The notes under the pieces are model-generated. The model had not been told where the DNA came from, ran no database searches, and saw only the letters and a list, made by a program, of their open reading frames with translations. Shown here piece by piece: positions 1-64,000 of a stretch of 64,000 nucleotides of DNA. A program made the position numbers and the translations under genes. This stretch comes from Caminibacter pacificus (GTDB taxonomy: Bacteria; Campylobacterota; Campylobacteria; Campylobacterales; Nautiliaceae), in assembly GCF_003752135.1 (NCBI RefSeq), contig NZ_RJVK01000002.1:124001-188000 (forward strand), written 5' to 3'. Within the stretch, counting starts at the first letter, position 1. Each line of letters opens with the position of its first letter.

Positions 1-454
1 TCTTCATTTCGCCGCTCATGCTTTTATGAAACCGGGTCTTTTTATAAGCTCACAGATTTTAGAACAAAACAAAAAATATATATTCAAAGGCACATTGAAA
101 AATCTCAATAAATTTGCCGCTTTTATGATTGGTGCTATGTTTTTAGGGGTGATTTCCCTTCCTCCAAGCCCTATGTTTTTCAGTGAAATATACGGATTTA
201 AAGCGATGATTGACATTGCAAAAGATTCAAATTATTTCTTTTTAATGATTGGAGCCGTTTTTATTCTTTTAATACTCCTTAGCATTATATTTTACAGATT
301 CGTTCATATTTATCAGGATATGCAATACATTGGAGATGAAAAAGAAAAAACAGTTTATAAAAGCGAAATGATTGCGATTCTAATTCTTTTTATTTCAACC
401 GCCTTGCTTTTACTTCCACAAAGTTTTGATTTTATTGAAGGGATTATGAAATGA
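1..454 (+). CDS. Proton-pumping membrane subunit, HyfF/NuoM-like (partial, 5' end outside window)
   Basis: This is the C-terminal part of an antiporter-like membrane subunit of the NuoL/M/N and HyfF family, which carries ion translocation in complex I and group 4 hydrogenases. The reading frame is open from the first bases of the window. It reads LHFAAHAFMKPGLF, the conserved 'H..NHA..K..LF' region of the family, so the ATG at 26 is internal. Later come the GVISLPPSPMFFSE motif and two hydrophobic segments. The stop overlaps the start of the next gene (451-454), so the genes are translationally coupled. The subtype (HyfF rather than NuoM or MrpD) is inferred from the neighbours. Confidence 0.85.
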   Translation, partial: LHFAAHAFMKPGLFISSQILEQNKKYIFKGTLKNLNKFAAFMIGAMFLGVISLPPSPMFFSEIYGFKAMIDIAKDSNYFFLMIGAVFILLILLSIIFYRFVHIYQDMQYIGDEKEKTVYKSEMIAILILFISTALLLLPQSFDFIEGIMK

Positions 455-1815
455 GATTAATTGCCAGATTTGCACTTGATAAGTTAGATAACTTTGAAAT
501 AATTGATGTTTATGACAATAAAATCGAACGCCAAAGCGTAGATAAAAAAAATCCGACAGTTAAATCACTTATGCCAAAATACCCCTCAGCCATTTGGATG
601 GAGAGAAAAATAAGAGATGAGTTCGGAATAGAATTTGAAGGGGCGTTTGACAATAGACCTCTTGTAAAACACGAAAGATTTCCAAAACACATCTATCCTT
701 TAAGAAAAGATTTTAATAAAAAAGAGATTGATTTCACGGTATTCACTCCTTACAAATACGAAGAAATCGAAGGAGATAACGTCTTTGTAGTACCTGTGGG
801 ACCAATTCATGCAGGAATTATAGAACCAGGACATTTTCAGTTTTCCCAAGCAGGTGAAGAGATACTTCATCTTGAAGTTAGGCACTATTACAAGTACCGC
901 GGAATTGAAAAAATGGTTGAAAACAAAATTCCTCAAGAAATCAAAAAAATAGTTGAAAGAATCAGCGGAAATGAAAGCATTGCCTATCAAATTGCCTTTA
1001 TGGATATTTTAGCTCAAGCAAGCGAAAGTGAAATTCCGAATTCCCTTAAACAAAAATATTTTACTCTTCTTGAACTTGAAAGAATTATTCATCACTTAAC
1101 TGATTTAGGGTTTATACCAAATGACGCGGGATTTGGTGCTGCACTTGCATTTATGAGCAAATTAGCAGAAGATGCAAGAAGAGTTATGGCAAAAATCACG
1201 GGACACAGATTCGGATTCGGGGCGATAAAAGAGGAAGTTGAAATTGACTATCAAGAACTTACCAAATTTATAGATTATTTAAAAAAAGAAGTTGAGTTTT
1301 TTGAAGACTGGATAAACGTTATTGCAAGTTTATGGGACAGATTTAATACCACAGGGGCTTTAAGCAGACAAAAGGCTGTAAAATATGGAGTTGTGGGTGT
1401 GGCGGCGAGAGCCAGCGGAATTGAAATTGATGTGAGAAACAATCTTTTTTATAAAAACTTCGGATATAAAATGCAGCTTGGAAATAAAGGCGAAGTATCG
1501 GATAGATTTAGAGTAAGAATAAAAGAAGTTTTAAATTCAATTGAAATGATAAAAAATTTCAAAACCGATAAAAAAGAAAAACTGATACTTAATAACTTTA
1601 AAGACGGAGAATATATGAGTTTTGTAGAAAGCTCTATCGGTGAGCTTTTTATGTATATGAAAATTAAAGAAGGTATAGTCGACAGATTTTACGTACGTGA
1701 CCCGTCACACATAAATTGGCAGGCGTTTCACACTACAATTTACAAAGATATTATTGCCGATTTTCCGCTTATTAATAAAAGTTTTGATTTAAGTTATGCC
1801 GGAAACGATTTATAA
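451..1815 (+). CDS. NuoC-NuoD fusion / group 4 hydrogenase large-subunit homologue without any cysteine
   Basis: The 454-residue protein joins a NuoC-like N-terminal domain (about 1-95, with the REF.I.FEG and PLRKDF regions) to a NuoD/hydrogenase large-subunit domain (about 120-454), as in HycE and HyfG. NiFe hydrogenases bind the metal through RxCGxC and DPCxxC. Here the equivalents are R170-I-S-G-N-E and D417-P-S-H-I-N, and the whole protein contains no cysteine. It therefore cannot hold a NiFe centre of the known type. The family is known to include such cysteine-less members (Ehr complexes, and NuoD itself). A role in coupling electron transfer to ion pumping is likely, but the electron donor and acceptor are unknown. 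Confidence 0.88.
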   Translation: MRLIARFALDKLDNFEIIDVYDNKIERQSVDKKNPTVKSLMPKYPSAIWMERKIRDEFGIEFEGAFDNRPLVKHERFPKHIYPLRKDFNKKEIDFTVFTPYKYEEIEGDNVFVVPVGPIHAGIIEPGHFQFSQAGEEILHLEVRHYYKYRGIEKMVENKIPQEIKKIVERISGNESIAYQIAFMDILAQASESEIPNSLKQKYFTLLELERIIHHLTDLGFIPNDAGFGAALAFMSKLAEDARRVMAKITGHRFGFGAIKEEVEIDYQELTKFIDYLKKEVEFFEDWINVIASLWDRFNTTGALSRQKAVKYGVVGVAARASGIEIDVRNNLFYKNFGYKMQLGNKGEVSDRFRVRIKEVLNSIEMIKNFKTDKKEKLILNNFKDGEYMSFVESSIGELFMYMKIKEGIVDRFYVRDPSHINWQAFHTTIYKDIIADFPLINKSFDLSYAGNDL

Positions 1816-1824
1816 AGGATAAAA

Positions 1825-2325
1825 ATGCTAAGATTCTGGGAAAAAAGAATTAAAACGGGAATAGTTACCGAAAATTTAGAATTTGACAAAGAACTTGAAG
1901 AAATTAAAAAACAGATAAAAAACAAAATCAAAAAACATTTTGCCGGAAGCCTGGCAATAAGAATGGTTGACAGCGGAAGCTGTAACGCATGCGAAGCCGA
2001 ATGTAACGCTTTAAGCAACCCCTATTATGACTTAGAGAGACTCGGAATACATTTTGTAGCAAGCCCGAGACACGCGGACGTTATGTTTTTAAGCGGTGTA
2101 ATGACTATGAATATGTACCATCATGCAATAGACTGTTATAACCAGATGCCATCACCTAAATGGGTAATTGCAATAGGAGATTGTGTAAAAGATTTGGGAG
2201 TTTTTGAAAAAACATACGCAATAAAAGGAAATGATTTAAACATAGACTATTTTATCCCGGGTTGTCCTCCAAACCCGAAAGATATAATAAAAGGACTTTT
2301 GGAATTTTTAAAAACTTTTGAATAA
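1825..2325 (+). CDS. NuoB / group 4 hydrogenase small-subunit homologue (HyfI/HycG-like)
   Basis: This 166-residue iron-sulfur subunit sits 9 bases after the large subunit. The proximal 4Fe-4S ligands look complete: C53 and C56 in GSCNACEAEC, C120 in AIGDC, and C147 in IPGCPP. The stretch ERLGIHFVASPRHADV is typical of the group 4 hydrogenase/NuoB family. The cluster thus survives although its large-subunit partner has lost the NiFe ligands, as expected for an Ehr-type or complex I-like module. No HyfH/NuoI-type ferredoxin gene lies between the large and small subunits, unlike the E. coli hyf order. This is the last gene of the operon; the next gene is convergent and begins 2 bases away. Confidence 0.87.
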   Translation: MLRFWEKRIKTGIVTENLEFDKELEEIKKQIKNKIKKHFAGSLAIRMVDSGSCNACEAECNALSNPYYDLERLGIHFVASPRHADVMFLSGVMTMNMYHHAIDCYNQMPSPKWVIAIGDCVKDLGVFEKTYAIKGNDLNIDYFIPGCPPNPKDIIKGLLEFLKTFE

Positions 2326-2326
2326 A

Positions 2327-2731
2327 CTAATCCACAAAAAAATTTTTTACAATATCTTCCGGAATTCTCTTCGGTCTTTGGGTTTTAAAATCCACAAAAA
2401 CCCATTCGCTAAAGCCGTGGGTAATGAGTTTGTCGTTTTTATAGATTTCATATTTTCTGATTACAAGCAGCTTTTTAACCTCATCAATCCATGTTTTCAA
2501 AACAAGCTCGTCCCCCTCAAACGCCGGAAGTTTATATTCTATGCAGTGTTTTCTCGCAACCCAGCTGACTCCGTGTGTTTTATAGTATTCAACACCGAAG
2601 CCCTCATAGGTGGAGTGTTCCATTGCAATATTTATCATCCATTCGAGATATTTCAGGTTATTAACGTGCCCGTTAAAATCGATATCTTCTTTTGATACGA
2701 CAATTTTTTTTTCGTAAATTTTAGGTTTCAT
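2327..2731 (-). CDS. Acyl-CoA thioesterase, hot-dog fold (4HBT/YbgC type)
   Basis: The protein of 134 residues has the 4-hydroxybenzoyl-CoA thioesterase signature DIDFNGHVNNLKYLEW near residue 17, in which the Asp and the HVNN segment form the active site. The hot-dog length (about 130-150 residues) matches. Its substrate cannot be read from the sequence; acyl-CoA or acyl-ACP hydrolysis is the family activity. The start at 2731 is preceded by a GAGG ribosome site. It converges on the hydrogenase-like operon with only one base between the stops and is oriented with the signalling operon upstream, from which it is separated by 26 bases. Confidence 0.85.
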   Translation of the reverse strand: MKPKIYEKKIVVSKEDIDFNGHVNNLKYLEWMINIAMEHSTYEGFGVEYYKTHGVSWVARKHCIEYKLPAFEGDELVLKTWIDEVKKLLVIRKYEIYKNDKLITHGFSEWVFVDFKTQRPKRIPEDIVKNFFVD

Positions 2732-2757
2732 ACCGGCCTCTTTTTTAAATAATTATA

Positions 2758-4680
2758 TTAAATTAAAACCGGTTTTGAAAAATAATACCCTTGCGAATAA
2801 TCAATTCCAAGCTCACATACTTTTTGAAAAATCTCCTCCGTTTCTACAAATTCCGCAATCGTTTTTATATTGTTTGAATTTGCAAAATCCACAATAGCTT
2901 TTACGATACTTTGAGAAAAACTATCGTTTGGTAAATCCCTAATAAGTGTTCCGTCAATTTTTAGAAAATCGGGTTGATATTTTTTGAGCCTGATAAAATT
3001 CGAATATCCGGTACCGAAATCGTCAATAGCGATTTTAACGCCTAATGATTTTATTTTTTTAATAAATTCTTCAAGTTCTTGAGAACTTCTTGAATTCGCA
3101 TCTTCTAATAACTCGAAAGTCACTCTGCTTGCGATATCAGGATTTTCCTGAAGTAATTTATAAATATAATTTCTTGTAGACGCTTTTTCTATATCTATCT
3201 CCGAAATATTTATACTTAGCTCTTTTAATTTTTTTAGTTTTTCAAAGCTTATATTCAAAACTTCATACGTAATTCTTGAATAAAAACTTCCTTTTTTTGC
3301 AATATCCAAAAATACCGCCGGGACTATATAGTTTCCGTCTTTATGGATTCTCACAAGCGTTTCGTATTTTTCTATTTTTTTAGTTTTATTATTGATTATC
3401 GGTTGATATACGCACATAAAAAGTTTTTTATCAAGTGCCTCTTTTATCAAATGCAAAACCTCAAGATTTTGTTTTGAGACTTTTTTCATTTGTTCTTTTA
3501 GATTTGTTGCGATTATAAAACTACGATGATCTTTCAATATTTTTCTTATTCCAAGACGCGCGTTTTCATAAGCGTCTTTTCCAATAGCGACACTAATCAA
3601 AATAGATATATCATACTCCAACCCTTGAATATTAATAGTAGAGTTATTAATATTTTTTTGATATTCTCTTAATTCTTTAATAACTTTCCCAAAATCGTAA
3701 TTTTCAAGTTCACCTGCTATTGCAAACTCTCCGTTATCTAAGTAAAAAATTTTTTTAAAACATTTCGGCATACTACTTTTTAATATTTCTTCGAATTTTT
3801 TCTCAAGTCTTTCGGTGAATTCCTCACCAAAAAGGCTTCTTAAATTTTCAAAATTTTCAATATAAATTTCAGCCACTAAAGGATTTTGATGAGTATTTAT
3901 ATAATCGAGCAAAAGTCTTCTTGGTTTCATCATATCGTCAATATCATATGCGAGCATAATATACTCTTTTAGCTCGTCATTTTCATAAAAAGGTTTAATA
4001 ATCGCATTTAGATATTTTATTTCATCTCTTTTCGTAAATACTTTTAAAATTCCGTTAAAAATCACATGTTCTTTTAACGATTCAAAATTAACATTTCCAA
4101 AAAATATACTTTCAAAATTTTTATTTTGAATTTCTACGAACTCATATCCCAAAATATTTAAAAGAGCTTGATTAGCATAAGTGATTTTGTGATTTTTGTC
4201 TATTTTACAAACAAGTGAAGATTTATCGACTATATCCTGATACTGCTTTAATAACGAATAATATTTTTTTGCATTTGTTTTATTAACATAATCTTTTATA
4301 ATTTTTTCAAGAACGGAAATAATCTGCTCTAAATCAATAGGTTTCAAAATAAAGCCGTCAACTCCGATTTTTATTGCATCTAAAAAATATTCGGTTTCGT
4401 TATAAGCCGTTACGACGATTGTATAAACGTTATCGTCAATTTTTTTTATCTCTCTTAACATATCAAGCCCGTTCATTTTAGGCATATTAATATCAGTAAT
4501 AACCAAATCGAATTTTTCACTTTTAAATTTTTGAAGTCCTTCTTCTCCGTTTGTCGCCGTTTTCAGGTTTATAAAAAATCTTTTTAACAAGTTCCCTATC
4601 GTATTTCGAGCCTCTTCGTTATCTTCTACGAAAAGTACTTTTAACTGTTTCGTTTTTTCGATTATTTTCTCAAAACTCAT
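2758..4680 (-). CDS. Response regulator with REC-PAS-degenerate GGDEF-EAL domains (probable c-di-GMP phosphodiesterase)
   Basis: This 640-residue regulator has a receiver domain (1-125: acidic pair E19/D20, phospho-acceptor D63 in DINMPKMNG, Lys in LKPID), a PAS-like segment (about 150-245), a GGDEF-like segment, and an EAL domain (about 400-640). The GGDEF site reads DNGEFA, so diguanylate cyclase activity is improbable. The EAL domain keeps E(T)LVR, IDDFGTGYSN, LKIDGTLI, AEFVET and GYYFSKP, so cyclic-di-GMP hydrolysis is likely. Its ATG overlaps the stop of the kinase gene (4677-4680), making the kinase the probable phosphate donor. Confidence 0.88.
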   Translation of the reverse strand: MSFEKIIEKTKQLKVLFVEDNEEARNTIGNLLKRFFINLKTATNGEEGLQKFKSEKFDLVITDINMPKMNGLDMLREIKKIDDNVYTIVVTAYNETEYFLDAIKIGVDGFILKPIDLEQIISVLEKIIKDYVNKTNAKKYYSLLKQYQDIVDKSSLVCKIDKNHKITYANQALLNILGYEFVEIQNKNFESIFFGNVNFESLKEHVIFNGILKVFTKRDEIKYLNAIIKPFYENDELKEYIMLAYDIDDMMKPRRLLLDYINTHQNPLVAEIYIENFENLRSLFGEEFTERLEKKFEEILKSSMPKCFKKIFYLDNGEFAIAGELENYDFGKVIKELREYQKNINNSTINIQGLEYDISILISVAIGKDAYENARLGIRKILKDHRSFIIATNLKEQMKKVSKQNLEVLHLIKEALDKKLFMCVYQPIINNKTKKIEKYETLVRIHKDGNYIVPAVFLDIAKKGSFYSRITYEVLNISFEKLKKLKELSINISEIDIEKASTRNYIYKLLQENPDIASRVTFELLEDANSRSSQELEEFIKKIKSLGVKIAIDDFGTGYSNFIRLKKYQPDFLKIDGTLIRDLPNDSFSQSIVKAIVDFANSNNIKTIAEFVETEEIFQKVCELGIDYSQGYYFSKPVLI

Positions 4681-6137
4681 TTTGCATCCTTACTCAAAAC
4701 GATCCTAAATACCGCTCCCTCTTCATCATTATATTGCAAAATTTCTCCTCCTAACCTCTGCTCCACAATATTTTTACTCATATACAACCCTAATCCGGTA
4801 CCGTTTTTTTCATTTTTAGTCGTAAAGTAAGGCTCGAAAATTTTATCTTTATATTTTTCATCAACCCCTCCTCCGTTATCTTTTACCTCAATTATACATT
4901 TATCGTCATTTTCAAAAATTTCTATAACGATTTTTGGATTATCAACTTTTCTCTCAATCAATATATCCTCGGCATTTTTTATAAGATTTAAAAGTACTTG
5001 TTTTAATTCATTAGGATAAGTTTTTATCTTTTGTTTACATTTTAAATGATTTTTAATTTTTATATTTTTATTTTTTAGAGAAGAAGAAGCTATGTTTAAA
5101 ACTTCTTGCAATATTTCATCAAAATCCACTTCTCTTTTTTCATTATCTTTTCTATAAAATTTTCTAAAATCATCTATAGTGGAACTCAAATGTTTTATCA
5201 TTTTTTTTATAGTTTCAAGATTTCTTTTAGTTTTTTGAGGATTATTTTCGTTTAGCATCATATCCATTTCCATATCCGCTACAACCCCACCGATTACGTT
5301 TAACGGCTGTCTCCATTGATGAGCAATCATACTAAGAAGTTCACCCATTAAAGCAAGACGAGATTGCATAATGAGCTGTCTGTCTTTTTCTCTACTTTTT
5401 TCGACCTCTTCTTTTACTCTGCTCTCCAATGTTTTGTTCAGTTCTTTCAATCTATCCAAAAGTTTTTGCATTTTTTTCTGACGTGAGATATCATAAAATA
5501 AGAAAATAGAAAGTATTACTACAGAAAGCAACAACACTGAAATAAATAAAAACAAAGATTTTTTCAAAATTATCAAATTACTATCGATATAAGAAAGAGG
5601 TTCCGTAGAGAAATCTATTACGATTAAATAACTGACTTTAGAATCATTATCCAATACAGGATATACATAAGTAGTCCAAACACCTTTGATATCTTGTTTA
5701 TAATAGATAGGTTTTTTCGTTTTTATCGCTTTTAACCACAAATCTTTTCTAGTCGGTTCAAATCTTTCATTAAAATCAAACCTATCTTTAGGATTAAGGC
5801 TCCCATCTCCAATAACTCTAAAAAATTTACCGTCATAATAAGTTAAAAATACGTTTTTAAAATCGCTTGTAATATATGTACTCAAATACAAATCTAACTC
5901 GCTTCTTAATTTCGGTTGTTTTTCCAATACTACTTTTATATTTCCATATTTTAGCAAAATATATCTTTCAATGTTTCTTGAAAAACTCTTTACTTCTTTT
6001 AATAAGAAATCAAATGTATCTTCCGATATACGTTTTTCTACATTTTTAAAAGTAATCCATATTACCATACTAAACAAAAACATTACAATAATCAAAAACA
6101 CTAAGAAAAAAACGCTTTTTGACTGTTTTGAATTCAT
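4677..6137 (-). CDS. Membrane sensor histidine kinase
   Basis: The 486-residue kinase has two transmembrane segments (about 8-30 and 193-215) that enclose a periplasmic sensor domain of about 160 residues, probably of Cache/PAS fold. A coiled coil (218-260) leads to the H-box MIAHQWRQPLN with H273. An ATPase domain follows with LLNLIKNAEDI (N-box), DNGGG (G1), FTTKN and GTGLGLYMSK (G2). The HQWRQPLN variant is common in Campylobacterota kinases. The gene overlaps both neighbours by 4 bases (ATGA type), which ties it to the downstream REC-EAL regulator and the upstream periplasmic protein. Confidence 0.9.
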   Translation of the reverse strand: MNSKQSKSVFFLVFLIIVMFLFSMVIWITFKNVEKRISEDTFDFLLKEVKSFSRNIERYILLKYGNIKVVLEKQPKLRSELDLYLSTYITSDFKNVFLTYYDGKFFRVIGDGSLNPKDRFDFNERFEPTRKDLWLKAIKTKKPIYYKQDIKGVWTTYVYPVLDNDSKVSYLIVIDFSTEPLSYIDSNLIILKKSLFLFISVLLLSVVILSIFLFYDISRQKKMQKLLDRLKELNKTLESRVKEEVEKSREKDRQLIMQSRLALMGELLSMIAHQWRQPLNVIGGVVADMEMDMMLNENNPQKTKRNLETIKKMIKHLSSTIDDFRKFYRKDNEKREVDFDEILQEVLNIASSSLKNKNIKIKNHLKCKQKIKTYPNELKQVLLNLIKNAEDILIERKVDNPKIVIEIFENDDKCIIEVKDNGGGVDEKYKDKIFEPYFTTKNEKNGTGLGLYMSKNIVEQRLGGEILQYNDEEGAVFRIVLSKDAK

Positions 6138-6520
6138 TCTAAAAAGTCCTCAAATTCTTTTGAAATATATAAATGATATTTTTCCAGTTCTTTTTTTCTA
6201 AGTCTTAACTGAGGTCTTCCTTTTCTCCAATAAAAAGCGCCTATTGCATTTTTATTGTTTTTAAATTTATAATAATCGAGTAAAAATCTAGGTTTAGTAC
6301 AATTTTTATCTACATCCCCTATAATTACATCAGCTTTTTTACAGCTTTTCACCACTATCAATACTCTAGAATTGGCATTTTTTATATCCGGATTGTTTGT
6401 AAGCACATAAACTACCGGTTTTTGAAAAAGAGTTGAAAATAATTTTTCAAAAAGTTCTATTTTAGCCGATGCGAATAACAACACTACTGAAAAAAACAAT
6501 AAAATTATTACTTTTTTCAA
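6134..6520 (-). CDS. Small periplasmic protein of unknown function in the sensing operon
   Basis: I do not recognise this 128-residue protein with confidence. It has an N-terminal signal peptide (hydrophobic 4-17, ending near ASA) and two cysteines (in KSCKKADV and DKNCTK) that could form a disulfide. The C-terminal half, FYWRKGRPQLRLRKKELE followed by LYISKEFEDFL, faintly recalls the end of YfiR-type (DUF4154) periplasmic proteins, which control cyclic-di-GMP signalling; that resemblance is only by eye. It overlaps the receptor gene (6517-6520) and the kinase gene (6134-6137), so it may relay a signal from the outer membrane protein to the kinase sensor domain. Confidence 0.6.
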   Translation of the reverse strand: MKKVIILLFFSVVLLFASAKIELFEKLFSTLFQKPVVYVLTNNPDIKNANSRVLIVVKSCKKADVIIGDVDKNCTKPRFLLDYYKFKNNKNAIGAFYWRKGRPQLRLRKKELEKYHLYISKEFEDFLE

Positions 6521-8388
6521 AACATATACTCCACTGATAAAGTTATGCTTCTCTCAAGCAAAGGCGTAGTTATTACATCTCTTTCTTGTGTATTCATATC
6601 TATAGTTAAATAACCGTTTTCATAGCGTTTATTAAGAATATTTTGAGCTTTTAAAGAGATAGAAAAGTTATCGTTAACGTTATATTTAACTCCACCGTTT
6701 AAGTCGTAACCTCTTTTCGAAGAATCACCGAATTTTGAATATCTAAACACCAAACTTTCAAATAAATCGAATTTTTTTATTCTATGTGTGTTTAAAAAAA
6801 TTATTCTTATAATTTTCTTAATAGGAGCGTCTTCCAAAATCATATCGCTTGCATCAATTACAAAATCGTTAATAATATTGTAATTTTTGTGATATCTAAC
6901 ATTAAAAATTTTAAGTTTCATAGGTTCCGGAATACTTTGTAATCCTTCTTTCGTAAATAAAAGATAATTACTATGTTTAGCATACATATAAATACCTTCT
7001 ATATTACTGCTTGAATTTAATTGTCTTTTATATTTAAAAATAAAAACGTTAGTTTTTTGCGGTTCAATATTTCTACTATCACCTAAAAGAGTAGAAATAA
7101 GATATGGAGGAATACCGAATTCATAATGATAGAAAAACAGCTTAAAAACGTCATTTTTATCTAAAAGATACGTATTTCCTATTTTGTATTGTTTTAACTT
7201 CCTATCGTTAATATTGTCAGATTCATAAATCGAATACGCTGCTCCTAACGTTAAAATGGCATTTTTCAAATATTGATAATTATTTTCCATAAATGCAGTA
7301 TAAATATCCTGTCTTTTAACTCCTTCGTAATCGAAATAATAAGAATTTAATTTTATGGTAGGATAATCCATTCTTTTAAATCTAGCACTAACACCGGTTA
7401 CGAATTTATTTTTCGAAGTTGTTTTTTTATATACGAATTCCGTAGTATGAACTTTACCTATTCCTTTGATTAATACGTCATACAAAGGAATATTAAATTG
7501 TAAAGAATAAAAAACCGGGGTAGGACTTTCGGCAAAAACAGATTTATCGTTTGTATAATCCAAAGAGTATTTGAAAGTAAAGTTATCGTTAAATTTATGA
7601 TCTATACCAAAATGTAAATATTTAGTCCAAACCAACGACTTCTTAATATTTCCGTCTACACTCAATCCTAAAAAAGAGTGCTGTTTATAAAAAATCGTAC
7701 TTAAAAGATATCTGGTTTTTTCATTATAAACAGACAAAAGATAATGATAAGTAAGAGAATCTCTATTTAAAAGCGTATCTTTATAAGGAATCGTTTTATG
7801 TCCGATATAATCTCTGGAAAAATGAGTATAAACGTTATACTTTCCTGAGTTAGCAAAATCCACTACCTGGGAATTACTTTTAAACGTACCGTAACTCGTA
7901 GCAATTCTAGTACCTTCATCTCTTTTCGCGTCTTTAGAATAAAGTTTAATAATAATATACGCAGGTTCCGGACTTAATTCATACGTCGGAGACATATAAT
8001 AAATTTCGATATGATCTATAAAACTCAAATCAATTTTCGAATATAAAAACAAAGCATTATCGTATTTTGCGGTTGTTAGTTCTTGATTATCAAGAAAAAT
8101 TCTTACACCTACGGTATTATAGGGAATAAAATACGAATTCCACGGGTCGGTTATTCCATATCTGTTTTCTCCATATCCGATAATCGTATGTTTTAATACG
8201 TCAGAAAGATATTTTGCTTGCATCATATCAAGCTGATATCTCGTAATTACATAAGAAATCCCCGCACTTTCTTGCATAGTTTTTTTGGATAAATCTTCAC
8301 TCTTTTCTATTTTATTTAAAAGCATATTCAAATCACCTGCAAATAAAATAGAAAAGAAGAGGAGAAAAGAAAGTAATCTCATCGCCAT
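6517..8388 (-). CDS. TonB-dependent receptor-like outer membrane protein
   Basis: The 623-residue protein begins with a signal peptide (residues 3-17, cut near LFAG). A plug-like domain follows: AGISYVITRYQLDMMQA, SDVLKH, VRIFLDNQELTTA and FIDHIEIYY match the plug of TonB-dependent receptors. The rest is a beta-barrel of alternating strands ending in a terminal Phe (VEYMF), the usual BAM recognition end. I see no clear TonB box before the plug. With a histidine kinase and EAL regulator in the same operon, a sensing role rather than nutrient import is plausible. The ligand is unknown. The start overlaps the PEBP gene by 10 bases. Confidence 0.82.
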   Translation of the reverse strand: MAMRLLSFLLFFSILFAGDLNMLLNKIEKSEDLSKKTMQESAGISYVITRYQLDMMQAKYLSDVLKHTIIGYGENRYGITDPWNSYFIPYNTVGVRIFLDNQELTTAKYDNALFLYSKIDLSFIDHIEIYYMSPTYELSPEPAYIIIKLYSKDAKRDEGTRIATSYGTFKSNSQVVDFANSGKYNVYTHFSRDYIGHKTIPYKDTLLNRDSLTYHYLLSVYNEKTRYLLSTIFYKQHSFLGLSVDGNIKKSLVWTKYLHFGIDHKFNDNFTFKYSLDYTNDKSVFAESPTPVFYSLQFNIPLYDVLIKGIGKVHTTEFVYKKTTSKNKFVTGVSARFKRMDYPTIKLNSYYFDYEGVKRQDIYTAFMENNYQYLKNAILTLGAAYSIYESDNINDRKLKQYKIGNTYLLDKNDVFKLFFYHYEFGIPPYLISTLLGDSRNIEPQKTNVFIFKYKRQLNSSSNIEGIYMYAKHSNYLLFTKEGLQSIPEPMKLKIFNVRYHKNYNIINDFVIDASDMILEDAPIKKIIRIIFLNTHRIKKFDLFESLVFRYSKFGDSSKRGYDLNGGVKYNVNDNFSISLKAQNILNKRYENGYLTIDMNTQERDVITTPLLERSITLSVEYMF

Positions 8389-8903
8389 CCTCTCGCATAT
8401 AATCCCATAATCGAAGCTTTTGCTATTGCATGTTGCTCTATAGCTTTTGCGATTATTTGAGGATTGGTTTCTCTTTTGACTTTAAAACCTGCAACATTTA
8501 AAGCATATACGGTTATAATGTATCTATGTGGAGGCCCCGGAGGCGGACAAGGACCACCGTATCCAATCTCTCCGTAGTCGTTTATAGTCTGATATCCCAA
8601 ATCAAAATATTCGCTAACCGGACTTCCGGCATTTTCGGGGAATTCGGTCACGTTAGTCGGTATATTTATAACAACCCAATGCCACCATCCGTGACCTGTC
8701 GGCGCATCAGGGTCAAACATCGTTATTGCAAATGATTTAGTCTCCTTAGGAGCATCTTTCCATATAAGCGTAGGTGATATATTTTCTCCACCGCACGCCG
8801 GATACACGTGTTTAAGTGAAATTTTCTCCTTAAAATCAGGAGAATATAAAGTAAATGCCATACTCATAACTACCCCTCCAATCAATAATAGCAACTTTTT
8901 CAT
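8379..8903 (-). CDS. PEBP-family protein (YbhB/YbcL, Raf kinase inhibitor-like), secreted
   Basis: The phosphatidylethanolamine-binding-protein fold is clear from MFDPDAPTGHGWWHWVVINIP split over the ligand pocket and YGGPCPPPGPPHRY. The start is placed at the ATG at 8903: it has an AAAGGAG ribosome site six bases upstream and gives a signal peptide (MKKLLLLIGGVVMSMA). An earlier in-frame ATG at 8927 has no such site. Two cysteines remain after cleavage. Bacterial members are periplasmic or cytoplasmic with unclear substrates. As first gene of the operon it may bind a small molecule sensed by the receptor and kinase downstream; this is inference from position only. Confidence 0.88.
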   Translation of the reverse strand: MKKLLLLIGGVVMSMAFTLYSPDFKEKISLKHVYPACGGENISPTLIWKDAPKETKSFAITMFDPDAPTGHGWWHWVVINIPTNVTEFPENAGSPVSEYFDLGYQTINDYGEIGYGGPCPPPGPPHRYIITVYALNVAGFKVKRETNPQIIAKAIEQHAIAKASIMGLYARGWR

Positions 8904-8927
8904 CCCCTTCTCCTTTTCTAATCCCAT

Positions 8928-8960
8928 AAATTATAACAAGTTATTATAATTTATTGTCAA
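8928..8960 (-). promoter_or_regulatory. Promoter of the PEBP-receptor-kinase operon with an overlapping palindrome
   Basis: On the minus strand a TTGACA (8960-8955) and a TATAAT (8935-8930) stand 19 bases apart. A perfect 9-base inverted repeat, AAATTATAA and TTATAATTT with a 7-base spacer (8928-8952), covers the promoter spacer and the -10 box. A dimeric repressor site is a natural reading, but AT-rich palindromes also arise by chance. Confidence 0.5.
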
Positions 8961-9064
8961 TTTAAAATTTTTGTGTTATATAAATATCGACACGTAATCA
9001 CCTTTCTTAACACCCAACCAATAAAGAAACAAATTTTGATAAAATTGCATTAAAAAGGACATTT

Positions 9065-11038
9065 ATGTTAAAGCCTTTGTTGATTGAAATCGGAGTTGAA
9101 GAATTACCGGCAATTCCATTATTAAAAGAACTGCCTAATATAGAAAAAAAATGGCTCGCTATTTTAGAAGAATATAATTTAAAAACAAATTTTTCGTTTT
9201 ATTACACACCAAGAAGACTCGTTCTTTGGCACAGAGAATTTCCTACAAAACAGCCTGATGAAACAAAAGAAATTTGGGGAGCTCCAAAAGCTATAGTAGA
9301 AAAAAACCCTAAAGCTTTAGAAGGTTTTGCAAAAAAAGTCGGAATAGACCCGAAAGATGTGGAATACAAAACAAAAGGAAATCAAGAGTTTTTATATTAC
9401 AAAACAGAAATAAAAGGAAAAGAAGCAAAAGAACTGCTCCCGGAAATGATTACGAAATGGCTAAAAAGCTTAAGTTTCGGGAAAACTATGAAATGGGGAA
9501 CTTGTCAAGAAGAGTTTATCCGTCCTATTCGCTGGATTGTTTGTATGATGGAAGACGAGGCTATTACTTTTAATTCTTTTTGCGTAACTTCAAGCAACTT
9601 TACAATGCCGCATAGAGTTTTTAAAGAGCCTATTTATCTTGATTTTGTCGGGAATTATTTCTGTCAGCTTGATAAAAAAGGTGTAATTTTATATCAAGAC
9701 GAAAGAAAAAATAAAATACTAAAAGAGATAGAAAATATAGAAAAACAAAACGGCGTTAAAGTTGAAATTGATGAAGATTTGCTCGCCGAAATCGTAGCGA
9801 TTACAGAATATCCTACCGCACTTCTTGGAAAATTCGACGAAGAGTTTTTAGAACTGCCTCCGGAAGTTATTATTACAAGTATGAAAGAACACCAAAGATA
9901 CTTCCCGGTTTATAAAGACGGAAAACTCACAAACGCTTTTATCGTAGTTAGCAACGCTTATACGGATGATTTTTCAAAAATCATTAAAGGAAACGAAAAA
10001 GTACTTAGAGCAAGACTTAGTGACGCTCTTTTCTTCTGGCACAATGACCTTAAAAACGGCTTAAGTATAGAGGGACTAAAAGATATCGTTTATATGGACG
10101 AACTCGGCAGCGTATATGATAAAGTAAAAAGAGAAGAAAAAGTAGCCGAGTTTCTTGCAAAAGAGTTTAATATAGACCAAAATGCCGTAAATCAGGCTGT
10201 AAATCTCGCAAAAGCCGACCTATTAACGGAAATGGTTTATGAATTTACGGAACTTCAAGGTATTATGGGATATTATTACGCACTAAAAGCAGGAATTGAC
10301 GAAAAAATAGCCATGGCTATAAAAGAGCAATATACCGACACCGCTTCAAATGAAATTTCGGCAATCTTAAATATCGCAAGAAATCTTGATACTTTAATGT
10401 CGTTATTTAGTATCGGTAAAATCCCAAAAGGTAACAAAGACCCGTTCGGACTCAGACGTGCCGCAAATCATATAATTAAAATTGCAATTGAAAATAATAT
10501 TCCTCTTGATATTAAAAAAGCTATTCAAAACTTAAAACAAAACTACAAAAATTTCGATACGAACGCTCTTATCGAATTTATTTTTGAAAGACTTTACAAA
10601 TTCTACAACGTAAACCCGTCGGTAATTAGAGCGGTACTTGCTACGGGTGAGAGTAACTTACTTGAAATCGATAAAAAAATAAAACTTCTAAACGAAGTAG
10701 TTGAGAGTGAAGATTTTAAAGAACTTGCAACAACATTTAAAAGGGTAGCCAACATCGTAAAAGATTTTGATTTGAATACGATAAAAGTGGATGAAAGTCT
10801 TTTTGAAAAAGATGAAGAAAAAGAGCTTTATAATGAGTTTTTAAAAGTAAAAAATATAAAAAATTTAGAAGAAAAACTCGACTTTTTAATCTCTCTTAAA
10901 CCTTTAATTGATAAATTTTTCGATAACGTAATGGTAAATGTAGAAGACGAAAAAATCAGACACAACAGAAAAAGTCTCATCGCTTCCATTTACAAAGAAT
11001 TCTTAGACATCGCCGACATTAAAGAGATAACTATTTAG
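9065..11038 (+). CDS. glyS: Glycine--tRNA ligase beta subunit
   Basis: The 657-residue protein opens with LLIEIGVEELPA, the hallmark of GlyS, and carries the family segments MKWGTCQEEFIRPIRW, MKEHQRYFPV, FWHNDLKNGL, ELQGIMGYYYA and DPFGLRRAANHI. The beta subunit binds tRNA(Gly) in the alpha2beta2 enzyme; the alpha subunit (glyQ) is not in this window. An AAAGGAC ribosome site precedes the ATG. A TAAAAT at 9040-9045 may be the -10 box. Length is a little below the E. coli protein, mainly from a compact C-terminal anticodon-binding region. thiS follows after 8 bases and is probably co-transcribed. Confidence 0.97.
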   Translation: MLKPLLIEIGVEELPAIPLLKELPNIEKKWLAILEEYNLKTNFSFYYTPRRLVLWHREFPTKQPDETKEIWGAPKAIVEKNPKALEGFAKKVGIDPKDVEYKTKGNQEFLYYKTEIKGKEAKELLPEMITKWLKSLSFGKTMKWGTCQEEFIRPIRWIVCMMEDEAITFNSFCVTSSNFTMPHRVFKEPIYLDFVGNYFCQLDKKGVILYQDERKNKILKEIENIEKQNGVKVEIDEDLLAEIVAITEYPTALLGKFDEEFLELPPEVIITSMKEHQRYFPVYKDGKLTNAFIVVSNAYTDDFSKIIKGNEKVLRARLSDALFFWHNDLKNGLSIEGLKDIVYMDELGSVYDKVKREEKVAEFLAKEFNIDQNAVNQAVNLAKADLLTEMVYEFTELQGIMGYYYALKAGIDEKIAMAIKEQYTDTASNEISAILNIARNLDTLMSLFSIGKIPKGNKDPFGLRRAANHIIKIAIENNIPLDIKKAIQNLKQNYKNFDTNALIEFIFERLYKFYNVNPSVIRAVLATGESNLLEIDKKIKLLNEVVESEDFKELATTFKRVANIVKDFDLNTIKVDESLFEKDEEKELYNEFLKVKNIKNLEEKLDFLISLKPLIDKFFDNVMVNVEDEKIRHNRKSLIASIYKEFLDIADIKEITI

Positions 11039-11046
11039 GAGAGTAG

Positions 11047-11247
11047 ATGAAAATAATAATCAACGGACACGAAAAAGAGATTTCAAAAGGTACTACGATA
11101 AAAAAACTTTTAGAAGATTTGAAAGTTTTGGATAAAACTATGGCGGTTGCCGTAAATATGAAAATCGTAAAAAAAGACGACTGGGACAAATACGAATTAA
11201 AAGAAAACGATAAAGTCGAAGCTTTAAATTTCGTAGGAGGAGGATAA
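11047..11247 (+). CDS. thiS: Sulfur carrier protein ThiS
   Basis: The 66-residue beta-grasp protein starts MKIIINGHEKEI and ends in VGGG. The C-terminal Gly-Gly is the thiocarboxylate site that delivers sulfur to the thiazole ring of thiamine through ThiG. Length and the internal AVAVN..IV..DDW pattern match ThiS. The last Gly codons and the stop form the left arm of a transcription terminator. No other thi gene is in the window, so its partners must be elsewhere. Confidence 0.93.
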   Translation: MKIIINGHEKEISKGTTIKKLLEDLKVLDKTMAVAVNMKIVKKDDWDKYELKENDKVEALNFVGGG

Positions 11248-11261
11248 TTTCCTTCTTTTTT
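11239..11261 (+). terminator. Intrinsic terminator of glyS-thiS, overlapping the thiS stop
   Basis: GGAGGA (11239-11244) pairs with TCCTTC (11250-11255) around a 5-base loop, with one G-T wobble, and six T follow directly. The left arm consists of the final glycine codons of thiS, so coding and termination share the same bases. Confidence 0.65.
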
Positions 11262-11495
11262 AACTTTCCAAAACTCTAACTTTACTTCTATATTCTTTCA
11301 AAATTAAAACTATCACAAATTCATTAAAAACACTAATATAAACAAAAAAAAATTAATAATAACCTCAACAAAAAAATAACTTAACAGCCTAAATAATTTT
11401 TATAACAACATAAAAATTTAAAAATATAAAAGAACATAATGAAAAAATAACTCCTCTGATTAAACTTTCAGTGTCAGTCACCCATAATAATAAAA
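11262..11495. other. AT-rich intergenic stretch without a recognisable gene
   Basis: The region between the thiS and slyD terminators is very rich in A and T, with many A-runs. I find no reading frame with a ribosome site, no tRNA-like fold and no clear repeat. Two operons end here convergently. Confidence 0.6.
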
Positions 11496-11515
11496 AGAAA
11501 AAGACGGAAGGTCTT
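11493..11515 (-). terminator. Intrinsic terminator of slyD
   Basis: On the minus strand AAGAC (11515-11511, beginning inside the stop codon) pairs with GTCTT (11505-11501) around the loop CTTCC, followed by TTTCTTTTT. The stem is short but the T-rich tail fits. Confidence 0.5.
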
Positions 11516-12014
11516 AGTGACCGCATCCGCAGTTTCCACTTCCGCAGTGTCCGCCTTGAGCTTGCGCTCCAACTTGTCCTGTTAAAGTTTCTTCAGGAGT
11601 AGCTTCTCTTTTTGTTACGACTTTTACATCAAAAGTCAAATCTTCACCTGCTAACGGGTGATTGTAATCAATCGTAACTTCTTTATCGTTAAAATCTTTT
11701 ACAGTTACAGCTACCATTTGTCCGTCCGGAGTTTGACCATAAAGAGTCATTCCTTTTTCAAGTTCGATTCCTTCGAATTGATCTCTTGGTAGAGTTTGAA
11801 TCATATCTTCTCTATATTCTCCGTATGCTTCAGCTGCAGGTACTGTAACAGTTTTTTCTTCTCCAACTTCCATTTTTTCAACTTCTTTTTCAAGACCAGG
11901 AATAATTTGACCTTTTCCTGCTACAAATTCAAGAGGAGCTTGTCCTACGTTGCTATCTACAACTTCTCCTTTTGAGTTTTTTACTGTGTATTCAATTCCA
12001 TATACAGTTGCCAT
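11514..12014 (-). CDS. slyD: FKBP-type peptidyl-prolyl isomerase SlyD
   Basis: The 166-residue protein has the SlyD arrangement: an FKBP half (GIEYTVKNSKGEVVD..., GKGQIIPGLEKEVEKMEVGE, PAAEAYGEY) interrupted by an insert-in-flap chaperone domain (about 65-130), and then NHPLAGEDLTFDVKVV. The tail is rich in Cys, His and Gly (GGHCGSGNCGCGH) and probably binds nickel or other metals, as in E. coli SlyD, which supplies nickel to hydrogenases. This suits a hydrogen-using organism. Two TATAAT-like boxes lie in the 44 bases upstream, so it may have its own promoter beyond the tol-pal operon. Confidence 0.95.
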   Translation of the reverse strand: MATVYGIEYTVKNSKGEVVDSNVGQAPLEFVAGKGQIIPGLEKEVEKMEVGEEKTVTVPAAEAYGEYREDMIQTLPRDQFEGIELEKGMTLYGQTPDGQMVAVTVKDFNDKEVTIDYNHPLAGEDLTFDVKVVTKREATPEETLTGQVGAQAQGGHCGSGNCGCGH

Positions 12015-12058
12015 TGTAATCCTTCAATTTTTTTATTATAAGTAATTATTATAACAAA

Positions 12059-12919
12059 TTATTTTAGTTTTTCCAACTCTTTTTTTGCTAAAGCGGCATA
12101 CTTTGATTTTGGAAAATCGTGAATTAATTTTTGTAATGTAAGCTTTGCAGCTTGATTATTACCCAGTTTTTCGAAAGATATTGCCGTATGATATAATAAT
12201 CTATCGGTAAATGAAGTTTTTTTAGGATAAAACTCTACACTTTTTTTATAATATCCTAACGCTATATCGTATTGATGTTTATTAAATGCGATTTCTCCCA
12301 AATAATACGAACTCGTAGCCGGTAAATATTTTTTAGACAGCGTATATAAAAATAACTCTTTAGCTTTATCAAGTTTTCCGGCATAAAAGTACTCTTTTGC
12401 TTTTTTCATTGCTTCTTTAGGAGTAATTTGTTTTTGTTTCAATTCCGTAATTAATACTTTAATGCTGTTTTTTAAACTTTCTATATTTTGATTTTGAATT
12501 TGTTGAACTCTTATAATCTCTTTAAGAGTCGTTTGAATTGCCGTTACGTTGTTTTCAAGAGAGGCTACTTTCTGTTTTAAAATTTCTATATCACTTTTCG
12601 TTTGATTTACATCTCTTTTTAAGTTTGCTATATCATTTTGAGCCGTATTAACTTCATCAAGTAAAGTATTAAAACCTTGAAGCTTATCATTTAAATTATT
12701 TATTGTTTCGTCATAACTTACTAATTTATACGTAATTTTATTGATTGACTTTTCAAGGGAATCGACTCTTGTTTGTAACTTTTGGATATTTTCTTTATTT
12801 TGTAAAATAGCTTTTTCTTGAGGAGTTAATAAATTAGCATTTTGAGGTGAGATTTTTACATCAAAAGGATTTACTTCAGCAAGTAAAAATAACGGCAGGA
12901 AAAAAAGAAGTTTTTTCAT
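12059..12919 (-). CDS. cpoB: Tol-Pal system protein CpoB (YbgF)
   Basis: The 286-residue periplasmic protein has a signal peptide (1-15, ending LLAEV), a long coiled coil (about 35-150, heptads such as LQTRVDSLEKSINKI) and C-terminal TPR repeats (about 165-286: AKEYFYAGKLDKAKELF, YYLGEIAFNKHQYDIALGYYKKSVEFYP). CpoB links outer-membrane constriction by Tol-Pal to septal peptidoglycan synthesis. It is the sixth gene of the tol-pal operon. Its ribosome site and part of its start codon lie in the 3' arm of a perfect 12-base-pair hairpin (12918-12945). Confidence 0.92.
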   Translation of the reverse strand: MKKLLFFLPLFLLAEVNPFDVKISPQNANLLTPQEKAILQNKENIQKLQTRVDSLEKSINKITYKLVSYDETINNLNDKLQGFNTLLDEVNTAQNDIANLKRDVNQTKSDIEILKQKVASLENNVTAIQTTLKEIIRVQQIQNQNIESLKNSIKVLITELKQKQITPKEAMKKAKEYFYAGKLDKAKELFLYTLSKKYLPATSSYYLGEIAFNKHQYDIALGYYKKSVEFYPKKTSFTDRLLYHTAISFEKLGNNQAAKLTLQKLIHDFPKSKYAALAKKELEKLK

Positions 12920-12945
12920 ACAATTCCTTTTTTAAGGAATTGTAT
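12918..12945 (-). promoter_or_regulatory. Hairpin burying the ribosome site of cpoB
   Basis: On the minus strand ATACAATTCCTT and AAGGAATTGTAT form a perfect 12-base-pair stem with an AAAA loop. The 3' arm holds the AAGGA ribosome site and reaches into the ATG of cpoB. The hairpin fills nearly all of the 31-base pal-cpoB gap, so it could lower CpoB translation relative to Pal or protect the pal mRNA end. Confidence 0.7.
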
Positions 12946-12950
12946 CTAAA

Positions 12951-13532
12951 TTATGGAAGATATGTAAAATTGTCTCTTCTATTTTTTCTCCAGCACCATT
13001 TAGCATGAGCCGTACATACAGGATTTAACTCACCATAACTGATTACAGTAAGTTTTTTAGGATCAACACCAAGTTTGATAAGAGCGTTTTTAACACTGTT
13101 CGCTCTTTTTAATCCTAGAGCATAGTTATACTCTTCAGTACCCCACTCGTCACAGTTACCTTCGATTCTAACAGTATAATTGCTTGGATTTTCTTTGATT
13201 AATTTTGCAAGTTCTTCAACTTTAGGCCATTGATCAGGTCTGATGTTATATTTATCAAAATCGAAATAAATTACTATACTTGCAAGTTTTTTTGCAAATT
13301 GTTGATTATTTTGAGTAACGCTTACATTCATTCCTTGAAGATTTTGTTCTTCAACTTTTGCATTTTCAGTATTTACGCTCTCCGCAGTATTTGCCGCAGT
13401 TTGATTTTCAGTCGTTTGTGTTTGAGTTGCAGTTTGGTTTGTTTCAGTTGCGTTTTGAAGTGTAGGTTGCTTACTACATCCAGCAAAGAAAAACGCCAGC
13501 GCTACACCACCGATTAATAGTGTTCTTTTCAT
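12951..13532 (-). CDS. pal: Peptidoglycan-associated lipoprotein Pal
   Basis: The 193-residue protein carries a lipobox (FFAGC, Cys19), a low-complexity Thr/Gln/Asn linker (about 25-70) and an OmpA-like domain: IYFDFDKYNIRPDQWPKVEELA, VRIEGNCDEWGTEEYNYALGLKRANSV and VISYGELNPVC. It anchors the outer membrane to peptidoglycan and is the target of TolB. The C-terminal CTAHAKWCWRKNRR and its cysteine pair follow the Campylobacterota form of the protein. It lies between tolB (20-base gap) and cpoB. Confidence 0.95.
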   Translation of the reverse strand: MKRTLLIGGVALAFFFAGCSKQPTLQNATETNQTATQTQTTENQTAANTAESVNTENAKVEEQNLQGMNVSVTQNNQQFAKKLASIVIYFDFDKYNIRPDQWPKVEELAKLIKENPSNYTVRIEGNCDEWGTEEYNYALGLKRANSVKNALIKLGVDPKKLTVISYGELNPVCTAHAKWCWRKNRRDNFTYLP

Positions 13533-13552
13533 TTTTTTCTCCTTTTTTTAGT

Positions 13553-14725
13553 TTACCAATCGAATGATTGTAATATTTTCGGTAATGGATAATAGAAAAC
13601 TTTGTTTTCATTTAATCGTATTATACCAATTTTACTAGAAAAATTCTCTCTTTTTATAAACATAATCGAACTTCCGTCAACAGAAAAGTTAGGAAACATA
13701 TTCTGTCCGCCGAAAGTTAATCTTTTTAGAGAATCATCGTTTTTATTAAGTAAAAATAGGTTAAATGTATTCGGCTTAAATGCATTGTCGGTTTCTCTCG
13801 TACTCACAACAAGAAAGTTTTTATATGCATCCACTCCTACCTGATTTTTACCGTGATATAATACTCTTGTAATGTTACCGGTACGTAAATCTTTTGAAAA
13901 TACATACGGCACTCCGTATCTGTCCGATACGAATACTATTTTATCGTCACCCCAAAATTTTCCGTTTACGTCAATACCGGGATAAGAAGTAATTTGCGTC
14001 AAATTTTTCGTATTCGGATCAAACATATAAACGTCCGGCTGACCGTTCGGAGCCATGGTTACTAAAAGTTTTCCGTCTTTTACATCGGAAACAATCAACA
14101 AACCTTGAGAAGAAAGTATTTTTTCTTTTTTCCCTGTATAAATATTGTATTTGTATAAATCTGCTTTTCTTTGAAGTTTAGTATAATAAATGGTAGTTTG
14201 TTTTTCATCCGCCCATTTAGGGAAAATATTAAGTCCTCCGCTAATTAAGCGTCTTTTATACGAAAGAGTATAATCAGATAAATAAATAGCGGACTCTTTC
14301 GGCGCTACAAGAATAGAATAGATAACTTTTCTAATCAAAAATTTCGCACTTGGCAAATGAAAATATTCGTTTATATCATATACAGCTTTATGAACCAAAA
14401 AAGGGAAAAACGCATAAGTATTCGACTTATAAATTCTTGTTAGAACTACGTTGTTATTTTTTATGTACTTTACAGTTAACGTTTTTTTAGCTTTGTTATA
14501 TGTAAAATTGAATTTCATATTCGCATTTGTAGCATTCGCGTCGTTATAAGTATATTGGAAATGATCCAAAACTTTCATATCCATATCAAGAATTTTTTTA
14601 ACTTGAGTAGGACCGATATAATTAATTACAATTTTAGGCTTGTTTTCAAGATATTTCGTAATTACAATCTCTTTTGCGAACAAAAAACTCATAAACGCAA
14701 AAAGAGCAATTAATATTTTTTTCAT
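13553..14725 (-). CDS. tolB: Tol-Pal translocation protein TolB
   Basis: The 390-residue periplasmic protein has a signal peptide (MKKILIALFAFMSFLFA), an N-terminal alpha/beta domain and a six-bladed beta-propeller with WD40-like PD40 repeats (NIFPKWADEKQTTIYY, KDGKLLVTMAPNGQPDVY, NGKFWGDDKIVFVSDR, NMFPNFSVDGSSIMFI). TolB binds Pal and is displaced by TolA. Its start overlaps the tolA stop (14722-14725). It is slightly shorter than the usual 410-430 residues but all blades seem present. Confidence 0.93.
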   Translation of the reverse strand: MKKILIALFAFMSFLFAKEIVITKYLENKPKIVINYIGPTQVKKILDMDMKVLDHFQYTYNDANATNANMKFNFTYNKAKKTLTVKYIKNNNVVLTRIYKSNTYAFFPFLVHKAVYDINEYFHLPSAKFLIRKVIYSILVAPKESAIYLSDYTLSYKRRLISGGLNIFPKWADEKQTTIYYTKLQRKADLYKYNIYTGKKEKILSSQGLLIVSDVKDGKLLVTMAPNGQPDVYMFDPNTKNLTQITSYPGIDVNGKFWGDDKIVFVSDRYGVPYVFSKDLRTGNITRVLYHGKNQVGVDAYKNFLVVSTRETDNAFKPNTFNLFLLNKNDDSLKRLTFGGQNMFPNFSVDGSSIMFIKRENFSSKIGIIRLNENKVFYYPLPKILQSFDW

Positions 14726-15414
14726 TTGTTTACCTTTGTTTGGAATAATATATTAAGATTAAAATTTTTATCGAAATTCAAACTTTCAATCTTTTTTAAC
14801 AATTCTTGTTGTTTTGCTTCGTCTAAATTGGACTCTAAAATAACGGCACTCACTTTTCCGTTTTGAGATATTACGTTTATTTTAGCATATTCTCCCGGAA
14901 TATCAGAAATTTCATACCAAATTTGACCGATTTTATTTATGATTTCGTTTATTTTCTCTTGTTTTATATTGCTATTATTGCTACTTATCGTTACGTCAAC
15001 GTTAAGGGTTTTAATTTTATTCAAATCTTTTTCTATTCTTTGAAGACCCTTAAACCTACTCATTTCAAGTGTTTTTTTAAAATTGAGCGGCTTAGTTGGT
15101 ACGTTTGCTTTTACATTTTTAAAAATATCGTTAAAATCTATGTTCCCGCCTTTAGTCATAGCACTTTTACTACCTTTTTTCACTACTTTTTTAGGCGGTT
15201 TTTTAACTTCTACTTTTTTTACGGCAGGTTTTTTGATAGTGTTTTTAATAGTACGTTTTTTTGTTTGGATATTGGGTTTATAATTATTAACAATCGCCGT
15301 ATGTATTAACACCTCTTCTTTTTTTTCTTTTTTCGGTATTAAAACGAAATATAAAAAAGCAAGAATAGCAATATAAATGATAAGAGAAAGGAAAAAAGAG
15401 ATTATCACCCTCAT
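14722..15414 (-). CDS. tolA: TolA-like energy-transducing protein
   Basis: The 230-residue protein has one N-terminal membrane anchor (about 4-26), a Lys/Pro/Val-rich spacer (about 50-85, VKKPPKKVVKK) and a small C-terminal TonB/TolA-type domain (about 150-230). This order, and its position between tolR and tolB, identify TolA, which transmits the proton motive force used by TolQ-TolR to TolB-Pal. It is much shorter than enterobacterial TolA because the helical middle domain is reduced, as is common in Campylobacterota. Confidence 0.85.
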   Translation of the reverse strand: MRVIISFFLSLIIYIAILAFLYFVLIPKKEKKEEVLIHTAIVNNYKPNIQTKKRTIKNTIKKPAVKKVEVKKPPKKVVKKGSKSAMTKGGNIDFNDIFKNVKANVPTKPLNFKKTLEMSRFKGLQRIEKDLNKIKTLNVDVTISSNNSNIKQEKINEIINKIGQIWYEISDIPGEYAKINVISQNGKVSAVILESNLDEAKQQELLKKIESLNFDKNFNLNILFQTKVNK

Positions 15415-15788
15415 TTTGTAAGTAGCCCTATTTGCCTAAATCCTGTTTTTACGACACCCGCATATACTTTCATAAACGTATCATATTTGATATCTTTATC
15501 CGCTGCGATATACACAAGTGCGTTTTTATTGAAATTGCCGTATTTTAAATTGAAATTTTCAAGAAAATCTTTAAGTTGAAATTGCTCTCCGTTTACTAAA
15601 ACCGTTCCGTCTTTTTTTATTACGATATTAATAGTAGCTTTTTTTGTTGCCGGAGTCGTTTTGCTTCCTTGCGGTAAATTAACACTTTTTTCCTGATAAG
15701 TAGTTACAGTTACAGAAACCATAAGAATTGCCAACAACACAAGCATAATATCTACAAATGGGGTTATGTTTAATTCAGGCTTTCTCAT
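15411..15788 (-). CDS. tolR: TolR/ExbD-type biopolymer transport protein
   Basis: The 125-residue protein has one transmembrane helix with the essential aspartate in NITPFVDIMLVLLAILMV, followed by a periplasmic domain with the INIVIKKDGTVLVNGE and AADKDIKYDTFM segments typical of ExbD/TolR. It works with the TolQ-like protein encoded just upstream as the proton-driven motor for TolA. Starts and stops overlap on both sides (15411-15414, 15785-15788), so the tol genes are translationally coupled. Confidence 0.93.
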   Translation of the reverse strand: MRKPELNITPFVDIMLVLLAILMVSVTVTTYQEKSVNLPQGSKTTPATKKATINIVIKKDGTVLVNGEQFQLKDFLENFNLKYGNFNKNALVYIAADKDIKYDTFMKVYAGVVKTGFRQIGLLTK

Positions 15789-16333
15789 TTGCTTAAATAC
15801 ACATCCCTTTGCATTTTTAAAGTTGCAAGCAAATCTTCAACTTTTTTTGCAAGAATCTGATGAAAAGTATACGCAGGTACGGCTGCTAATATACCAACGG
15901 CTGTTGCAATTAAAGCATCAGCAATAGCTGGAGCTATCATATTAATTGTAGTAACACTTTGCATTCCGGCAAAGGCTGTCAAAATTCCTACAACTGTTCC
16001 GAACAATCCGATAAACGGAGAAGTCGATGCAACAATACTTAAAAAAGTAAGTCCGTTTGTAGCTTTTTTCTTTGCTGCTTGAATGCACGCATCAAAACTA
16101 TATTTGTTTATAACAGTCGATTTTTCAATACAAGGTTTCATAGACGAATCGATAGGAAACATATTTGAAGTAAGCAAGGTTTCCAATGCTCTTTCTTCTT
16201 TTTTTATCCAAGATGATAAGGAAAAAAATTTATAGAAAAAAACAAAAAAAACGAAAAAAAGATATATTCCGAGCCAACCCAAAACGACGATATTAATCGG
16301 GTTAGCTAAGAATTTAGATATTTCTGGCAGCAC
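15785..16333 (-). CDS. tolQ: TolQ/ExbB/MotA-family proton channel protein
   Basis: The 182-residue membrane protein has three hydrophobic segments (about 15-38, 95-125 and 135-160) and the family signature LSIVASTSPFIGLFGTVVGILTAF...IAPAIADALIATAVGILAAVPA. With TolR it forms the proton-driven stator of the Tol system. The start overlaps the end of atpC by 20 bases, so the Tol genes appear to be the distal part of the ATP synthase operon. Confidence 0.93.
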   Translation of the reverse strand: MLPEISKFLANPINIVVLGWLGIYLFFVFFVFFYKFFSLSSWIKKEERALETLLTSNMFPIDSSMKPCIEKSTVINKYSFDACIQAAKKKATNGLTFLSIVASTSPFIGLFGTVVGILTAFAGMQSVTTINMIAPAIADALIATAVGILAAVPAYTFHQILAKKVEDLLATLKMQRDVYLSK

Positions 16334-16694
16334 TTTCTATCTTTGCTTCTACTGTTGCTACAAGAGCATCAGAATCCATAGCGTCTTTAAGAAGCTGTTT
16401 AGCTTTTTCGATAGATTTTGCAATCTCGCTCTCGCTTGCACCGCTTACAGGTACCGCACCGTCAACAAGAACGTTAATGTGGTCAGGAGTCACTTCAACA
16501 TATCCCCAATTAATTGCAATCACTTCTTCTTTACCGTTTTCTTTTTTGATAGTAATCAATCCCGGATTCAGTGTAGTAACCAAAGGAGCGTGACCCTCAA
16601 GGACACCGAATTCACCTTCGATGCCCGGGAAAGTCGCTTCTTTGATTTCACCGGTATAAATTCTACCAAGAGGTGTTACGATATCAATTTTCAT
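16314..16694 (-). CDS. atpC: ATP synthase F1 epsilon subunit
   Basis: The 126-residue protein starts MKIDIVTPLGRIYTGEI and has the beta-sandwich signature FPGIEGEFGVLEGHAPLVTTLNPG. Its C-terminal helical part (about 85-126) is short but present. It connects gamma to the c-ring and can inhibit ATP hydrolysis. The gap to atpD is 9 bases. Confidence 0.96.
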   Translation of the reverse strand: MKIDIVTPLGRIYTGEIKEATFPGIEGEFGVLEGHAPLVTTLNPGLITIKKENGKEEVIAINWGYVEVTPDHINVLVDGAVPVSGASESEIAKSIEKAKQLLKDAMDSDALVATVEAKIESAARNI

Positions 16695-16703
16695 AGCTTA
16701 CCT

Positions 16704-18122
<1,419 letters not shown>

Positions 18123-19004
18123 TTATGATTTCTTCATTGCTTCCATAGCTGTAACGATTTCGATTAATTCTCTTGTTACGTTTTCTTGTCTTACTTTGTT
18201 GAATTGTAATGTTAATTGTTTAACCATTTCTTGTGCGTTGTTTGTCGCTGCATCCATCGCTTGCATTCTCGCACTATGCTCACCAGCAAGTGAATCAAGC
18301 AATGTATAATACATTGTATATTCAAGATATTTTTTAACTAAACTTTCTAAAATTGTTTCATAATCGTCAGTTGGTTCAACTTCCAAAAATTCTTGAGAAT
18401 TTTCTTCAACCACGTCAATCGGTAAAAGTTCGTTAACATGAACTTCTTGTACCAGTTTATTAACGTATCCGTTATGTACTACGATAATATTATCAATTTC
18501 TTCATTTACAAAGTCGTTATATGATTTTTCGATAACTTCCGCCGCTTTTTCATAATTCGGCGCAGAGCTTAACCCTTCGATTTGCTCATACATTTCAATA
18601 CCGGCAAATCTAAAATATTCGATAGCTTTTTTACCGATCACTTTTAGTCTAACTTTTACTTTTTTCTCTTTTAGTTCTTCAATTTTAGCTAATGTAGCTT
18701 TTATAGTATTGATATTAAATCCGCCGCAAAGACCTTTGTCGGCAGTTACTACGATTAAATCTACTTTTTCATGTTTTTCGATATGTGCGAACGCTCTTAA
18801 TGTAATAGAATCTTTAATCGACGTAAGTTTTGCAGAAATCTCTTTCATAACTTCGTCGATTTTTTTAGCGTATTCTCTTGACATTAAAAGAGCTTCTTCA
18901 GCACGTTTCAACTTCGCAGTTGAAACGAGCTTCATCGCTCTTGTTGTTTTTTGCGTATTTTTAACGCTGTTTATTTTGTTTTTTAGTTCTTTTAGAGTTG
19001 CCAT
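18123..19004 (-). CDS. atpG: ATP synthase F1 gamma subunit
   Basis: The 293-residue rotor subunit has the conserved N-terminus LKELKNKINSVKNTQKTTRAMKLVS (coiled coil), the central TADKGLCGGFN segment, and the C-terminal DAATNNAQEMVKQLTLQFNKVRQ...EIVTAMEA helix. It rotates inside the alpha3beta3 head. It starts 5 bases after the stop of atpA. Confidence 0.97.
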   Translation of the reverse strand: MATLKELKNKINSVKNTQKTTRAMKLVSTAKLKRAEEALLMSREYAKKIDEVMKEISAKLTSIKDSITLRAFAHIEKHEKVDLIVVTADKGLCGGFNINTIKATLAKIEELKEKKVKVRLKVIGKKAIEYFRFAGIEMYEQIEGLSSAPNYEKAAEVIEKSYNDFVNEEIDNIIVVHNGYVNKLVQEVHVNELLPIDVVEENSQEFLEVEPTDDYETILESLVKKYLEYTMYYTLLDSLAGEHSARMQAMDAATNNAQEMVKQLTLQFNKVRQENVTRELIEIVTAMEAMKKS

Positions 19005-19009
19005 TTTTA

Positions 19010-20515
19010 TTATCCTTCTGGATTAAACTGAGCCTTAAACTCTTCTAATGCTTTTTTAAGTAACTCTTCTGTTTCTTCGTCAATTTTTTTCTTAGTTCTG
19101 ATATTTTCGAAAATTTGCGGATATTTAGTTTCGATAAACGGATATAAGTCGTCTTCGAATTTTCTAACCGCTTTTACAGGAATATCGTCTAAGTATCCTT
19201 TTGTACCTGCGTAAATAATAACTACTTGTTTTTCAACAGGTAACGGTTGATGAGCAGGTTGTTTTAGAACTTCAACAAGTCTTTGTCCTCTTTCAAGTTG
19301 TTTTCTACTTGCTTCGTCAAGGTCGCTTGCAAATTGTGCGAACGCTTCAAGTTCTCTATATTGTGCAAGTTCAAGTCTTAGTGTACCCGCTACTTGTTTC
19401 ATAGCTTTGATTTGAGCTGCACCACCAACCCTTGATACTGAAAGACCTACGTTAATTGCCGGTCTGATACCTTTGTTGAAAAGGTTTGTTTCAAGGAAAA
19501 TTTGTCCGTCTGTAATTGAAATTACGTTTGTCGGAATATAAGCTGCTACGTCACCACCTTTTGTTTCGATAATTGGTAGAGCCGTTAAACTTCCCGCACC
19601 AAGTTCGTCGTTAAGTTTTGCCGCTCTTTCAAGTAATCTACTGTGTAGGTAGAATACGTCACCAGGATATGCTTCTCTTCCCGGAGGTCTTCTTAAAAGA
19701 AGTGACATTTCTCTGTATGCATCAGCGTGTTTACTTAAATCATCGTAAACGATAAGAGCGTGTCTTCCGTTATCTCTGAAGTATTCACCCATTGTTACAC
19801 CGGCATATGGCGCTAAGAATTTAAGTGATGCCGCATCAGCCGCACCTGCGTTTACAACGATTGTATAATCCATTGCTCCGTGTTCTTCAAGAGTTCTTAC
19901 GATATTCGCAACAGTTGATTGTTTTTGACCTACAGCTACGTAGATACAAATAACGTCTTGACCTTTTTGGTTAAGAATAGTATCGATAGCAACAGTAGTT
20001 TTACCTGTTTGTCTATCCCCGATGATAAGCTCTCTTTGCCCTCTACCGATCGGAACAAGCGCGTCGATAGCTTTGATACCTGTTTGAAGCGGCTCATGAA
20101 CTGATTTTCTCGCCATAATTCCAGGAGCTTTTTCTTCTACGTATCTATATTCAGTAGCTTCGATAGGACCTTTACCGTCAATTGGTTCACCAAGTGCGTT
20201 TACAACTCTTCCGATAAGAGCTTCACCTACAGGTACCGAAATTAGTCTTCCGAGTCTTTTTACAGAACTTCCTTCAGTAATTTCAGTCCCTTTACCAAGT
20301 ACAACCACACCTACGTTATCAGTTTCAAGGTTGAATACAAGACCTTTTTCACCTGTTTCGAATTCAACCATTTCACCAGCCATTGCGTTTGTTAGACCAT
20401 AAACCTTAGCTATACCGTCTGCTGAATAGATAACTTTTCCAACTTCTTCAACATCTACTTTTAGTTCGAAGTTTTCTATTCTCTCTTTTATAATCGAAGT
20501 GATTTCCTGTACCAC
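19010..20515 (-). CDS. atpA: ATP synthase F1 alpha subunit
   Basis: The 501-residue subunit shows the P-loop GDRQTGKT, the segment [12 protein letters not shown], the signature [17 protein letters not shown] and [13 protein letters not shown]. It alternates with beta in the F1 head and binds nucleotide without catalysing. The order atpF'-F-H-A-G-D-C without atpB and atpE follows Campylobacterota, where the a and c subunit genes are elsewhere. Confidence 0.98.
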
Positions 20516-20530
20516 TTATACTCCTTTCGT

Positions 20531-21046
20531 TTAGATTGCTTTTAGTATTTTATTAAGTAATTCTTGTTTTACTCTGTCTTCAACGATTGAAACTTCAACA
20601 TTAAGCACGTCTACAAAAACTTTGATACCGTTTAGTTCGCTCTCCTTTAATTGAAGTTTGATATTCGCACCGAATTTCTCAGATAATTTTTTCTCGATAG
20701 CTTTAAGAGTTTCTTCGGAAACTTTCCCTTCCACTCTACCCGCATACGTTTTGAAAAGGTTTGATACTTTTTCATACAAACTTTGATGAATTTCTTTGAT
20801 TAAATCCATTCTTTTATTTTCAAGCAGAATTCTAATAAAATTTAAGAATTTTTCATTATTGCATTCGGCAATTTCAGATAAAATTTTCACTTTTTCATCT
20901 ACGCTCAAAAGCGGAGATTTAACAATAAGAATGAACTTTTCATCTTTTGCAACCAACGCAAGTCTTGCGATAGCTTCATATACCTTTACAACTTCGTCTT
21001 CGTTTAAGCTTGCCATTAAGGCTTTAGTATATTTTTCAACTACCAT
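20531..21046 (-). CDS. atpH: ATP synthase F1 delta subunit
   Basis: The 171-residue protein has the family pattern: VEKYTKALMASL at the N-terminus, a helical N-domain, then AGRVEGKVSEETLKAIEKKLSEKFG and the C-terminal NVEVSIVEDRVKQELLNKI, a divergent form of the usual GGxxxxxGDxxxD region. Delta joins the peripheral stalk (b/b') to the head. The start overlaps the atpF stop by one base. Confidence 0.92.
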   Translation of the reverse strand: MVVEKYTKALMASLNEDEVVKVYEAIARLALVAKDEKFILIVKSPLLSVDEKVKILSEIAECNNEKFLNFIRILLENKRMDLIKEIHQSLYEKVSNLFKTYAGRVEGKVSEETLKAIEKKLSEKFGANIKLQLKESELNGIKVFVDVLNVEVSIVEDRVKQELLNKILKAI

Positions 21047-21552
21047 TATGCTGCCTTTAATACAAGTTTTGCTGCATCTTCACTTGTGATATGTACTTCT
21101 TTGAAGATTTCTTCCATATATTCTTTAACAGCTTCTTGTTTTGTTTTTTTGATTTCGTTTTGTTTGAACTCTTCGAAATGTCTCTCAAGCATAGCGATTT
21201 CTTCTTCAAGCTGAGTTTTGATTTTTTTCTCGATAAGCTCAGCTTCTTTTTTCGCAGTTTCAACAATTTCATGAGCCATTTGTTTAGCTTCGTTAACTTG
21301 CGCTTTTAAAGCTTCTTTTTTAGCTTTAGATTCTTTTAGTTTTTCTTCTATTTCTTGGAATCTTTTAGCAATTCTCTCTTTTCTTTCAGCAAAAAATCTT
21401 TTTGCTTTGTCGCCTACCAAATACCATAAAATAGCTACGAAAATTAAGAAGTTAATAGTTCTTGGAATAATATCTGTATGTCCTCCGCCCATAGCTTCGC
21501 TTGCAAAAACGAAACTACTAAGAACCGCACCTAAAAGCATCAGTTTTTTCAT
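21046..21552 (-). CDS. atpF: ATP synthase F0 b subunit with signal-like N-terminal extension
   Basis: The 168-residue stalk subunit has a hydrophobic leader (MKKLMLLGAVLSSFVFASEA) followed by a second membrane segment (about 33-50) and a long charged coiled coil (about 52-150). The leader looks like a cleavable signal sequence, as in many Campylobacterota b subunits. It pairs with the b' protein encoded just upstream to form the peripheral stalk. The two genes overlap (21549-21552). Confidence 0.92.
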   Translation of the reverse strand: MKKLMLLGAVLSSFVFASEAMGGGHTDIIPRTINFLIFVAILWYLVGDKAKRFFAERKERIAKRFQEIEEKLKESKAKKEALKAQVNEAKQMAHEIVETAKKEAELIEKKIKTQLEEEIAMLERHFEEFKQNEIKKTKQEAVKEYMEEIFKEVHITSEDAAKLVLKAA

Positions 21553-21977
21553 GCTGCATTCCTTATTTTGTTTTCGATTAGAGATTTCACTTCTTCTTTA
21601 TCTTTAAGAAGCTCTTTTAAAATCTCTTCTTTTTGTTTTTTAAGCTCAAGTTTTAAAGATTCTTTCGCATCTTCGATTTCTCTAACTTTTACAGCTTTGA
21701 TTCTTTCAGCTTCTTCAGTAGCTTTTTTTCTTGCTTCATCAACGATTCTTCTCGCATCGTCTCTTGCAAGCTGAAGAATTGTCTGAATCTCTTCTTCAAG
21801 TTCTTTTGTCTCTTCAGTGTTTTTGTTAATCATTTCAAGTTCAGCTTTTAATTTAGCTTCTCTTTCATCCATAAATTTAACTAACGGATCGAAAAGCCAC
21901 ATTTTCAAAAGCACCATCGTAATCAAAAATATACCGGCCTCTATCAGCATTACGCCAAGGTTAAGGTCTAACATCAA
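21549..21977 (-). CDS. atpF': ATP synthase F0 b' subunit
   Basis: The 142-residue protein has one N-terminal membrane segment (LGVMLIEAGIFLITMVLLKMWLF, about 7-29) followed by KFMDEREAKLK and a charged coiled coil to the end. This is the b' form of the b subunit, which forms a heterodimeric stalk with AtpF. It is the first atp gene here and lies 30 bases after parB. Confidence 0.92.
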   Translation of the reverse strand: MMLDLNLGVMLIEAGIFLITMVLLKMWLFDPLVKFMDEREAKLKAELEMINKNTEETKELEEEIQTILQLARDDARRIVDEARKKATEEAERIKAVKVREIEDAKESLKLELKKQKEEILKELLKDKEEVKSLIENKIRNAA

Positions 21978-22007
21978 TGCTCCTTTTTGTGAAATTTTAA
22001 CATAAAA

Positions 22008-22847
22008 TTAATTTATATTACCTAAAAGTTTTTTTAAATTTTCAAAATCTGTTTCATTTCTTAACTTCAACTTGATATAATCTTTACCTATTTCCGTTTT
22101 CAAACCCATTTTTTTCAAATTATAAGCAATTTCGATAAGTTCTTCATTTAATTCTTCGTTGTCGTTTTTTTCTGTTTGATTTTTATTTTTTAATTTTTTG
22201 ACAAATTTTTCAGTATCTCTTACGTTCCATGAATTCTCTACGATTTTTTTAACTACTTCATTTATCTCTTGTTCATCAAGCCCGCTTAACACTTTTGCGT
22301 GTCCGAGGGTGATTTTATTTTGCTTTAGGTTTTCTTTTACGATTTCAGGCATACTTAAGATTCTAAGAATATTAGTAACATAGCTTCTGCTTTTACCGAT
22401 ACTTTTAGCAAGCTCTTCATGAGTAAACCCGTGCTCTTTTATCAAACTTTCAAGAGAATACGCAATTTCCACAGGGTTTAAATCTTCTCTTTGTATATTT
22501 TCAATAAGAGCGTATTCCCTTAAATCTTCTTTCGAATAAGGAGCGACAATCGCTTTGATTTTCGTTTTTCCGAGTTTTTTACTTGCTCTAAGTCTTCTCT
22601 CACCCGCAACAAGAATATATTTATCATCTTCTTTTATAACGATTACAGGTTGTAAAAGTCCGTGTTTTTTTATAGAACTCGCAAGCTCTTCGATAGACTC
22701 CTCACTAAATTCGCGTCTTGGCTGATATGGATTGGGAATAATTTTTTCAATATCTATTTCATTAACTCCGCTTTCTGGAAGCTCTTTTAAATATCCCGCT
22801 TCGGCATCTTCCAAAATAGCTCCAAGACCTCTACCAAGTCTTTTCAT
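22008..22847 (-). CDS. parB: Chromosome partitioning protein ParB (Spo0J)
   Basis: The 279-residue protein has the family N-terminus (GRGLGAIL), the CTPase/ParB box IIPNPYQPRREFSEESIEELASSIKKHGLLQPVIV, the arginine motif LVAGERRLRASKKLG, and a helix-turn-helix (TLGHAKVLSGL, SYVTNILRI). It loads at parS sites and cooperates with ParA in origin segregation. I found no perfect parS sequence in the window. It overlaps parA by 4 bases. Confidence 0.96.
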   Translation of the reverse strand: MKRLGRGLGAILEDAEAGYLKELPESGVNEIDIEKIIPNPYQPRREFSEESIEELASSIKKHGLLQPVIVIKEDDKYILVAGERRLRASKKLGKTKIKAIVAPYSKEDLREYALIENIQREDLNPVEIAYSLESLIKEHGFTHEELAKSIGKSRSYVTNILRILSMPEIVKENLKQNKITLGHAKVLSGLDEQEINEVVKKIVENSWNVRDTEKFVKKLKNKNQTEKNDNEELNEELIEIAYNLKKMGLKTEIGKDYIKLKLRNETDFENLKKLLGNIN

Positions 22848-23635
22848 TCGTTACTCTCCAATATTTTTTTAGCAAGCATCTCATAAGCTACGGCACCTTT
22901 GCTTTTTATATCGTAAAGAATTATAGGTTTTCCGAAACTCGGAGCTTCGGCTAAACGTACGTTTCTTGGAATAACTAAGATATTTTCTTTATTATCCTTA
23001 TCGAAAATAAACATTTTATCTCTAAAAAACCTCCTAAGCTCCGCTAAAACGTGTTTTGAGAGATTGTTTTGAGAAGAATACATAGTAGGAAGAACGCCTT
23101 TGATTTTGAGTTTCGGGTTTTTTTCTCTTTTTAGAAGTTTGATAGTATTAAGAAGCTGGCTTAATCCTTCAAGTGCGAAAAATTCCGTCTGAACGGGAAT
23201 AATTACGCTATCGCTCGCATTTAGGGCATTGATAGTAATAAGCCCTAAAGTAGGAGGAGTGTCGATAATGATGTAGTCATAATCTTTTTTCAGCTCTTTG
23301 ATTCTCTTTTTTAATATCATCTCTTTATCGTCAAATTCTTCAAACTCCCTCTCAATCCCGACAAGACCGATATTCGAAGGAATAATATCAAGAGTCGGAA
23401 GCGTAGTGTTTAAAATTACTTCGTTAATGTTTTTGCTACCTATTAATACGTGATAAAGATTGTATTCGTAATCGTTTTTATAAAAACCTAATGATGAAGT
23501 CGCATTTGCCTGCGGATCCGCGTCTATTAACAATACTTTCTTATCGGCTATTGCAAGTGACGCCGCTAAGTTCACCGCAGTAGTGGTCTTTCCAACCCCG
23601 CCTTTTTGATTTGCTACCGAAATTATCTCAATCAT
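22844..23635 (-). CDS. parA: Chromosome partitioning ATPase ParA (Soj)
   Basis: The 263-residue Walker-type ATPase carries the deviant P-loop QKGGVGKTTTAVNLAASLA, DADPQANAT and the Walker B region DYIIIDTPPTLG. It binds DNA and moves ParB-bound origins. It overlaps birA by 4 bases and parB by 4 bases, so it sits inside one long fmt-to-cpoB directed gene series. Confidence 0.97.
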   Translation of the reverse strand: MIEIISVANQKGGVGKTTTAVNLAASLAIADKKVLLIDADPQANATSSLGFYKNDYEYNLYHVLIGSKNINEVILNTTLPTLDIIPSNIGLVGIEREFEEFDDKEMILKKRIKELKKDYDYIIIDTPPTLGLITINALNASDSVIIPVQTEFFALEGLSQLLNTIKLLKREKNPKLKIKGVLPTMYSSQNNLSKHVLAELRRFFRDKMFIFDKDNKENILVIPRNVRLAEAPSFGKPIILYDIKSKGAVAYEMLAKKILESNE

Positions 23636-24234
23636 CGTCTTGAATACACCTTTTTATTATTTTTTATAATGGCACCGTCATCCGATAAATCGCCCTCAAT
23701 ACCGAAAAAATCTTTTGTAAGTTCAAATTCTCTTTTGTATTCGTCGATTATCATTTCCCAAGAAGGCTTAGTTTGTAAAGTCTCGAAATATTCTTTTAGA
23801 ATTTTATCATTTTTTATTTTTATATCCAAACTCTCAAATTCACCGACGTTTTTTTGAGTATTCAACCCTATACCGCAAACTATATGATTTTCTACAATTT
23901 GAGTCAAAACGCCACCGATTTTTTTACTTAAATAGATATCGTTAGGCCATTTTAAAACGGCCTTGCTTCCTAAATTATTGAGTGTTTTTTTAAAAATAAA
24001 TCCGAAATATATAGAAAGACTCTGAATCGGTACGAAACTAAATTCGTTTTTTAAATAAGCAAAAGAGAAAAAAAGATTTCCCCTCTCCCCTATCCAGCTA
24101 TTGCCTCTTGTTCCGATTCCTGCGGTTTGATATTCGCTCCACACGCAAACGGGAGGTTTAATAACCGAATTTTTGAGGGCTTTTAAAAGATATTTTTGAG
24201 TCGAATCCACCTCTTTTAAATAGATAAATCTCAT
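23632..24234 (-). CDS. birA: Biotin--[acetyl-CoA-carboxylase] ligase
   Basis: The 200-residue protein has the ligase core: KEVDSTQKYL, YQTAGIGTRGNSWIG (the variant of GRGRxGR), LKWPNDIYL with the catalytic Lys, and KIGGVLTQI. It joins biotin to the carboxyl carrier protein of acetyl-CoA carboxylase. It lacks the N-terminal DNA-binding domain of E. coli BirA, so it is an enzyme only. The Met start overlaps the stop of the upstream lipoprotein gene (ATGA). Confidence 0.93.
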   Translation of the reverse strand: MRFIYLKEVDSTQKYLLKALKNSVIKPPVCVWSEYQTAGIGTRGNSWIGERGNLFFSFAYLKNEFSFVPIQSLSIYFGFIFKKTLNNLGSKAVLKWPNDIYLSKKIGGVLTQIVENHIVCGIGLNTQKNVGEFESLDIKIKNDKILKEYFETLQTKPSWEMIIDEYKREFELTKDFFGIEGDLSDDGAIIKNNKKVYSRR

Positions 24235-24713
24235 TGCTCTTCAAATTTTTTCACTTCCACAAAAAGTTTTTTTCCGTCATCGGTTTTTTGAACGATATAA
24301 TTAATATTTGCCGTAATATTGTAATCTTTGAATTTATAAACCGCCGTTGCCGAACATGTCACTTTTTGAATTTCTTTGTTTTTCGAATCGGTTCTGATAT
24401 CTTTTAATTCGAAATCTACATTTTTATATTTTTCTTTATAGTTATCTATCATTTTTTTAATTTTAGGATTTTCTCCTGCTGCCGCAAGTCCCATAGTCAT
24501 CGTTAATTTCGCCATTGCAAAACTCATAGGCGTTACAGGTTTATTATCTTTTTTCAAAACATCATAAGCCATCATATCTATAATCACGTTTCCTTGCGTA
24601 GCGTTTTTCACCATCTCTTTTACCTGAGAATCGCTACAACTTACATCATTGTTAAAACAACCGCTAAAAAACAGCGAAGTTCCTAAAATAGCTCCTAAAA
24701 ATAACTTTTTCAT
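24231..24713 (-). CDS. Lipoprotein of unknown function
   Basis: I do not recognise the family. The 160-residue protein has a signal peptide with a lipobox (LFFSGC, Cys19), two more cysteines (C26 and a Cys in KVTCSATAVY), a helical first half and a beta-rich second half (YKFKDYNITANINYIVQKTDDGKKLFVEV). This layout is that of a small periplasmic lipid-anchored domain. It lies between fmt and birA, with a 4-base overlap to birA. Confidence 0.75.
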   Translation of the reverse strand: MKKLFLGAILGTSLFFSGCFNNDVSCSDSQVKEMVKNATQGNVIIDMMAYDVLKKDNKPVTPMSFAMAKLTMTMGLAAAGENPKIKKMIDNYKEKYKNVDFELKDIRTDSKNKEIQKVTCSATAVYKFKDYNITANINYIVQKTDDGKKLFVEVKKFEEQ

Positions 24714-24723
24714 CCTTAATCCT

Positions 24724-25608
24724 TTAATTTAAAATATTATCACCGGTTTTTAATCTTTTTCCGTTTACGAAATCTACTGCTTTTACCTCTTTTTTTCCGG
24801 GTGCTTGTACTTTTAAAAGTTTTATTTTACCTTTTTCGCACCCTACCACCACTCCGTCGTTTATTTCTAAAATTTCACCCGGAGTGTTTGAAGAATCGGT
24901 ATCTAAAAGAATCATTTCGTTTATTTTGAATTTTTCAGTGAAAATTCCCGGCCACGGCATAAAAGCTCTATATTTTCTATCGATAATTTCGGCACTTTTA
25001 AAATCTACAAGTCCGTCTTGTTTTTTTATTTTCGGAGAGTACGTTGCGAAAATATCGTTTTGTTTTAGGGGTTTTATTTTTTTAAAGTTTTCAATCGTAT
25101 AAATAATTTGTTTTGCCGCAATATCAGCCAGTTCATCAAACAAATCGATACTTGTTTTTCTGTCTACTTCCGTAAAGTCCCAACACAAAATATCTCCGGT
25201 ATCAAGCCCCTCGTCCATAAGCATAGAAGTAACACCCGTATATTCATCTCCGTTTAAAATAGCACTTTGTATAGGGCTTGCCCCTCGATATTTAGGCAAT
25301 AAAGAAGCGTGCAGATTAATACAAGGCGCCGTTTGAAGTACGTGTTTCGGAAGCAAAAGTCCATACGCCGCCACTACGATAAAATCTGCATTAAACCTAC
25401 TCAAATCCTCTTCTTTTAAACTGCTCGGAGTAAAAACCTCAAAGCCTTTTTCAAGTGCATATTTTTTAACGGGGGTAGGAGTTAATACTTTTTTTCTACC
25501 TACAGGTTTATCAGGCTGCGTATAAACTCCCGCTATTTCATAATGTCTTGCAAGCTCATCCAAAATTTTAACCGCATAATCGGGACTCCCCATAAAAACC
25601 ACTCTCAT
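24724..25608 (-). CDS. fmt: Methionyl-tRNA formyltransferase
   Basis: The 294-residue enzyme has the formyltransferase N-domain: MRVVFMGSPDYAVKIL, YTQPDKPVGRKK, the catalytic NLHASLLPKYRGASPIQ (Asn, His) with MDEGLDTGDIL (Asp), and a C-terminal OB-like domain. It formylates the initiator Met-tRNA. Its upstream spacer (25612-25762) is nearly free of C on the coding strand. Confidence 0.96.
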   Translation of the reverse strand: MRVVFMGSPDYAVKILDELARHYEIAGVYTQPDKPVGRKKVLTPTPVKKYALEKGFEVFTPSSLKEEDLSRFNADFIVVAAYGLLLPKHVLQTAPCINLHASLLPKYRGASPIQSAILNGDEYTGVTSMLMDEGLDTGDILCWDFTEVDRKTSIDLFDELADIAAKQIIYTIENFKKIKPLKQNDIFATYSPKIKKQDGLVDFKSAEIIDRKYRAFMPWPGIFTEKFKINEMILLDTDSSNTPGEILEINDGVVVGCEKGKIKLLKVQAPGKKEVKAVDFVNGKRLKTGDNILN

Positions 25609-25611
25609 TTT

Positions 25612-25762
25612 ATTCCTTTTTTACTTCACTTTTTTACCAACTCTATTTCTCATCACTTTCCAATCTTTTCCTCATCTTCACCTTATCATCATTTTACAAA
25701 CTCACAATTTCACTATTTCACAACATTCACCACTTTCACGATTCCCTACTCTCACCGACTCC
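25612..25762 (-). repeat. C-depleted spacer with GTGAAAT-like repeats (pit-fmt)
   Basis: Read on the minus strand, this 151-base spacer between pit and fmt contains almost no C and has degenerate repeats such as GTGAAATAGTGAAATTGTGA and GATGATAAGGTGAAGATGAG. A related spacer lies between mnmG and the next gene (33918-34055), and similar words occur after phoU (31872-31900). I see no gene in it. Confidence 0.5.
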
Positions 25763-27382
25763 CTAAACCATCATCCCTTTAATCATAAAGAAAATCATAG
25801 CCGCAAGCACCGCCGCAACAGGCACCGTAATAATCCAAGCGGCGATAATTTTTTTGAAAAGGTCTCTTTTTACGTATTTCACTTTTTCTTCTTTTTTAAG
25901 TATTTTTTTGAATCTTTTAATACTTTTTTCCAAATCCTCTATAAGCTCGATAAGTTCTACGATTCTTTTATAATCCTCTTTTGATTTGTCCGTTTTTTGT
26001 TTTAGGTCTTCAAGTTCGAGTTCGTACGCTTTAAGTTGTTTTTCGAAATTTTTGATTTCTCTATCGATTTCGTCCTCTTTTTGTTCTACAAGTTGCAACC
26101 ACTCTCTTAAAAACCCTACCCCGAAAATCGCACCGACTGCAATATGAGTAGAGCTTACAGGAAGTCCGAGTTGAGAAGCGATAATAACGGTAATAGCAGC
26201 TGCAAGTGCCACACAAAAACCTCTAATAGGGTCTATTTTCGTAATCTCGTCACCTACGGTTTTAATGAGTCTCGGTCCGTAAAGAGCAAGTCCTAACGAA
26301 ATACCAAGAGCACCAATAGCCATTACCCAAAAAGGAATAGCGGATTTACTTGAAATCCCGCCGTTCATTACCGCATCGGCAATAGCGGCAAGCGGACCTA
26401 CGGCATTTGCTACGTCATTTGCTCCGTGAGCGAAACTCAGCAAAGCCGCCGCGAAAATCAAAGGTACAGTAAAATATTTATTAATTCCTTCTCTTGTGTT
26501 TTTAATCTCTTCTTTTTTAAGTTTAGCAACCATTAAGAAATAAACGATAACGGCTAAAATAAGCCCGAAAATCGAAGCAACTCCGAAAGTAGGTTTTTTA
26601 GTATGAGGCAAGAAGCTCAAAACTTCCGTAATATTCACCCAAACGTGCTTTAAGCCTTTCATAGTCAAATACGTAACAAATGCCCACGTCATAATCGAAA
26701 CGTAAATAGGCACCCATTTTTTAGCCGCACTAACTTTATCTTCTTTGAAAACAATTGTCTTTTTAATCGCATAAAGAAAAGAAGCGGCTATTATTCCGCC
26801 TAAAACCGGAGAAATAACCCAAGAAGCGGCAATTTTACCCATAGTAGCCCAATGAACGATACTAAACCCGGCAGCAGCGATTCCTGCTCCCATAACTCCA
26901 CCGACTATAGAGTGAGTCGTAGAAACGGGAGCTTTGAATACCGTAGCGAGATTGAGCCATAAAGCGGCCGCAAGCAGTGCCGACATCATAGCCCAAATAA
27001 ACATATTAACATCACCACCGAACGCATTTAAATCGATAATACCTTTTCTAATGGTATTGGTTACGTCCGCACCCGCTATTAAAGCCCCGGCAGCTTCGAA
27101 AATAGCGGCGATAATAATAGCACCTGTAAGGCTCAAAGCCCTACTTCCCACCGCCGGTCCTACGTTATTGGCAACATCGTTCGCACCGATATTCATAGCC
27201 ATATAAGCACCGAAAATTGTAGCAATCACTAAGAAGATGTTATTTGGAACACTTCCCGTTTTTGCGTACGTATAAAGTACGACAACGGCAATAAATAAAA
27301 GTCCGATACCGAATCTAACAAAATCGATACCTGCTGATTTTCTTGCTTTCTTTTCAAACTTGGAGATAGTCTGCAGTTCCAT
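25763..27382 (-). CDS. pit: Inorganic phosphate transporter, PiT family
   Basis: The 539-residue membrane protein has two PiT repeats: GAYMAMNIGANDVANNVGPAVG near residue 60 and FAHGANDVANAVGPLAA near 318, with PVSTTHSIVGG and PVSSTHIAVGA. A charged coiled-coil insert (about 415-500) separates the last transmembrane helices. It uses ion gradients to bring in phosphate, complementing the ATP-driven Pst system encoded upstream on the same strand. Its ribosome site lies in a hairpin (27388-27403). Confidence 0.93.
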   Translation of the reverse strand: MELQTISKFEKKARKSAGIDFVRFGIGLLFIAVVVLYTYAKTGSVPNNIFLVIATIFGAYMAMNIGANDVANNVGPAVGSRALSLTGAIIIAAIFEAAGALIAGADVTNTIRKGIIDLNAFGGDVNMFIWAMMSALLAAALWLNLATVFKAPVSTTHSIVGGVMGAGIAAAGFSIVHWATMGKIAASWVISPVLGGIIAASFLYAIKKTIVFKEDKVSAAKKWVPIYVSIMTWAFVTYLTMKGLKHVWVNITEVLSFLPHTKKPTFGVASIFGLILAVIVYFLMVAKLKKEEIKNTREGINKYFTVPLIFAAALLSFAHGANDVANAVGPLAAIADAVMNGGISSKSAIPFWVMAIGALGISLGLALYGPRLIKTVGDEITKIDPIRGFCVALAAAITVIIASQLGLPVSSTHIAVGAIFGVGFLREWLQLVEQKEDEIDREIKNFEKQLKAYELELEDLKQKTDKSKEDYKRIVELIELIEDLEKSIKRFKKILKKEEKVKYVKRDLFKKIIAAWIITVPVAAVLAAMIFFMIKGMMV

Positions 27383-27387
27383 AGCGC

Positions 27388-27403
27388 CCTCTTTTTTAAG
27401 AGG
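27388..27403 (-). promoter_or_regulatory. Hairpin burying the ribosome site of pit
   Basis: On the minus strand CCTCTT and AAGAGG pair with an AAAA loop. The 3' arm AAGAGG is the ribosome site, 5 bases before the ATG of pit. The design equals the cpoB leader hairpin. Confidence 0.55.
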
Positions 27404-27445
27404 AATTTTACAAAAAGAAAAAAAAGAAGTAAATAAGGAGATTTT

Positions 27446-28237
27446 TTATCCGAACTTCCCTGCGATATAATCGGCGGTATGTTTTTTCTGAGGATTTAGG
27501 AATATCTGTTCTGTCGTACCGAATTCCACAAGCTCGCCAAGATACATATAAGCCGTAAAATCACTAACCCTACTTGCTTGTTGCATATTGTGAGTAACGA
27601 TTACGATTGTAACTTTATCTTTTAATTTCGTTACCAACTCTTCAATCGCAAGTGTGGAGATAGGGTCAAGAGCACTTGTCGGCTCGTCCATCAAAAGCAC
27701 TTCCGGCTCAACCGCAATAGCTCTTGCAATACATAGTCTTTGCTGCTGTCCTCCGCTAAGTCCTCTTGCGTCGTCTTTTAGTCTGTCTTTCACTTCATTC
27801 CATAAAGCCGCACCTTTTAGGGCTTCTTCTACTTTTTCGTCAAGCTCGGCTTTGTTTTTTTTGCCCATAAGTCTAAGTCCGTAGGCGATATTATCGTAAA
27901 TACTCATAGGAAACGGTGTCGGTTTTTGGAAAATCATACCGACTCTTTGGCGAAGTTTTATCAGTTCGTTTTCTTTTTTGTATTCCAAAATATTTTCCAT
28001 TTTGCCCGTTTCAAGGTCTTTTAATAATATTTCACCTTCGTATTTATTCCCGGGATACAAATCATGAATCCTATTCAAACTTCTAAGAAGCGTAGATTTA
28101 CCGCAACCGCTCGGTCCTATAAGAGCCGTAACTTTTTTATAATAAATTGGTAAATTTATATTTTTTAATGATGGTTTTTCAGCCCCTGCATATGTAAAAC
28201 TGAAATTTTTTATATCCATTACTTTTTCTAAATTCAT
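27446..28237 (-). CDS. pstB: Phosphate ABC transporter ATP-binding protein PstB
   Basis: The 263-residue ATPase shows the Walker [17 protein letters not shown], the PstB-type [22 protein letters not shown], the signature [14 protein letters not shown] and Walker [14 protein letters not shown]. It powers high-affinity phosphate uptake with PstS, PstC and PstA. It overlaps pstA by 4 bases. Confidence 0.97.
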
Positions 28238-29043
28238 TTCTTTTTCTCCTTAATTACGAATCTACCGAGTAGGTTTATTATTAAAACGAAAAGAGTCAAT
28301 AAAAACGCCCCCGCCCACGCAATATCGACAAGGCTTTTATCAGGCATCGTAGCAAGCGTATAAATTGCAACCGTTAAACTCGGAAACTCATGGTTTAGAT
28401 TCAGAGTAAAATATTCGCTGTTTCCGCTTGTAAATAAAAGAGGTGCGGTCTCTCCGACTATTCTTGCAAAAGCGAGCAAAAGACCCGTCATTATCCCAAC
28501 TTTTGTCGCTTTTATTACGATATCGAAAATTACTTTGTATTTAGGCGCTCCGATAGCGACACCCGCTTCTCTAAGCTCCTTTGGCACAAGGCCCAACATA
28601 TCGTCGGTAGTCCTTACTACAATCGGAATCATCATAATAGCAAGCGCAATCGCACCGGCCCACCCGTTCATATGACCTACAGGTGAAACGATAATCGCAT
28701 AAACAAAAGTACCGATAACGATACTCGGAGCCGACATCATAACATCACTTAAGTTTCTGATAAATTCCGCGTATTTATTCCCGAACGAATATTCCTGAAG
28801 ATAAATACCCGCAACCATTCCGATAGGCACGCCGATTATCACGGCAATAAACGCCAAAACAAACTGCCCGACAAGCAAGTTTCTAAGCCCGTTATTTACC
28901 AAGTCGTTTGTAAAAATATGAAGATTAATAGCACTAATTCCTTTGATAGTGAGCGTAATTAAAATCCAAAAAAGAAAAACAAGCCCCAAAATCGCCGCCA
29001 AAGTCGAAAGCAGCAAAACTATCTTATTTATAATCAGTCTCAT
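28234..29043 (-). CDS. pstA: Phosphate ABC transporter permease PstA
   Basis: The 269-residue protein has six hydrophobic segments and the permease signature [40 protein letters not shown] follows as in PstA. It forms the membrane channel with PstC. It overlaps both pstC (29040-29043) and pstB. Confidence 0.95.
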
Positions 29044-30143
29044 TTTTTATCCCTTAAAAAGTAAAACTTAGCAAAACTGATAACAATAAAAGAAATCACA
29101 AATAAAATAAGCGCCAAATAAAATAGAGCGCTCAAACTCATACCGCTACTTTCGGCGAAGTTGTTTGCAAGTACCACCGGAATAGAGACGGTAGGGTCTG
29201 TTAGTTTATGAGGGAAAGTAAATACACCTCCGATAACAAACGCAACCGCCATAGTCTCACCAAGCGCCCTACCAAGAGCCAAAATCATACTTCCGATAAT
29301 ACCTTTTTTCGCATACGGAAAAATTACGTCTTTTATTACTTCGAATTTCGTAGCTCCCATTGCATAAGCCGATTCTTTAAGAACATCCGGAGTCGTTTTC
29401 ATACTATCGCGTGTTAAAGACGCCATAAAAGGAATAATCATAATCCCAAGCACAAGTCCGGCTACCAAAAGCGAAACGCTACCGCCGCCGAAAATATGAG
29501 AAATAAAAGGCCCGAAATAAAAAAGCCCCCACATTCCGTAAATAATACTCGGAATAGCGGCCAAAAGCTCTATAGCGATACCTACGGGTTTGGAAATAAA
29601 AGGAGGAGCTATTTCAGATAAAAATATAGCGATTCCCATTGCGATAGGAACGGCGAAAATCATAGCAAGAGCAGTCGAGAGTATCGTACCTACAATCGGT
29701 ACGAGCCCTCCGTAAATAACTTTTTGTTTTTGAGGTTGAGTATTTTGAGTAGGAGCGGAAATACCCAAATCCTCCTCTTGAACATTTACACCAGCAAGGT
29801 CGTCATCTTGGGTATTTACTTTTGTAGTACTCGCAGGAGTAGGAATATCTCCCAAATCGTCTTCTTGTACGTTTACTTTTTGATTTTGCTTAGGAATGTT
29901 TACAGTAGGAATATCGTCTTCGTTATCTACGTTTACACCGCCTAAATTTTCAGTTTTTTTAGGGGCTGAAGTCGCTTTTTGAGGAGTAATTACCACATCC
30001 CATCTCGGATCGACTAAAAATTTAAGTCCGTATGCTTCAATAGCAGGTTTTGCATATAAAAAAAGTACGACGAATATACTTGTAAGTATTAAAAGAATGG
30101 TTGTAGCGCTAAGTGCGGAGAGTCGCTTAAAAAATGCTTCCAT
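29040..30143 (-). CDS. pstC: Phosphate ABC transporter permease PstC with an acidic repeat insert
   Basis: The 367-residue permease shows the family N-terminus (TM about 13-30, then YGLKFLVDPRWDV) and the C-terminal channel domain with PDVLKESAYAMGATKFEVIKDVIFPYAKKG and ALGRALGETMAVAFV. Between the first and second membrane helices (about 52-145) it carries an extra hydrophilic stretch of roughly 85 residues with degenerate repeats (VNVQEDDLGDIPTP, VNTQDDDLAGVNVQEEDLGI). PstC proteins are normally about 310-320 residues. The insert should be periplasmic and face PstS. Confidence 0.93.
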   Translation of the reverse strand: MEAFFKRLSALSATTILLILTSIFVVLFLYAKPAIEAYGLKFLVDPRWDVVITPQKATSAPKKTENLGGVNVDNEDDIPTVNIPKQNQKVNVQEDDLGDIPTPASTTKVNTQDDDLAGVNVQEEDLGISAPTQNTQPQKQKVIYGGLVPIVGTILSTALAMIFAVPIAMGIAIFLSEIAPPFISKPVGIAIELLAAIPSIIYGMWGLFYFGPFISHIFGGGSVSLLVAGLVLGIMIIPFMASLTRDSMKTTPDVLKESAYAMGATKFEVIKDVIFPYAKKGIIGSMILALGRALGETMAVAFVIGGVFTFPHKLTDPTVSIPVVLANNFAESSGMSLSALFYLALILFVISFIVISFAKFYFLRDKK

Positions 30144-30181
30144 TAAAACTGCCCTTTTTTCTTAGAATTATAATAAAAATA

Positions 30182-30199
30182 AAGAGGTTTTAACCTCTT
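30182..30199 (-). terminator. Attenuating hairpin between pstS and pstC
   Basis: Directly after the pstS stop, AAGAGGT and ACCTCTT pair (7 base pairs, TAAA loop) and are followed by TATTTTTATT on the minus strand. It probably lets only part of the transcripts continue into pstC, or stabilises the pstS message, so the binding protein outnumbers the permease. Confidence 0.65.
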
Positions 30200-30200
30200 A

Positions 30201-31205
30201 TTATTTTGCAGGCGCGATACCTTTATCCGCCCAATATTTTCTAACCATATCTTTGATAGATTCAGGTAGAGGTACGTATCCTAATTTTAAAGCCGCTTTG
30301 TCTCCGTTAGTATATCCGTAATCGAAAAACGCGGTTACTTTTTTATCGTTTTGAATTTTTTCTTTAGGTACCAAAATAAAAGTCGCCGCAATAATAGGAT
30401 ATCCGTGTTTAGGATATGCGATTACTTTGTAAAAATCAAGTTTCGGATCAAATCCCGCGTATTTGGCACCTTCTGCGAAGTTTTTAGGTGTCGGCGCTAC
30501 AAATTTTCCGTCAGCCGCTTGAACTTCAGCCATTTTCAGTCCGTTTTTAACGGCATCGGCATAATCTACGTATCCGATTGAATAAGGATTTGTTTTAATA
30601 GCCGCACTAACACCGAAGTTTCCTTTACCGGCAATACTTCTACCTTGCGCGTCAGTCGGCCAATTGATAAGTTTTCTCGCTCCGAATTTTTGATTCCACT
30701 CAGGAGACATTTTGCTTAGATAATATGTAAAGTTAAAAGTAGTCCCCGATTTGTCGCTTCTATGTACGAAAATAATTTTTTTATGCGGTAATTTAGCTTG
30801 AGAATTGTATTTTACGATCATCGGGTTATCCCAATATTTAATAGTCCCAAGAACGATACCTTTAATCGCTTCTTCGCTAAGTTTTAGGTTATTTACACCC
30901 GGAATGTTATAAGAAAGCGCAATTCCTCCGATTACAGTCGGGAATTGATAAAGTTGTCCTTTTTTCAAAGTCGCAGGTGATAAAGGCTTGTCACTTCCTC
31001 CGAAATCCACATGTCTTAAAGCAACCTCTTTAATCCCCGTACCGCTTCCCGTACCTGTGTAGTTTACTTTGTTTCCTGTTTTTTCATAAAAAGATTTAAT
31101 CCATTGTTTATATACCGGATAAGGAAAAGTCGCACCAGTACCGTTAATAGTCCATGCAAAAGAGCTCACCGCCGCAAGAGCGATACCCGCAATAAATTTT
31201 TTCAT
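30201..31205 (-). CDS. pstS: Phosphate-binding periplasmic protein PstS
   Basis: The 334-residue protein has a signal peptide (MKKFIAGIALAAVSSFAW), the phosphate site NGTGATFPYPVYKQW and GTGSGTGIKEV, DFGGSDKPL, and HRSDKSGTTFNFTYYLS. It captures phosphate for the PstCAB transporter. It is the first gene of pstS-C-A-B(-pit). A direct repeat upstream (31251-31267) may be a PhoB site. Confidence 0.96.
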   Translation of the reverse strand: MKKFIAGIALAAVSSFAWTINGTGATFPYPVYKQWIKSFYEKTGNKVNYTGTGSGTGIKEVALRHVDFGGSDKPLSPATLKKGQLYQFPTVIGGIALSYNIPGVNNLKLSEEAIKGIVLGTIKYWDNPMIVKYNSQAKLPHKKIIFVHRSDKSGTTFNFTYYLSKMSPEWNQKFGARKLINWPTDAQGRSIAGKGNFGVSAAIKTNPYSIGYVDYADAVKNGLKMAEVQAADGKFVAPTPKNFAEGAKYAGFDPKLDFYKVIAYPKHGYPIIAATFILVPKEKIQNDKKVTAFFDYGYTNGDKAALKLGYVPLPESIKDMVRKYWADKGIAPAK

Positions 31206-31250
31206 ATTCTCTCCTTTTGAGTTTTGTTAGTGTAATTGTAGAAAATAAAA

Positions 31251-31267
31251 ATAACAATTCGATAACA
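31251..31267 (-). promoter_or_regulatory. Possible Pho box upstream of pstS
   Basis: On the minus strand TGTTAT occurs twice with starts 11 bases apart, the period of a PhoB site, and a TACAAT -10 box follows about 11 bases downstream. The divergent phoU gene has a TATAAT-like box (about 31288) nearby, so the site could serve both. The repeat differs from the E. coli consensus. Confidence 0.45.
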
Positions 31268-31316
31268 TCCCGAATCACTCAAAATGTTATAATAAGTTTA
31301 AAAAAAGGGTTAAATA

Positions 31317-31871
31317 ATGATTATAGAAAACAAAATTAACGAACTAAACGACAAATATTATTCCTACCTAAGCGCTATTGAAGAATCTCTTCAAAAAAAA
31401 GAGTTGACGGATGAGTTTTTCCTTATCGACTTAAAAGAATTTGACAATGAAGTTATTAAAGTTTTGGCTTTGTATCATCCGCAAGGTGAGTTTTTAAGAG
31501 AAGTAGTCGCGTTTTTGAAAATATCTTCGTTTCTTGCAAAAATCAAAAAATCAGTAAAAGCTTTTATTAAAAAATACGACTTCAAAAACGAAAAAATCGA
31601 CGCCCTTTATCAAAATGCCATCTCGGCAATCACCACTTTAAAACTCGCGGCAAAAAGCGATTCTATAGAAGACGCCTACTCTTCAATAATTAGCTATGAA
31701 AAAATTGCCGACGAATTATATAAAGAACTCGTACTTGACGTAAAAGAAAAAGAGAATATCGATGAAATCCTAAAAGCCCTAAATATTGCAAAAAAATTAG
31801 AAAGAATCAGCGACAGCGTAAAAACGATAGCGAAATATATGCTTTTTGCTAAAGAGGGGATTGATATATAG
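31317..31871 (+). CDS. phoU: PhoU-like phosphate regulatory protein
   Basis: The 184-residue all-helical protein matches the PhoU layout of two three-helix bundles. Recognisable pieces are EVIKVLALYHPQGEFLREVVAFLKISSFLAKI (first bundle end) and ILKALNIAKKLERISDSVKTIAKYMLF (second). PhoU connects PstSCAB to the PhoR kinase and limits phosphate uptake. Sequence is diverged and metal-binding E/D..D motifs are partly lost, so the identification leans on location between pst and phoB-phoR. Confidence 0.78.
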   Translation: MIIENKINELNDKYYSYLSAIEESLQKKELTDEFFLIDLKEFDNEVIKVLALYHPQGEFLREVVAFLKISSFLAKIKKSVKAFIKKYDFKNEKIDALYQNAISAITTLKLAAKSDSIEDAYSSIISYEKIADELYKELVLDVKEKENIDEILKALNIAKKLERISDSVKTIAKYMLFAKEGIDI

Positions 31872-31910
31872 TGGTAAAATGATGAGTTTGTAAGTCAGTA
31901 GATTCGAAAA

Positions 31911-32060
31911 ATTGTAAAATTAAGCAACCAGAAACAATTGCAAATTTCAATGAAAAAAATGCGTTAAAAAAAGCTCACAAGCTCGAAGAGGTCTGTGCTT
32001 TTTAGCTTTTTTGAAATGTCCGAAATTCGCTCTCTTGTTGAGGGTGGTTAATTTTTTATA
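31911..32060 (+). ncRNA. Candidate structured RNA, copy B (phoU-phoB gap)
   Basis: This stretch shares blocks with 40430-40583 on the other strand: GAAACAATTGCAAATTT at 31931-31947, CTTTTTAGCTTTTT near 31998-32011, and CTCTTGTTGAG at 32032-32042. It can form a closing stem (AAAATTAA 31916-31923 with TTAATTTT 32048-32055), an inner stem (31940-31948 with 32022-32030, one mismatch), AATG with CGTT (31949-31952, 31962-31965), AAAAAGC with GCTTTTT (31968-31974, 31997-32003) and a 3' hairpin (32029-32045). G-U pairs replace Watson-Crick pairs of the other copy, which favours RNA on this strand. No promoter is obvious. The rest of the 275-base gap holds only the phoB leader. Confidence 0.5.
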
Positions 32061-32146
32061 TTGTGATATTATGAAGTCGATAATAAAGTGAAGATATGAA
32101 AAAGAGTTGATAAAATAAAAAATCATAAAAAAACAAAAGGAAATTA

Positions 32147-32776
32147 ATGTTAATCGCTATTATCGAAGATGAAGAGGATTTGTTAGAGTTGCTTGAATTC
32201 AACCTCCAAAAAGAGGGATATGACGTTGTTGGGTTTTTGAATTCCAAAAGAGTAAAAGATTTCATTCAAGAAGAAAATCCCGACCTTTTAATAGTCGATA
32301 GAAACCTTCCCTTTGTAGAAGGAACTAAATTCGTAAAAAACCTAAGAGAAGAAGGCTACGACATTCCCGTAATCTTTCTCACCGCAAAAAATAGCGATGA
32401 AAATATAATAGAAGGATTCGAAGCCGGAGGAGACGATTATATCACCAAACCTTTTAACATGAAAGAACTCTTGATGAGAGTAAAAGCGGTCCTCAAAAGA
32501 AATCATAAATTCGAAAACATAATCTCATATAAAAATATGAAGTTAAACCTCGATACGAAAACTTTAAATATCGAAGACGAAACGATAAGATTAACTCCTG
32601 CCGAATTCAATTTATTAAAACTATTTTTCGAAAATCCAAAAAGAATAGTCCCCAAAAGCGAAATAGCCGACGTACTTGAAATAGGCGAAAAAAGCGTAAA
32701 CGTAGCAATCAATAGACTCAATCACAAAATAAATATTTTAGAAGCCATAAGAGGCGTGGGATATAAGCTGAAATGA
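32147..32776 (+). CDS. phoB: Response regulator, OmpR/PhoB family
   Basis: The 209-residue regulator has a receiver domain (acidic cluster EDEED at 8-12, phospho-acceptor in LLIVDRNLP about residue 50, FLTAK, DYITKPF) and a winged-helix domain (about 130-209: LTPAEFNLLKLFF, EKSVNVAINRLNHKI, IRGVGYKL). The DNA-binding domain is on the short side. Next to phoU, pst genes and a kinase it is the likely PhoB for phosphate starvation. The ATG follows AAAGGAAATTA. Confidence 0.85.
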   Translation: MLIAIIEDEEDLLELLEFNLQKEGYDVVGFLNSKRVKDFIQEENPDLLIVDRNLPFVEGTKFVKNLREEGYDIPVIFLTAKNSDENIIEGFEAGGDDYITKPFNMKELLMRVKAVLKRNHKFENIISYKNMKLNLDTKTLNIEDETIRLTPAEFNLLKLFFENPKRIVPKSEIADVLEIGEKSVNVAINRLNHKINILEAIRGVGYKLK

Positions 32777-33552
32777 AAGAAAAAATTTTAAATTTCATAA
32801 AATCAAAACTTTTTTCAAAAGAGCTACAACAACTTGAAAACTTAAAAGAAGAAAACAGAAAATTAAAAAAAGAGCTCAAAAAGCAAAAAATAATGAATTC
32901 TTTTAAAGACGAAGTAATCTCGGCTATCTCTCATGAATTTAAAAACCCTATCTCAATCATAAACGGATATATAGAAACTATTTTGGAATCAAACCTACCT
33001 CCTCAAACCCAGCAAAAATTCCTAAACAAAATCCAAAAAAACACCACAAGACTATCAGAACTCATAGATAGGCTCTATCTTATTACCAAACTCGAAAATA
33101 AAAAATTAAAACCCTCATTTTCAACTTTCAAGCTCGATTTATTAATAAAAGATTTGATTCAAAGCTTTGATGAAGAAAGAATATCACTAAACCTAACACC
33201 AACTACGATAACCGCCGATAAAAAACTAATCGAAATAGTCCTTAGCAACCTAATCTCAAACGCATTAAAATACTCTAAAAAAGAAATCACCATAAACTTA
33301 AACGAAAAATATTTGGAAGTTATAGATAAAGGTTTGGGAATAGACAAACAAAACATAGAAATGATAAAACAAAAATTTTTTAGAATCGCCAAAAACGATT
33401 GGGACAACTCTTTAGGACTCGGTCTTGCTATAGTAGAACATATCCTAAAACTACACCACACTCATTTGGAAATAGAAAGCGAAAAAGGAAAAGGAAGCAA
33501 GTTTTATTTCGACATTACTTCATTAAAAGATAAGGAACACCCACAACAATAG
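32773..33552 (+). CDS. phoR: Histidine kinase without membrane segment, probable PhoR
   Basis: The 259-residue kinase begins with a charged coiled coil (15-45), then the H-box VISAISHEFKNPISIINGYIET, the N-box LSNLISNALKYSK, VIDKGLGID and the G2 region LGLGLAIVEHILK. It has no transmembrane helix and no PAS domain, unlike E. coli PhoR, so it is probably cytosolic and may sense through PhoU. Its ATG overlaps the phoB stop. The 3' end overlaps a small minus-strand gene. Confidence 0.85.
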   Translation: MKEKILNFIKSKLFSKELQQLENLKEENRKLKKELKKQKIMNSFKDEVISAISHEFKNPISIINGYIETILESNLPPQTQQKFLNKIQKNTTRLSELIDRLYLITKLENKKLKPSFSTFKLDLLIKDLIQSFDEERISLNLTPTTITADKKLIEIVLSNLISNALKYSKKEITINLNEKYLEVIDKGLGIDKQNIEMIKQKFFRIAKNDWDNSLGLGLAIVEHILKLHHTHLEIESEKGKGSKFYFDITSLKDKEHPQQ

Positions 33553-33640
33553 CTGTTAATACCAAAAGACCGATAAATATTCCTCCCATAAAAAGCCAAA
33601 AGTTAAAAGGTTTTTCTTTATTGTTTTGATTTTCACTCAT
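33515..33640 (-). CDS. 41-residue single-pass membrane protein
   Basis: A frame from ATG at 33640 to TAA at 33515 encodes MSENQNNKEKPFNF, one hydrophobic helix (WLFMGGIFIGLLVLTAIVVGVPYLL) and MK. An AAAGGAG ribosome site stands 7 bases upstream. The start overlaps the stop of the upstream small gene (33633-33635), so the two are coupled. It overlaps the end of phoR on the other strand by 38 bases. The function is unknown; the layout (polar N-terminus, one helix) resembles small accessory membrane proteins. Confidence 0.65.
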   Translation of the reverse strand: MSENQNNKEKPFNFWLFMGGIFIGLLVLTAIVVGVPYLLMK

Positions 33641-33917
33641 TACATAACTCCTTTACGTTTCTAAAAGAAGCCTTAAGATATGTCGTATCCTCAGGCGTAC
33701 ATACTATAATATCATCATCATGAGTTACGGCATTAAAAACATCACTTAAAGCATCGACATTCATAGCTTTTATACCATATTTTTCTCTTAAATAAGTAAT
33801 ACTCTCAATATCATTCACACCAAAAACCACATTTTCTTGATTTTTTACCTCATCAACAACCCTATCCATTCTTTCAAACTTCTTATCATCCGCAGTATAT
33901 ACGTAACAATAAATCAT
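33633..33917 (-). CDS. Small protein of unknown function
   Basis: I do not recognise this 94-residue protein. It has alternating strands and helices (MIYCYVYTADD, NVVFGVNDIESITYLREKYGI, DDDIIVCTPEDTTYLK) as in a small alpha/beta domain, is acidic, and lacks a signal or membrane segment. A good ribosome site (AAGGATAAGAG) precedes it. Its end overlaps the start of the 41-residue membrane protein, so these two may form a pair. Confidence 0.7.
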   Translation of the reverse strand: MIYCYVYTADDKKFERMDRVVDEVKNQENVVFGVNDIESITYLREKYGIKAMNVDALSDVFNAVTHDDDIIVCTPEDTTYLKASFRNVKELCNE

Positions 33918-34055
33918 CTCTTATCCTTTATATAGTTTATATTTACGAATTCACTTTTTATTGTCTTCTCTTACCTCACCTATTCCTTCTATTCCTCTTC
34001 TTTATCAATTTCACAAATTCACAATTTCACAATTTCAACACTCTCACTACTTCCC
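33918..34055 (-). repeat. C-depleted spacer with GTGAAATT repeats (after mnmG)
   Basis: Read on the minus strand this spacer has tandem degenerate units (TGAAATTGTGAAATTGTGAA, then TTTGTGAAATTG) followed by AGGAATAG repeats, with very few C. It resembles the pit-fmt spacer. No gene was found. Confidence 0.5.
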
Positions 34056-35924
34056 TTAGTCTCTTTTCCTCATATTTATATACATATGAATAATATCAAT
34101 CGCCGCAGGCGTTACACCGCTGATTTCGCTTGCGGCAAAAAGTGTAGGCGGTCTGAATTTTTCAAGTTTTTCAACCACCTCGCGTGAGAGTCCCGGAATT
34201 CCTCTATATTCGAAATCTTCAGGGATTTTTACGCTTAACATCTCTTTCATTCTATCGATTTGGGCTTTTTGTTTTTCGATATAGTGATGATATCTGCTCT
34301 CGATTAATAACTGCTCAAGAGCTTCATCGCTTAAATCTTTAAGTTCAGGAACCAATTTTAGTAATTTTTCTTTATCAAAGGTATGACGACCCACTATTTT
34401 TCTAAGTTCCATTTTGCTTTGGATTCTCTCTTCGCCCATTTCTTCAAGTTTTGCGTTTATCTCTTTATTCGGCGTTACGAACGTTTCATTTAGATATTTC
34501 ATACCTTTTTCGATTTCGTTTTGAAGTTTTTCTATTCTTTTATATGTTTCTTCATCAAGAAGTCCGAGTTCATATCCTTTTGGCCCGAGTCTTAGTATTG
34601 CGTTGTCTTCTCTTAGAAGAAGTCTGTATTCGCTTCTGCTCGTAAACATTCTATAAGGCTCGTTAGTACCTTTTGTTACCAAATCATCTATCAACACACC
34701 GATATAAGCTTCGTCTCTTCTTAAAATAAGAGGCTCTTTTTCATCAATTTTAAGTGCTGCGTTGATACCTGCCATTATCCCTTGAGCCGCAGCTTCTTCG
34801 TATCCGGTAGTTCCGTTTATTTGCCCGGCAAAAAACAGCCCTTCGATTTGTTTCGTTTCAAGGGAATGTTTTAGGTTTGTAGGCTGAATAAAATCATACT
34901 CGATAGCATACCCGAATCTGACTATTTTGGCGTTTTCAAGTCCCGGAATCGAATGTATAAAATCTTCTTGAACATCCATCGGCAACGAAGTTGAAAGTCC
35001 GTTTAGGTAATATTCGGTCGCTTCGATAGTTTGAGGTTCCACAAAAACGTGGTGTCTCTCTTTATCCGGGAATTTATTGAGTTTATCTTCGATACTCGGA
35101 CAATATCTCGGTCCAATTCCTTCAATCTGCCCTGTAAATAGAGGCGCTCTATGGAAGTTGCTTTTGATAATGTCGTGTGTCGTTTCATTGGTATATGTAA
35201 TGTAACAAGGAAGTTGTTTAGGATTGAATTTGCTTTTATCCGTTCTGAAACTAAAAGGTTTAGGGTTTTCATCACCCGGCTGAATTTCCATTTTTGAAAA
35301 ATCTATAGTCCTTGCGTCAATTCTTGCGGTCGTACCCGTTTTTAATCTCTCAAGTTTAAATCCCAAATCTTCAAGCGATTTTGAAATTTTCTTAGCAGGC
35401 AGTTCGTGAAATCTACCTCCTTCAAGTTTCACCGGACCGAAATGCATAAGCCCTCTCATAAACGTACCGGTAGTGAGTATCAACGCTTTACATTGATATT
35501 CGTTTAAAAGATTCGTTTTTACTCCGTAAACTTTTCCGTTTTTTACCAAAATTTCATCAACAATCTCTTGAGCGACCGTAAGATTGGGAGTATTTAAAAT
35601 TTGCGTCCTCATCCAGATTCTGTATCTATCCATATCTATTTGAGCCCTGCTTCCTCTTACAGCCGGACCTCTGTTTTCGTTAAGCACTCTAAACTGAATA
35701 CCGGCATTATCGGTAGCAAGAGCCATAAGCCCGCCTAAAGCGTCGATTTCTTTTACCAAATGCCCTTTTGCAAGACCCCCGATTGCAGGGTTACAGCTTG
35801 CAGCACCGATTTGTTCTACGAGCATTGTTAAAAGTAAGGTTTTTTTACCCATTTTTGCTGCGGCGTTAGCCGCTTCGATTCCGGCGTGTCCTCCGCCGAC
35901 AACTATAACGTCAAATTGTTTCAT
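34056..35924 (-). CDS. mnmG: tRNA uridine-5-carboxymethylaminomethyl modification enzyme MnmG (GidA)
   Basis: The 622-residue FAD enzyme starts [26 protein letters not shown] and shows [40 protein letters not shown] and the C-terminal [35 protein letters not shown]. With MnmE it modifies the wobble uridine of several tRNAs. The start is the ATG at 35924 (AAAGGAG four bases upstream); the TTG just before it is less likely. It overlaps the end of fliO. Confidence 0.97.
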
Positions 35925-36663
35925 CAAGCTCCTTTAACTCTTCTGCGTTTTTAATATATTTTTTTATCTCGTCCATTTTTTCGACTTTTAAGTATTCGTC
36001 AAACTCTTTTTGAGTGGTAATATGCACCATATCGTCATCAAAAACGTCAAGTAACAGATTGGTATTACCAACAAGCATTAGATATTTTCTTTTGTTAAAT
36101 TCAAATAAAACCACTTTATTTTTAGCATCGATAGGCTTTTGTAAAACAACCGCCATTTTCATATCTTTGCTTGGCAGTTTAGGCATTCTTTTTTTCATAA
36201 GGTATAGGATTATAGCAAGAATTATTAAAATTGCAAGTCCGATAAAATATGAAGTCAAATCAATGCTTTTATCGGGGTTTTGAGCCATAAGAGCCTGGAC
36301 TTCGTTTTTTTGAGGCGTAGCGTTTGAGATTCTGAATCTTATTCCGTATCCGTCAGGTGTCAGTGCTACCGAAGTGGTGAATTTCGCTATAGGAAAAATC
36401 TTAATTTTCACTCCGTCTTTATAAGGCAAAACCTCAACTTTTTTCAAAAAAGAGTTATCGAAGCTTTTTGAAACGATTTTGGTAGTAAAAATATTACTGA
36501 GATAGTATTCGGTATTTGAGAGTTTTATAACTTTTCCGTCGTATTTACTATCAAGAGACAACAAAATATCGACGTTTTTATTATCATGCGGGAAAAAATT
36601 GACATTAATCAAGTTCCCGGCATACAAAAAAAGAGCCGTCAAAAATATTATAAGCTTTTTCAT
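35911..36663 (-). CDS. fliO: Flagellar biosynthesis protein FliO-like
   Basis: The 250-residue protein has a signal peptide ([16 protein letters not shown]), a periplasmic domain (about 20-135), one membrane helix (about 142-160, [17 protein letters not shown]) and a cytosolic part with [24 protein letters not shown], which corresponds to the FliO core (V....Y.LLVGV). FliO supports assembly of the flagellar export gate. Overlap with fliN (one base) strengthens this. Similarity is modest, as usual for FliO. Confidence 0.75.
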
Positions 36664-36980
36664 CAGTGCTCTTTTGTCAAATAGTAAATTAACGAATTGG
36701 CATCAAGCACTTCGTTTAGTCTGATAGCGAGGTTTTTTTCATAAACCATAACTTCCCCTTTCCCTATAATCCTGCCGTTTACATACACTTCCGCACTCTC
36801 TCCGGCAGGTTTTTTCAAATCGATCACACTTCCTCTTTGAAGAGACAATATCTCTCTTAAGCTCATCTCCACCCTACCCAAATCGCTCTCAAAAACAACT
36901 TCGGTATCAAGCAAGTTCGAATAATCAGGTATCAATTCGTCGATATCTTCGATATCGACAAACTCTTCGTTCTCTTTCAT
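36663..36980 (-). CDS. fliN: Flagellar motor switch protein FliN
   Basis: The 105-residue protein contains the SpoA (C-ring) domain: LDTEVVFESDLGRVEMSLREILSLQRGSVIDLKKPAGESAEVYVNGRIIGKGEVMVYEKNLAIRLNEV. It forms part of the C-ring that sets rotation direction and docks export cargo. An acidic N-terminus precedes the domain. It abuts the CheX-like gene upstream without a gap. Confidence 0.94.
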   Translation of the reverse strand: MKENEEFVDIEDIDELIPDYSNLLDTEVVFESDLGRVEMSLREILSLQRGSVIDLKKPAGESAEVYVNGRIIGKGEVMVYEKNLAIRLNEVLDANSLIYYLTKEH

Positions 36981-37376
36981 TTATCTCTCCTTCAAGAGGA
37001 TATAAAAATCTCTCCCGTTTAATTTAAAACAATACATATTGTCGTAATCTATCGATTTATATTCTCCCAAAAATTCAGGAACCGAGATATCGAATTTTAT
37101 ATTTTTATCAAGAGCTTTTACTTTTGAAGCCCCTATTATAAGATTTGCTATTTCGTTTGAGAGGTCATCGACGTCATACTCGGTATCTCCGAAAAAAAGT
37201 TCGCTTACCAAATCAAGTTTATCTTTTGGCAAGACAAGATATATATCGTAATTTTCATCACCGCTTATCGAAATCTTGCTGACATAACCTCTTAAATTTT
37301 TTTCATTACATTCGGTTAATTGCGCTCCTAAAGAACTCGCAAACTCCTTAGCAGACTCGTTTATAACGTCAAACAT
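36981..37376 (-). CDS. CheX/CheC-like chemotaxis phosphatase, adjacent to fliN
   Basis: The 131-residue protein has one CheC/CheX-type active-site helix: DDLSNEIANLIIGASKVKA with the E..N pair spaced as in CheX, which dephosphorylates CheY-P. A beta-rich half follows (KFDISVPEFLGEYKSI). In Campylobacter and Helicobacter a CheC-like part is fused to a FliN domain in FliY; here the two parts are separate adjacent genes, so it could also represent the N-terminal module of a split FliY. Confidence 0.75.
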   Translation of the reverse strand: MFDVINESAKEFASSLGAQLTECNEKNLRGYVSKISISGDENYDIYLVLPKDKLDLVSELFFGDTEYDVDDLSNEIANLIIGASKVKALDKNIKFDISVPEFLGEYKSIDYDNMYCFKLNGRDFYILLKER

Positions 37377-37417
37377 CCATTCTCCTTTGATATAATTTTA
37401 TCAAAAAAGGACTTTTT

Positions 37418-38158
37418 TTGATAACTGCTATTATTATCGGCATTTTTGTCGGATTCTTTTCAGGTTTTTTAGGAATTGGTGGCGGAACCATACTTGTTCC
37501 CGTACTTTTGTTCTTAGGTTTCGGGTTTAAAGAAGCCGTAGGAATAAGCGTAACACAAATGATGATGAGCTCAATTTACGGCAGTTACCTCAACTACAAA
37601 AAAGGTCTTTTAAAAATAAAAAACGGACTCTCTCTTGCCGTAGGAGGCGCAATCGGCGCGGCACTTAGCGGTCTTATAGTCAAATATACTTCAAAAGACA
37701 TTTTAGGAGCCATATTCTTAACTCTCGTATTTATTGCGATAATAAGATTTTTCGTAACTGTAAAAGAACCCCACGACGAACCGCCGATAGACAATAAAAA
37801 ACTTTTTTTCATCGGTCTTTTCGTAGGAGCCATAGCCATAAGTGTCGGAGTAGGAGGAGCCATACTCATAACTCCGATATTGGTCGGATTTTTAAAATAC
37901 AAATTAAAAACCACTGTCAGTCTCAGTCTGTTTTTTGTGGTATTCTCTTCGGTTTCAGGATTTATATCCCAAAGCTTAGCGGGGCATATTAACTATTTGG
38001 AAGGTTTTTCAATCGGTATTGCAAGTCTGATAGGTACCTATTTCGGTGTTAAGCTCTACCACAAAGTAGATACCAAAATCCACAAAAAAATTCTTCTTGC
38101 TTGGTATATATTCATTTTCTTTGCTATGATATACAAACTATATTTTCAAGGAAATTGA
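37418..38158 (+). CDS. Sulfite exporter TauE/SafE-family permease
   Basis: The 246-residue protein has eight hydrophobic segments in two repeats, with GFFSGFLGIGGGTILVPVLL near the start and GAIAISVGVGGAILITPILVG in the second half, the double signature of the DUF81/TauE family. Members export sulfite or organosulfonates; the substrate here is unknown. The start is a TTG with an AAAAAAGG site upstream. The stop overlaps the next gene's ATG. Confidence 0.88.
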   Translation: MITAIIIGIFVGFFSGFLGIGGGTILVPVLLFLGFGFKEAVGISVTQMMMSSIYGSYLNYKKGLLKIKNGLSLAVGGAIGAALSGLIVKYTSKDILGAIFLTLVFIAIIRFFVTVKEPHDEPPIDNKKLFFIGLFVGAIAISVGVGGAILITPILVGFLKYKLKTTVSLSLFFVVFSSVSGFISQSLAGHINYLEGFSIGIASLIGTYFGVKLYHKVDTKIHKKILLAWYIFIFFAMIYKLYFQGN

Positions 38159-38613
38159 TGGATTTAAAACTTATTTCGGAGATTTTGATAATCTCTATTA
38201 TCGCTTTTAGGATTTATATTTTAGAAAGTTTCAACATAAAATCCGCAGCCGATAAACTATTCGCTCTTTATTACATAAAAAACCACTACCCTATTTTGGG
38301 ATACATAATCCTTTTTTACATTCTTGAAATCATAATCATCCAAATAGCTCTTTTAAAAATAGTCGATATTGTTTTGATAATTATTTTTATGATGGAGCTT
38401 TTCTTAATCTACAGACATATTTTCATAGCACTAAAAACCGACGACAGAGACGATTATATCGATATAGTCATAAAACGAATGTTTAAAACCCTAACTTACA
38501 GCGAATACCAAGAAATCAAAGGCGAGCTTTATAAACCCCTACCGAAATGGAAACTCTACCTCACGGAAATGATGGTCTTTTTCTTTGCCATATGGTCTAT
38601 CGAGATGGGATAA
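38158..38613 (+). CDS. Uncharacterised membrane protein, four helices
   Basis: The true start is the ATG at 38158: it overlaps the TGA of the preceding permease gene and has AAGGA five bases upstream. The 151-residue product has hydrophobic stretches at about 4-20, 42-60, 62-90 and 130-148, with a charged linker (KTDDRDDYIDIVIKRMFK). I do not recognise the family. Translational coupling to the TauE-like permease suggests a shared role. Confidence 0.7.
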   Translation: MDLKLISEILIISIIAFRIYILESFNIKSAADKLFALYYIKNHYPILGYIILFYILEIIIIQIALLKIVDIVLIIIFMMELFLIYRHIFIALKTDDRDDYIDIVIKRMFKTLTYSEYQEIKGELYKPLPKWKLYLTEMMVFFFAIWSIEMG

Positions 38614-38676
38614 GAGCAAAAATTTACAAGATTTAATCTCTCAATTTTTCTACACTTTTATAAAAAAGTTTTCAAA

Positions 38677-39546
38677 ATGAGAAAAAACAATCTTTTATAC
38701 CATTTTATCGCACTTGTTACAATCATCATTTGGAGCCTGACGTTTATACAGACGAAAATCTTACTAAAATATCTAAGCCCCGAAGAAATTTTATTAGATA
38801 GATTTGTCATAGCATGGATAATATTTTTTATTATCTTCCCAAAAATAAAATTCTTTTCATTAAAAGAAGAGCTTATTTTCGTGTTTTTAGGTTTTAGCGG
38901 TATTTTCGGATATTATATACTCGAAAACATATCCTTATCACTCACATCCGCAATCAATGTAGGAATAATCGTCACATCAGCCCCGATTTTTACTACAATT
39001 TTAAAAATCACAACTCAAAAAACAAACTCTAAAAAAGTTTTATTTTCAATAATCGGCTTCATTTTTGTAATCATCGGTTTATTAATAATGGAAATTAAAC
39101 ATATTTCAAAACCGAATCTCGGAGATATATTAGCAATATTAGGAGCTTTGTTTTTCGGTGCATATTCATTTGTTTTAGGAAAAGTAAATTCCAAAACAAA
39201 TTCGATATTAATTACAAGAAAAAGCTTTTTTTGGGGTATTGTGTTTTTAATGATTTTTTTATTTTTTAAACATTTCAATTTTAGCGATATAAAAATATAC
39301 CAAAACGTCGACGTGTGGTTTAATATTTTATTTTTATCGTTTTTTGCCACGGCATTATGTTTTTTTATGTGGAAAAAAGCCGTCTCAAAAATAGAAACAA
39401 AAGCAAGCAATTATATTTATCTTGTACCGATTATCAATACTCTTGCCGCAGTTTTTATATTAAACGAAAATATTACCGCTTCCATGTTTATATCGATAAT
39501 TATTATACTCTCAGGACTTTTTATAAGTCAAAAATTCGGCGTATAG
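38677..39546 (+). CDS. EamA/DMT-family transporter
   Basis: The 289-residue protein has ten predicted helices in two EamA repeats (first from FIALVTIIIWSLTFIQTK, second from LGDILAILGALFFGAYSFVLGK). This drug/metabolite transporter family exports metabolites or amino acids. No clear ribosome site precedes the ATG at 38677. The gene converges with an AraC regulator and overlaps it by 19 bases; EamA plus AraC pairs often form an exporter and its ligand-sensing regulator. Confidence 0.87.
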   Translation: MRKNNLLYHFIALVTIIIWSLTFIQTKILLKYLSPEEILLDRFVIAWIIFFIIFPKIKFFSLKEELIFVFLGFSGIFGYYILENISLSLTSAINVGIIVTSAPIFTTILKITTQKTNSKKVLFSIIGFIFVIIGLLIMEIKHISKPNLGDILAILGALFFGAYSFVLGKVNSKTNSILITRKSFFWGIVFLMIFLFFKHFNFSDIKIYQNVDVWFNILFLSFFATALCFFMWKKAVSKIETKASNYIYLVPIINTLAAVFILNENITASMFISIIIILSGLFISQKFGV

Positions 39547-40358
39547 TTTTTATATTCAAAAGGTGTGGCTGCCGTATAACTTTTAAATACTTTATGAAAA
39601 TGACTCTGGTCGTAAAATCCTACCTCATATGCCACATCAACTATATTTTTTTCTTTTAATAATTTTTTGGCTTTTTCAATTCTCATATTCATAAGAAACT
39701 TATGAGGAGAAATACCGAAAGCTTTTTTAAAACTTCTACTGAAATGATACGGACTAAGCTCGCAATGTTGTGATATCTCAAAAAGAGTGATGTTTTTATA
39801 AAAATATTTTTCGATATATTTTTTTGCTTTTTTTAGTTTTTCTATTTCAAATGTTTCTTTTTTTCTCTTTTTGTCTAAAAAATTTATAAAAATTTCACTA
39901 AAAAACTCTTCAAGCAAAGCTTCTTGTTCTAAATACAAAACATTAGAATCAATAATTTTTTCACATAAAAATATAAATTTAGAATAATACTTTTCACTCT
40001 TTATTATTGCACTTTTTATTGGAATAAATTCATTAACTTCAAATATATTTTTTTGTAAATTAAAAAGCCATTGAGTATCGACATACATCATATAATAACT
40101 TCTTTTTTGCTTTTTGTAAGGATTACAAGAATGAAGCTCAAAAGGATTAAAAACGACAAGTTCATTTTTATTTAAATGATATTTTTTATTTTCAAAACTC
40201 AAAATTGTCGTTCCCTTAATAAGAGCGCCTATCGAAAATTCACAATGAAAATGTTCCTTATACCTTAAATTATTATCTTCACTTTTTCTTATCTCGATAT
40301 ATGATATTTTCTCATCTTTAAAAAAATAATTTTTCATATCTTCCCTTTTCAAAATCAT
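39528..40358 (-). CDS. AraC-family transcriptional regulator
   Basis: The 276-residue protein has an N-terminal cupin-like AraC-binding domain (YKEHFHCEFSIGALIKGTTILSF, NELVVFNPFELHSC) and two C-terminal helix-turn-helix motifs (ITLFEISQHCELSPYHFSRSFKKAFGISPHKF, NIVDVAYEVGFYDQSHFHKVFKSYTAATPFEY). The second ATG at 40337, with AAAAGGGAAG upstream, is an alternative start. It probably controls the convergent EamA exporter; the inducer is unknown. Confidence 0.9.
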   Translation of the reverse strand: MILKREDMKNYFFKDEKISYIEIRKSEDNNLRYKEHFHCEFSIGALIKGTTILSFENKKYHLNKNELVVFNPFELHSCNPYKKQKRSYYMMYVDTQWLFNLQKNIFEVNEFIPIKSAIIKSEKYYSKFIFLCEKIIDSNVLYLEQEALLEEFFSEIFINFLDKKRKKETFEIEKLKKAKKYIEKYFYKNITLFEISQHCELSPYHFSRSFKKAFGISPHKFLMNMRIEKAKKLLKEKNIVDVAYEVGFYDQSHFHKVFKSYTAATPFEYKNYTPNF

Positions 40359-40393
40359 AAACCTCTATCCTTAAACTTTCCTTAAAAATATGG

Positions 40394-40399
40394 TATAAT
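40394..40399 (+). promoter_or_regulatory. Probable -10 box of uvrA
   Basis: TATAAT stands in ATGGTATAATTCGCG upstream of uvrA. A transcript from here would run through the inverted repeat element before reaching the uvrA start at 40622. Confidence 0.45.
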
Positions 40400-40429
40400 T
40401 CGCGATTAACAAAAATTTATTTTTTATAG

Positions 40430-40583
40430 TTTACAACAGATTAAATGCACTCAACAAGAGTGCAAATTTCTTTACACTTCAAAAAGCTAAAAAGTGCAGA
40501 CCACTTCGTTTTAAGTGCACTTTTTTAAACGCTTTTTTCCGTTAAAATTTGCAATTGTTTCGCTTTATTTAATCTGTTGTACA
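40430..40583 (-). ncRNA. Candidate structured RNA, copy A (upstream of uvrA)
   Basis: A perfect 15-base inverted repeat, TACAACAGATTAAAT (40432-40446) and its complement (40567-40581), encloses further stems: GCACTC with GAGTGC (40447-40463), TGCAAATTT with AAATTTGCA (40461-40469, 40545-40553), AAAAAGTGC with GCACTTTTT (40489-40497, 40517-40525), CACTT with AAGTG, and AACG with CGTT. On the minus strand its sequence blocks match copy B at 31911-32060. A TTTACA and TATTAA pair with 17-base spacing (40621-40593, minus) could start such an RNA. It lies in the uvrA leader, so antisense action on uvrA is possible. Confidence 0.55.
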
Positions 40584-40621
40584 TTTTAAATATTAATAAA
40601 CATAAAAAACAGGAGTGTAAA

Positions 40622-43432
40622 TTGGACAAAATCAAAATCATAGGCGCCAGAGAAAACAATCTAAAAAATATAGATTTAGAAATTCCGAAAAATTCTCTTA
40701 TAGTTTTTACGGGTTTATCGGGAAGTGGAAAAAGTACGCTCGCTTTTGATACTTTATATGCCGAGGGACAAAGAAGATATATAGAATCTCTAAGCTCATA
40801 CGCAAGGCAGTTTTTGCAAAAGACGGGAAAACCGGAAGTCGATAAAATAGAAGGACTCACTCCCGCAATCGCAATAGACCAAAAAACCACTTCCAAAAAC
40901 CCCCGCTCAACCGTAGGGACGGTTACGGAAATATACGATTATCTAAGACTACTTTATGCAAGAATTGGAATCCAGCACTGCCACCTTTGCGGCAAAGAAA
41001 TCACTCAAATGACTCCTCAGGATATTATCAATGAGGTTTTAAAACTGCCTGAGGGAGCAAAAATAATAATTTACGCTCCTTTAATCAAAGAGAAAAAAGG
41101 CGAATTTCACGATTTGCTTGAAAAACTAAGAAAAGAAGGAATAATAAGAGCCTATATCGACGGCGTCATCGTAAGGCTTGATGAAGAAATCGAACTTAAA
41201 AAGACAAAAAAACACACAATAAAAGCCGTAATCGATAGAGTAATCGTAAAAGAAGAAAACAAATCCCGTATCGCAGAAGCGGTCGAAAAGGCCCTAAATA
41301 AGAGTTTCGGAGAGGTGGAAATAGAGATTTTAAATGCAAAAGATTTGGGACTTGAGAAGGATTTTATCCATTACAGCGAACATATGGCGTGTTTTGATTG
41401 TAAGGTGAGTTTTGAAGAGCTCGAACCTCTTGCGTTTTCTTTTAACTCTCCAAAAGGCGCGTGTCCTAAGTGTGACGGGCTTGGAGTGACTTATACTCTT
41501 GATATCGAAAAGGTTATAAAAGACAAACCCCTAAATAAAGGTGCAATTCCGCTTGTCTGGGGATTTAATAAAAAATATTATCAGGAATTTTTCAAGGCTC
41601 TTTGCCAAGAAATCGGCGTGGATATGAATAAAAGCTTTTATGAGCTTGATGATTATCAAAAGAAAATAATCCTAAACGGCACGGCTTATGAGATAGAGTT
41701 TAATTACGGAAAACATAAAATATCAAAAAAATGGCCCGGACTCAGACAAATAGCTCTTGATTTATACAAAGACGAGGATATGAGTGAGATTATGAGCGAG
41801 AGTGTGTGTCCCGCGTGTAAGGGATTCAGGCTAAAACCCGAAAGCCTTGCCGTAAAAGTAGCTGGTAAAACTATCGCCGAAATTATCTCTATGCCAATTG
41901 ATGAAGCTTATAAATTTTTTAGCGATGAAAGTAATTTTTCTCATCTTACGAATCAGCAAAAAAGAATCGCCGAACCTATACTAAAAGAAATCCGCGAAAG
42001 ACTCTTTTTCTTAGTGGATGTTGGGCTTGGATATCTCACACTCCACAGAGACGCAAGGACGATAAGCGGAGGTGAGAGTCAAAGAATCAGAATAGCAAGC
42101 CAGATAGGAAGCGGACTTACGGGTGTGATGTATGTGCTTGACGAGCCGAGTATCGGACTTCACGAAAGAGATACGCTAAAACTGATAAACACCCTCAAAA
42201 ACCTTAAAAACAAAGGAAACACCGTAATCGTAGTCGAACACGACAGAGAAACGATACTAAACGCCGATTATATCGTAGATATTGGTCCTGGTGCCGGAAA
42301 ATACGGAGGAGAAGTCGTATTTTCGGGAAACGTTGAAGAGCTTATGAAAAGCGATACCGAAACGGCTAAATATCTAAGATACGAAAAAGATATAAATTAT
42401 CAAAAAAACCGCCCTCAAAAAGAGTGGATAGAAATCAAAAACGTAAATATCCACAACATCAAAAACCTAAACGTAAAAATTCCTCTAAGAAACCTGGTAT
42501 GCGTCACGGGTGTGAGCGGCAGCGGAAAAAGTAGCCTTATTTTACAAACCCTGCTTCCGGTAGCGCGCGAAATCCTCAACCACGCGCACAAAATCCAAAA
42601 AGTAAAAGGCGTAGAAATCACGGGGCTCAAACAGCTCGATAAAGTGATATATCTCGACCAAAGCCCGATAGGCAGAACTCCTCGCTCAAATCCTGCGACT
42701 TATACGGGAGTGTTTGACGATATAAGAGCGCTTTTCGCTTCAACACCTGAAGCCCAGCTTAGAGGCTATACTCCAGGACGTTTTAGCTTTAACGTAAAAG
42801 GCGGAAGATGTGAAGTGTGTAAAGGTGAAGGGCAAATAAAAATCGAAATGCACTTTTTACCCGACGTGCTCGTAACGTGCGAAGCGTGCGGAGGAAAAAG
42901 ATATAACGAACAGACTCTTGAAATCAAATACAAAGGCAAGTCCATAGCCGACGTTTTGGAAATGAGTGTGGATGAAGCGTATGAGTTTTTTGAAAAAATA
43001 CCGAAAATCAAACAAAAACTCCAAACCCTAAAAGACGTGGGACTCGGATATATCACACTCGGACAAAACGCGGTAACTCTAAGCGGCGGAGAAGCTCAAA
43101 GAATCAAGCTTGCAAAAGAGCTAAGCCGTAGAGATACCGGAAACACCCTTTATATTCTTGACGAGCCGACAACGGGACTTCATTTCAAAGATATTGACAA
43201 CCTCATGAAAGTATTACAACATCTCGTAGATTTAGGCAACAGCGTAATAGTAATAGAACACAATCTCGATTTTATAAAAAACGCCGATTATATCATCGAT
43301 ATGGGACCTGAGGGAGGAAGTGGCGGCGGTAGAGTAATCGCCACGGGAAGCGTTGAAGAGATTATCAAAAAATACAAAGATATAAGTTATACGGCAAAAT
43401 ATTTGGCAAAAGAATTGGAAAGAATAAAATGA
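40622..43432 (+). CDS. uvrA: Excinuclease ABC subunit A
   Basis: The 936-residue DNA damage sensor has two ABC ATPase units: GLSGSGKSTLAFDTLYAEGQRR with LSSYARQF, and VSGSGKSSLI, signatures ISGGESQRIRIA and LSGGEAQRIKLA. Zinc motifs are CHLCGKEI, CFDCKVSFEEL with CPKCDGLG, and CEVCKGEG with CEACGGKR. The start is placed at TTG 40622, because AGGAG stands six bases upstream and LDKIKIIGARENNLKN aligns with the usual UvrA N-terminus; an ATG at 40577 lies in the inverted repeat and has no ribosome site. Confidence 0.97.
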   Translation: MDKIKIIGARENNLKNIDLEIPKNSLIVFTGLSGSGKSTLAFDTLYAEGQRRYIESLSSYARQFLQKTGKPEVDKIEGLTPAIAIDQKTTSKNPRSTVGTVTEIYDYLRLLYARIGIQHCHLCGKEITQMTPQDIINEVLKLPEGAKIIIYAPLIKEKKGEFHDLLEKLRKEGIIRAYIDGVIVRLDEEIELKKTKKHTIKAVIDRVIVKEENKSRIAEAVEKALNKSFGEVEIEILNAKDLGLEKDFIHYSEHMACFDCKVSFEELEPLAFSFNSPKGACPKCDGLGVTYTLDIEKVIKDKPLNKGAIPLVWGFNKKYYQEFFKALCQEIGVDMNKSFYELDDYQKKIILNGTAYEIEFNYGKHKISKKWPGLRQIALDLYKDEDMSEIMSESVCPACKGFRLKPESLAVKVAGKTIAEIISMPIDEAYKFFSDESNFSHLTNQQKRIAEPILKEIRERLFFLVDVGLGYLTLHRDARTISGGESQRIRIASQIGSGLTGVMYVLDEPSIGLHERDTLKLINTLKNLKNKGNTVIVVEHDRETILNADYIVDIGPGAGKYGGEVVFSGNVEELMKSDTETAKYLRYEKDINYQKNRPQKEWIEIKNVNIHNIKNLNVKIPLRNLVCVTGVSGSGKSSLILQTLLPVAREILNHAHKIQKVKGVEITGLKQLDKVIYLDQSPIGRTPRSNPATYTGVFDDIRALFASTPEAQLRGYTPGRFSFNVKGGRCEVCKGEGQIKIEMHFLPDVLVTCEACGGKRYNEQTLEIKYKGKSIADVLEMSVDEAYEFFEKIPKIKQKLQTLKDVGLGYITLGQNAVTLSGGEAQRIKLAKELSRRDTGNTLYILDEPTTGLHFKDIDNLMKVLQHLVDLGNSVIVIEHNLDFIKNADYIIDMGPEGGSGGGRVIATGSVEEIIKKYKDISYTAKYLAKELERIK

Positions 43433-43767
43433 AAAAACTGATGATTTTGTTTTTTCTTTTTTTTGTTAATGCAAAAGGGGAAGAAAAAGGATTTTGTTTA
43501 CTTCTTAAAATCTATGAAAAATGTAATACCAACGCCGTAAAATATCACGTTTTAGGTCAGAAAAAAGCTTGTAATCAAATTGCTTTAAAATACGAACTTT
43601 TAGTTAAAGATTTTCTTCAAAAAAAGAATCAACTTCCTTCTTCACAAATAGATGATTTCGCTCAAAATTTAGCAGTTGCGTGTTATGCAGGGTGTATGAA
43701 TAAAAAAAGAGGTTTTGAAATATTAAAAAAGCAGTGTTTAAAAGAAAGAGGAAAGATTAAAGAGTAA
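43429..43767 (+). CDS. Small secreted cysteine-containing protein of unknown function
   Basis: The 112-residue protein has a signal peptide (MKKLMILFFLFFVNAKG) and six cysteines after it (in GFCLLLKIYEKCN, KKACNQ, AVACYAGCMN, KKQCLK), which suggests a disulfide-rich helical periplasmic domain. I do not recognise the family. Its ATG overlaps the uvrA stop, and it converges on the histone-fold gene with an 11-base overlap. Confidence 0.7.
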   Translation: MKKLMILFFLFFVNAKGEEKGFCLLLKIYEKCNTNAVKYHVLGQKKACNQIALKYELLVKDFLQKKNQLPSSQIDDFAQNLAVACYAGCMNKKRGFEILKKQCLKERGKIKE

Positions 43768-44206
43768 GGTCTAAAATTCTTCCTGTTTTTTCGATAGCTT
43801 CTTTTGATGGTTTTCTCTCAGCTCCAAGCTCTTTTAGAACTCTTGCGATAATCAACATCAATGCACCGATATACTCAGGCAATTTCGCTTCAAGTTCCGC
43901 GCTAATAGGATATTTTAGCGGTGGAATTTGTTCTAAGAATTGAAGTACGTCTTTAATATCCACTTCTTCTTCAAGCTCTCTAAATTGTCTAAGAGACTCT
44001 TCAAAACCTTTTGTAACAGGCATATCAGGTTCCATAATTACGTCTCTTCCGTTGTATCCGGCTTTTTCAACCGCTACAAGCAACATATCGTGAAATTTTT
44101 TCTCTACGATATCGATAATTTCATCAGCTTTTGATTTGTCCAAATCTACTCCGGCCGCTTTTCTAAATACGGCTTCAAGTTTTTTGAATCCAACTACTCT
44201 TGGCAT
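43757..44206 (-). CDS. Histone-fold protein of the DUF1931 family
   Basis: The 149-residue protein resembles the Aquifex and Thermus DUF1931 proteins, whose structures show two histone folds in one chain. It begins FKKLEAVFRKAAGVDLDKSKADEI and has AGYNGRDVIMEPDMPVTKGFEES (end of first fold), QIPPLKYPIS (linker) and ERKPSKEAIEKTGRILDLTL (second fold). Whether it binds DNA is not known. It has its own AAGGAG ribosome site and no operon partner. Family assignment is from remembered motifs. Confidence 0.85.
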   Translation of the reverse strand: MPRVVGFKKLEAVFRKAAGVDLDKSKADEIIDIVEKKFHDMLLVAVEKAGYNGRDVIMEPDMPVTKGFEESLRQFRELEEEVDIKDVLQFLEQIPPLKYPISAELEAKLPEYIGALMLIIARVLKELGAERKPSKEAIEKTGRILDLTL

Positions 44207-44348
44207 TCCCGCTCCTTTTTAGTTTTTTGATATTATACAAATTAAGCCGATTATTGTCAAGTTTTTTAAATAAAAACAATAACAAAAAGTGCATAATTAT
44301 CCGTATGATTTTTTAAATAAGTAACATAAAAAAGAAAAAGGAAAAAAA

Positions 44349-44882
44349 TTAGAAGTTAAATCCGGCTCCGATGTAGAAGCTTGAATCGTAGTTGCTGTTG
44401 AAGCTTATATTTCTATATCCTGCGAAAATTTCCGCATTTTCGATAGGTTGTACACCACCTTCGATATAAAGTCTGCTAAATCTGTCCGCATCGTCAAAAC
44501 TTAACACTTTAGGAGCGAATTCATATTCTCCTCTAACAAAAGTAGGAATTTGCATATTCGGTATAAAACTATTAACTCCTATACCGATAGGAAGTGCGGA
44601 ATTGTTTTTTGTATGTACGAAATCCATAATCAATGAAAATTTAACGTAATTCAAATCGATTCCGATTAAATTTCCTTCACCTTTTACACCGATTGAATAA
44701 AAATTATTTCTATTGTCATTGTCATTATAAAGAAAAGTACCTCTTGCAAAAATATTGTTTTGAGGGTCCACTTTATATTGAGCGTTTACTTCGATAGTAT
44801 CGTTTGTGATTTTTACATTCGCAAAGTTTTCAGCCATAAGCATCGATGATGCTATCATAGCACCTAATATAAGTTTTTTCAT
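44349..44882 (-). CDS. YfaZ-like outer membrane protein
   Basis: The 177-residue protein has a signal peptide ([18 protein letters not shown]) and a small beta-barrel of alternating strands ([51 protein letters not shown]) that ends with FYIGAGFNF, a terminal Phe. This matches the YfaZ family of small outer membrane barrels with unknown function. It overlaps the accA stop (ATGA), which suggests co-transcription with fatty-acid genes. Confidence 0.78.
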
Positions 44883-45820
44883 TTTTTAGCCTCCTTAAAG
44901 CTACCGTAATTTAAATATTTTTCGAATCTTCTTTGAAGAAGTTCTTCTTTTGAAAGATTTTTTAACTCCTCTATCTGAGCTAAAAAGTATTTTTTAATAT
45001 TTTCCGCCGTTTTATCATAATCTCTATGAGCACCCTCAAGCGGCTCGTCGATAATATCGTCAATTAATCCGAGCTCTTTTAACTCTTCGGCGGAAATTTT
45101 AAGAGCTTTTGTCGCCGTTTCGGATTTAGAATTATCACCCCACAAAATAGCGGCACAGCCCTCAGGTGAAATAACGCTAAATACCGAATATTTAAGCATT
45201 GCGAATTTGTCCGCCACACCGATTGCAAGAGCTCCGCCGCTACCGCCTTCACCGATTACAACCGAAACGGTAGGGGTTTTAATTCTTGATAATTCAAGAA
45301 GATTTCTCGCAATTGCTTCGCTTTGTCCTCTCTCTTCGGCACCGATACCCGGAAAAGCACCCGGAGTATCCACCAAAAACAAAATAGGCAAATCGAATTT
45401 TTCCGCAAGTTTTGCTACTCTTAGAGCTTTTCTGTATCCTTCGGGATGAGGCATACCGAAGTTTCTTTTTAGTTTATCTTTTGTGTTTCTACCCTTCTCT
45501 TCTCCGATAACTACGCATTTCTCACCCTCAATCGTACCTATAAAACATACGATAGCTTCATCATCCCTAAATTCTCTATCGCCGTGAAGTTCATATTTTT
45601 CGTCCATTATTCTTTCTATTATGTCTATTGCGTGAGGTCTGTCGGGATGACGAGCAAGAAGAAGTTTTTGGTATGGGGTGAGGTTTTTAAAAGTTTTAGT
45701 GATTTCTTGTTTTAATTCTTTTTCTAAAGTCTCAACAGCGTGATTGTCGCCTTTGATTTTAGCAACGTCAATTTGCTGTTTTAACTCTTCTATTCTTTTT
45801 TCAAAATCAAGTACCGCCAA
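44879..45820 (-). CDS. accA: Acetyl-CoA carboxylase carboxyltransferase subunit alpha
   Basis: The 313-residue subunit has the AccA pattern: [82 protein letters not shown] and [18 protein letters not shown]. With AccD it transfers the carboxyl group from biotin to acetyl-CoA, forming malonyl-CoA for the FabF and ACP encoded upstream. birA, which biotinylates the carrier, is also in this window. Confidence 0.97.
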
Positions 45821-45829
45821 GATAAACCT

Positions 45830-47053
45830 TTATTTTACTTTTTTAAATATTACAACTCCGTTTGTACCACCGAAACCGAACGAGTTACTCATAGCAACTT
45901 CGATTTCAGCTTCTCTCGCTTTATTCGGAACATAATCCAAATCACATTCCGGATCCGGTTCTTCGTAATTGATTGTCGGTGGTAAGATGTTTTTATTCAT
46001 AGCCATTAAAGTAATAACCGCTTCGATAGTTCCGGCAGCACCTAAACAATGCCCCGTCGCACCTTTAGTCGAACTTACAGGAGGGCATTTTTCTTTTCCT
46101 CCGAAAAGCGTCTTAATAGCCATTGTTTCATAAAGGTCGTTATATTTTGTTGATGTTCCGTGCGCGTTAATATAGTCGATTTTCGGACGTCCGGCCATTT
46201 CATAAGCCATTTTCATAGCTCTATAAGCACCTTCTCCTCCAGGAGCCGGAGTAGTGATGTGGTTTGCGTCTCCGCTCTCACCCACACCGATAATTTCTCC
46301 GTAAATTTTAGCGCCTCTTGCTACAGCGTCTTCATATTTTTCAAGAATCAAACAAGCACCGCCTTCACCCATAACGAATCCGTCTCTTTTCGCATCAAAC
46401 GGTCTGCTTGCATGCTTAGGGTCGTCGTTTCTTGTAGATAGAGCTTTCATAGCGGCAAATCCGCCAACTCCCACAGGACAAATACAAGCTTCTCCGGCCA
46501 CTACCATCATTTTATCAGCCATTCCGGCTTTTAGAGTTTTATATGCTTCCGTGATAGCGTGAGTTCCGGCCGCACAAGCAGTTACGCTTGCAAGGTTAGG
46601 ACCTTTTAGTCCGTATTCGATAGATACGAATCCGCCTATCATATTTACAAGAGCGCTCGGAATAAAGAAAGGAGAAATTCTTCTCGGACCTCTCGTTTCA
46701 ACGATTACGCTTGCTTTTTCGATAACAGGAAGTCCCCCGATACCGCTTGCCGCAGAGATACCGAATCTTTCTCCATTATAATCTTCAAGCCCGCTATCGG
46801 CCATAGCTTCTTTTGCCGCAGCAAGTGCGAGTTGAATGAATCTGTCAGCTTTTTTTACCTCTTTCGCATCCATAATAGTTTTAGGGTCAAATCCTTTTAC
46901 TTCTCCAGCGATTTGAGAACCGAACCCTTCAGGATCGAAGTGAGTAATTCTGTCAATCCCCGTCTTACCGGCGATAATATTATCAAAAGCTTCATCTTTA
47001 TTAAGACCAACCGCATTAATCATCCCGATACCAGTTACAACAATTCTGCTCAT
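45830..47053 (-). CDS. fabF: Beta-ketoacyl-ACP synthase II
   Basis: The 407-residue condensing enzyme has the Cys-His-His triad: ACAAGTHAI (Cys), NAHGTSTKYND and GATGHCLGAAG (His residues), plus the C-terminal NSFGFGGTNGV. It elongates acyl-ACP chains. It lies between acpP and accA, with 9 bases to accA. The 77-base gap from acpP contains two hairpins. Confidence 0.97.
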   Translation of the reverse strand: MSRIVVTGIGMINAVGLNKDEAFDNIIAGKTGIDRITHFDPEGFGSQIAGEVKGFDPKTIMDAKEVKKADRFIQLALAAAKEAMADSGLEDYNGERFGISAASGIGGLPVIEKASVIVETRGPRRISPFFIPSALVNMIGGFVSIEYGLKGPNLASVTACAAGTHAITEAYKTLKAGMADKMMVVAGEACICPVGVGGFAAMKALSTRNDDPKHASRPFDAKRDGFVMGEGGACLILEKYEDAVARGAKIYGEIIGVGESGDANHITTPAPGGEGAYRAMKMAYEMAGRPKIDYINAHGTSTKYNDLYETMAIKTLFGGKEKCPPVSSTKGATGHCLGAAGTIEAVITLMAMNKNILPPTINYEEPDPECDLDYVPNKAREAEIEVAMSNSFGFGGTNGVVIFKKVK

Positions 47054-47070
47054 TTAATCCCTTTCGTGTG

Positions 47071-47123
47071 ATATGAAGTAGATACCGCTATACCCACTTC
47101 ATATTACACTGCCAAAAAGGCAG
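47071..47123 (-). promoter_or_regulatory. Two hairpins between acpP and fabF
   Basis: On the minus strand, CTGCC-TTTTT-GGCAG (47123-47109) is followed by a 9-base-pair stem of ATATGAAGT and ACTTCATAT around a 16-base loop (47104-47071). No T-run follows, so they are not simple terminators. They may set the higher acpP to fabF ratio through mRNA processing or partial attenuation. Confidence 0.45.
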
Positions 47124-47130
47124 AAAAAAA

Positions 47131-47364
47131 TTATTTTTTATGTTGTTCGATGTAATTTACTACGTCTTGAACAGTTTGGATTTTTTCCGCTTCGCTATCA
47201 GGAATTTCGATTTCGAATTTTTCTTCAAGAGCCATAATCATTTCAACAACGTCAAGGCTGTCAGCTCCCAAATCTTCTACGAATTTAGCTTCCGGTTTTA
47301 CTTCCTCCGGACTTACGTTTAATTGCTCAACGATAACTTCTTTTACTTCATCAAATAGTGCCAT
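47131..47364 (-). CDS. acpP: Acyl carrier protein
   Basis: The 77-residue acidic protein has the phosphopantetheine site [21 protein letters not shown] with the modified Ser, and the usual helix 3 ([20 protein letters not shown]). It carries acyl chains in fatty-acid synthesis. The order fabG-acpP-fabF-accA is a common Campylobacterota cluster. Confidence 0.98.
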
Positions 47365-47424
47365 AAGGTCTCCTTTTTTTTAATTTTTCAGCATTTTAGC
47401 AAAAAATTTTCACTCAGACAAATT

Positions 47425-48168
47425 TTACATATACATTCCGCCGTTTACTTTAAGCGTTTCTCCCGTAATGTAACTTGCTTCGTCGCTTAAAAGAAAAGCA
47501 ACCGCATTTGCAACCTCAACAGGATTTGCAAGTCTTTTTAGAGGAATTTTATTTAAAATCTCCTCTTTTACCTTTTCAGGAAGATTTTTTGTCATATCTG
47601 TATCGATAAATCCCGGAGTTACGGTATTAAATCTAATATTTCTCGCCGCACCTTCAAGTGCGAAAGTTTTTGTCATAGCGATAACTCCGCCTTTACTCGC
47701 AACATAATTCGCCTGACCTACGTTTCCGCTTTCGGCTACTACACTCGCTACGTTTACAACGCTTCCGAATCTTTTTTTACTCATTACTTTCAGTGCCTCT
47801 CTACATCCTATAAATGTAGAAGTAAGATTTGCGTCGATTACTTTTTTGAAATCTTCCACACTCATTCTCATAGCAAGTTTGTCGTTTGTAATACCAGCGT
47901 TATTTACAAGATAACTAAGCTCTCCGTCGCTATCGATTATAGTTTTTATAGCTTCGACAAACGCTTTTTCATCAGCTACGTCAAAACCGATAACTGCCGC
48001 ACTCCCGCCTTCGTTTTCGATTTCTTCTTTTAATTTGTCCGCAAGCTCGGCGTTACTTCTGTAATTTATCCAAACTTTTACTCCGTTTTTTGCCAAAACT
48101 CTTGCTATTTCGGCTCCGATTCCCCTGCTTGCACCAGTAATTAATGCATTCTTACCGGAAAATGTCAT
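47425..48168 (-). CDS. fabG: 3-oxoacyl-ACP reductase FabG
   Basis: The 247-residue SDR has the cofactor motif TGASRGIGAEIA, NNAGIT, the catalytic triad in VNVASVVAESGNVGQANYVASKGG (Ser, Tyr, Lys) and the FabG ending DEASYITGETLKVNGGMYM. It reduces 3-oxoacyl-ACP using NADPH. It is the first gene of the fatty-acid cluster; mraY starts 50 bases away on the other strand. Confidence 0.97.
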   Translation of the reverse strand: MTFSGKNALITGASRGIGAEIARVLAKNGVKVWINYRSNAELADKLKEEIENEGGSAAVIGFDVADEKAFVEAIKTIIDSDGELSYLVNNAGITNDKLAMRMSVEDFKKVIDANLTSTFIGCREALKVMSKKRFGSVVNVASVVAESGNVGQANYVASKGGVIAMTKTFALEGAARNIRFNTVTPGFIDTDMTKNLPEKVKEEILNKIPLKRLANPVEVANAVAFLLSDEASYITGETLKVNGGMYM

Positions 48169-48218
48169 ATTAATCTCCTTTTTGTTTTGATAAAATTTTA
48201 CCTAAAAAAAGGTTTTTG

Positions 48219-49274
48219 ATGTTATATTATTTATACGAGCACTTCGGAATCAATCTATTCCACTATATTTCGGTTAGAGCAATTATATCCTTTTTTATAG
48301 CATTTTTGCTAACTCTATATCTTATGCCTAAGTTCATTACTTGGGCAAAAGAAAAAGCCACCCAGCCAATATACGATTTGGCTCCCGAAAATCATCAACA
48401 AAAATCAAAAACCCCTACAATGGGCGGAGTCGTTTTCATTTCAAGCGCCATTATCGCCATAATTTTAACGGTCAAGTTTAATTTTTTTACGATAATCTCT
48501 CTTCTTAGCGCACTCGGATTTATGCTTATCGGCATAATGGACGATTGGGGCAAAATCAAAGGAAAAAGCAACCAAGCAGGTCTTAGCGCAAAAAGAAAAT
48601 TCATCCTCCAATGGATTTTGGCATTTTTAATTGCGTTTGCTCTTTATTTTTACGGATTCGATACGAGTCTTTATATTCCTTTTTATAAATATCCGGTTAT
48701 CGATATGGGAATTTTTGCCGTAGTATTTTGGGCTTTTGTGATTGTGGGAATGAGCAACGCCGTTAATCTTACCGACGGACTTGACGGACTTGCTACGATT
48801 CCGAGCGTCTTTTCGTTTTTGACTCTTTCCATATTTTTATATTTCAGCGGAAACGCTATTTTTAGTAGATATTTATATCTGCCTTTTGAACTTGGAGTCG
48901 GAGAAGTGGTCGTAATTTCTATGGCTCTTATGGGAGCGCTTTTAGGATTTTTATGGTATAACGCAAATCCGGCTGAAATTTTTATGGGAGATAGCGGAAG
49001 TTTGACCTTGGGAGCGTTAATAGGACTATTCGCTATTTTTGCAAAAAGCGAAATTCTTTTGATTTTCATCGGTTTCGTATTTATTATGGAAACGGTTTCG
49101 GTTATACTTCAAGTAGGAAGTTACAAAACAAGAGGAAAAAGAATTTTTCTTATGGCGCCGATTCATCACCATTTCGAAGAACTCGGTTGGAGCGAAAACA
49201 AAATTACGATAAGATTTTGGATAATCGCTTTAATTACAAATATCATAGCAATTTTAAGCATTAAAATCAGATAA
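48219..49274 (+). CDS. mraY: Phospho-N-acetylmuramoyl-pentapeptide-transferase
   Basis: The 351-residue membrane enzyme has ten helices and motifs [30 protein letters not shown] (the DD and NLTDG active-site residues) and the HHHFEELGW loop (IHHHFEE). It makes lipid I in peptidoglycan synthesis. The ATG at 48219 is preferred over the TTG just before. A weak ACCT-AGGT hairpin (48200-48213) covers its AAAGG site. Confidence 0.97.
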
Positions 49275-49283
49275 AGGAATAAA

Positions 49284-50195
49284 ATGTACGATTATGAAAC
49301 ACAAAACGAAAAATTAAAAGCCGAAATCAAAATATTTAAAATAAAAGCTTTAAAAGAAAAAATAGTGCTTTTCGGAGTGGTGTTATTGATTTTGGCGGAA
49401 GTATTGCTGCTTTTTTCGTTTTTTAAAAAATCTCTTTTCCCTGCAAAACCTATCCGTTCTCCATACGTTGCGGTTATAAATATCGATAAAACCATTACGG
49501 TTCCGTATATCGACAAACTCACAAAAAGAATGCAAGCGTTACTAAAAGACAAAAACTGCAAAGAATTTTTATTGATTTTCAACACTCCTGGCGGCAGCCC
49601 GAGTGCGAGTGACGAATTTAATGCGTTTTTAAAATGGGTTAACAAAAAGAAAAAAGTAAACGTTTATGTAGAGAGTATGGCCGCAAGCGGCGGATATTAC
49701 ATCATCAGCGCAATCAAACCTATCGTTGCCAATAAAAACGCAGTTGTTGGAAGTATAGGTGTTATTATGCCTCACTTCGTAATTAAAAAACTGGCTGATA
49801 AATTGGGAGTTGAAGAAGACTCTCTTACAATCGGAAAATATAAAGAACCTGTATCGTTATTTAGAAAATTTAGTGAAAAAGACAAAGAATACCTAAAATC
49901 TCATCTTTTAATGCCTACATATCAAAACTTCCTACAAACGGTTGCAAAAGACAGAAATATCTCTATAGACAAACTAAAACAATACGCGGACGGGAAAATT
50001 TATGTAGCGAGTATCGTAAAAGGTATTTTGGTAGATAAAATTTCCACACTTATCGAATACAAAGAGGAGATTAAAAAAAGACTCGGCAAAAACGTAAAAT
50101 TCATAGATATTCCGCTTGAAAGAAAAAGAGTGCCGTTTTTCAATATAAAATTGACAAGCGACATCGGAAAGTTTCTTGAAAAGATAGCTCAATGA
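49284..50195 (+). CDS. sppA: Signal peptide peptidase SppA-like (S49 family)
   Basis: The 303-residue protein has one N-terminal membrane helix (about 24-46) and an S49 domain: VAVINIDKTI, FNTPGGSPSASDEF, VESMAASGGYYIISA with the likely nucleophilic Ser, VGSIGVIMPH, and a Lys downstream (ADGKIYV). It digests leftover signal peptides. It lies between mraY and murD and overlaps murD by 4 bases, an interruption of the usual mraY-murD pair. Confidence 0.88.
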   Translation: MYDYETQNEKLKAEIKIFKIKALKEKIVLFGVVLLILAEVLLLFSFFKKSLFPAKPIRSPYVAVINIDKTITVPYIDKLTKRMQALLKDKNCKEFLLIFNTPGGSPSASDEFNAFLKWVNKKKKVNVYVESMAASGGYYIISAIKPIVANKNAVVGSIGVIMPHFVIKKLADKLGVEEDSLTIGKYKEPVSLFRKFSEKDKEYLKSHLLMPTYQNFLQTVAKDRNISIDKLKQYADGKIYVASIVKGILVDKISTLIEYKEEIKKRLGKNVKFIDIPLERKRVPFFNIKLTSDIGKFLEKIAQ

Positions 50196-51364
50196 AATCT
50201 CTTTTCGGATACGGAATTACGACAAAAGAGATAGCAAAAAGCGGCAATTGGCATATATTCGACGATAACTTTAAAGAAGTGAGTTTTGATAAATACGGAA
50301 ACAAACTCCTACCCTCTTCCCTTTTCAAACCCGAAAAATCAAAACTCGAAATAACCTCTCCGGGAATCCCGCCAAGTCACGAGCTTATTAAAAAGGCTAA
50401 AAATTTAATTAGCGAATTCGATTATTACTATTCGAAAATGCCTTTTAGCATATGGATTACGGGCACAAACGGCAAAACCACTACGACAGAAATGATTCAT
50501 CATATTCTGCCGCATTCCGATATAGGCGGAAACATCGGTATTCCTCTTGGAAAACTCGATATAAACAAAAAATTTTGGGTTTTGGAAGTAAGTAGTTTTC
50601 AGCTTCACTACACCACATTTGCAAAACCGAATATTTTTGTCGTATTACCGCTAAAAGAAGACCATATTTCATGGCACGGAAGTTTTGAAGAGTATGTAAA
50701 TGCAAAACTTTCCCCTCTTAAAAGAATGAACGAAAGAGATGTGGTGATTATGCCTAAAAAATTCGACAGAGAAACAAAAGCTTATAAAATATTATACGAA
50801 AACGAACACGACTTGATTGACAAATTCAACTTCAAAAACCTAAATTTCAAAACTCCTTTTTTGCTTGATGAAGTACTTGCTAAAGTCGTTTTTTATATTC
50901 TATTTTTCAAAGAACCGGATTTGAGTGATTTCAAAATCGACCCTCATAAATTGGAAGAATTTAATGACAAAAAAAATAGACTATGGGTGGATGACAGCAA
51001 AGCCACAAACGTAGATGCCACACTAAACGCTCTAAAAAGATACGAAGATAAAAAGATACTTTTAATATTAGGAGGCGTAGATAAAGGTCAAAATTTCGAA
51101 GAGCTGTTCGAATATATGAAAAGTTTGGATATCAGGCTGTTTATCATAGGTGAAAACACAACTCTTTTTGAAAATTTAGCCAAAAAATATTCAATCGATT
51201 ACAAAATACCTAAAACTTTAGAAAAAGCGGTTAATGATATCGACAAAATTCACGATCAAAATAGCGTAGCACTTCTTAGTCCTGCGTGCGCAAGTTTTGA
51301 CCAATTCAACGGATATAAGCATAGAGGCGAAGAATTTAAAAAATTCGTATCGAAATTACCATAA
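50192..51364 (+). CDS. murD: UDP-N-acetylmuramoylalanine--D-glutamate ligase
   Basis: The 390-residue ligase has the ATP loop ITGTNGKTTTTEMIHHI, EVSSFQLHYT, VLPLKEDHISWHG, KAKNRLWVDDSKATNVDATLNAL-type segment (NRLWVDDSKATN) and LLILGGVDKGQNF, ending with SPACASFDQFNGYKHRGEEFK. It adds D-glutamate to UDP-MurNAc-Ala. It is shorter than most MurD (about 430-450), mainly in the N-terminal domain, as often in Campylobacterota. Confidence 0.95.
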   Translation: MKSLFGYGITTKEIAKSGNWHIFDDNFKEVSFDKYGNKLLPSSLFKPEKSKLEITSPGIPPSHELIKKAKNLISEFDYYYSKMPFSIWITGTNGKTTTTEMIHHILPHSDIGGNIGIPLGKLDINKKFWVLEVSSFQLHYTTFAKPNIFVVLPLKEDHISWHGSFEEYVNAKLSPLKRMNERDVVIMPKKFDRETKAYKILYENEHDLIDKFNFKNLNFKTPFLLDEVLAKVVFYILFFKEPDLSDFKIDPHKLEEFNDKKNRLWVDDSKATNVDATLNALKRYEDKKILLILGGVDKGQNFEELFEYMKSLDIRLFIIGENTTLFENLAKKYSIDYKIPKTLEKAVNDIDKIHDQNSVALLSPACASFDQFNGYKHRGEEFKKFVSKLP

Positions 51365-51391
51365 ATTAAGGAAACTTTAAGAAACATTGTA

Positions 51392-51397
51392 TATAAT
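51392..51397 (+). promoter_or_regulatory. -10 box of tRNA-Phe
   Basis: TATAAT stands ten bases upstream of the tRNA 5' end (51407), inside GTATATAATTTCAC. A -35 box is not clear. Confidence 0.6.
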
Positions 51398-51406
51398 TTC
51401 ACTCGC

Positions 51407-51482
51407 GCCCAGGTAGCTCAGTCGGTAGAGCAAGGGACTGAAAATCCCTGTGTCGGCGGTTCGATTCCGTCCCTGGGCACCA
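51407..51482 (+). tRNA. tRNA-Phe (GAA)
   Basis: The 76-base cloverleaf has acceptor arms GCCCAGG and CCTGGGC, D-arm GCTCAGTCGGTAGAGC, anticodon arm GGGACTGAAAATCCC with anticodon GAA, T-arm GGCGGTTCGATTCCGTC and an encoded CCA end. It is a single tRNA after murD; no terminator with a clear stem follows. Confidence 0.97.
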
Positions 51483-51549
51483 TTTTCAAAGCTCCTTAGT
51501 TTAGTCAGACACTTTTTTAAAACAATTTTTCATTTAGCTCACGGGCCTC

Positions 51550-51834
51550 TTAAAAAGGCCTCTTAGAATCCAAAAATTCCATAAGCTCTACAAATTCCGG
51601 TTTTTGAACGTATAGATATTTGTATTTTTCATATGTAGCCCAAACTTTTTTGTAGTTATCTCTTCCGCGTTTTTTGAGCTCCATTGCAACCGCCGCGTTA
51701 ATAAAACCTCTATAAGCGTTTTTAAAAGGATGATTCGTTTTTCTTATCGTATGCCAATACTCTTCCAATACTTCGTGAGCCTCATAATACTCACCTCTTA
51801 GTATCAATTCTTTAAACTCTTCAAAAAGTTTCAT
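51550..51834 (-). CDS. DUF309 domain protein
   Basis: The 94-residue helical protein has the DUF309 signature GEYYEAHEVLEEYWHTIR, followed by FKNAYRGFINAAVAMELKKRG. The family has no established function; its conserved Glu and His residues could bind metal. Its start lies 25 bases from the divergent nucleosidase gene, and the two share a palindromic ribosome-site region (51841-51852). Confidence 0.88.
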   Translation of the reverse strand: MKLFEEFKELILRGEYYEAHEVLEEYWHTIRKTNHPFKNAYRGFINAAVAMELKKRGRDNYKKVWATYEKYKYLYVQKPEFVELMEFLDSKRPF

Positions 51835-51840
51835 ATAATT

Positions 51841-51852
51841 CCTTTAAAAAGG
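51841..51852. promoter_or_regulatory. Near-palindromic double ribosome site between divergent genes
   Basis: CCTTTAAAAAGG gives AAAAAGG on the plus strand before the nucleosidase ATG (51860) and AAAGG on the minus strand before the DUF309 gene ATG (51834). With only 25 bases between the starts, each promoter must lie inside the other gene or farther upstream. Confidence 0.55.
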
Positions 51853-51859
51853 TTTTTTA

Positions 51860-52570
51860 ATGCTGAATATTATTACGGCACTCAAAATAGAAGCCGAACC
51901 TATTATTAAAAAATACGACTTAAAAGCCCGAAACGGAATATACCAAAATAAATACATAAATTTAATAATAACGGGCCAAGGAAAAATAAAATCGGCAATA
52001 AACACCGCTCTTTTGTTACAAAAATTTCCTCAAAAAACATTAAATATAGGTATAGCAGGCTCTGATGAATTTGATATTAACGAAGGTTTTTTTATTCATA
52101 AAATTACGGATACCGATAGCGGATTTGAATATTACCCGGACTTTTTTGAAGAAAATTCAAAAGAAATTTTCACTGTCTCAAAACTTGGAAAATATCACTC
52201 TTTAACGGATATGGAAAGCAGCGGTTTTTTTGAGGCTTGTTATAAGTTTTTGAGTGTTGAGAATATTATTTTATACAAGATAGTAAGCGACACCCCAAAA
52301 ATCAAACCCGATAAAAAACTCATACCCGATTTAATCGAAAATCATTTATTTATTATAGAAAAACTTCTTGATGAAAAAAACGATTTTTTTAAAGATATAG
52401 AAGAATTTTTAGAAAAGGCCAATCAAAAAATGAAACTGACAAAAACACAATATGAAGAGCTTAAAAAAATAATCGTTTATTACAAAATAAAACAAAAACC
52501 TTTCCCGAAAATTCCTATTTTAAAAAACAAAAAAGAGGTAAGCGAGTTTTTAAACTCTCTTACCAGTTAA
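51860..52570 (+). CDS. Nucleoside phosphorylase / MTA-SAH nucleosidase-like protein
   Basis: The 236-residue protein shows the MTAN pattern in the first two thirds: ITALKIEAEPI (position of Glu12 in MTAN), NIGIAGSDEF, SLTDMESSGFFEACY (purine and ribose contact) and YKIVSDTPK (the Asp of the VSD motif). The remaining part is a Lys-rich helical tail (about 180-236). Hydrolysis of a 5'-modified adenosine is plausible, including 5'-deoxyadenosine from radical SAM enzymes. Its 3' end overlaps a giant surface-protein gene by 11 bases. Confidence 0.75.
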   Translation: MLNIITALKIEAEPIIKKYDLKARNGIYQNKYINLIITGQGKIKSAINTALLLQKFPQKTLNIGIAGSDEFDINEGFFIHKITDTDSGFEYYPDFFEENSKEIFTVSKLGKYHSLTDMESSGFFEACYKFLSVENIILYKIVSDTPKIKPDKKLIPDLIENHLFIIEKLLDEKNDFFKDIEEFLEKANQKMKLTKTQYEELKKIIVYYKIKQKPFPKIPILKNKKEVSEFLNSLTS

Positions 52571-55500
52571 TAGCTTTTACTTGAGACTTAGAAGCATTAA
52601 CGTCCGCGCTTGATTGAGCCTTTATAGTTCTATTATTTTCAGGTGCGTAAGTAGAGTTATTGTCTCCAATACCGGCCCAACCGCTAGCAACAATCAAGAA
52701 GTTTATTTTATTACATGGATGAGTTAAACAGTTATGATTCGTACTGCTTGGAGCTTGATAAGTCGTCGCTTTAGGATGATACCACATCCAACTTGAAATA
52801 TCATATTCTCCTCTTACGCTATACGGAAGAGGCTTTGACGTAGTATATTTCAAATCTTCATATCCGGAACTAATAGGACTTAAAGATAATGAAACATTAG
52901 GAACGACTGAATTAGTAATATTGATATCTCCTTCCAAACTACTATTATGGAAATTATTAACTTCCCAATTTCCGTTTTTGTAGTACTCGTATTTTACACT
53001 GTTATGTATAACACCAGAATAACTGGAAATATCAGGAATCACAATTCTTCCATAAATAAAATTAGCATTAAGATTCACTAAAACATTACCATTAACCGCA
53101 TCACTATCAAGAGCATTAATTGATGTTAAATTAAACACAAAAGGATTCACAGGCGAAGAATAATCTTTTTTAAAGTTAATTTTCGTATTAATTTGAGCTA
53201 ATCCGTTACTAAATTTATTTTTAATTACAGTAAATGAAATAGGTAATGTATTTAAAGTATCATGAACGACCGTTTCATTTTCTTCTTTATAAAGTAAATT
53301 GAAATTATTTGTTACCGTCGAATGTGATACATTAACTTCAACATTATCGGCATAACATGCTTTTTTATAATTTTGCGTTGTTTGTCCGTCTTTGTTTTTT
53401 GCAATAAGAGAAAAACTCAAAACACTCGACATATTCAAATCTCTTGAGATATATGTAAAACCATTTCCTCCGTTATTATATGAAATAGTTGAAATGGCAA
53501 AATTATAAGGTATAAAAGTTTTTATTATAGTTGCTGTAGAGATTAAATTTCCTTCAGGATTTAGATTATCATTTGAATCTACATTTGCAAATTCACTACC
53601 GTTTACTTCTTTTACACTGATATTCAAATCACCAACTTCACTATATTTTAAAACGACATTAGCAGTACCGTTAATAAATTTTACAGGATTAGTAATAAAA
53701 GTAATTACCCCACGATTACATCCGTTACTTGCATTCGTATCATTATAATCAAGCATAGGTGAAACATTTGATAAATTTAGAGTTTCATTATAATCGATAC
53801 TTGGAACTCCGTTGTTGTCTAAAGCTTTAATTGTAAACGTGTAATTTTCGCCGGCTTTCAATTTTCCACTCGGAGCTGTAATTTGAAAATTCTTAGGTCT
53901 TACCGAAAAATTATCTCTACTATATGCATGTTCTCCGAAATGACCGAATAAACACTCTAAACATCTTTGATTTTGTTTAGCTGGATTATTTCCTCCATAA
54001 CCGGTCGCTTTATTATAATAACTACATTCTCTAGCACAAAAACAATCTGGAATATCCTCACTTGCTGTTCTCATACAATTTTCAGCCTCTTGTCCGTATT
54101 TAGCTGCCATCATCTCCCAAATACAACTCATAGTAATGTCGCCACTACCTTCTATTTGAGCTTGACATTCATTCATAGTAGTCCATCTAAAAGCTAGACC
54201 GTCTCTATCACCTTTAATATAAGTAATTCTAAACCTTGCGTTTTTAATAGCTTGCGGAACATTAAAACTCAATTCAACCGACTTTCCGTTAAAAACGACA
54301 AATGTTGGAGATATACTTTGTTTATGATTTAATTCATCTTCATTAGTAACATTGGCATCAACTACCGACACCATAATAAACCCGTGATAATCGCTTAAAG
54401 TCGTATTGTCATCCGAAATATGAATAATATCCACTGTAAAAGGTTTATTTACGATTTTAGTATATAAATTATTTAATGGATCGTTTTCATCAGCAGGATC
54501 ACTGTTTTGATTAAGTATTGTTTGCAAATTATTTGGCTCTACTGCGTTAAACGTTCCAAACGGAGGAGTATAAACATTAGCAACGGTATTAAATGGTACG
54601 CACTTTACAATTTCTTGAGCGTTATCGTCTTCGATTTTAACCCAATCGGTCTCAAATGAAGCTTTAAAATTAAAAACGCCGTCCAAATCAATTTGTGTAG
54701 CATTCTCATCTACATTAAATTTCCCTAAAAAATTTACATAAACTTTTGCATTATTATCATCAAAATTACTTGCTACACGCAATAAACCTCCGTTATTTTC
54801 ATCCGCACCGTCACCTATATTATATTTACTTAAATTAGTATCAGCATAAAATGTAAACAAATCATCATTTGGTTCATCGCTCTGATGAATAAAATCGTTC
54901 CAGCCGATATTTTTCATTGATGTAGTATTTTGAACATATTCGAAATAATGGGTACTCATAAATATTTTAACGTCTTTAGCATCTGCAATATCTTCATCTA
55001 AAGGGTCTTTTTTCATATTTGAATACCATATTGTGATATTGTATTCTTTTGACGGGTCGATTTGAGCGTTATCTATAAATTGGCCGTTTTGATAAATAAT
55101 TTTATCTCCATCTCTTATAGTATCAATGTAATAACAAATTCTTGGCTGATACAGTTCTGTAGCAAACGCTATCATTCCCAAAAATATTCCGTCAACCGTA
55201 GTATGCACGTTTAAAGTAGCACTATACTCCGAAGCATCAGGATTAGCATCTCTAATTTTAGTCATTGCCACACTTGCATCAAAATTATCAATATCGATTC
55301 CGTTATTATTCTCTAACATAGGAATTCTTAAAATATCATCACTTAATACCGAGTCAAATTCGTTATTCGGATCAAAACCAGGAGCATTTTCCGTTAAATT
55401 AATATCGTTTATATCGACATAATCTCCTATGTTGCTTTTTTCACCTTCTGCCGAAAAAACAGTCATTTGAGATTCAACGGCACCATTATGAGGTAAAACT

Positions 55501-56522
55501 AAATGATCTACCGTTATCGAAAGATTAGGAATACTCGAATAGAGATTTTTAAATCCTTTATAAATATTAATGCTTCTTAATTTTGCATTAGGATCTTGAG
55601 TGTCTTCGGTATAAATAACAACCAAACTCCATGCCCCGTAATTCCCGAGTTTACTATCTAATCCCTGAGAAGTAACCAAATTAGAAATTTGTATCGGAAG
55701 ACCCGAAGATTTAATTATTGAAAGTTGAGAGTTTAACATATCCAAATAATTACTATCCAAAACTACGTATGCACCGTATTTTACACCGTTTCTTTTTTCA
55801 AAATCATCTAAATGATTCTCTTCATCACCTTTAAAATCTTCACATCCGCTTGTAAGTTTACAAAAATATCTGCTATCACCTTTATAAAAAAGTTCATCCG
55901 CTTCTACAATCCTAAAGTTATAATTTCCTATCTTCAATCCCACCAAATTTGCATACATATCTTTTATTTTATCTATATTATTTTCGGGTAAATCGTTTGA
56001 GAGATTATAATAAGTCTGATTGATATCCGAATAATAATCGTATATATATTTATGATCATCGCTTTGATTGGTATAATATTTATCATATCCGTCGTCTAAA
56101 CTTATATTCGATGTATAATTACTGGATAAATATGAATAATTATTAATATGCCCTTGCCAAAAAAGAGCAGCCCAAACTATTTTTTTAGCGTCTGCGGGCA
56201 ATTTTAAATAAGCAACCGAACCGTATTCCAAACTAATATTTTCGTCATCAATATCCGAAGTAATTAAGTATCTAGCAATATATTTATTATTATAGAAATG
56301 AAAATTATCGTCTTTTTTAATAGGACAAATTGTAATAGATTCGTTACTTTCAAGACTTTTACAAAGAGTAACACCTTCAACAGTATTTCCGATTACAGCA
56401 TAGTTTCCGTAAATATTTCTTGTTTCTTGAGGATTGATTAATCCAAAGTCACTGTAATCATCCGTAAAAACAGTTGCGGAAGATATAATTACACTAAAGA
56501 TGAATAGTAAAAATTTTTTCAT
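52560..56522 (-). CDS. Giant secreted protein 1, MshQ/DUF6701-like C-terminal half
   Basis: The 1320-residue protein has a signal peptide (MKKFLLFIFSVIISSATVF) and an extracellular N-terminal half: a jelly-roll-like domain (about 85-465, KKIVWAALFWQGHI, NYGAWSLVVIYTED, MTVFSAEGEKSNIGDYVDI, NGIDIDNFD), then a DUF11-like strand region. A cysteine module (CFCARECSY, CLECLFGHFGEHAYSRD) leads to SVRP, YNDTNAS, YSEVGDLN and GNGFTYISRDLNMS segments. FIYGRIVIPD plus VKYEYYKNGNWEVNNFH recalls DUF6701 of MshQ. It ends in INW. Surface attachment is likely; mode of anchoring is unknown. Confidence 0.8.
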   Translation of the reverse strand: MKKFLLFIFSVIISSATVFTDDYSDFGLINPQETRNIYGNYAVIGNTVEGVTLCKSLESNESITICPIKKDDNFHFYNNKYIARYLITSDIDDENISLEYGSVAYLKLPADAKKIVWAALFWQGHINNYSYLSSNYTSNISLDDGYDKYYTNQSDDHKYIYDYYSDINQTYYNLSNDLPENNIDKIKDMYANLVGLKIGNYNFRIVEADELFYKGDSRYFCKLTSGCEDFKGDEENHLDDFEKRNGVKYGAYVVLDSNYLDMLNSQLSIIKSSGLPIQISNLVTSQGLDSKLGNYGAWSLVVIYTEDTQDPNAKLRSINIYKGFKNLYSSIPNLSITVDHLVLPHNGAVESQMTVFSAEGEKSNIGDYVDINDINLTENAPGFDPNNEFDSVLSDDILRIPMLENNNGIDIDNFDASVAMTKIRDANPDASEYSATLNVHTTVDGIFLGMIAFATELYQPRICYYIDTIRDGDKIIYQNGQFIDNAQIDPSKEYNITIWYSNMKKDPLDEDIADAKDVKIFMSTHYFEYVQNTTSMKNIGWNDFIHQSDEPNDDLFTFYADTNLSKYNIGDGADENNGGLLRVASNFDDNNAKVYVNFLGKFNVDENATQIDLDGVFNFKASFETDWVKIEDDNAQEIVKCVPFNTVANVYTPPFGTFNAVEPNNLQTILNQNSDPADENDPLNNLYTKIVNKPFTVDIIHISDDNTTLSDYHGFIMVSVVDANVTNEDELNHKQSISPTFVVFNGKSVELSFNVPQAIKNARFRITYIKGDRDGLAFRWTTMNECQAQIEGSGDITMSCIWEMMAAKYGQEAENCMRTASEDIPDCFCARECSYYNKATGYGGNNPAKQNQRCLECLFGHFGEHAYSRDNFSVRPKNFQITAPSGKLKAGENYTFTIKALDNNGVPSIDYNETLNLSNVSPMLDYNDTNASNGCNRGVITFITNPVKFINGTANVVLKYSEVGDLNISVKEVNGSEFANVDSNDNLNPEGNLISTATIIKTFIPYNFAISTISYNNGGNGFTYISRDLNMSSVLSFSLIAKNKDGQTTQNYKKACYADNVEVNVSHSTVTNNFNLLYKEENETVVHDTLNTLPISFTVIKNKFSNGLAQINTKINFKKDYSSPVNPFVFNLTSINALDSDAVNGNVLVNLNANFIYGRIVIPDISSYSGVIHNSVKYEYYKNGNWEVNNFHNSSLEGDINITNSVVPNVSLSLSPISSGYEDLKYTTSKPLPYSVRGEYDISSWMWYHPKATTYQAPSSTNHNCLTHPCNKINFLIVASGWAGIGDNNSTYAPENNRTIKAQSSADVNASKSQVKAINW

Positions 56523-56676
56523 GAGTACCCTTTTTCGATTTAGATAAATTAATCTTCGATTAATATCTTTTTAAAATTATACAAAACCAATGTAAAATTG
56601 GTGTCAGATATTAAAATAAACTGAGCTTTTTTATTTTTTAGTGTAACTTTTTATAACAAAAAGAAAAAGAAAAGAT
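56523..56676. other. Gap between surface-protein genes 1 and 2
   Basis: On the minus strand the 154 bases hold a hairpin-like CCAAT-TTTAC-ATTGG (near 56590) and, just downstream, a TATAAT, probably the promoter of gene 1. The ten-base word TGACACCAAT also occurs near 62701. No gene was found. Confidence 0.4.
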
Positions 56677-58839
56677 TTACCAGTTGATAGATTTTACAAC
56701 CGATTTTGAAGTATTGTTTTCCGTTTTATTTGTAATTTGCACGGTTTGATTTTTATCAGGAGCATACTTAGAATTATTATCCCCTATTCCGGCCCAACCT
56801 CCGTTTACGGCTAAAAAGTCTATTTTATTGCACGGATGAGTTTTACAATTAACATTACTTGAACTCGGATCTTGATAATTTTGAGCTTTTATTTGATACC
56901 AAAGCCAACTATTAATGGAATAATGTCCTATTACCCCAAAAGGAGGGTTTTTACCTACAGGTTGATATTTTATTTCCTGATAACCGCCGTTTAACGTACC
57001 TAAAGAAATTGAAACATATGGAATTATAGTCTTTGAAATATTAATATCCCCATAAATTGCGCTAGTATGATTTTTATTTATATACCATTTTCCGCTTTTA
57101 TAATACTCAAAAGATGCATTATTATACAATACACTCGAATATCCCGCAATATTAGGAATATTTATTCTTCCATAGAGATACTGAACCGATTTATTTACCG
57201 GTACCTGAGGGCTTAAAACCCAATATAACGGTAAAGGATCGTTTTTATCAATTGCTGTTATCGTAGACAATATTAAATTAAACGGATTATTAGGATTTCG
57301 ATAATCTTTTTTAAAGTTTATAGAAATATTCGCATCAGCTTCACCGTTTATGAATTTATCTTTTATCAATACTACATCCAAAGGAAGATTGTTATTTTTT
57401 TCTTTAATTGAAGAGTTTTCTTCTTTATAAATAAAATTAGAAGCCAAAGGCAATGGCACGTTATGGGTAATGTTTAAATCCACATTATTCGCATAACAAT
57501 TAGCTTTATAATTTTTTGTTACAGTACCTTGCATATTTAAAGCTTTTATTCTAAAAGTAAGTTTAGCGGACATATTCAAGTCTCTTGAAATATACGTAAA
57601 ACCGTTAGCACCGTTTTGAAAATTAATATTTACCACACTAAAAGCAAAAGGAATAAACGTAATTACTTTACTTCCTTCCTGAATAAGTACTCCGTTAGGA
57701 TTAACACTATCACTTTCATCTATTTTTGCATACTCATATCCGTCTTTGAACTCTTTTAAGGTCATATTCAAATCACCGACTTCGTTATATTGCAGTTGCA
57801 CGAAAGCTACACCGTGGCGAAATTTCGCACTCACAGGATTAACGATACTTAAAATTCCGGGATTACATCCTTTTGATGCATTAGTGTCGTTATATTCCAA
57901 ACTTGGTGAATGACCTCTTATGGTAATAGTTTCATTATAATCCCATACTGGAATTCTTCTATGAGAATCCATTACCATTCCGGTAAAAGGTGGAATCAAT
58001 TCAGCAGGTACAGGATTCGGAAGCGGATAACCCACAGCTCTCATTTTTATCATATAAGATTGACCGGCCCTTAATTTAGAATATGTAGCGTTTCCGTCAA
58101 TAATAAATTGATACGGTCTTACCGCAAAATCATCTCTACTATACACTATGTTGCCCCAATGTCCGAATAAACAAGCCAAACACTGATTATTCGCAACCTC
58201 ATTTTTTTTATTGCTTAAAGGATTAATTTTATCTACATAAGAACACTCTTGAGCACAAAAACAATTGGGGATTATCTCCCCGTTTTGAGCGCTGCTCAAA
58301 CACTGCTGAGCTTCATCCCCGTATTCAGCATCCATTACTTTCCAAATACAAGAAAACGTAATATCCTGATTACCTTCTATTTGATTCTTACACTCTTCTT
58401 CATTAGTCCATCTAAACGCAAGACCGTCATGAACGTTTATTAAATATCTCATCCTGAATTTTGCTCTTTTTACTCCTATTGGAATTGCAAAAAGTTTAGG
58501 ATTTCCTACTTCAACTACACTTTTGTTTCTGAAAATCACTTTTCTAAAAGTATTAGGAATATCAGGAGCCGCATTCAGATTATTTGGACTATAATCGTAA
58601 TCGACTACGCTAATAATCACTACTCCTTTATAATCTTCCAAGGTTTGATTATCATCCGCTAAATGAATAACTTTAAACTTAAAAGGTTTATAAACGATTT
58701 GGGTATAAAGTAGATTATCGGTACTTTTCGGATTAGTGGAAACCGTATTTCCGGTTGTTTTTGAAAAATCATCATTTACAACATTAAATGTCCCTGCACT
58801 CAAAAACACAAACAAAAAAACAATAATTATCTTTTTCAT
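56677..58839 (-). CDS. Giant secreted protein 2, lacking the N-terminal half
   Basis: This 720-residue paralogue has a signal peptide (MKKIIIVFLFVFLSAG) followed directly by the second-half modules of its neighbours: LYTQIVYKPFKFKVIHLADDN, VRMR-like strands, the cysteine module (CFCAQECSY, CLACLFGHWGNIVYSRD), FAVRPYQF, YNDTNASKGCNPG, YNEVGDLNMT, GNGFTYISRDLNMS, LYGRINIPNI, FEYYKSGKWYINKNH, THPCNKIDFLAVNGGWAGIGDNNS and a final INW. It carries an extra proline-rich loop (about 268-300). The N-terminal jelly-roll part is absent, so it is a short form rather than a fragment. Confidence 0.8.
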   Translation of the reverse strand: MKKIIIVFLFVFLSAGTFNVVNDDFSKTTGNTVSTNPKSTDNLLYTQIVYKPFKFKVIHLADDNQTLEDYKGVVIISVVDYDYSPNNLNAAPDIPNTFRKVIFRNKSVVEVGNPKLFAIPIGVKRAKFRMRYLINVHDGLAFRWTNEEECKNQIEGNQDITFSCIWKVMDAEYGDEAQQCLSSAQNGEIIPNCFCAQECSYVDKINPLSNKKNEVANNQCLACLFGHWGNIVYSRDDFAVRPYQFIIDGNATYSKLRAGQSYMIKMRAVGYPLPNPVPAELIPPFTGMVMDSHRRIPVWDYNETITIRGHSPSLEYNDTNASKGCNPGILSIVNPVSAKFRHGVAFVQLQYNEVGDLNMTLKEFKDGYEYAKIDESDSVNPNGVLIQEGSKVITFIPFAFSVVNINFQNGANGFTYISRDLNMSAKLTFRIKALNMQGTVTKNYKANCYANNVDLNITHNVPLPLASNFIYKEENSSIKEKNNNLPLDVVLIKDKFINGEADANISINFKKDYRNPNNPFNLILSTITAIDKNDPLPLYWVLSPQVPVNKSVQYLYGRINIPNIAGYSSVLYNNASFEYYKSGKWYINKNHTSAIYGDINISKTIIPYVSISLGTLNGGYQEIKYQPVGKNPPFGVIGHYSINSWLWYQIKAQNYQDPSSSNVNCKTHPCNKIDFLAVNGGWAGIGDNNSKYAPDKNQTVQITNKTENNTSKSVVKSINW

Positions 58840-58977
58840 ACTAATCCTTTATCCGAAGTTAAACAATTATATCCATATTAAAAAGTTTATAGAAAGAAAA
58901 AGAAGAAAAAATAAAAACTCACTGTTACGTTTAGTCACAGGCACGTATTTTTTATAAAGAATAAAAAAAAATAAGAA

Positions 58978-61900
58978 CTACCAGTTGATAGTTCTTACTT
59001 GAGATTTTGAAGCGTTTACATCCGCACTTGATTTAGCTTTTACGGTTCTGTTGTTTTCCGGAGCATATGTTGAATTATTATCCCCTATTCCAGCCCATCC
59101 TCCAGCTACCGCTAAAAAGTCTATTTTATTACACGGATGAGTCAAACAATTGAGATTTGTCGCACTCGGATCAAGATAAATTGTAGCTTTTGGATGATAC
59201 CAAAGCCAACTTGAAATGGCATAATGGGCTTTCACACTATACGGTAAAGGATGAGAAGTTACGTATTTCAAATCTTGATATCCTCCGTTAATAGTACCTG
59301 CTAACGCACTTACATTAGGTAAAATAGATTTGGTTACGTTGATATCTCCGAAGGCATTACTAGTATGATTACCGTTTACATACCAGTTTCCGTTTTTATA
59401 ATACTCGTATTTAACGGTATTATGAATTACATTTGAATAACTAGCGATATTAGGAATTACTATTCTACCGTAAATAAAATTAGCTGTTTGATTTACAACA
59501 TTGTTTCCGCTAACCCCGTCACTATCCAATACATTCAAATGATTAAGGGTCATAGTAAACGGATTTTCTGGAGAAGAATAGTTTTTTACAAAATTAATAT
59601 AAGCTTTAACATTGCCGATTCCATCGGCAAATTTTTCTTTTACAGCCGTAAACACGATATTTTGCGTATTGGCAATATTATGAATTCCGGTTTCGTTTTC
59701 TTCTTTGTATATTATTTGTTCCGTTACTGGTACGGTAGAATGCGTTACAGTAACACTAAGGTCTTTAGCATAACAGCCGTTTTTATAGTTTTTAGTTAAA
59801 ACGTTATTTGCATTTTCCGCTTTTACGGTAAAAGAAAGCACACTAGACATATTCAAATCATTTGACATATAAGTAAATCCGTTACCTCCGTCTAAATATG
59901 AAGGTGTAGTCAATGAAAAATGATCAGGAATATATGTAACTGTTTTTTGAGCTTCGGTAATATATATACCGTTAGGATTAGCACCGTCTTTTTCATCCAC
60001 TTTTGCAAATTCATTACCGTTTAGTTCTTTTAACGTCATATTCAAATCACCTACTTCAGAATATGTAAGTTTTACATTAGCTACCCCATCGGTAAATTGA
60101 GCCGAATTAATGTCCGCAAGAGATAAAACGCCTCTTTGACATCCTAAAGAAGCTTTCGTATCGTTGTATTCCAATAACGGAGACTTATTTACCAAACTTA
60201 ATTTTTCATCATAACCTTTAGCCGCATTTCCGTCAGCATCTAAAGCTTCAATAGTAAAAGTATAAACTTTTCCGGCTTTTAATTTCCCTGTAGTATTTGG
60301 AGTGATTTTAAATCTATCAGGTCTTACTGAAAAATCATCCCTACTACAAACACTTTCACCATACGCACCGAAAATACATTTTAAGCATTCTTCAGAAGGT
60401 ACGTCACCTCCGCCTTGCACTCTATTTCTTCTATAATTACACTCTACCGCACAAGGAACGTCACAATATTCACTGTCTTTTAAGTCTCCCGTAGGACAAG
60501 AGTTTCCGTATCTGCTTGTAGCAATTTGAGTTAAAAGTCCCCAAACACAGTTATAAGTTTTATCCAAACACGCATTATTGGTATCCTCTACTATGTTTCC
60601 GTTTCCATCAGTCAAATACACAATTCTAAATCTGGCTTTTTTTACCGCTTGAGACATATTTATATCATCAATATCCGTGCTTGAGCTGTTGTTAAATAAA
60701 ATATAATTAGTCCATAATGCTTCATTATTTTTACATTCGTCGTTATCGGTAGGGTCTTTTATAATATCTACTTTTACCAATCCTTTGAATTTTTCCAAGT
60801 ACTCTTGTGTACTGTCAAGTTTTATAACTTTCATATCAAAAGGTTTAGAAACTATTTTCGTATGAATTTCATTTAAAGTATTATTCACGTCCAAAGGATC
60901 AAAATCTCCCGTAAAAGTAGGTTCTACGACGTTAAAACTACCGGCTACCGGAGTATATGAACTTAATCCGTTATCAAAATCTTCACATTTAGGAAGAATA
61001 TCATCATAAGTATATTCGTTATTACCTATGGTATAAATGTAATTTGTTAAAAAGTTATAGGTAATATTTCCTTCATTTTCTATTTTTGCTTTAAAATGAA
61101 TAGTTGCTACGTAATTAGGATTAGTCGTAGTAGGTAAAAAGGCATTATTATCATCCCCTAAAATACCTACACTCCACGTTTTATTTTCATCAAAATAATA
61201 CACTCCTAAATTATCTATGGTTTCTCCATCATCTAAATGTAAAAAACTGCTTGCACCTATATTTTTCACATCGGTAGAATTTTCGACATAAGAAGTTACG
61301 TTATCATCAAAAACATTTCTTACAAAAACGTTTTTAGCTATTTCGTTATCCATATTTTTAACATCGAAACTAACCATAATTTCTGAACCTACCGGAACGG
61401 TTGAACCTGCATTTAAAAGATTTCCGTTTTCATCGTAAAATTCCAAATTGTCATAACACACTTTCGGTACGTATAAATCTGTAGAGAAAATTATAGTATC
61501 AAGCATATAGGCATCACCACCGGATGATGCTTGAATCGTTGTTGATGTTTGAGAGTTTCCGATTATTTGAGGATGATTCGTATCTCCGTCAACCCCTATA
61601 GGAAAAGTATCGATATCAATACCCATATTGTTTTGAATATCAGGATTTCTTTGTTCGTTCGTAGTAATTGTAGAGTCGAAAATATCATCTTTCGCATTCG
61701 GATAGCTGGTATTGTTTGTCACATCTATCAAATTTCCGTCTTTGTTTGCCACTTTTAAATAATCGTTTCCGAAAACTCCTTTATCCCCTTCGGTAGCAAA
61801 CACTGAAATATTTGATTTTACATCTCCACTCGGAGGAGTATAAAAACCGCTGATATTAATATTTACTGTATTATCAAATACACTTTTATATCCGGTAAAT

Positions 61901-62622
61901 ATAGAAATATTTTTAAACGTTTCGTTTGCATTTTTATATACAACTACCAAACTCCACGCACCGTGAGTACCTAAACCGCGATGCCAACCTTGTACCGCAT
62001 TAACGTTTGCTACGGTGATATTTATAGGATTTCCGTCAAACGTCATATTATCAAAAAGATTAGTTACGTCTTTATAAGAAATATATCTTATAAACTGACT
62101 ATCCCAACTTACGTAATCAAAACCTTCAGTATCACTAAATCCTTGCGTGTCTACATTTACATCTACATAATCGCCGTCGTTTATTTTTATTTTTGCTTCT
62201 TTTGCTTTTTGAATATCGTCACTATCGTCATAAATAAACCCGGTCCAATAAAGTCTTGCGTATATAATTTTACTTCCTGCCGGAATAGTTAAATCCGAAC
62301 TTGAAGAATCATATGTAGTATTGTCATTATCAACATCTATATATTTTAAAAAATTAAAGTTGTTTACTTTCAAATCCCCTACGTATGTCCACCAATTATT
62401 TACCAATAGATATTCTACTTGACCGTTATTTACATTATATCCCCAATCTCCGTCTAAAGATTGTACCCAACCTTCATAATTATAATTTGTATTTACTTCT
62501 AATACCGCATTACCTATAAACTTATAATTTCCGTGAATATTATAAGATTTTGTCAAAGTAAACTCATGCTCCGCTGCGAAACTAAACACCATCAATAATA
62601 TATACAGTAATAATTTTTTCAT
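58978..62622 (-). CDS. Giant secreted protein 3, MshQ/DUF6701-like C-terminal half
   Basis: The 1214-residue protein has a signal peptide (MKKLLLYILLMVFSFAAE), the same N-terminal domain as protein 1 (KIIYARLYWTGFI, HGAWSLVVVYKNA, NISVFATEGDKGVFGNDYL, NMGIDIDTF), a DUF11-like region (about 400-560: VPVGSEIMVSFDVKNMDNEIAKNVFVRNVF) and the shared C-terminal modules, ending INW. The cysteine module is altered (CDVPCAVECNY, CLKCIFGAYGESVCSRD). A TATAAT lies about 60 bases upstream on the minus strand. The three genes probably arose by duplication. Confidence 0.8.
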   Translation of the reverse strand: MKKLLLYILLMVFSFAAEHEFTLTKSYNIHGNYKFIGNAVLEVNTNYNYEGWVQSLDGDWGYNVNNGQVEYLLVNNWWTYVGDLKVNNFNFLKYIDVDNDNTTYDSSSSDLTIPAGSKIIYARLYWTGFIYDDSDDIQKAKEAKIKINDGDYVDVNVDTQGFSDTEGFDYVSWDSQFIRYISYKDVTNLFDNMTFDGNPINITVANVNAVQGWHRGLGTHGAWSLVVVYKNANETFKNISIFTGYKSVFDNTVNINISGFYTPPSGDVKSNISVFATEGDKGVFGNDYLKVANKDGNLIDVTNNTSYPNAKDDIFDSTITTNEQRNPDIQNNMGIDIDTFPIGVDGDTNHPQIIGNSQTSTTIQASSGGDAYMLDTIIFSTDLYVPKVCYDNLEFYDENGNLLNAGSTVPVGSEIMVSFDVKNMDNEIAKNVFVRNVFDDNVTSYVENSTDVKNIGASSFLHLDDGETIDNLGVYYFDENKTWSVGILGDDNNAFLPTTTNPNYVATIHFKAKIENEGNITYNFLTNYIYTIGNNEYTYDDILPKCEDFDNGLSSYTPVAGSFNVVEPTFTGDFDPLDVNNTLNEIHTKIVSKPFDMKVIKLDSTQEYLEKFKGLVKVDIIKDPTDNDECKNNEALWTNYILFNNSSSTDIDDINMSQAVKKARFRIVYLTDGNGNIVEDTNNACLDKTYNCVWGLLTQIATSRYGNSCPTGDLKDSEYCDVPCAVECNYRRNRVQGGGDVPSEECLKCIFGAYGESVCSRDDFSVRPDRFKITPNTTGKLKAGKVYTFTIEALDADGNAAKGYDEKLSLVNKSPLLEYNDTKASLGCQRGVLSLADINSAQFTDGVANVKLTYSEVGDLNMTLKELNGNEFAKVDEKDGANPNGIYITEAQKTVTYIPDHFSLTTPSYLDGGNGFTYMSNDLNMSSVLSFTVKAENANNVLTKNYKNGCYAKDLSVTVTHSTVPVTEQIIYKEENETGIHNIANTQNIVFTAVKEKFADGIGNVKAYINFVKNYSSPENPFTMTLNHLNVLDSDGVSGNNVVNQTANFIYGRIVIPNIASYSNVIHNTVKYEYYKNGNWYVNGNHTSNAFGDINVTKSILPNVSALAGTINGGYQDLKYVTSHPLPYSVKAHYAISSWLWYHPKATIYLDPSATNLNCLTHPCNKIDFLAVAGGWAGIGDNNSTYAPENNRTVKAKSSADVNASKSQVRTINW

Positions 62623-62743
62623 TTTTAACCCCTTAGCATTAAGCCTTATTATAATTATACATCATTTTTACATCAATTTAACAATTATAGTATTTGAATT
62701 TGACACCAATATGATAAACTTTCTACAAAAAAGGCCAAAAATT

Positions 62744-63652
62744 ATGCTTTGTTATATAGAAAAAAAGGCTCTAAAATATCCTCTAACCAACTATATAATC
62801 GGCAAATTCAAACCGAAAATAATAGAAATTTCCCACTATAAAGACGTTTTTAACCGTACACATCAAAATTTCAATTTTCAAAAATCCCAAAATAGGATAA
62901 TTTTAGCCGTAAAAGAAAATATTTCCTTTTACAAGGGAAGTAAATTTTGTAACAATAGAGGATATGATAATTTTTATTATTCGACTCAAATATTAGGATG
63001 TATCTATAATTGCCAATACTGTTATATTGGAGGTATGTATCCTTGCGGATATCCGGTGATTTTCGTAAACGAAGACGATTTTATAAATGAAGCCGAAAAA
63101 CTAAAAAACGCCTATATTCCAATAAGCTACGAAACCGACCTTTTGGCATTTGAGGGAATATATCCTTTTCATAAAAAATGGATAGAACTTGCAAGAAAAA
63201 GAGAAGATTTATTAATCGAAAGCAGAACTAAATCGGCAAACGCTAAAAGACTTCCCGACAATCCTCCTAAAAATTTCCTTTTAGGTTTTTCTCTATCACC
63301 AAAAGAGATAAACAGATTCGAATTAAAAGCGCCTCCCCTTGAAAAAAGAGTCGAATCGTTAAAAATCGCAATCCAAAAAGGCTACAATGTAGAAATAGCA
63401 ATAGACCCCGTAATCAAAACCGACAACTATAAAACAATATATAAAAATTTTATAAAATACCTAAAAAACGAAATCGATTTAAGCAAAATAAATATAGAAA
63501 TCGGGGCTTTTAGAATGAATAAAGACTTTTTAAAACGTCTAAGAAAAATTCACCTCAGCGAAGTAACTTGGTATCCTTATAAAATAGAAAAAGGCGAGGC
63601 GAGATACGAAGACGAAAAAAAGATAATTGAATACATAAAAGGACTTTTATGA
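62744..63652 (+). CDS. splB: Spore photoproduct lyase-like radical SAM protein
   Basis: The 302-residue protein has the radical SAM cluster motif in YSTQILGCIYNCQYCYIGG (C-X3-C-X2-C, as in SPL), HYKDVFNRTHQNF at the N-terminus and FSLSPKEINRFE. The B. subtilis enzyme uses Cys141 (in ACTSD) to finish the reaction; the matching segment here reads SYETD, without Cys. It may act on another substrate, since this phylum forms no spores. Start chosen at ATG 62744 (AAAAAAGG upstream); an ATG at 62711 lacks a ribosome site. It overlaps the SDR gene (ATGA). Confidence 0.78.
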   Translation: MLCYIEKKALKYPLTNYIIGKFKPKIIEISHYKDVFNRTHQNFNFQKSQNRIILAVKENISFYKGSKFCNNRGYDNFYYSTQILGCIYNCQYCYIGGMYPCGYPVIFVNEDDFINEAEKLKNAYIPISYETDLLAFEGIYPFHKKWIELARKREDLLIESRTKSANAKRLPDNPPKNFLLGFSLSPKEINRFELKAPPLEKRVESLKIAIQKGYNVEIAIDPVIKTDNYKTIYKNFIKYLKNEIDLSKINIEIGAFRMNKDFLKRLRKIHLSEVTWYPYKIEKGEARYEDEKKIIEYIKGLL

Positions 63653-64000
63653 AAATAATACTCACAGGTGCAAGCAGCGGAATCGGTGCGGCGATAAAAG
63701 AGGAGCTGAAAAACTACGAAATAATAGAAATATGCAGAAATTGCAAACACTCACTAAACCTTGCAAATCCCGGTGAAATAAAAAATCTGAAATTCAACGA
63801 CGTAATAGGAATTATTCACAATGCCGGCGTCGGATATTTCGGGCAATTTGAGGATATTAAAATAGAAAAAATAGAAGAGATGATAAACGTAAATTTTCTC
63901 TCACCTATGATTCTTACGAAAAACCACCTAAAAGAGATCAAAAAAAATAGAGGATTTATAATCAACATCTCATCGACATCCGCAATTCATCCGGCAAAAA
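63649..64000 (+). CDS. Short-chain dehydrogenase/reductase (partial, 3' end outside window)
   Basis: The frame from ATG 63649 starts MKIILTGASSGIGAAI, the glycine-rich NAD(P) motif of SDR enzymes, and continues with IIHNAGVGYFG and INISSTSAIHPAK, where the catalytic Ser occurs. The window ends before the Tyr-Lys pair. Coupled by a 4-base overlap to the radical SAM gene, it may work in the same pathway. Substrate unknown. Confidence 0.88.
   Translation, partial: MKIILTGASSGIGAAIKEELKNYEIIEICRNCKHSLNLANPGEIKNLKFNDVIGIIHNAGVGYFGQFEDIKIEKIEEMINVNFLSPMILTKNHLKEIKKNRGFIINISSTSAIHPAK

What the first reader, a model, noticed from the sequence alone, without database searches (positions are those of the whole stretch)
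451..2325. Hydrogenase-like complex whose large subunit has no cysteine at all
The HycE/HyfG-like subunit has S172 and E175 where the first NiFe cysteine pair should be, and S419 and N422 where the last pair should be, while the partner small subunit keeps its four 4Fe-4S cysteines. This is the pattern of Ehr complexes and complex I rather than a hydrogenase. In a hydrogen-using bacterium it may couple another redox reaction to ion pumping.
Basis: partly seen in the sequence, partly recalled or inferred. Interest (0 to 1): 0.6.

Follow-up and report, generated by a model that had tools for sequence, protein, structure and literature searches.

The report
Nickel-free hydrogenase relative (Ehr complex)
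This hydrothermal-vent bacterium carries a complete, well-conserved set of genes for a membrane protein complex that looks like a hydrogen-making enzyme but has lost every amino acid needed to hold the nickel-iron centre, so it belongs to the known but functionally unexplained "Ehr" family and the published label "Hyc hydrogenase" for the same genes in related vent bacteria appears to be wrong.

Summary
The core observation holds. The 454-aa large subunit (window 451-1815) has no cysteine, and its partner (1825-2325) keeps all four 4Fe-4S ligands. One detail is wrong: S419/N422 is not the last NiFe pair. Aligned with 13 active group 4 hydrogenases, the true positions are S448 and G451, at the C-terminus. 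S172/E175 is right.

Reading upstream completes a six-gene operon, HyfB-C-E-F-G-I-like, with no HyfA, HyfH, formate dehydrogenase or maturation protease. It is the Ehr (energy-converting hydrogenase-related) type. Orthologues occur in 29 of 397 Campylobacterota genomes, and the same six genes in soil Pseudomonadota and Rhodococcus. Across 44 Ehr sequences no ligand position is cysteine, while S172, G451, E125, N442 and K443 are invariant and pump residues are kept. dN/dS is 0.03-0.10, so it is not a decayed hydrogenase. In the tree Ehr is one clade, sister to HyfG/HycE. It is not complex I-like: both quinone-head residues are missing.

The same genes are published as an H2-evolving "Hyc" hydrogenase in Nautilia profundicola and Sulfurimonas autotrophica; the sequence contradicts that. 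Function remains inferred: an ion pump with one Fe-S cluster and an emptied cavity. It is a new member of a known kind.

The parts
2..454 (+). 3' part of the HyfF/NuoN-like antiporter subunit (EhrD-type; whole gene 459 aa at contig C2:123075-124454, begins upstream of the window)
   Evidence: pump residues E117, K204, H315, K319, E371 kept in 38-39 of 39 Ehr.
451..1815 (+). Large subunit (EhrL-type, NuoC-NuoD fusion), 454 aa, no Cys, C-terminus ends at SYAGNDL where processed hydrogenases end
   Evidence: (PF00329 + PF00346).
964..975 (+). S172-G173-N174-E175: position of the first NiFe CxxC pair
   Evidence: S172 44/44, G173 44/44, residue 175 variable (E35, S3, T3, D, N, A).
1792..1803 (+).
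   Evidence: C in 13/13 active hydrogenases, S 43/44 and G 44/44 in Ehr.
823..825 (+). E125, the Glu of the hydrogenase GPxHxxxxEP motif, kept; the preceding I124 stands where complex I has quinone-binding His38
1774..1779 (+). N442-K443, invariant in Ehr and absent from hydrogenases and complex I; next to the emptied site, candidate substrate residues
   Evidence: 44/44.
1825..2325 (+). Small subunit (EhrS-type, HyfI/NuoB-like), 166 aa, cluster ligands C53, C56, C120, C147; extra C60 in Campylobacterota
   Evidence: PF01058; four ligands in 39/39 Ehr.

Best explanation
The locus encodes a complete six-subunit Ehr complex (operon C2:119709-126325; gene order HyfB-, HyfC/NuoH-, HyfE-, HyfF-, HyfG/NuoCD-, HyfI/NuoB-like; only the last two and part of the fourth are in the window). 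SHOWN: all four Ni/Fe ligands are replaced across the whole family; one 4Fe-4S cluster site, the NuoH-like membrane anchor and two antiporter-type subunits with their charged pump residues are kept; there is no NuoI/HyfH-type electron wire, no NADH module and no formate dehydrogenase in the operon; selection is strongly purifying. INFERRED: it does not make or use H2. A soluble low-potential carrier (ferredoxin is the likeliest) docks directly on the small subunit, electrons pass its single cluster to a small molecule bound in the emptied NiFe cavity (lined by invariant S172, G173, E125, N442, K443, G451 and near-invariant S448), and that reaction is coupled through the NuoH-like subunit to ion transport by the two antiporter-like subunits; it may run in either direction. 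Rough odds: Ehr member 0.95; not a hydrogenase 0.95; redox-coupled ion pump 0.75; ferredoxin-type donor 0.45; a quinone as the other substrate 0.3.
For: Operon read outside the window; subunit families. Ligand positions never Cys in 44 Ehr rows, against 13/13 in active enzymes. EhrS ligands in 39/39. Pump residues E67, K146, K274, E329 of the HyfB-like and E117, K204, H315, K319, E371 of the HyfF-like subunit, and the NuoH-like acidic chain, near-invariant. dN/dS 0.03-0.10 in 11 of 12 gene comparisons with two close relatives. Six-gene synteny in Campylobacterota with no recurring partner and the same six genes in Burkholderia, Variovorax, Rhizobium, Rhodococcus and Methylocalor. Ehr one clade 100/100, HyfG/HycE its sister at 99/98. 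Papers describe Ehr as lacking the NiFe ligands with function unknown (PMC6349859; PMC10284858; PMC10432482).
Against: No electron donor or acceptor is identified; no partner gene recurs beside the operon. The formate dehydrogenase/NuoEF partner proposed for other Ehr (PMC6349859) finds no NuoF here; a formate dehydrogenase-like protein without an export signal exists on another contig (C3:42049) but is unlinked. The quinone-head residues of complex I are absent, which speaks against a complex-I-like quinone site. A 2026 Geobacter paper treats Ehr as nonfunctional (PMC13194489), though our dN/dS does not fit that here.
Confidence: 0.7

Rival explanations
1. A real H2-evolving group 4 (Hyc-type) NiFe hydrogenase, as annotated in Nautilia profundicola, Nautilia PV-1 and Sulfurimonas autotrophica, making H2 from protons or providing acid resistance.
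For: Closest functional relatives by sequence are HycE/HyfG; the membrane subunits score best to hydrogenase 4 models; published annotation.
Against: All four NiFe ligands are absent in every one of 44 family members; no HyfH/HyfA, no formate dehydrogenase and no maturation protease in the operon; the protein already ends where the protease would cut. The host has two other group 4 large subunits with both CxxC pairs intact.
Confidence: 0.02
2. A decayed, non-functional hydrogenase remnant.
For: Loss of the catalytic ligands; patchy presence (29 of 397 genomes of the phylum); a 2026 Geobacter paper argues relaxed selection there.
Against: dN/dS 0.03-0.10, complete ORFs in all six genes, kept cluster ligands and pump residues, the same substituted residues across phyla.
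Confidence: 0.03
3. A complex-I-like quinone oxidoreductase: ferredoxin (or another donor) to menaquinone, quinone bound in the former NiFe cavity.
For: Same architecture as complex I; the cavity is equivalent to the quinone pocket; D225 aligns with an Asp present in all three complex I reference sequences.
Against: The two residues that hold the quinone head in complex I (His38 and Tyr87 of Nqo4, from general knowledge) are I124 and G173 and invariant; only one cluster instead of a chain.
Confidence: 0.3
4. A formate dehydrogenase-Ehr complex with subunits encoded elsewhere, as proposed for Margulis- and Saganbacteria (PMC6349859).
For: A formate dehydrogenase-like protein without an export signal is encoded at C3:42049.
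Against: Unlinked; no NuoF-type link subunit (PF01512 absent); no formate dehydrogenase gene beside any of the Ehr operons whose annotation was available; no HycB/HyfA-type linker in the operon.
Confidence: 0.08

Closest known systems
Ehr (energy-converting hydrogenase-related) complexes, e.g. Geobacter, Nitrospira, ammonia-oxidising archaea; plasmid-borne six-gene operons of Burkholderia, Variovorax, Rhizobium, Rhodococcus
   Same: Six homologous genes, no NiFe ligands, four small-subunit cluster ligands, two antiporter-type subunits, family signature in EhrL.
   Different: Campylobacterota large subunit is about 50 aa shorter than the plasmid ones, usually has Glu at residue 175 where the others have mostly Ser or Thr, and its small subunit has an extra Cys60; 31-36% identity.
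Hydrogenase-4 / formate hydrogenlyase (HyfG, HycE; group 4a)
   Same: Sister clade; same HyfB/C/E/F/G/I gene kinds; kept Glu of GPxHxxxxEP, kept RASG.
   Different: All four Cys ligands lost; no HyfA, HyfD, HyfH, HyfJ, FdhF; no C-terminal extension to be cleaved.
Complex I (NuoCD / Nqo4)
   Same: NuoC-NuoD family by sequence, NuoB-like cluster subunit, NuoH-like anchor, antiporter subunits.
   Different: No quinone-head His/Tyr; no NuoI, NuoEFG, NuoA, NuoJ in the operon; CxxC spacing in the small subunit.
Mbx/Mbs of Pyrococcus furiosus (6u8y)
   Same: Hydrogenase-like respiratory complex without a full NiFe site.
   Different: Mbx keeps one Cys of each pair (RIC, DNC); Ehr keeps none.

Membership tests
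Ehr complex | Large subunit homologous to group 4 hydrogenases but lacking the CxxC NiFe ligands | tested here: met
   positions 172, 175, 448, 451 are S, E, S, G; no Cys in 44 rows.
Ehr complex | Operon of four membrane subunits plus large and small subunit, without NADH module | tested here: met
   subunit families; the gene names ehrABCDLS are from memory (Coppi 2005, not held).
Ehr complex | Mrp/antiporter-like subunits with pump residues | tested here: met
   (PF00361 twice).
Ehr complex | Small subunit keeps its 4Fe-4S ligands | tested here: met
   39/39.
Ehr complex | Falls in one clade with Ehr large subunits of other phyla | tested here: met
   100/100, ligand columns removed before tree building.
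Group 4a NiFe hydrogenase (Hyc/Hyf) | Two CxxC pairs binding Ni-Fe | tested here: not met
Group 4a NiFe hydrogenase (Hyc/Hyf) | HyfH/HyfA-type ferredoxin subunits, HycI-type protease, cleavable C-terminus | tested here: not met
   compare.
Group 4a NiFe hydrogenase (Hyc/Hyf) | H2 evolution activity | not testable with these tools
   Needs purified complex or mutant.
Complex I | Quinone-head His38 and Tyr87 (Nqo4 numbering) | tested here: not met
   I124 and G173, invariant in Ehr.
Complex I | Ferredoxin-type NuoI subunit and NuoEFG | tested here: not met
   none in the operon; no NuoF in the genome.

The most novel reading that the evidence does not exclude
The emptied NiFe cavity, with its conserved Ser172, Gly173, Glu125, Asn442, Lys443, Ser448 and Gly451, is an active site of its own for an unidentified small molecule, and Ehr is a third catalytic type of ion pump in the complex I superfamily (neither H2 nor quinone chemistry) that needs only one Fe-S cluster. 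It would then have been counted as a hydrogenase in vent bacteria for over fifteen years.
Probability: 0.25. Interest if true: 0.65.

Novelty: new member of a known kind. Interest (0 to 1): 0.35.

Why it matters
Hydrogen budgets of vent Campylobacterota are inferred from counts of hydrogenase operons. The six-gene operon seen here is counted as an H2-evolving 'Hyc' hydrogenase in N. profundicola (PMC2628731), Nautilia PV-1 (PMC10092268) and S. autotrophica, where acid resistance by H2 production was suggested (PMC4584964). The sequences say it cannot be a NiFe hydrogenase. S. autotrophica then has no group 4 hydrogenase at all: its genome holds only NuoD and this protein. What Ehr complexes do is an open question across many phyla, and relatives that can be grown in the laboratory (Cupriavidus, Rhizobium, Sulfurimonas) carry the same genes, so it is testable.

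Tried and rejected
Hydrogenase (no ligands); decayed remnant (dN/dS 0.03-0.10); second large subunit in the same operon supplying ligands (none). Search for a recurrent partner gene beside Campylobacterota Ehr: none. A seven-gene insert between L and S in one genome (L059) turned out to be a pyrophosphatase/cytochrome/two-component cassette seen in no other locus. An amino-acid permease between L and S in G358 is not recurrent. Formate dehydrogenase/NuoEF partner: no NuoF in the genome. AlphaFold2 of the large subunit with the two sequences allowed gave mean pLDDT 34.6 and was not used. A single-protein scan of genome contigs found only two near relatives, so named relatives came from plasmids. 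One dN/dS value (EhrC against L045, 1.30) is far out of line with the other eleven and is set aside as a probable alignment artefact, not recomputed. Marreiros et al. 2013 is not held and Coppi 2005 was not read, so Ehr definitions rest on later papers that cite them.

Full report
WHAT IS THERE. Window 451-1815 (+) is an intact 454-codon ORF with no Cys, and 1825-2325 (+) a 166-codon ORF with six Cys. The first is a NuoC-NuoD fusion (PF00329 and PF00346), the second NuoB/HyfI-like (PF01058). The window lies at C2:124001-188000 of a 1.86-Mb genome in 8 contigs. Reading upstream completes the operon C2:119709-126325: 619 aa HyfB-like, 306 aa HyfC/NuoH-like, 201 aa HyfE-like, 459 aa HyfF-like, the large and the small subunit. 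Divergent LysE-type transporter genes lie upstream and a convergent thioesterase gene downstream. There is no HyfA, HyfD, HyfH, HyfJ, formate dehydrogenase or protease gene, most of which accompany E. coli Hyf and a bona fide Rhodovastum operon.

CHECK OF THE MOTIFS. The last CxxC (SLDPCYSC) aligns with SFDLSYAG at the very C-terminus, so the replacing residues are S448 and G451. The conclusion survives the slip: in 44 Ehr rows from Campylobacterota, Pseudomonadota and Actinomycetota none of the four positions is ever Cys; S172, G173, G451, E125, N442 and K443 are invariant, S448 is 43/44, and residue 175 varies. The complete lack of Cys is a detail of 7 of 44 rows.

FAMILY. A single-protein search finds orthologues of 53-95% identity in 29 of 397 Campylobacterota genomes (15 of 68 genera), then a gap to about 30% for HyfG, Ech and NuoD. 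The six genes are kept in that order in nearly every locus long enough to judge, with no recurring neighbour of plausible partner function. In plasmid records the best relatives (31-36%) are operons with the same subunits in Burkholderia, Variovorax, Rhizobium, Rhodococcus and Methylocalor, mostly aerobic soil bacteria; in Rhodococcus the small-subunit gene comes first. All share GPIHAGIIEPGHF-, RxSG- and NKSxxLSYAGxDL-type motifs. A maximum-likelihood tree with the four ligand columns removed gives Ehr as one clade (100/100), with a Mycobacterium branderi and a Caballeronia protein at its base, and HyfG/HycE as sister (99/98). Holding all active hydrogenases together against Ehr plus Nuo is weakly rejected (p-AU 0.038), which favours loss of the NiFe site from a hydrogenase ancestor; sampling is thin and several branches are long.

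IT IS MAINTAINED. dN/dS against two close relatives is 0.03-0.10 in 11 of 12 gene comparisons; the twelfth is set aside as a probable artefact. The small subunit keeps its four cluster ligands in 39/39. The pump residues of both antiporter-like subunits and the acidic chain of the NuoH-like subunit are near-invariant.

HOW IT MIGHT WORK. The anatomy is a proton- or sodium-pumping arm, one Fe-S cluster and an emptied cavity. The residues that hold the quinone head in complex I (His38 and Tyr87 of Nqo4, from general knowledge) are I124 and G173, whereas the hydrogenase Glu of GPxHxxxxEP is kept as E125. So the pocket is derived from a hydrogenase rather than from complex I. With no NuoI-like subunit the electron wire is one cluster long, so a soluble carrier most likely docks on the small subunit directly (inference). 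The proposed formate dehydrogenase-Ehr link of PMC6349859 finds no NuoF here; a formate dehydrogenase-like protein without an export signal lies unlinked at C3:42049.

RELATION TO THE LITERATURE. Ehr complexes are known and described as of unknown function. The N. [quoted passage not shown] G013 has one contig of 1,676,444 bp, the published chromosome length, and exactly four PF00346 proteins: Nuo, Coo, Ech and this Ehr; gene order, strand and relative position also fit, so hyc is Ehr. Nautilia PV-1 'Hyc' spans a locus-tag range consistent with six genes. The Sulfurimonas review assigns S. autotrophica one group IV hydrogenase, Hyc, clustering with vent 'Hycs' and suggested to serve acid resistance; G161 has one contig of 2,153,198 bp, the published length, and only NuoD and Ehr. 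G292 and G080 match the lengths 2,562,277 and 1,877,931 in that paper's table, taken to be Sulfurovum NBC37-1 and Nitratiruptor SB155-2, and also carry Ehr. These identifications rest on genome length and gene content, not on the deposited locus tags.

VERDICT. A well-conserved Ehr complex: a new member of a known kind, useful mainly because it removes a supposed hydrogenase from several vent bacteria and offers a clean case for the open question of what Ehr does.

Noticed in passing
L009 10542-12197 (G000:C3:114544-116193), own complex I operon: The only complex I of this genome (NuoA,B,CD,H,I,J,K,L,M,N; no E,F,G) has a NuoCD whose active site reads ERICFMDN and SMHICQGDLDR: one Cys of each former NiFe pair, as in P. 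furiosus Mbx, and neither quinone-head residue of complex I. The HIC end is the same in 20 of 20 orthologues checked (Nautiliaceae and one other family) and the RIC motif in 17. It may not be an ordinary menaquinone reductase. G292, by length Sulfurovum NBC37-1, has both this type and a normal NuoD.
   Followed up: partly
L062 3233-19275 (G358:C27): One Campylobacterota genome carries two Ehr operons nested in each other: a second, divergent six-gene Ehr (31-45% identity) sits between the large and small subunit genes of the first, with an amino-acid permease.
   Followed up: partly
L059 11604-17010 (G055:C1): A cassette of pyrophosphatase, three c-type cytochrome proteins and a two-component system is inserted between the Ehr large and small subunit genes.
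   Followed up: partly
L078, L077, L083 (Burkholderia, Cupriavidus, Variovorax plasmids): A spermidine synthase-like gene recurs next to Ehr in all three betaproteobacteria and a YoaK-family gene in two of them; a possible functional link outside Campylobacterota.
   Followed up: partly
L010 4345-7821 (G000:C1): The Coo-type group 4 operon of this genome has a 1158-aa membrane subunit that reads as two antiporter-type modules in one protein (by eye).
   Followed up: no
L057 9756-12551 (G023): The reading frame of the large subunit stays open far upstream through the HyfF-like region (971-codon open frame). The part before the usual start reads as out-of-frame sequence, so it is probably not a real fusion.
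   Followed up: partly
L088 8794-10434 (Natrinema pellirubrum plasmid): A lone NuoCD-like gene without other complex subunits sits beside a methyltransferase and an amidohydrolase; similar haloarchaeal plasmid hits exist.
   Followed up: no
window 2758-8388, minus strand: A signalling cluster: a 640-aa protein that reads as a response regulator with a C-terminal EAL-type domain, a 486-aa histidine kinase-like protein, a 128-aa protein with a signal-like start and a 623-aa TonB-receptor-like protein (by eye).
   Followed up: no
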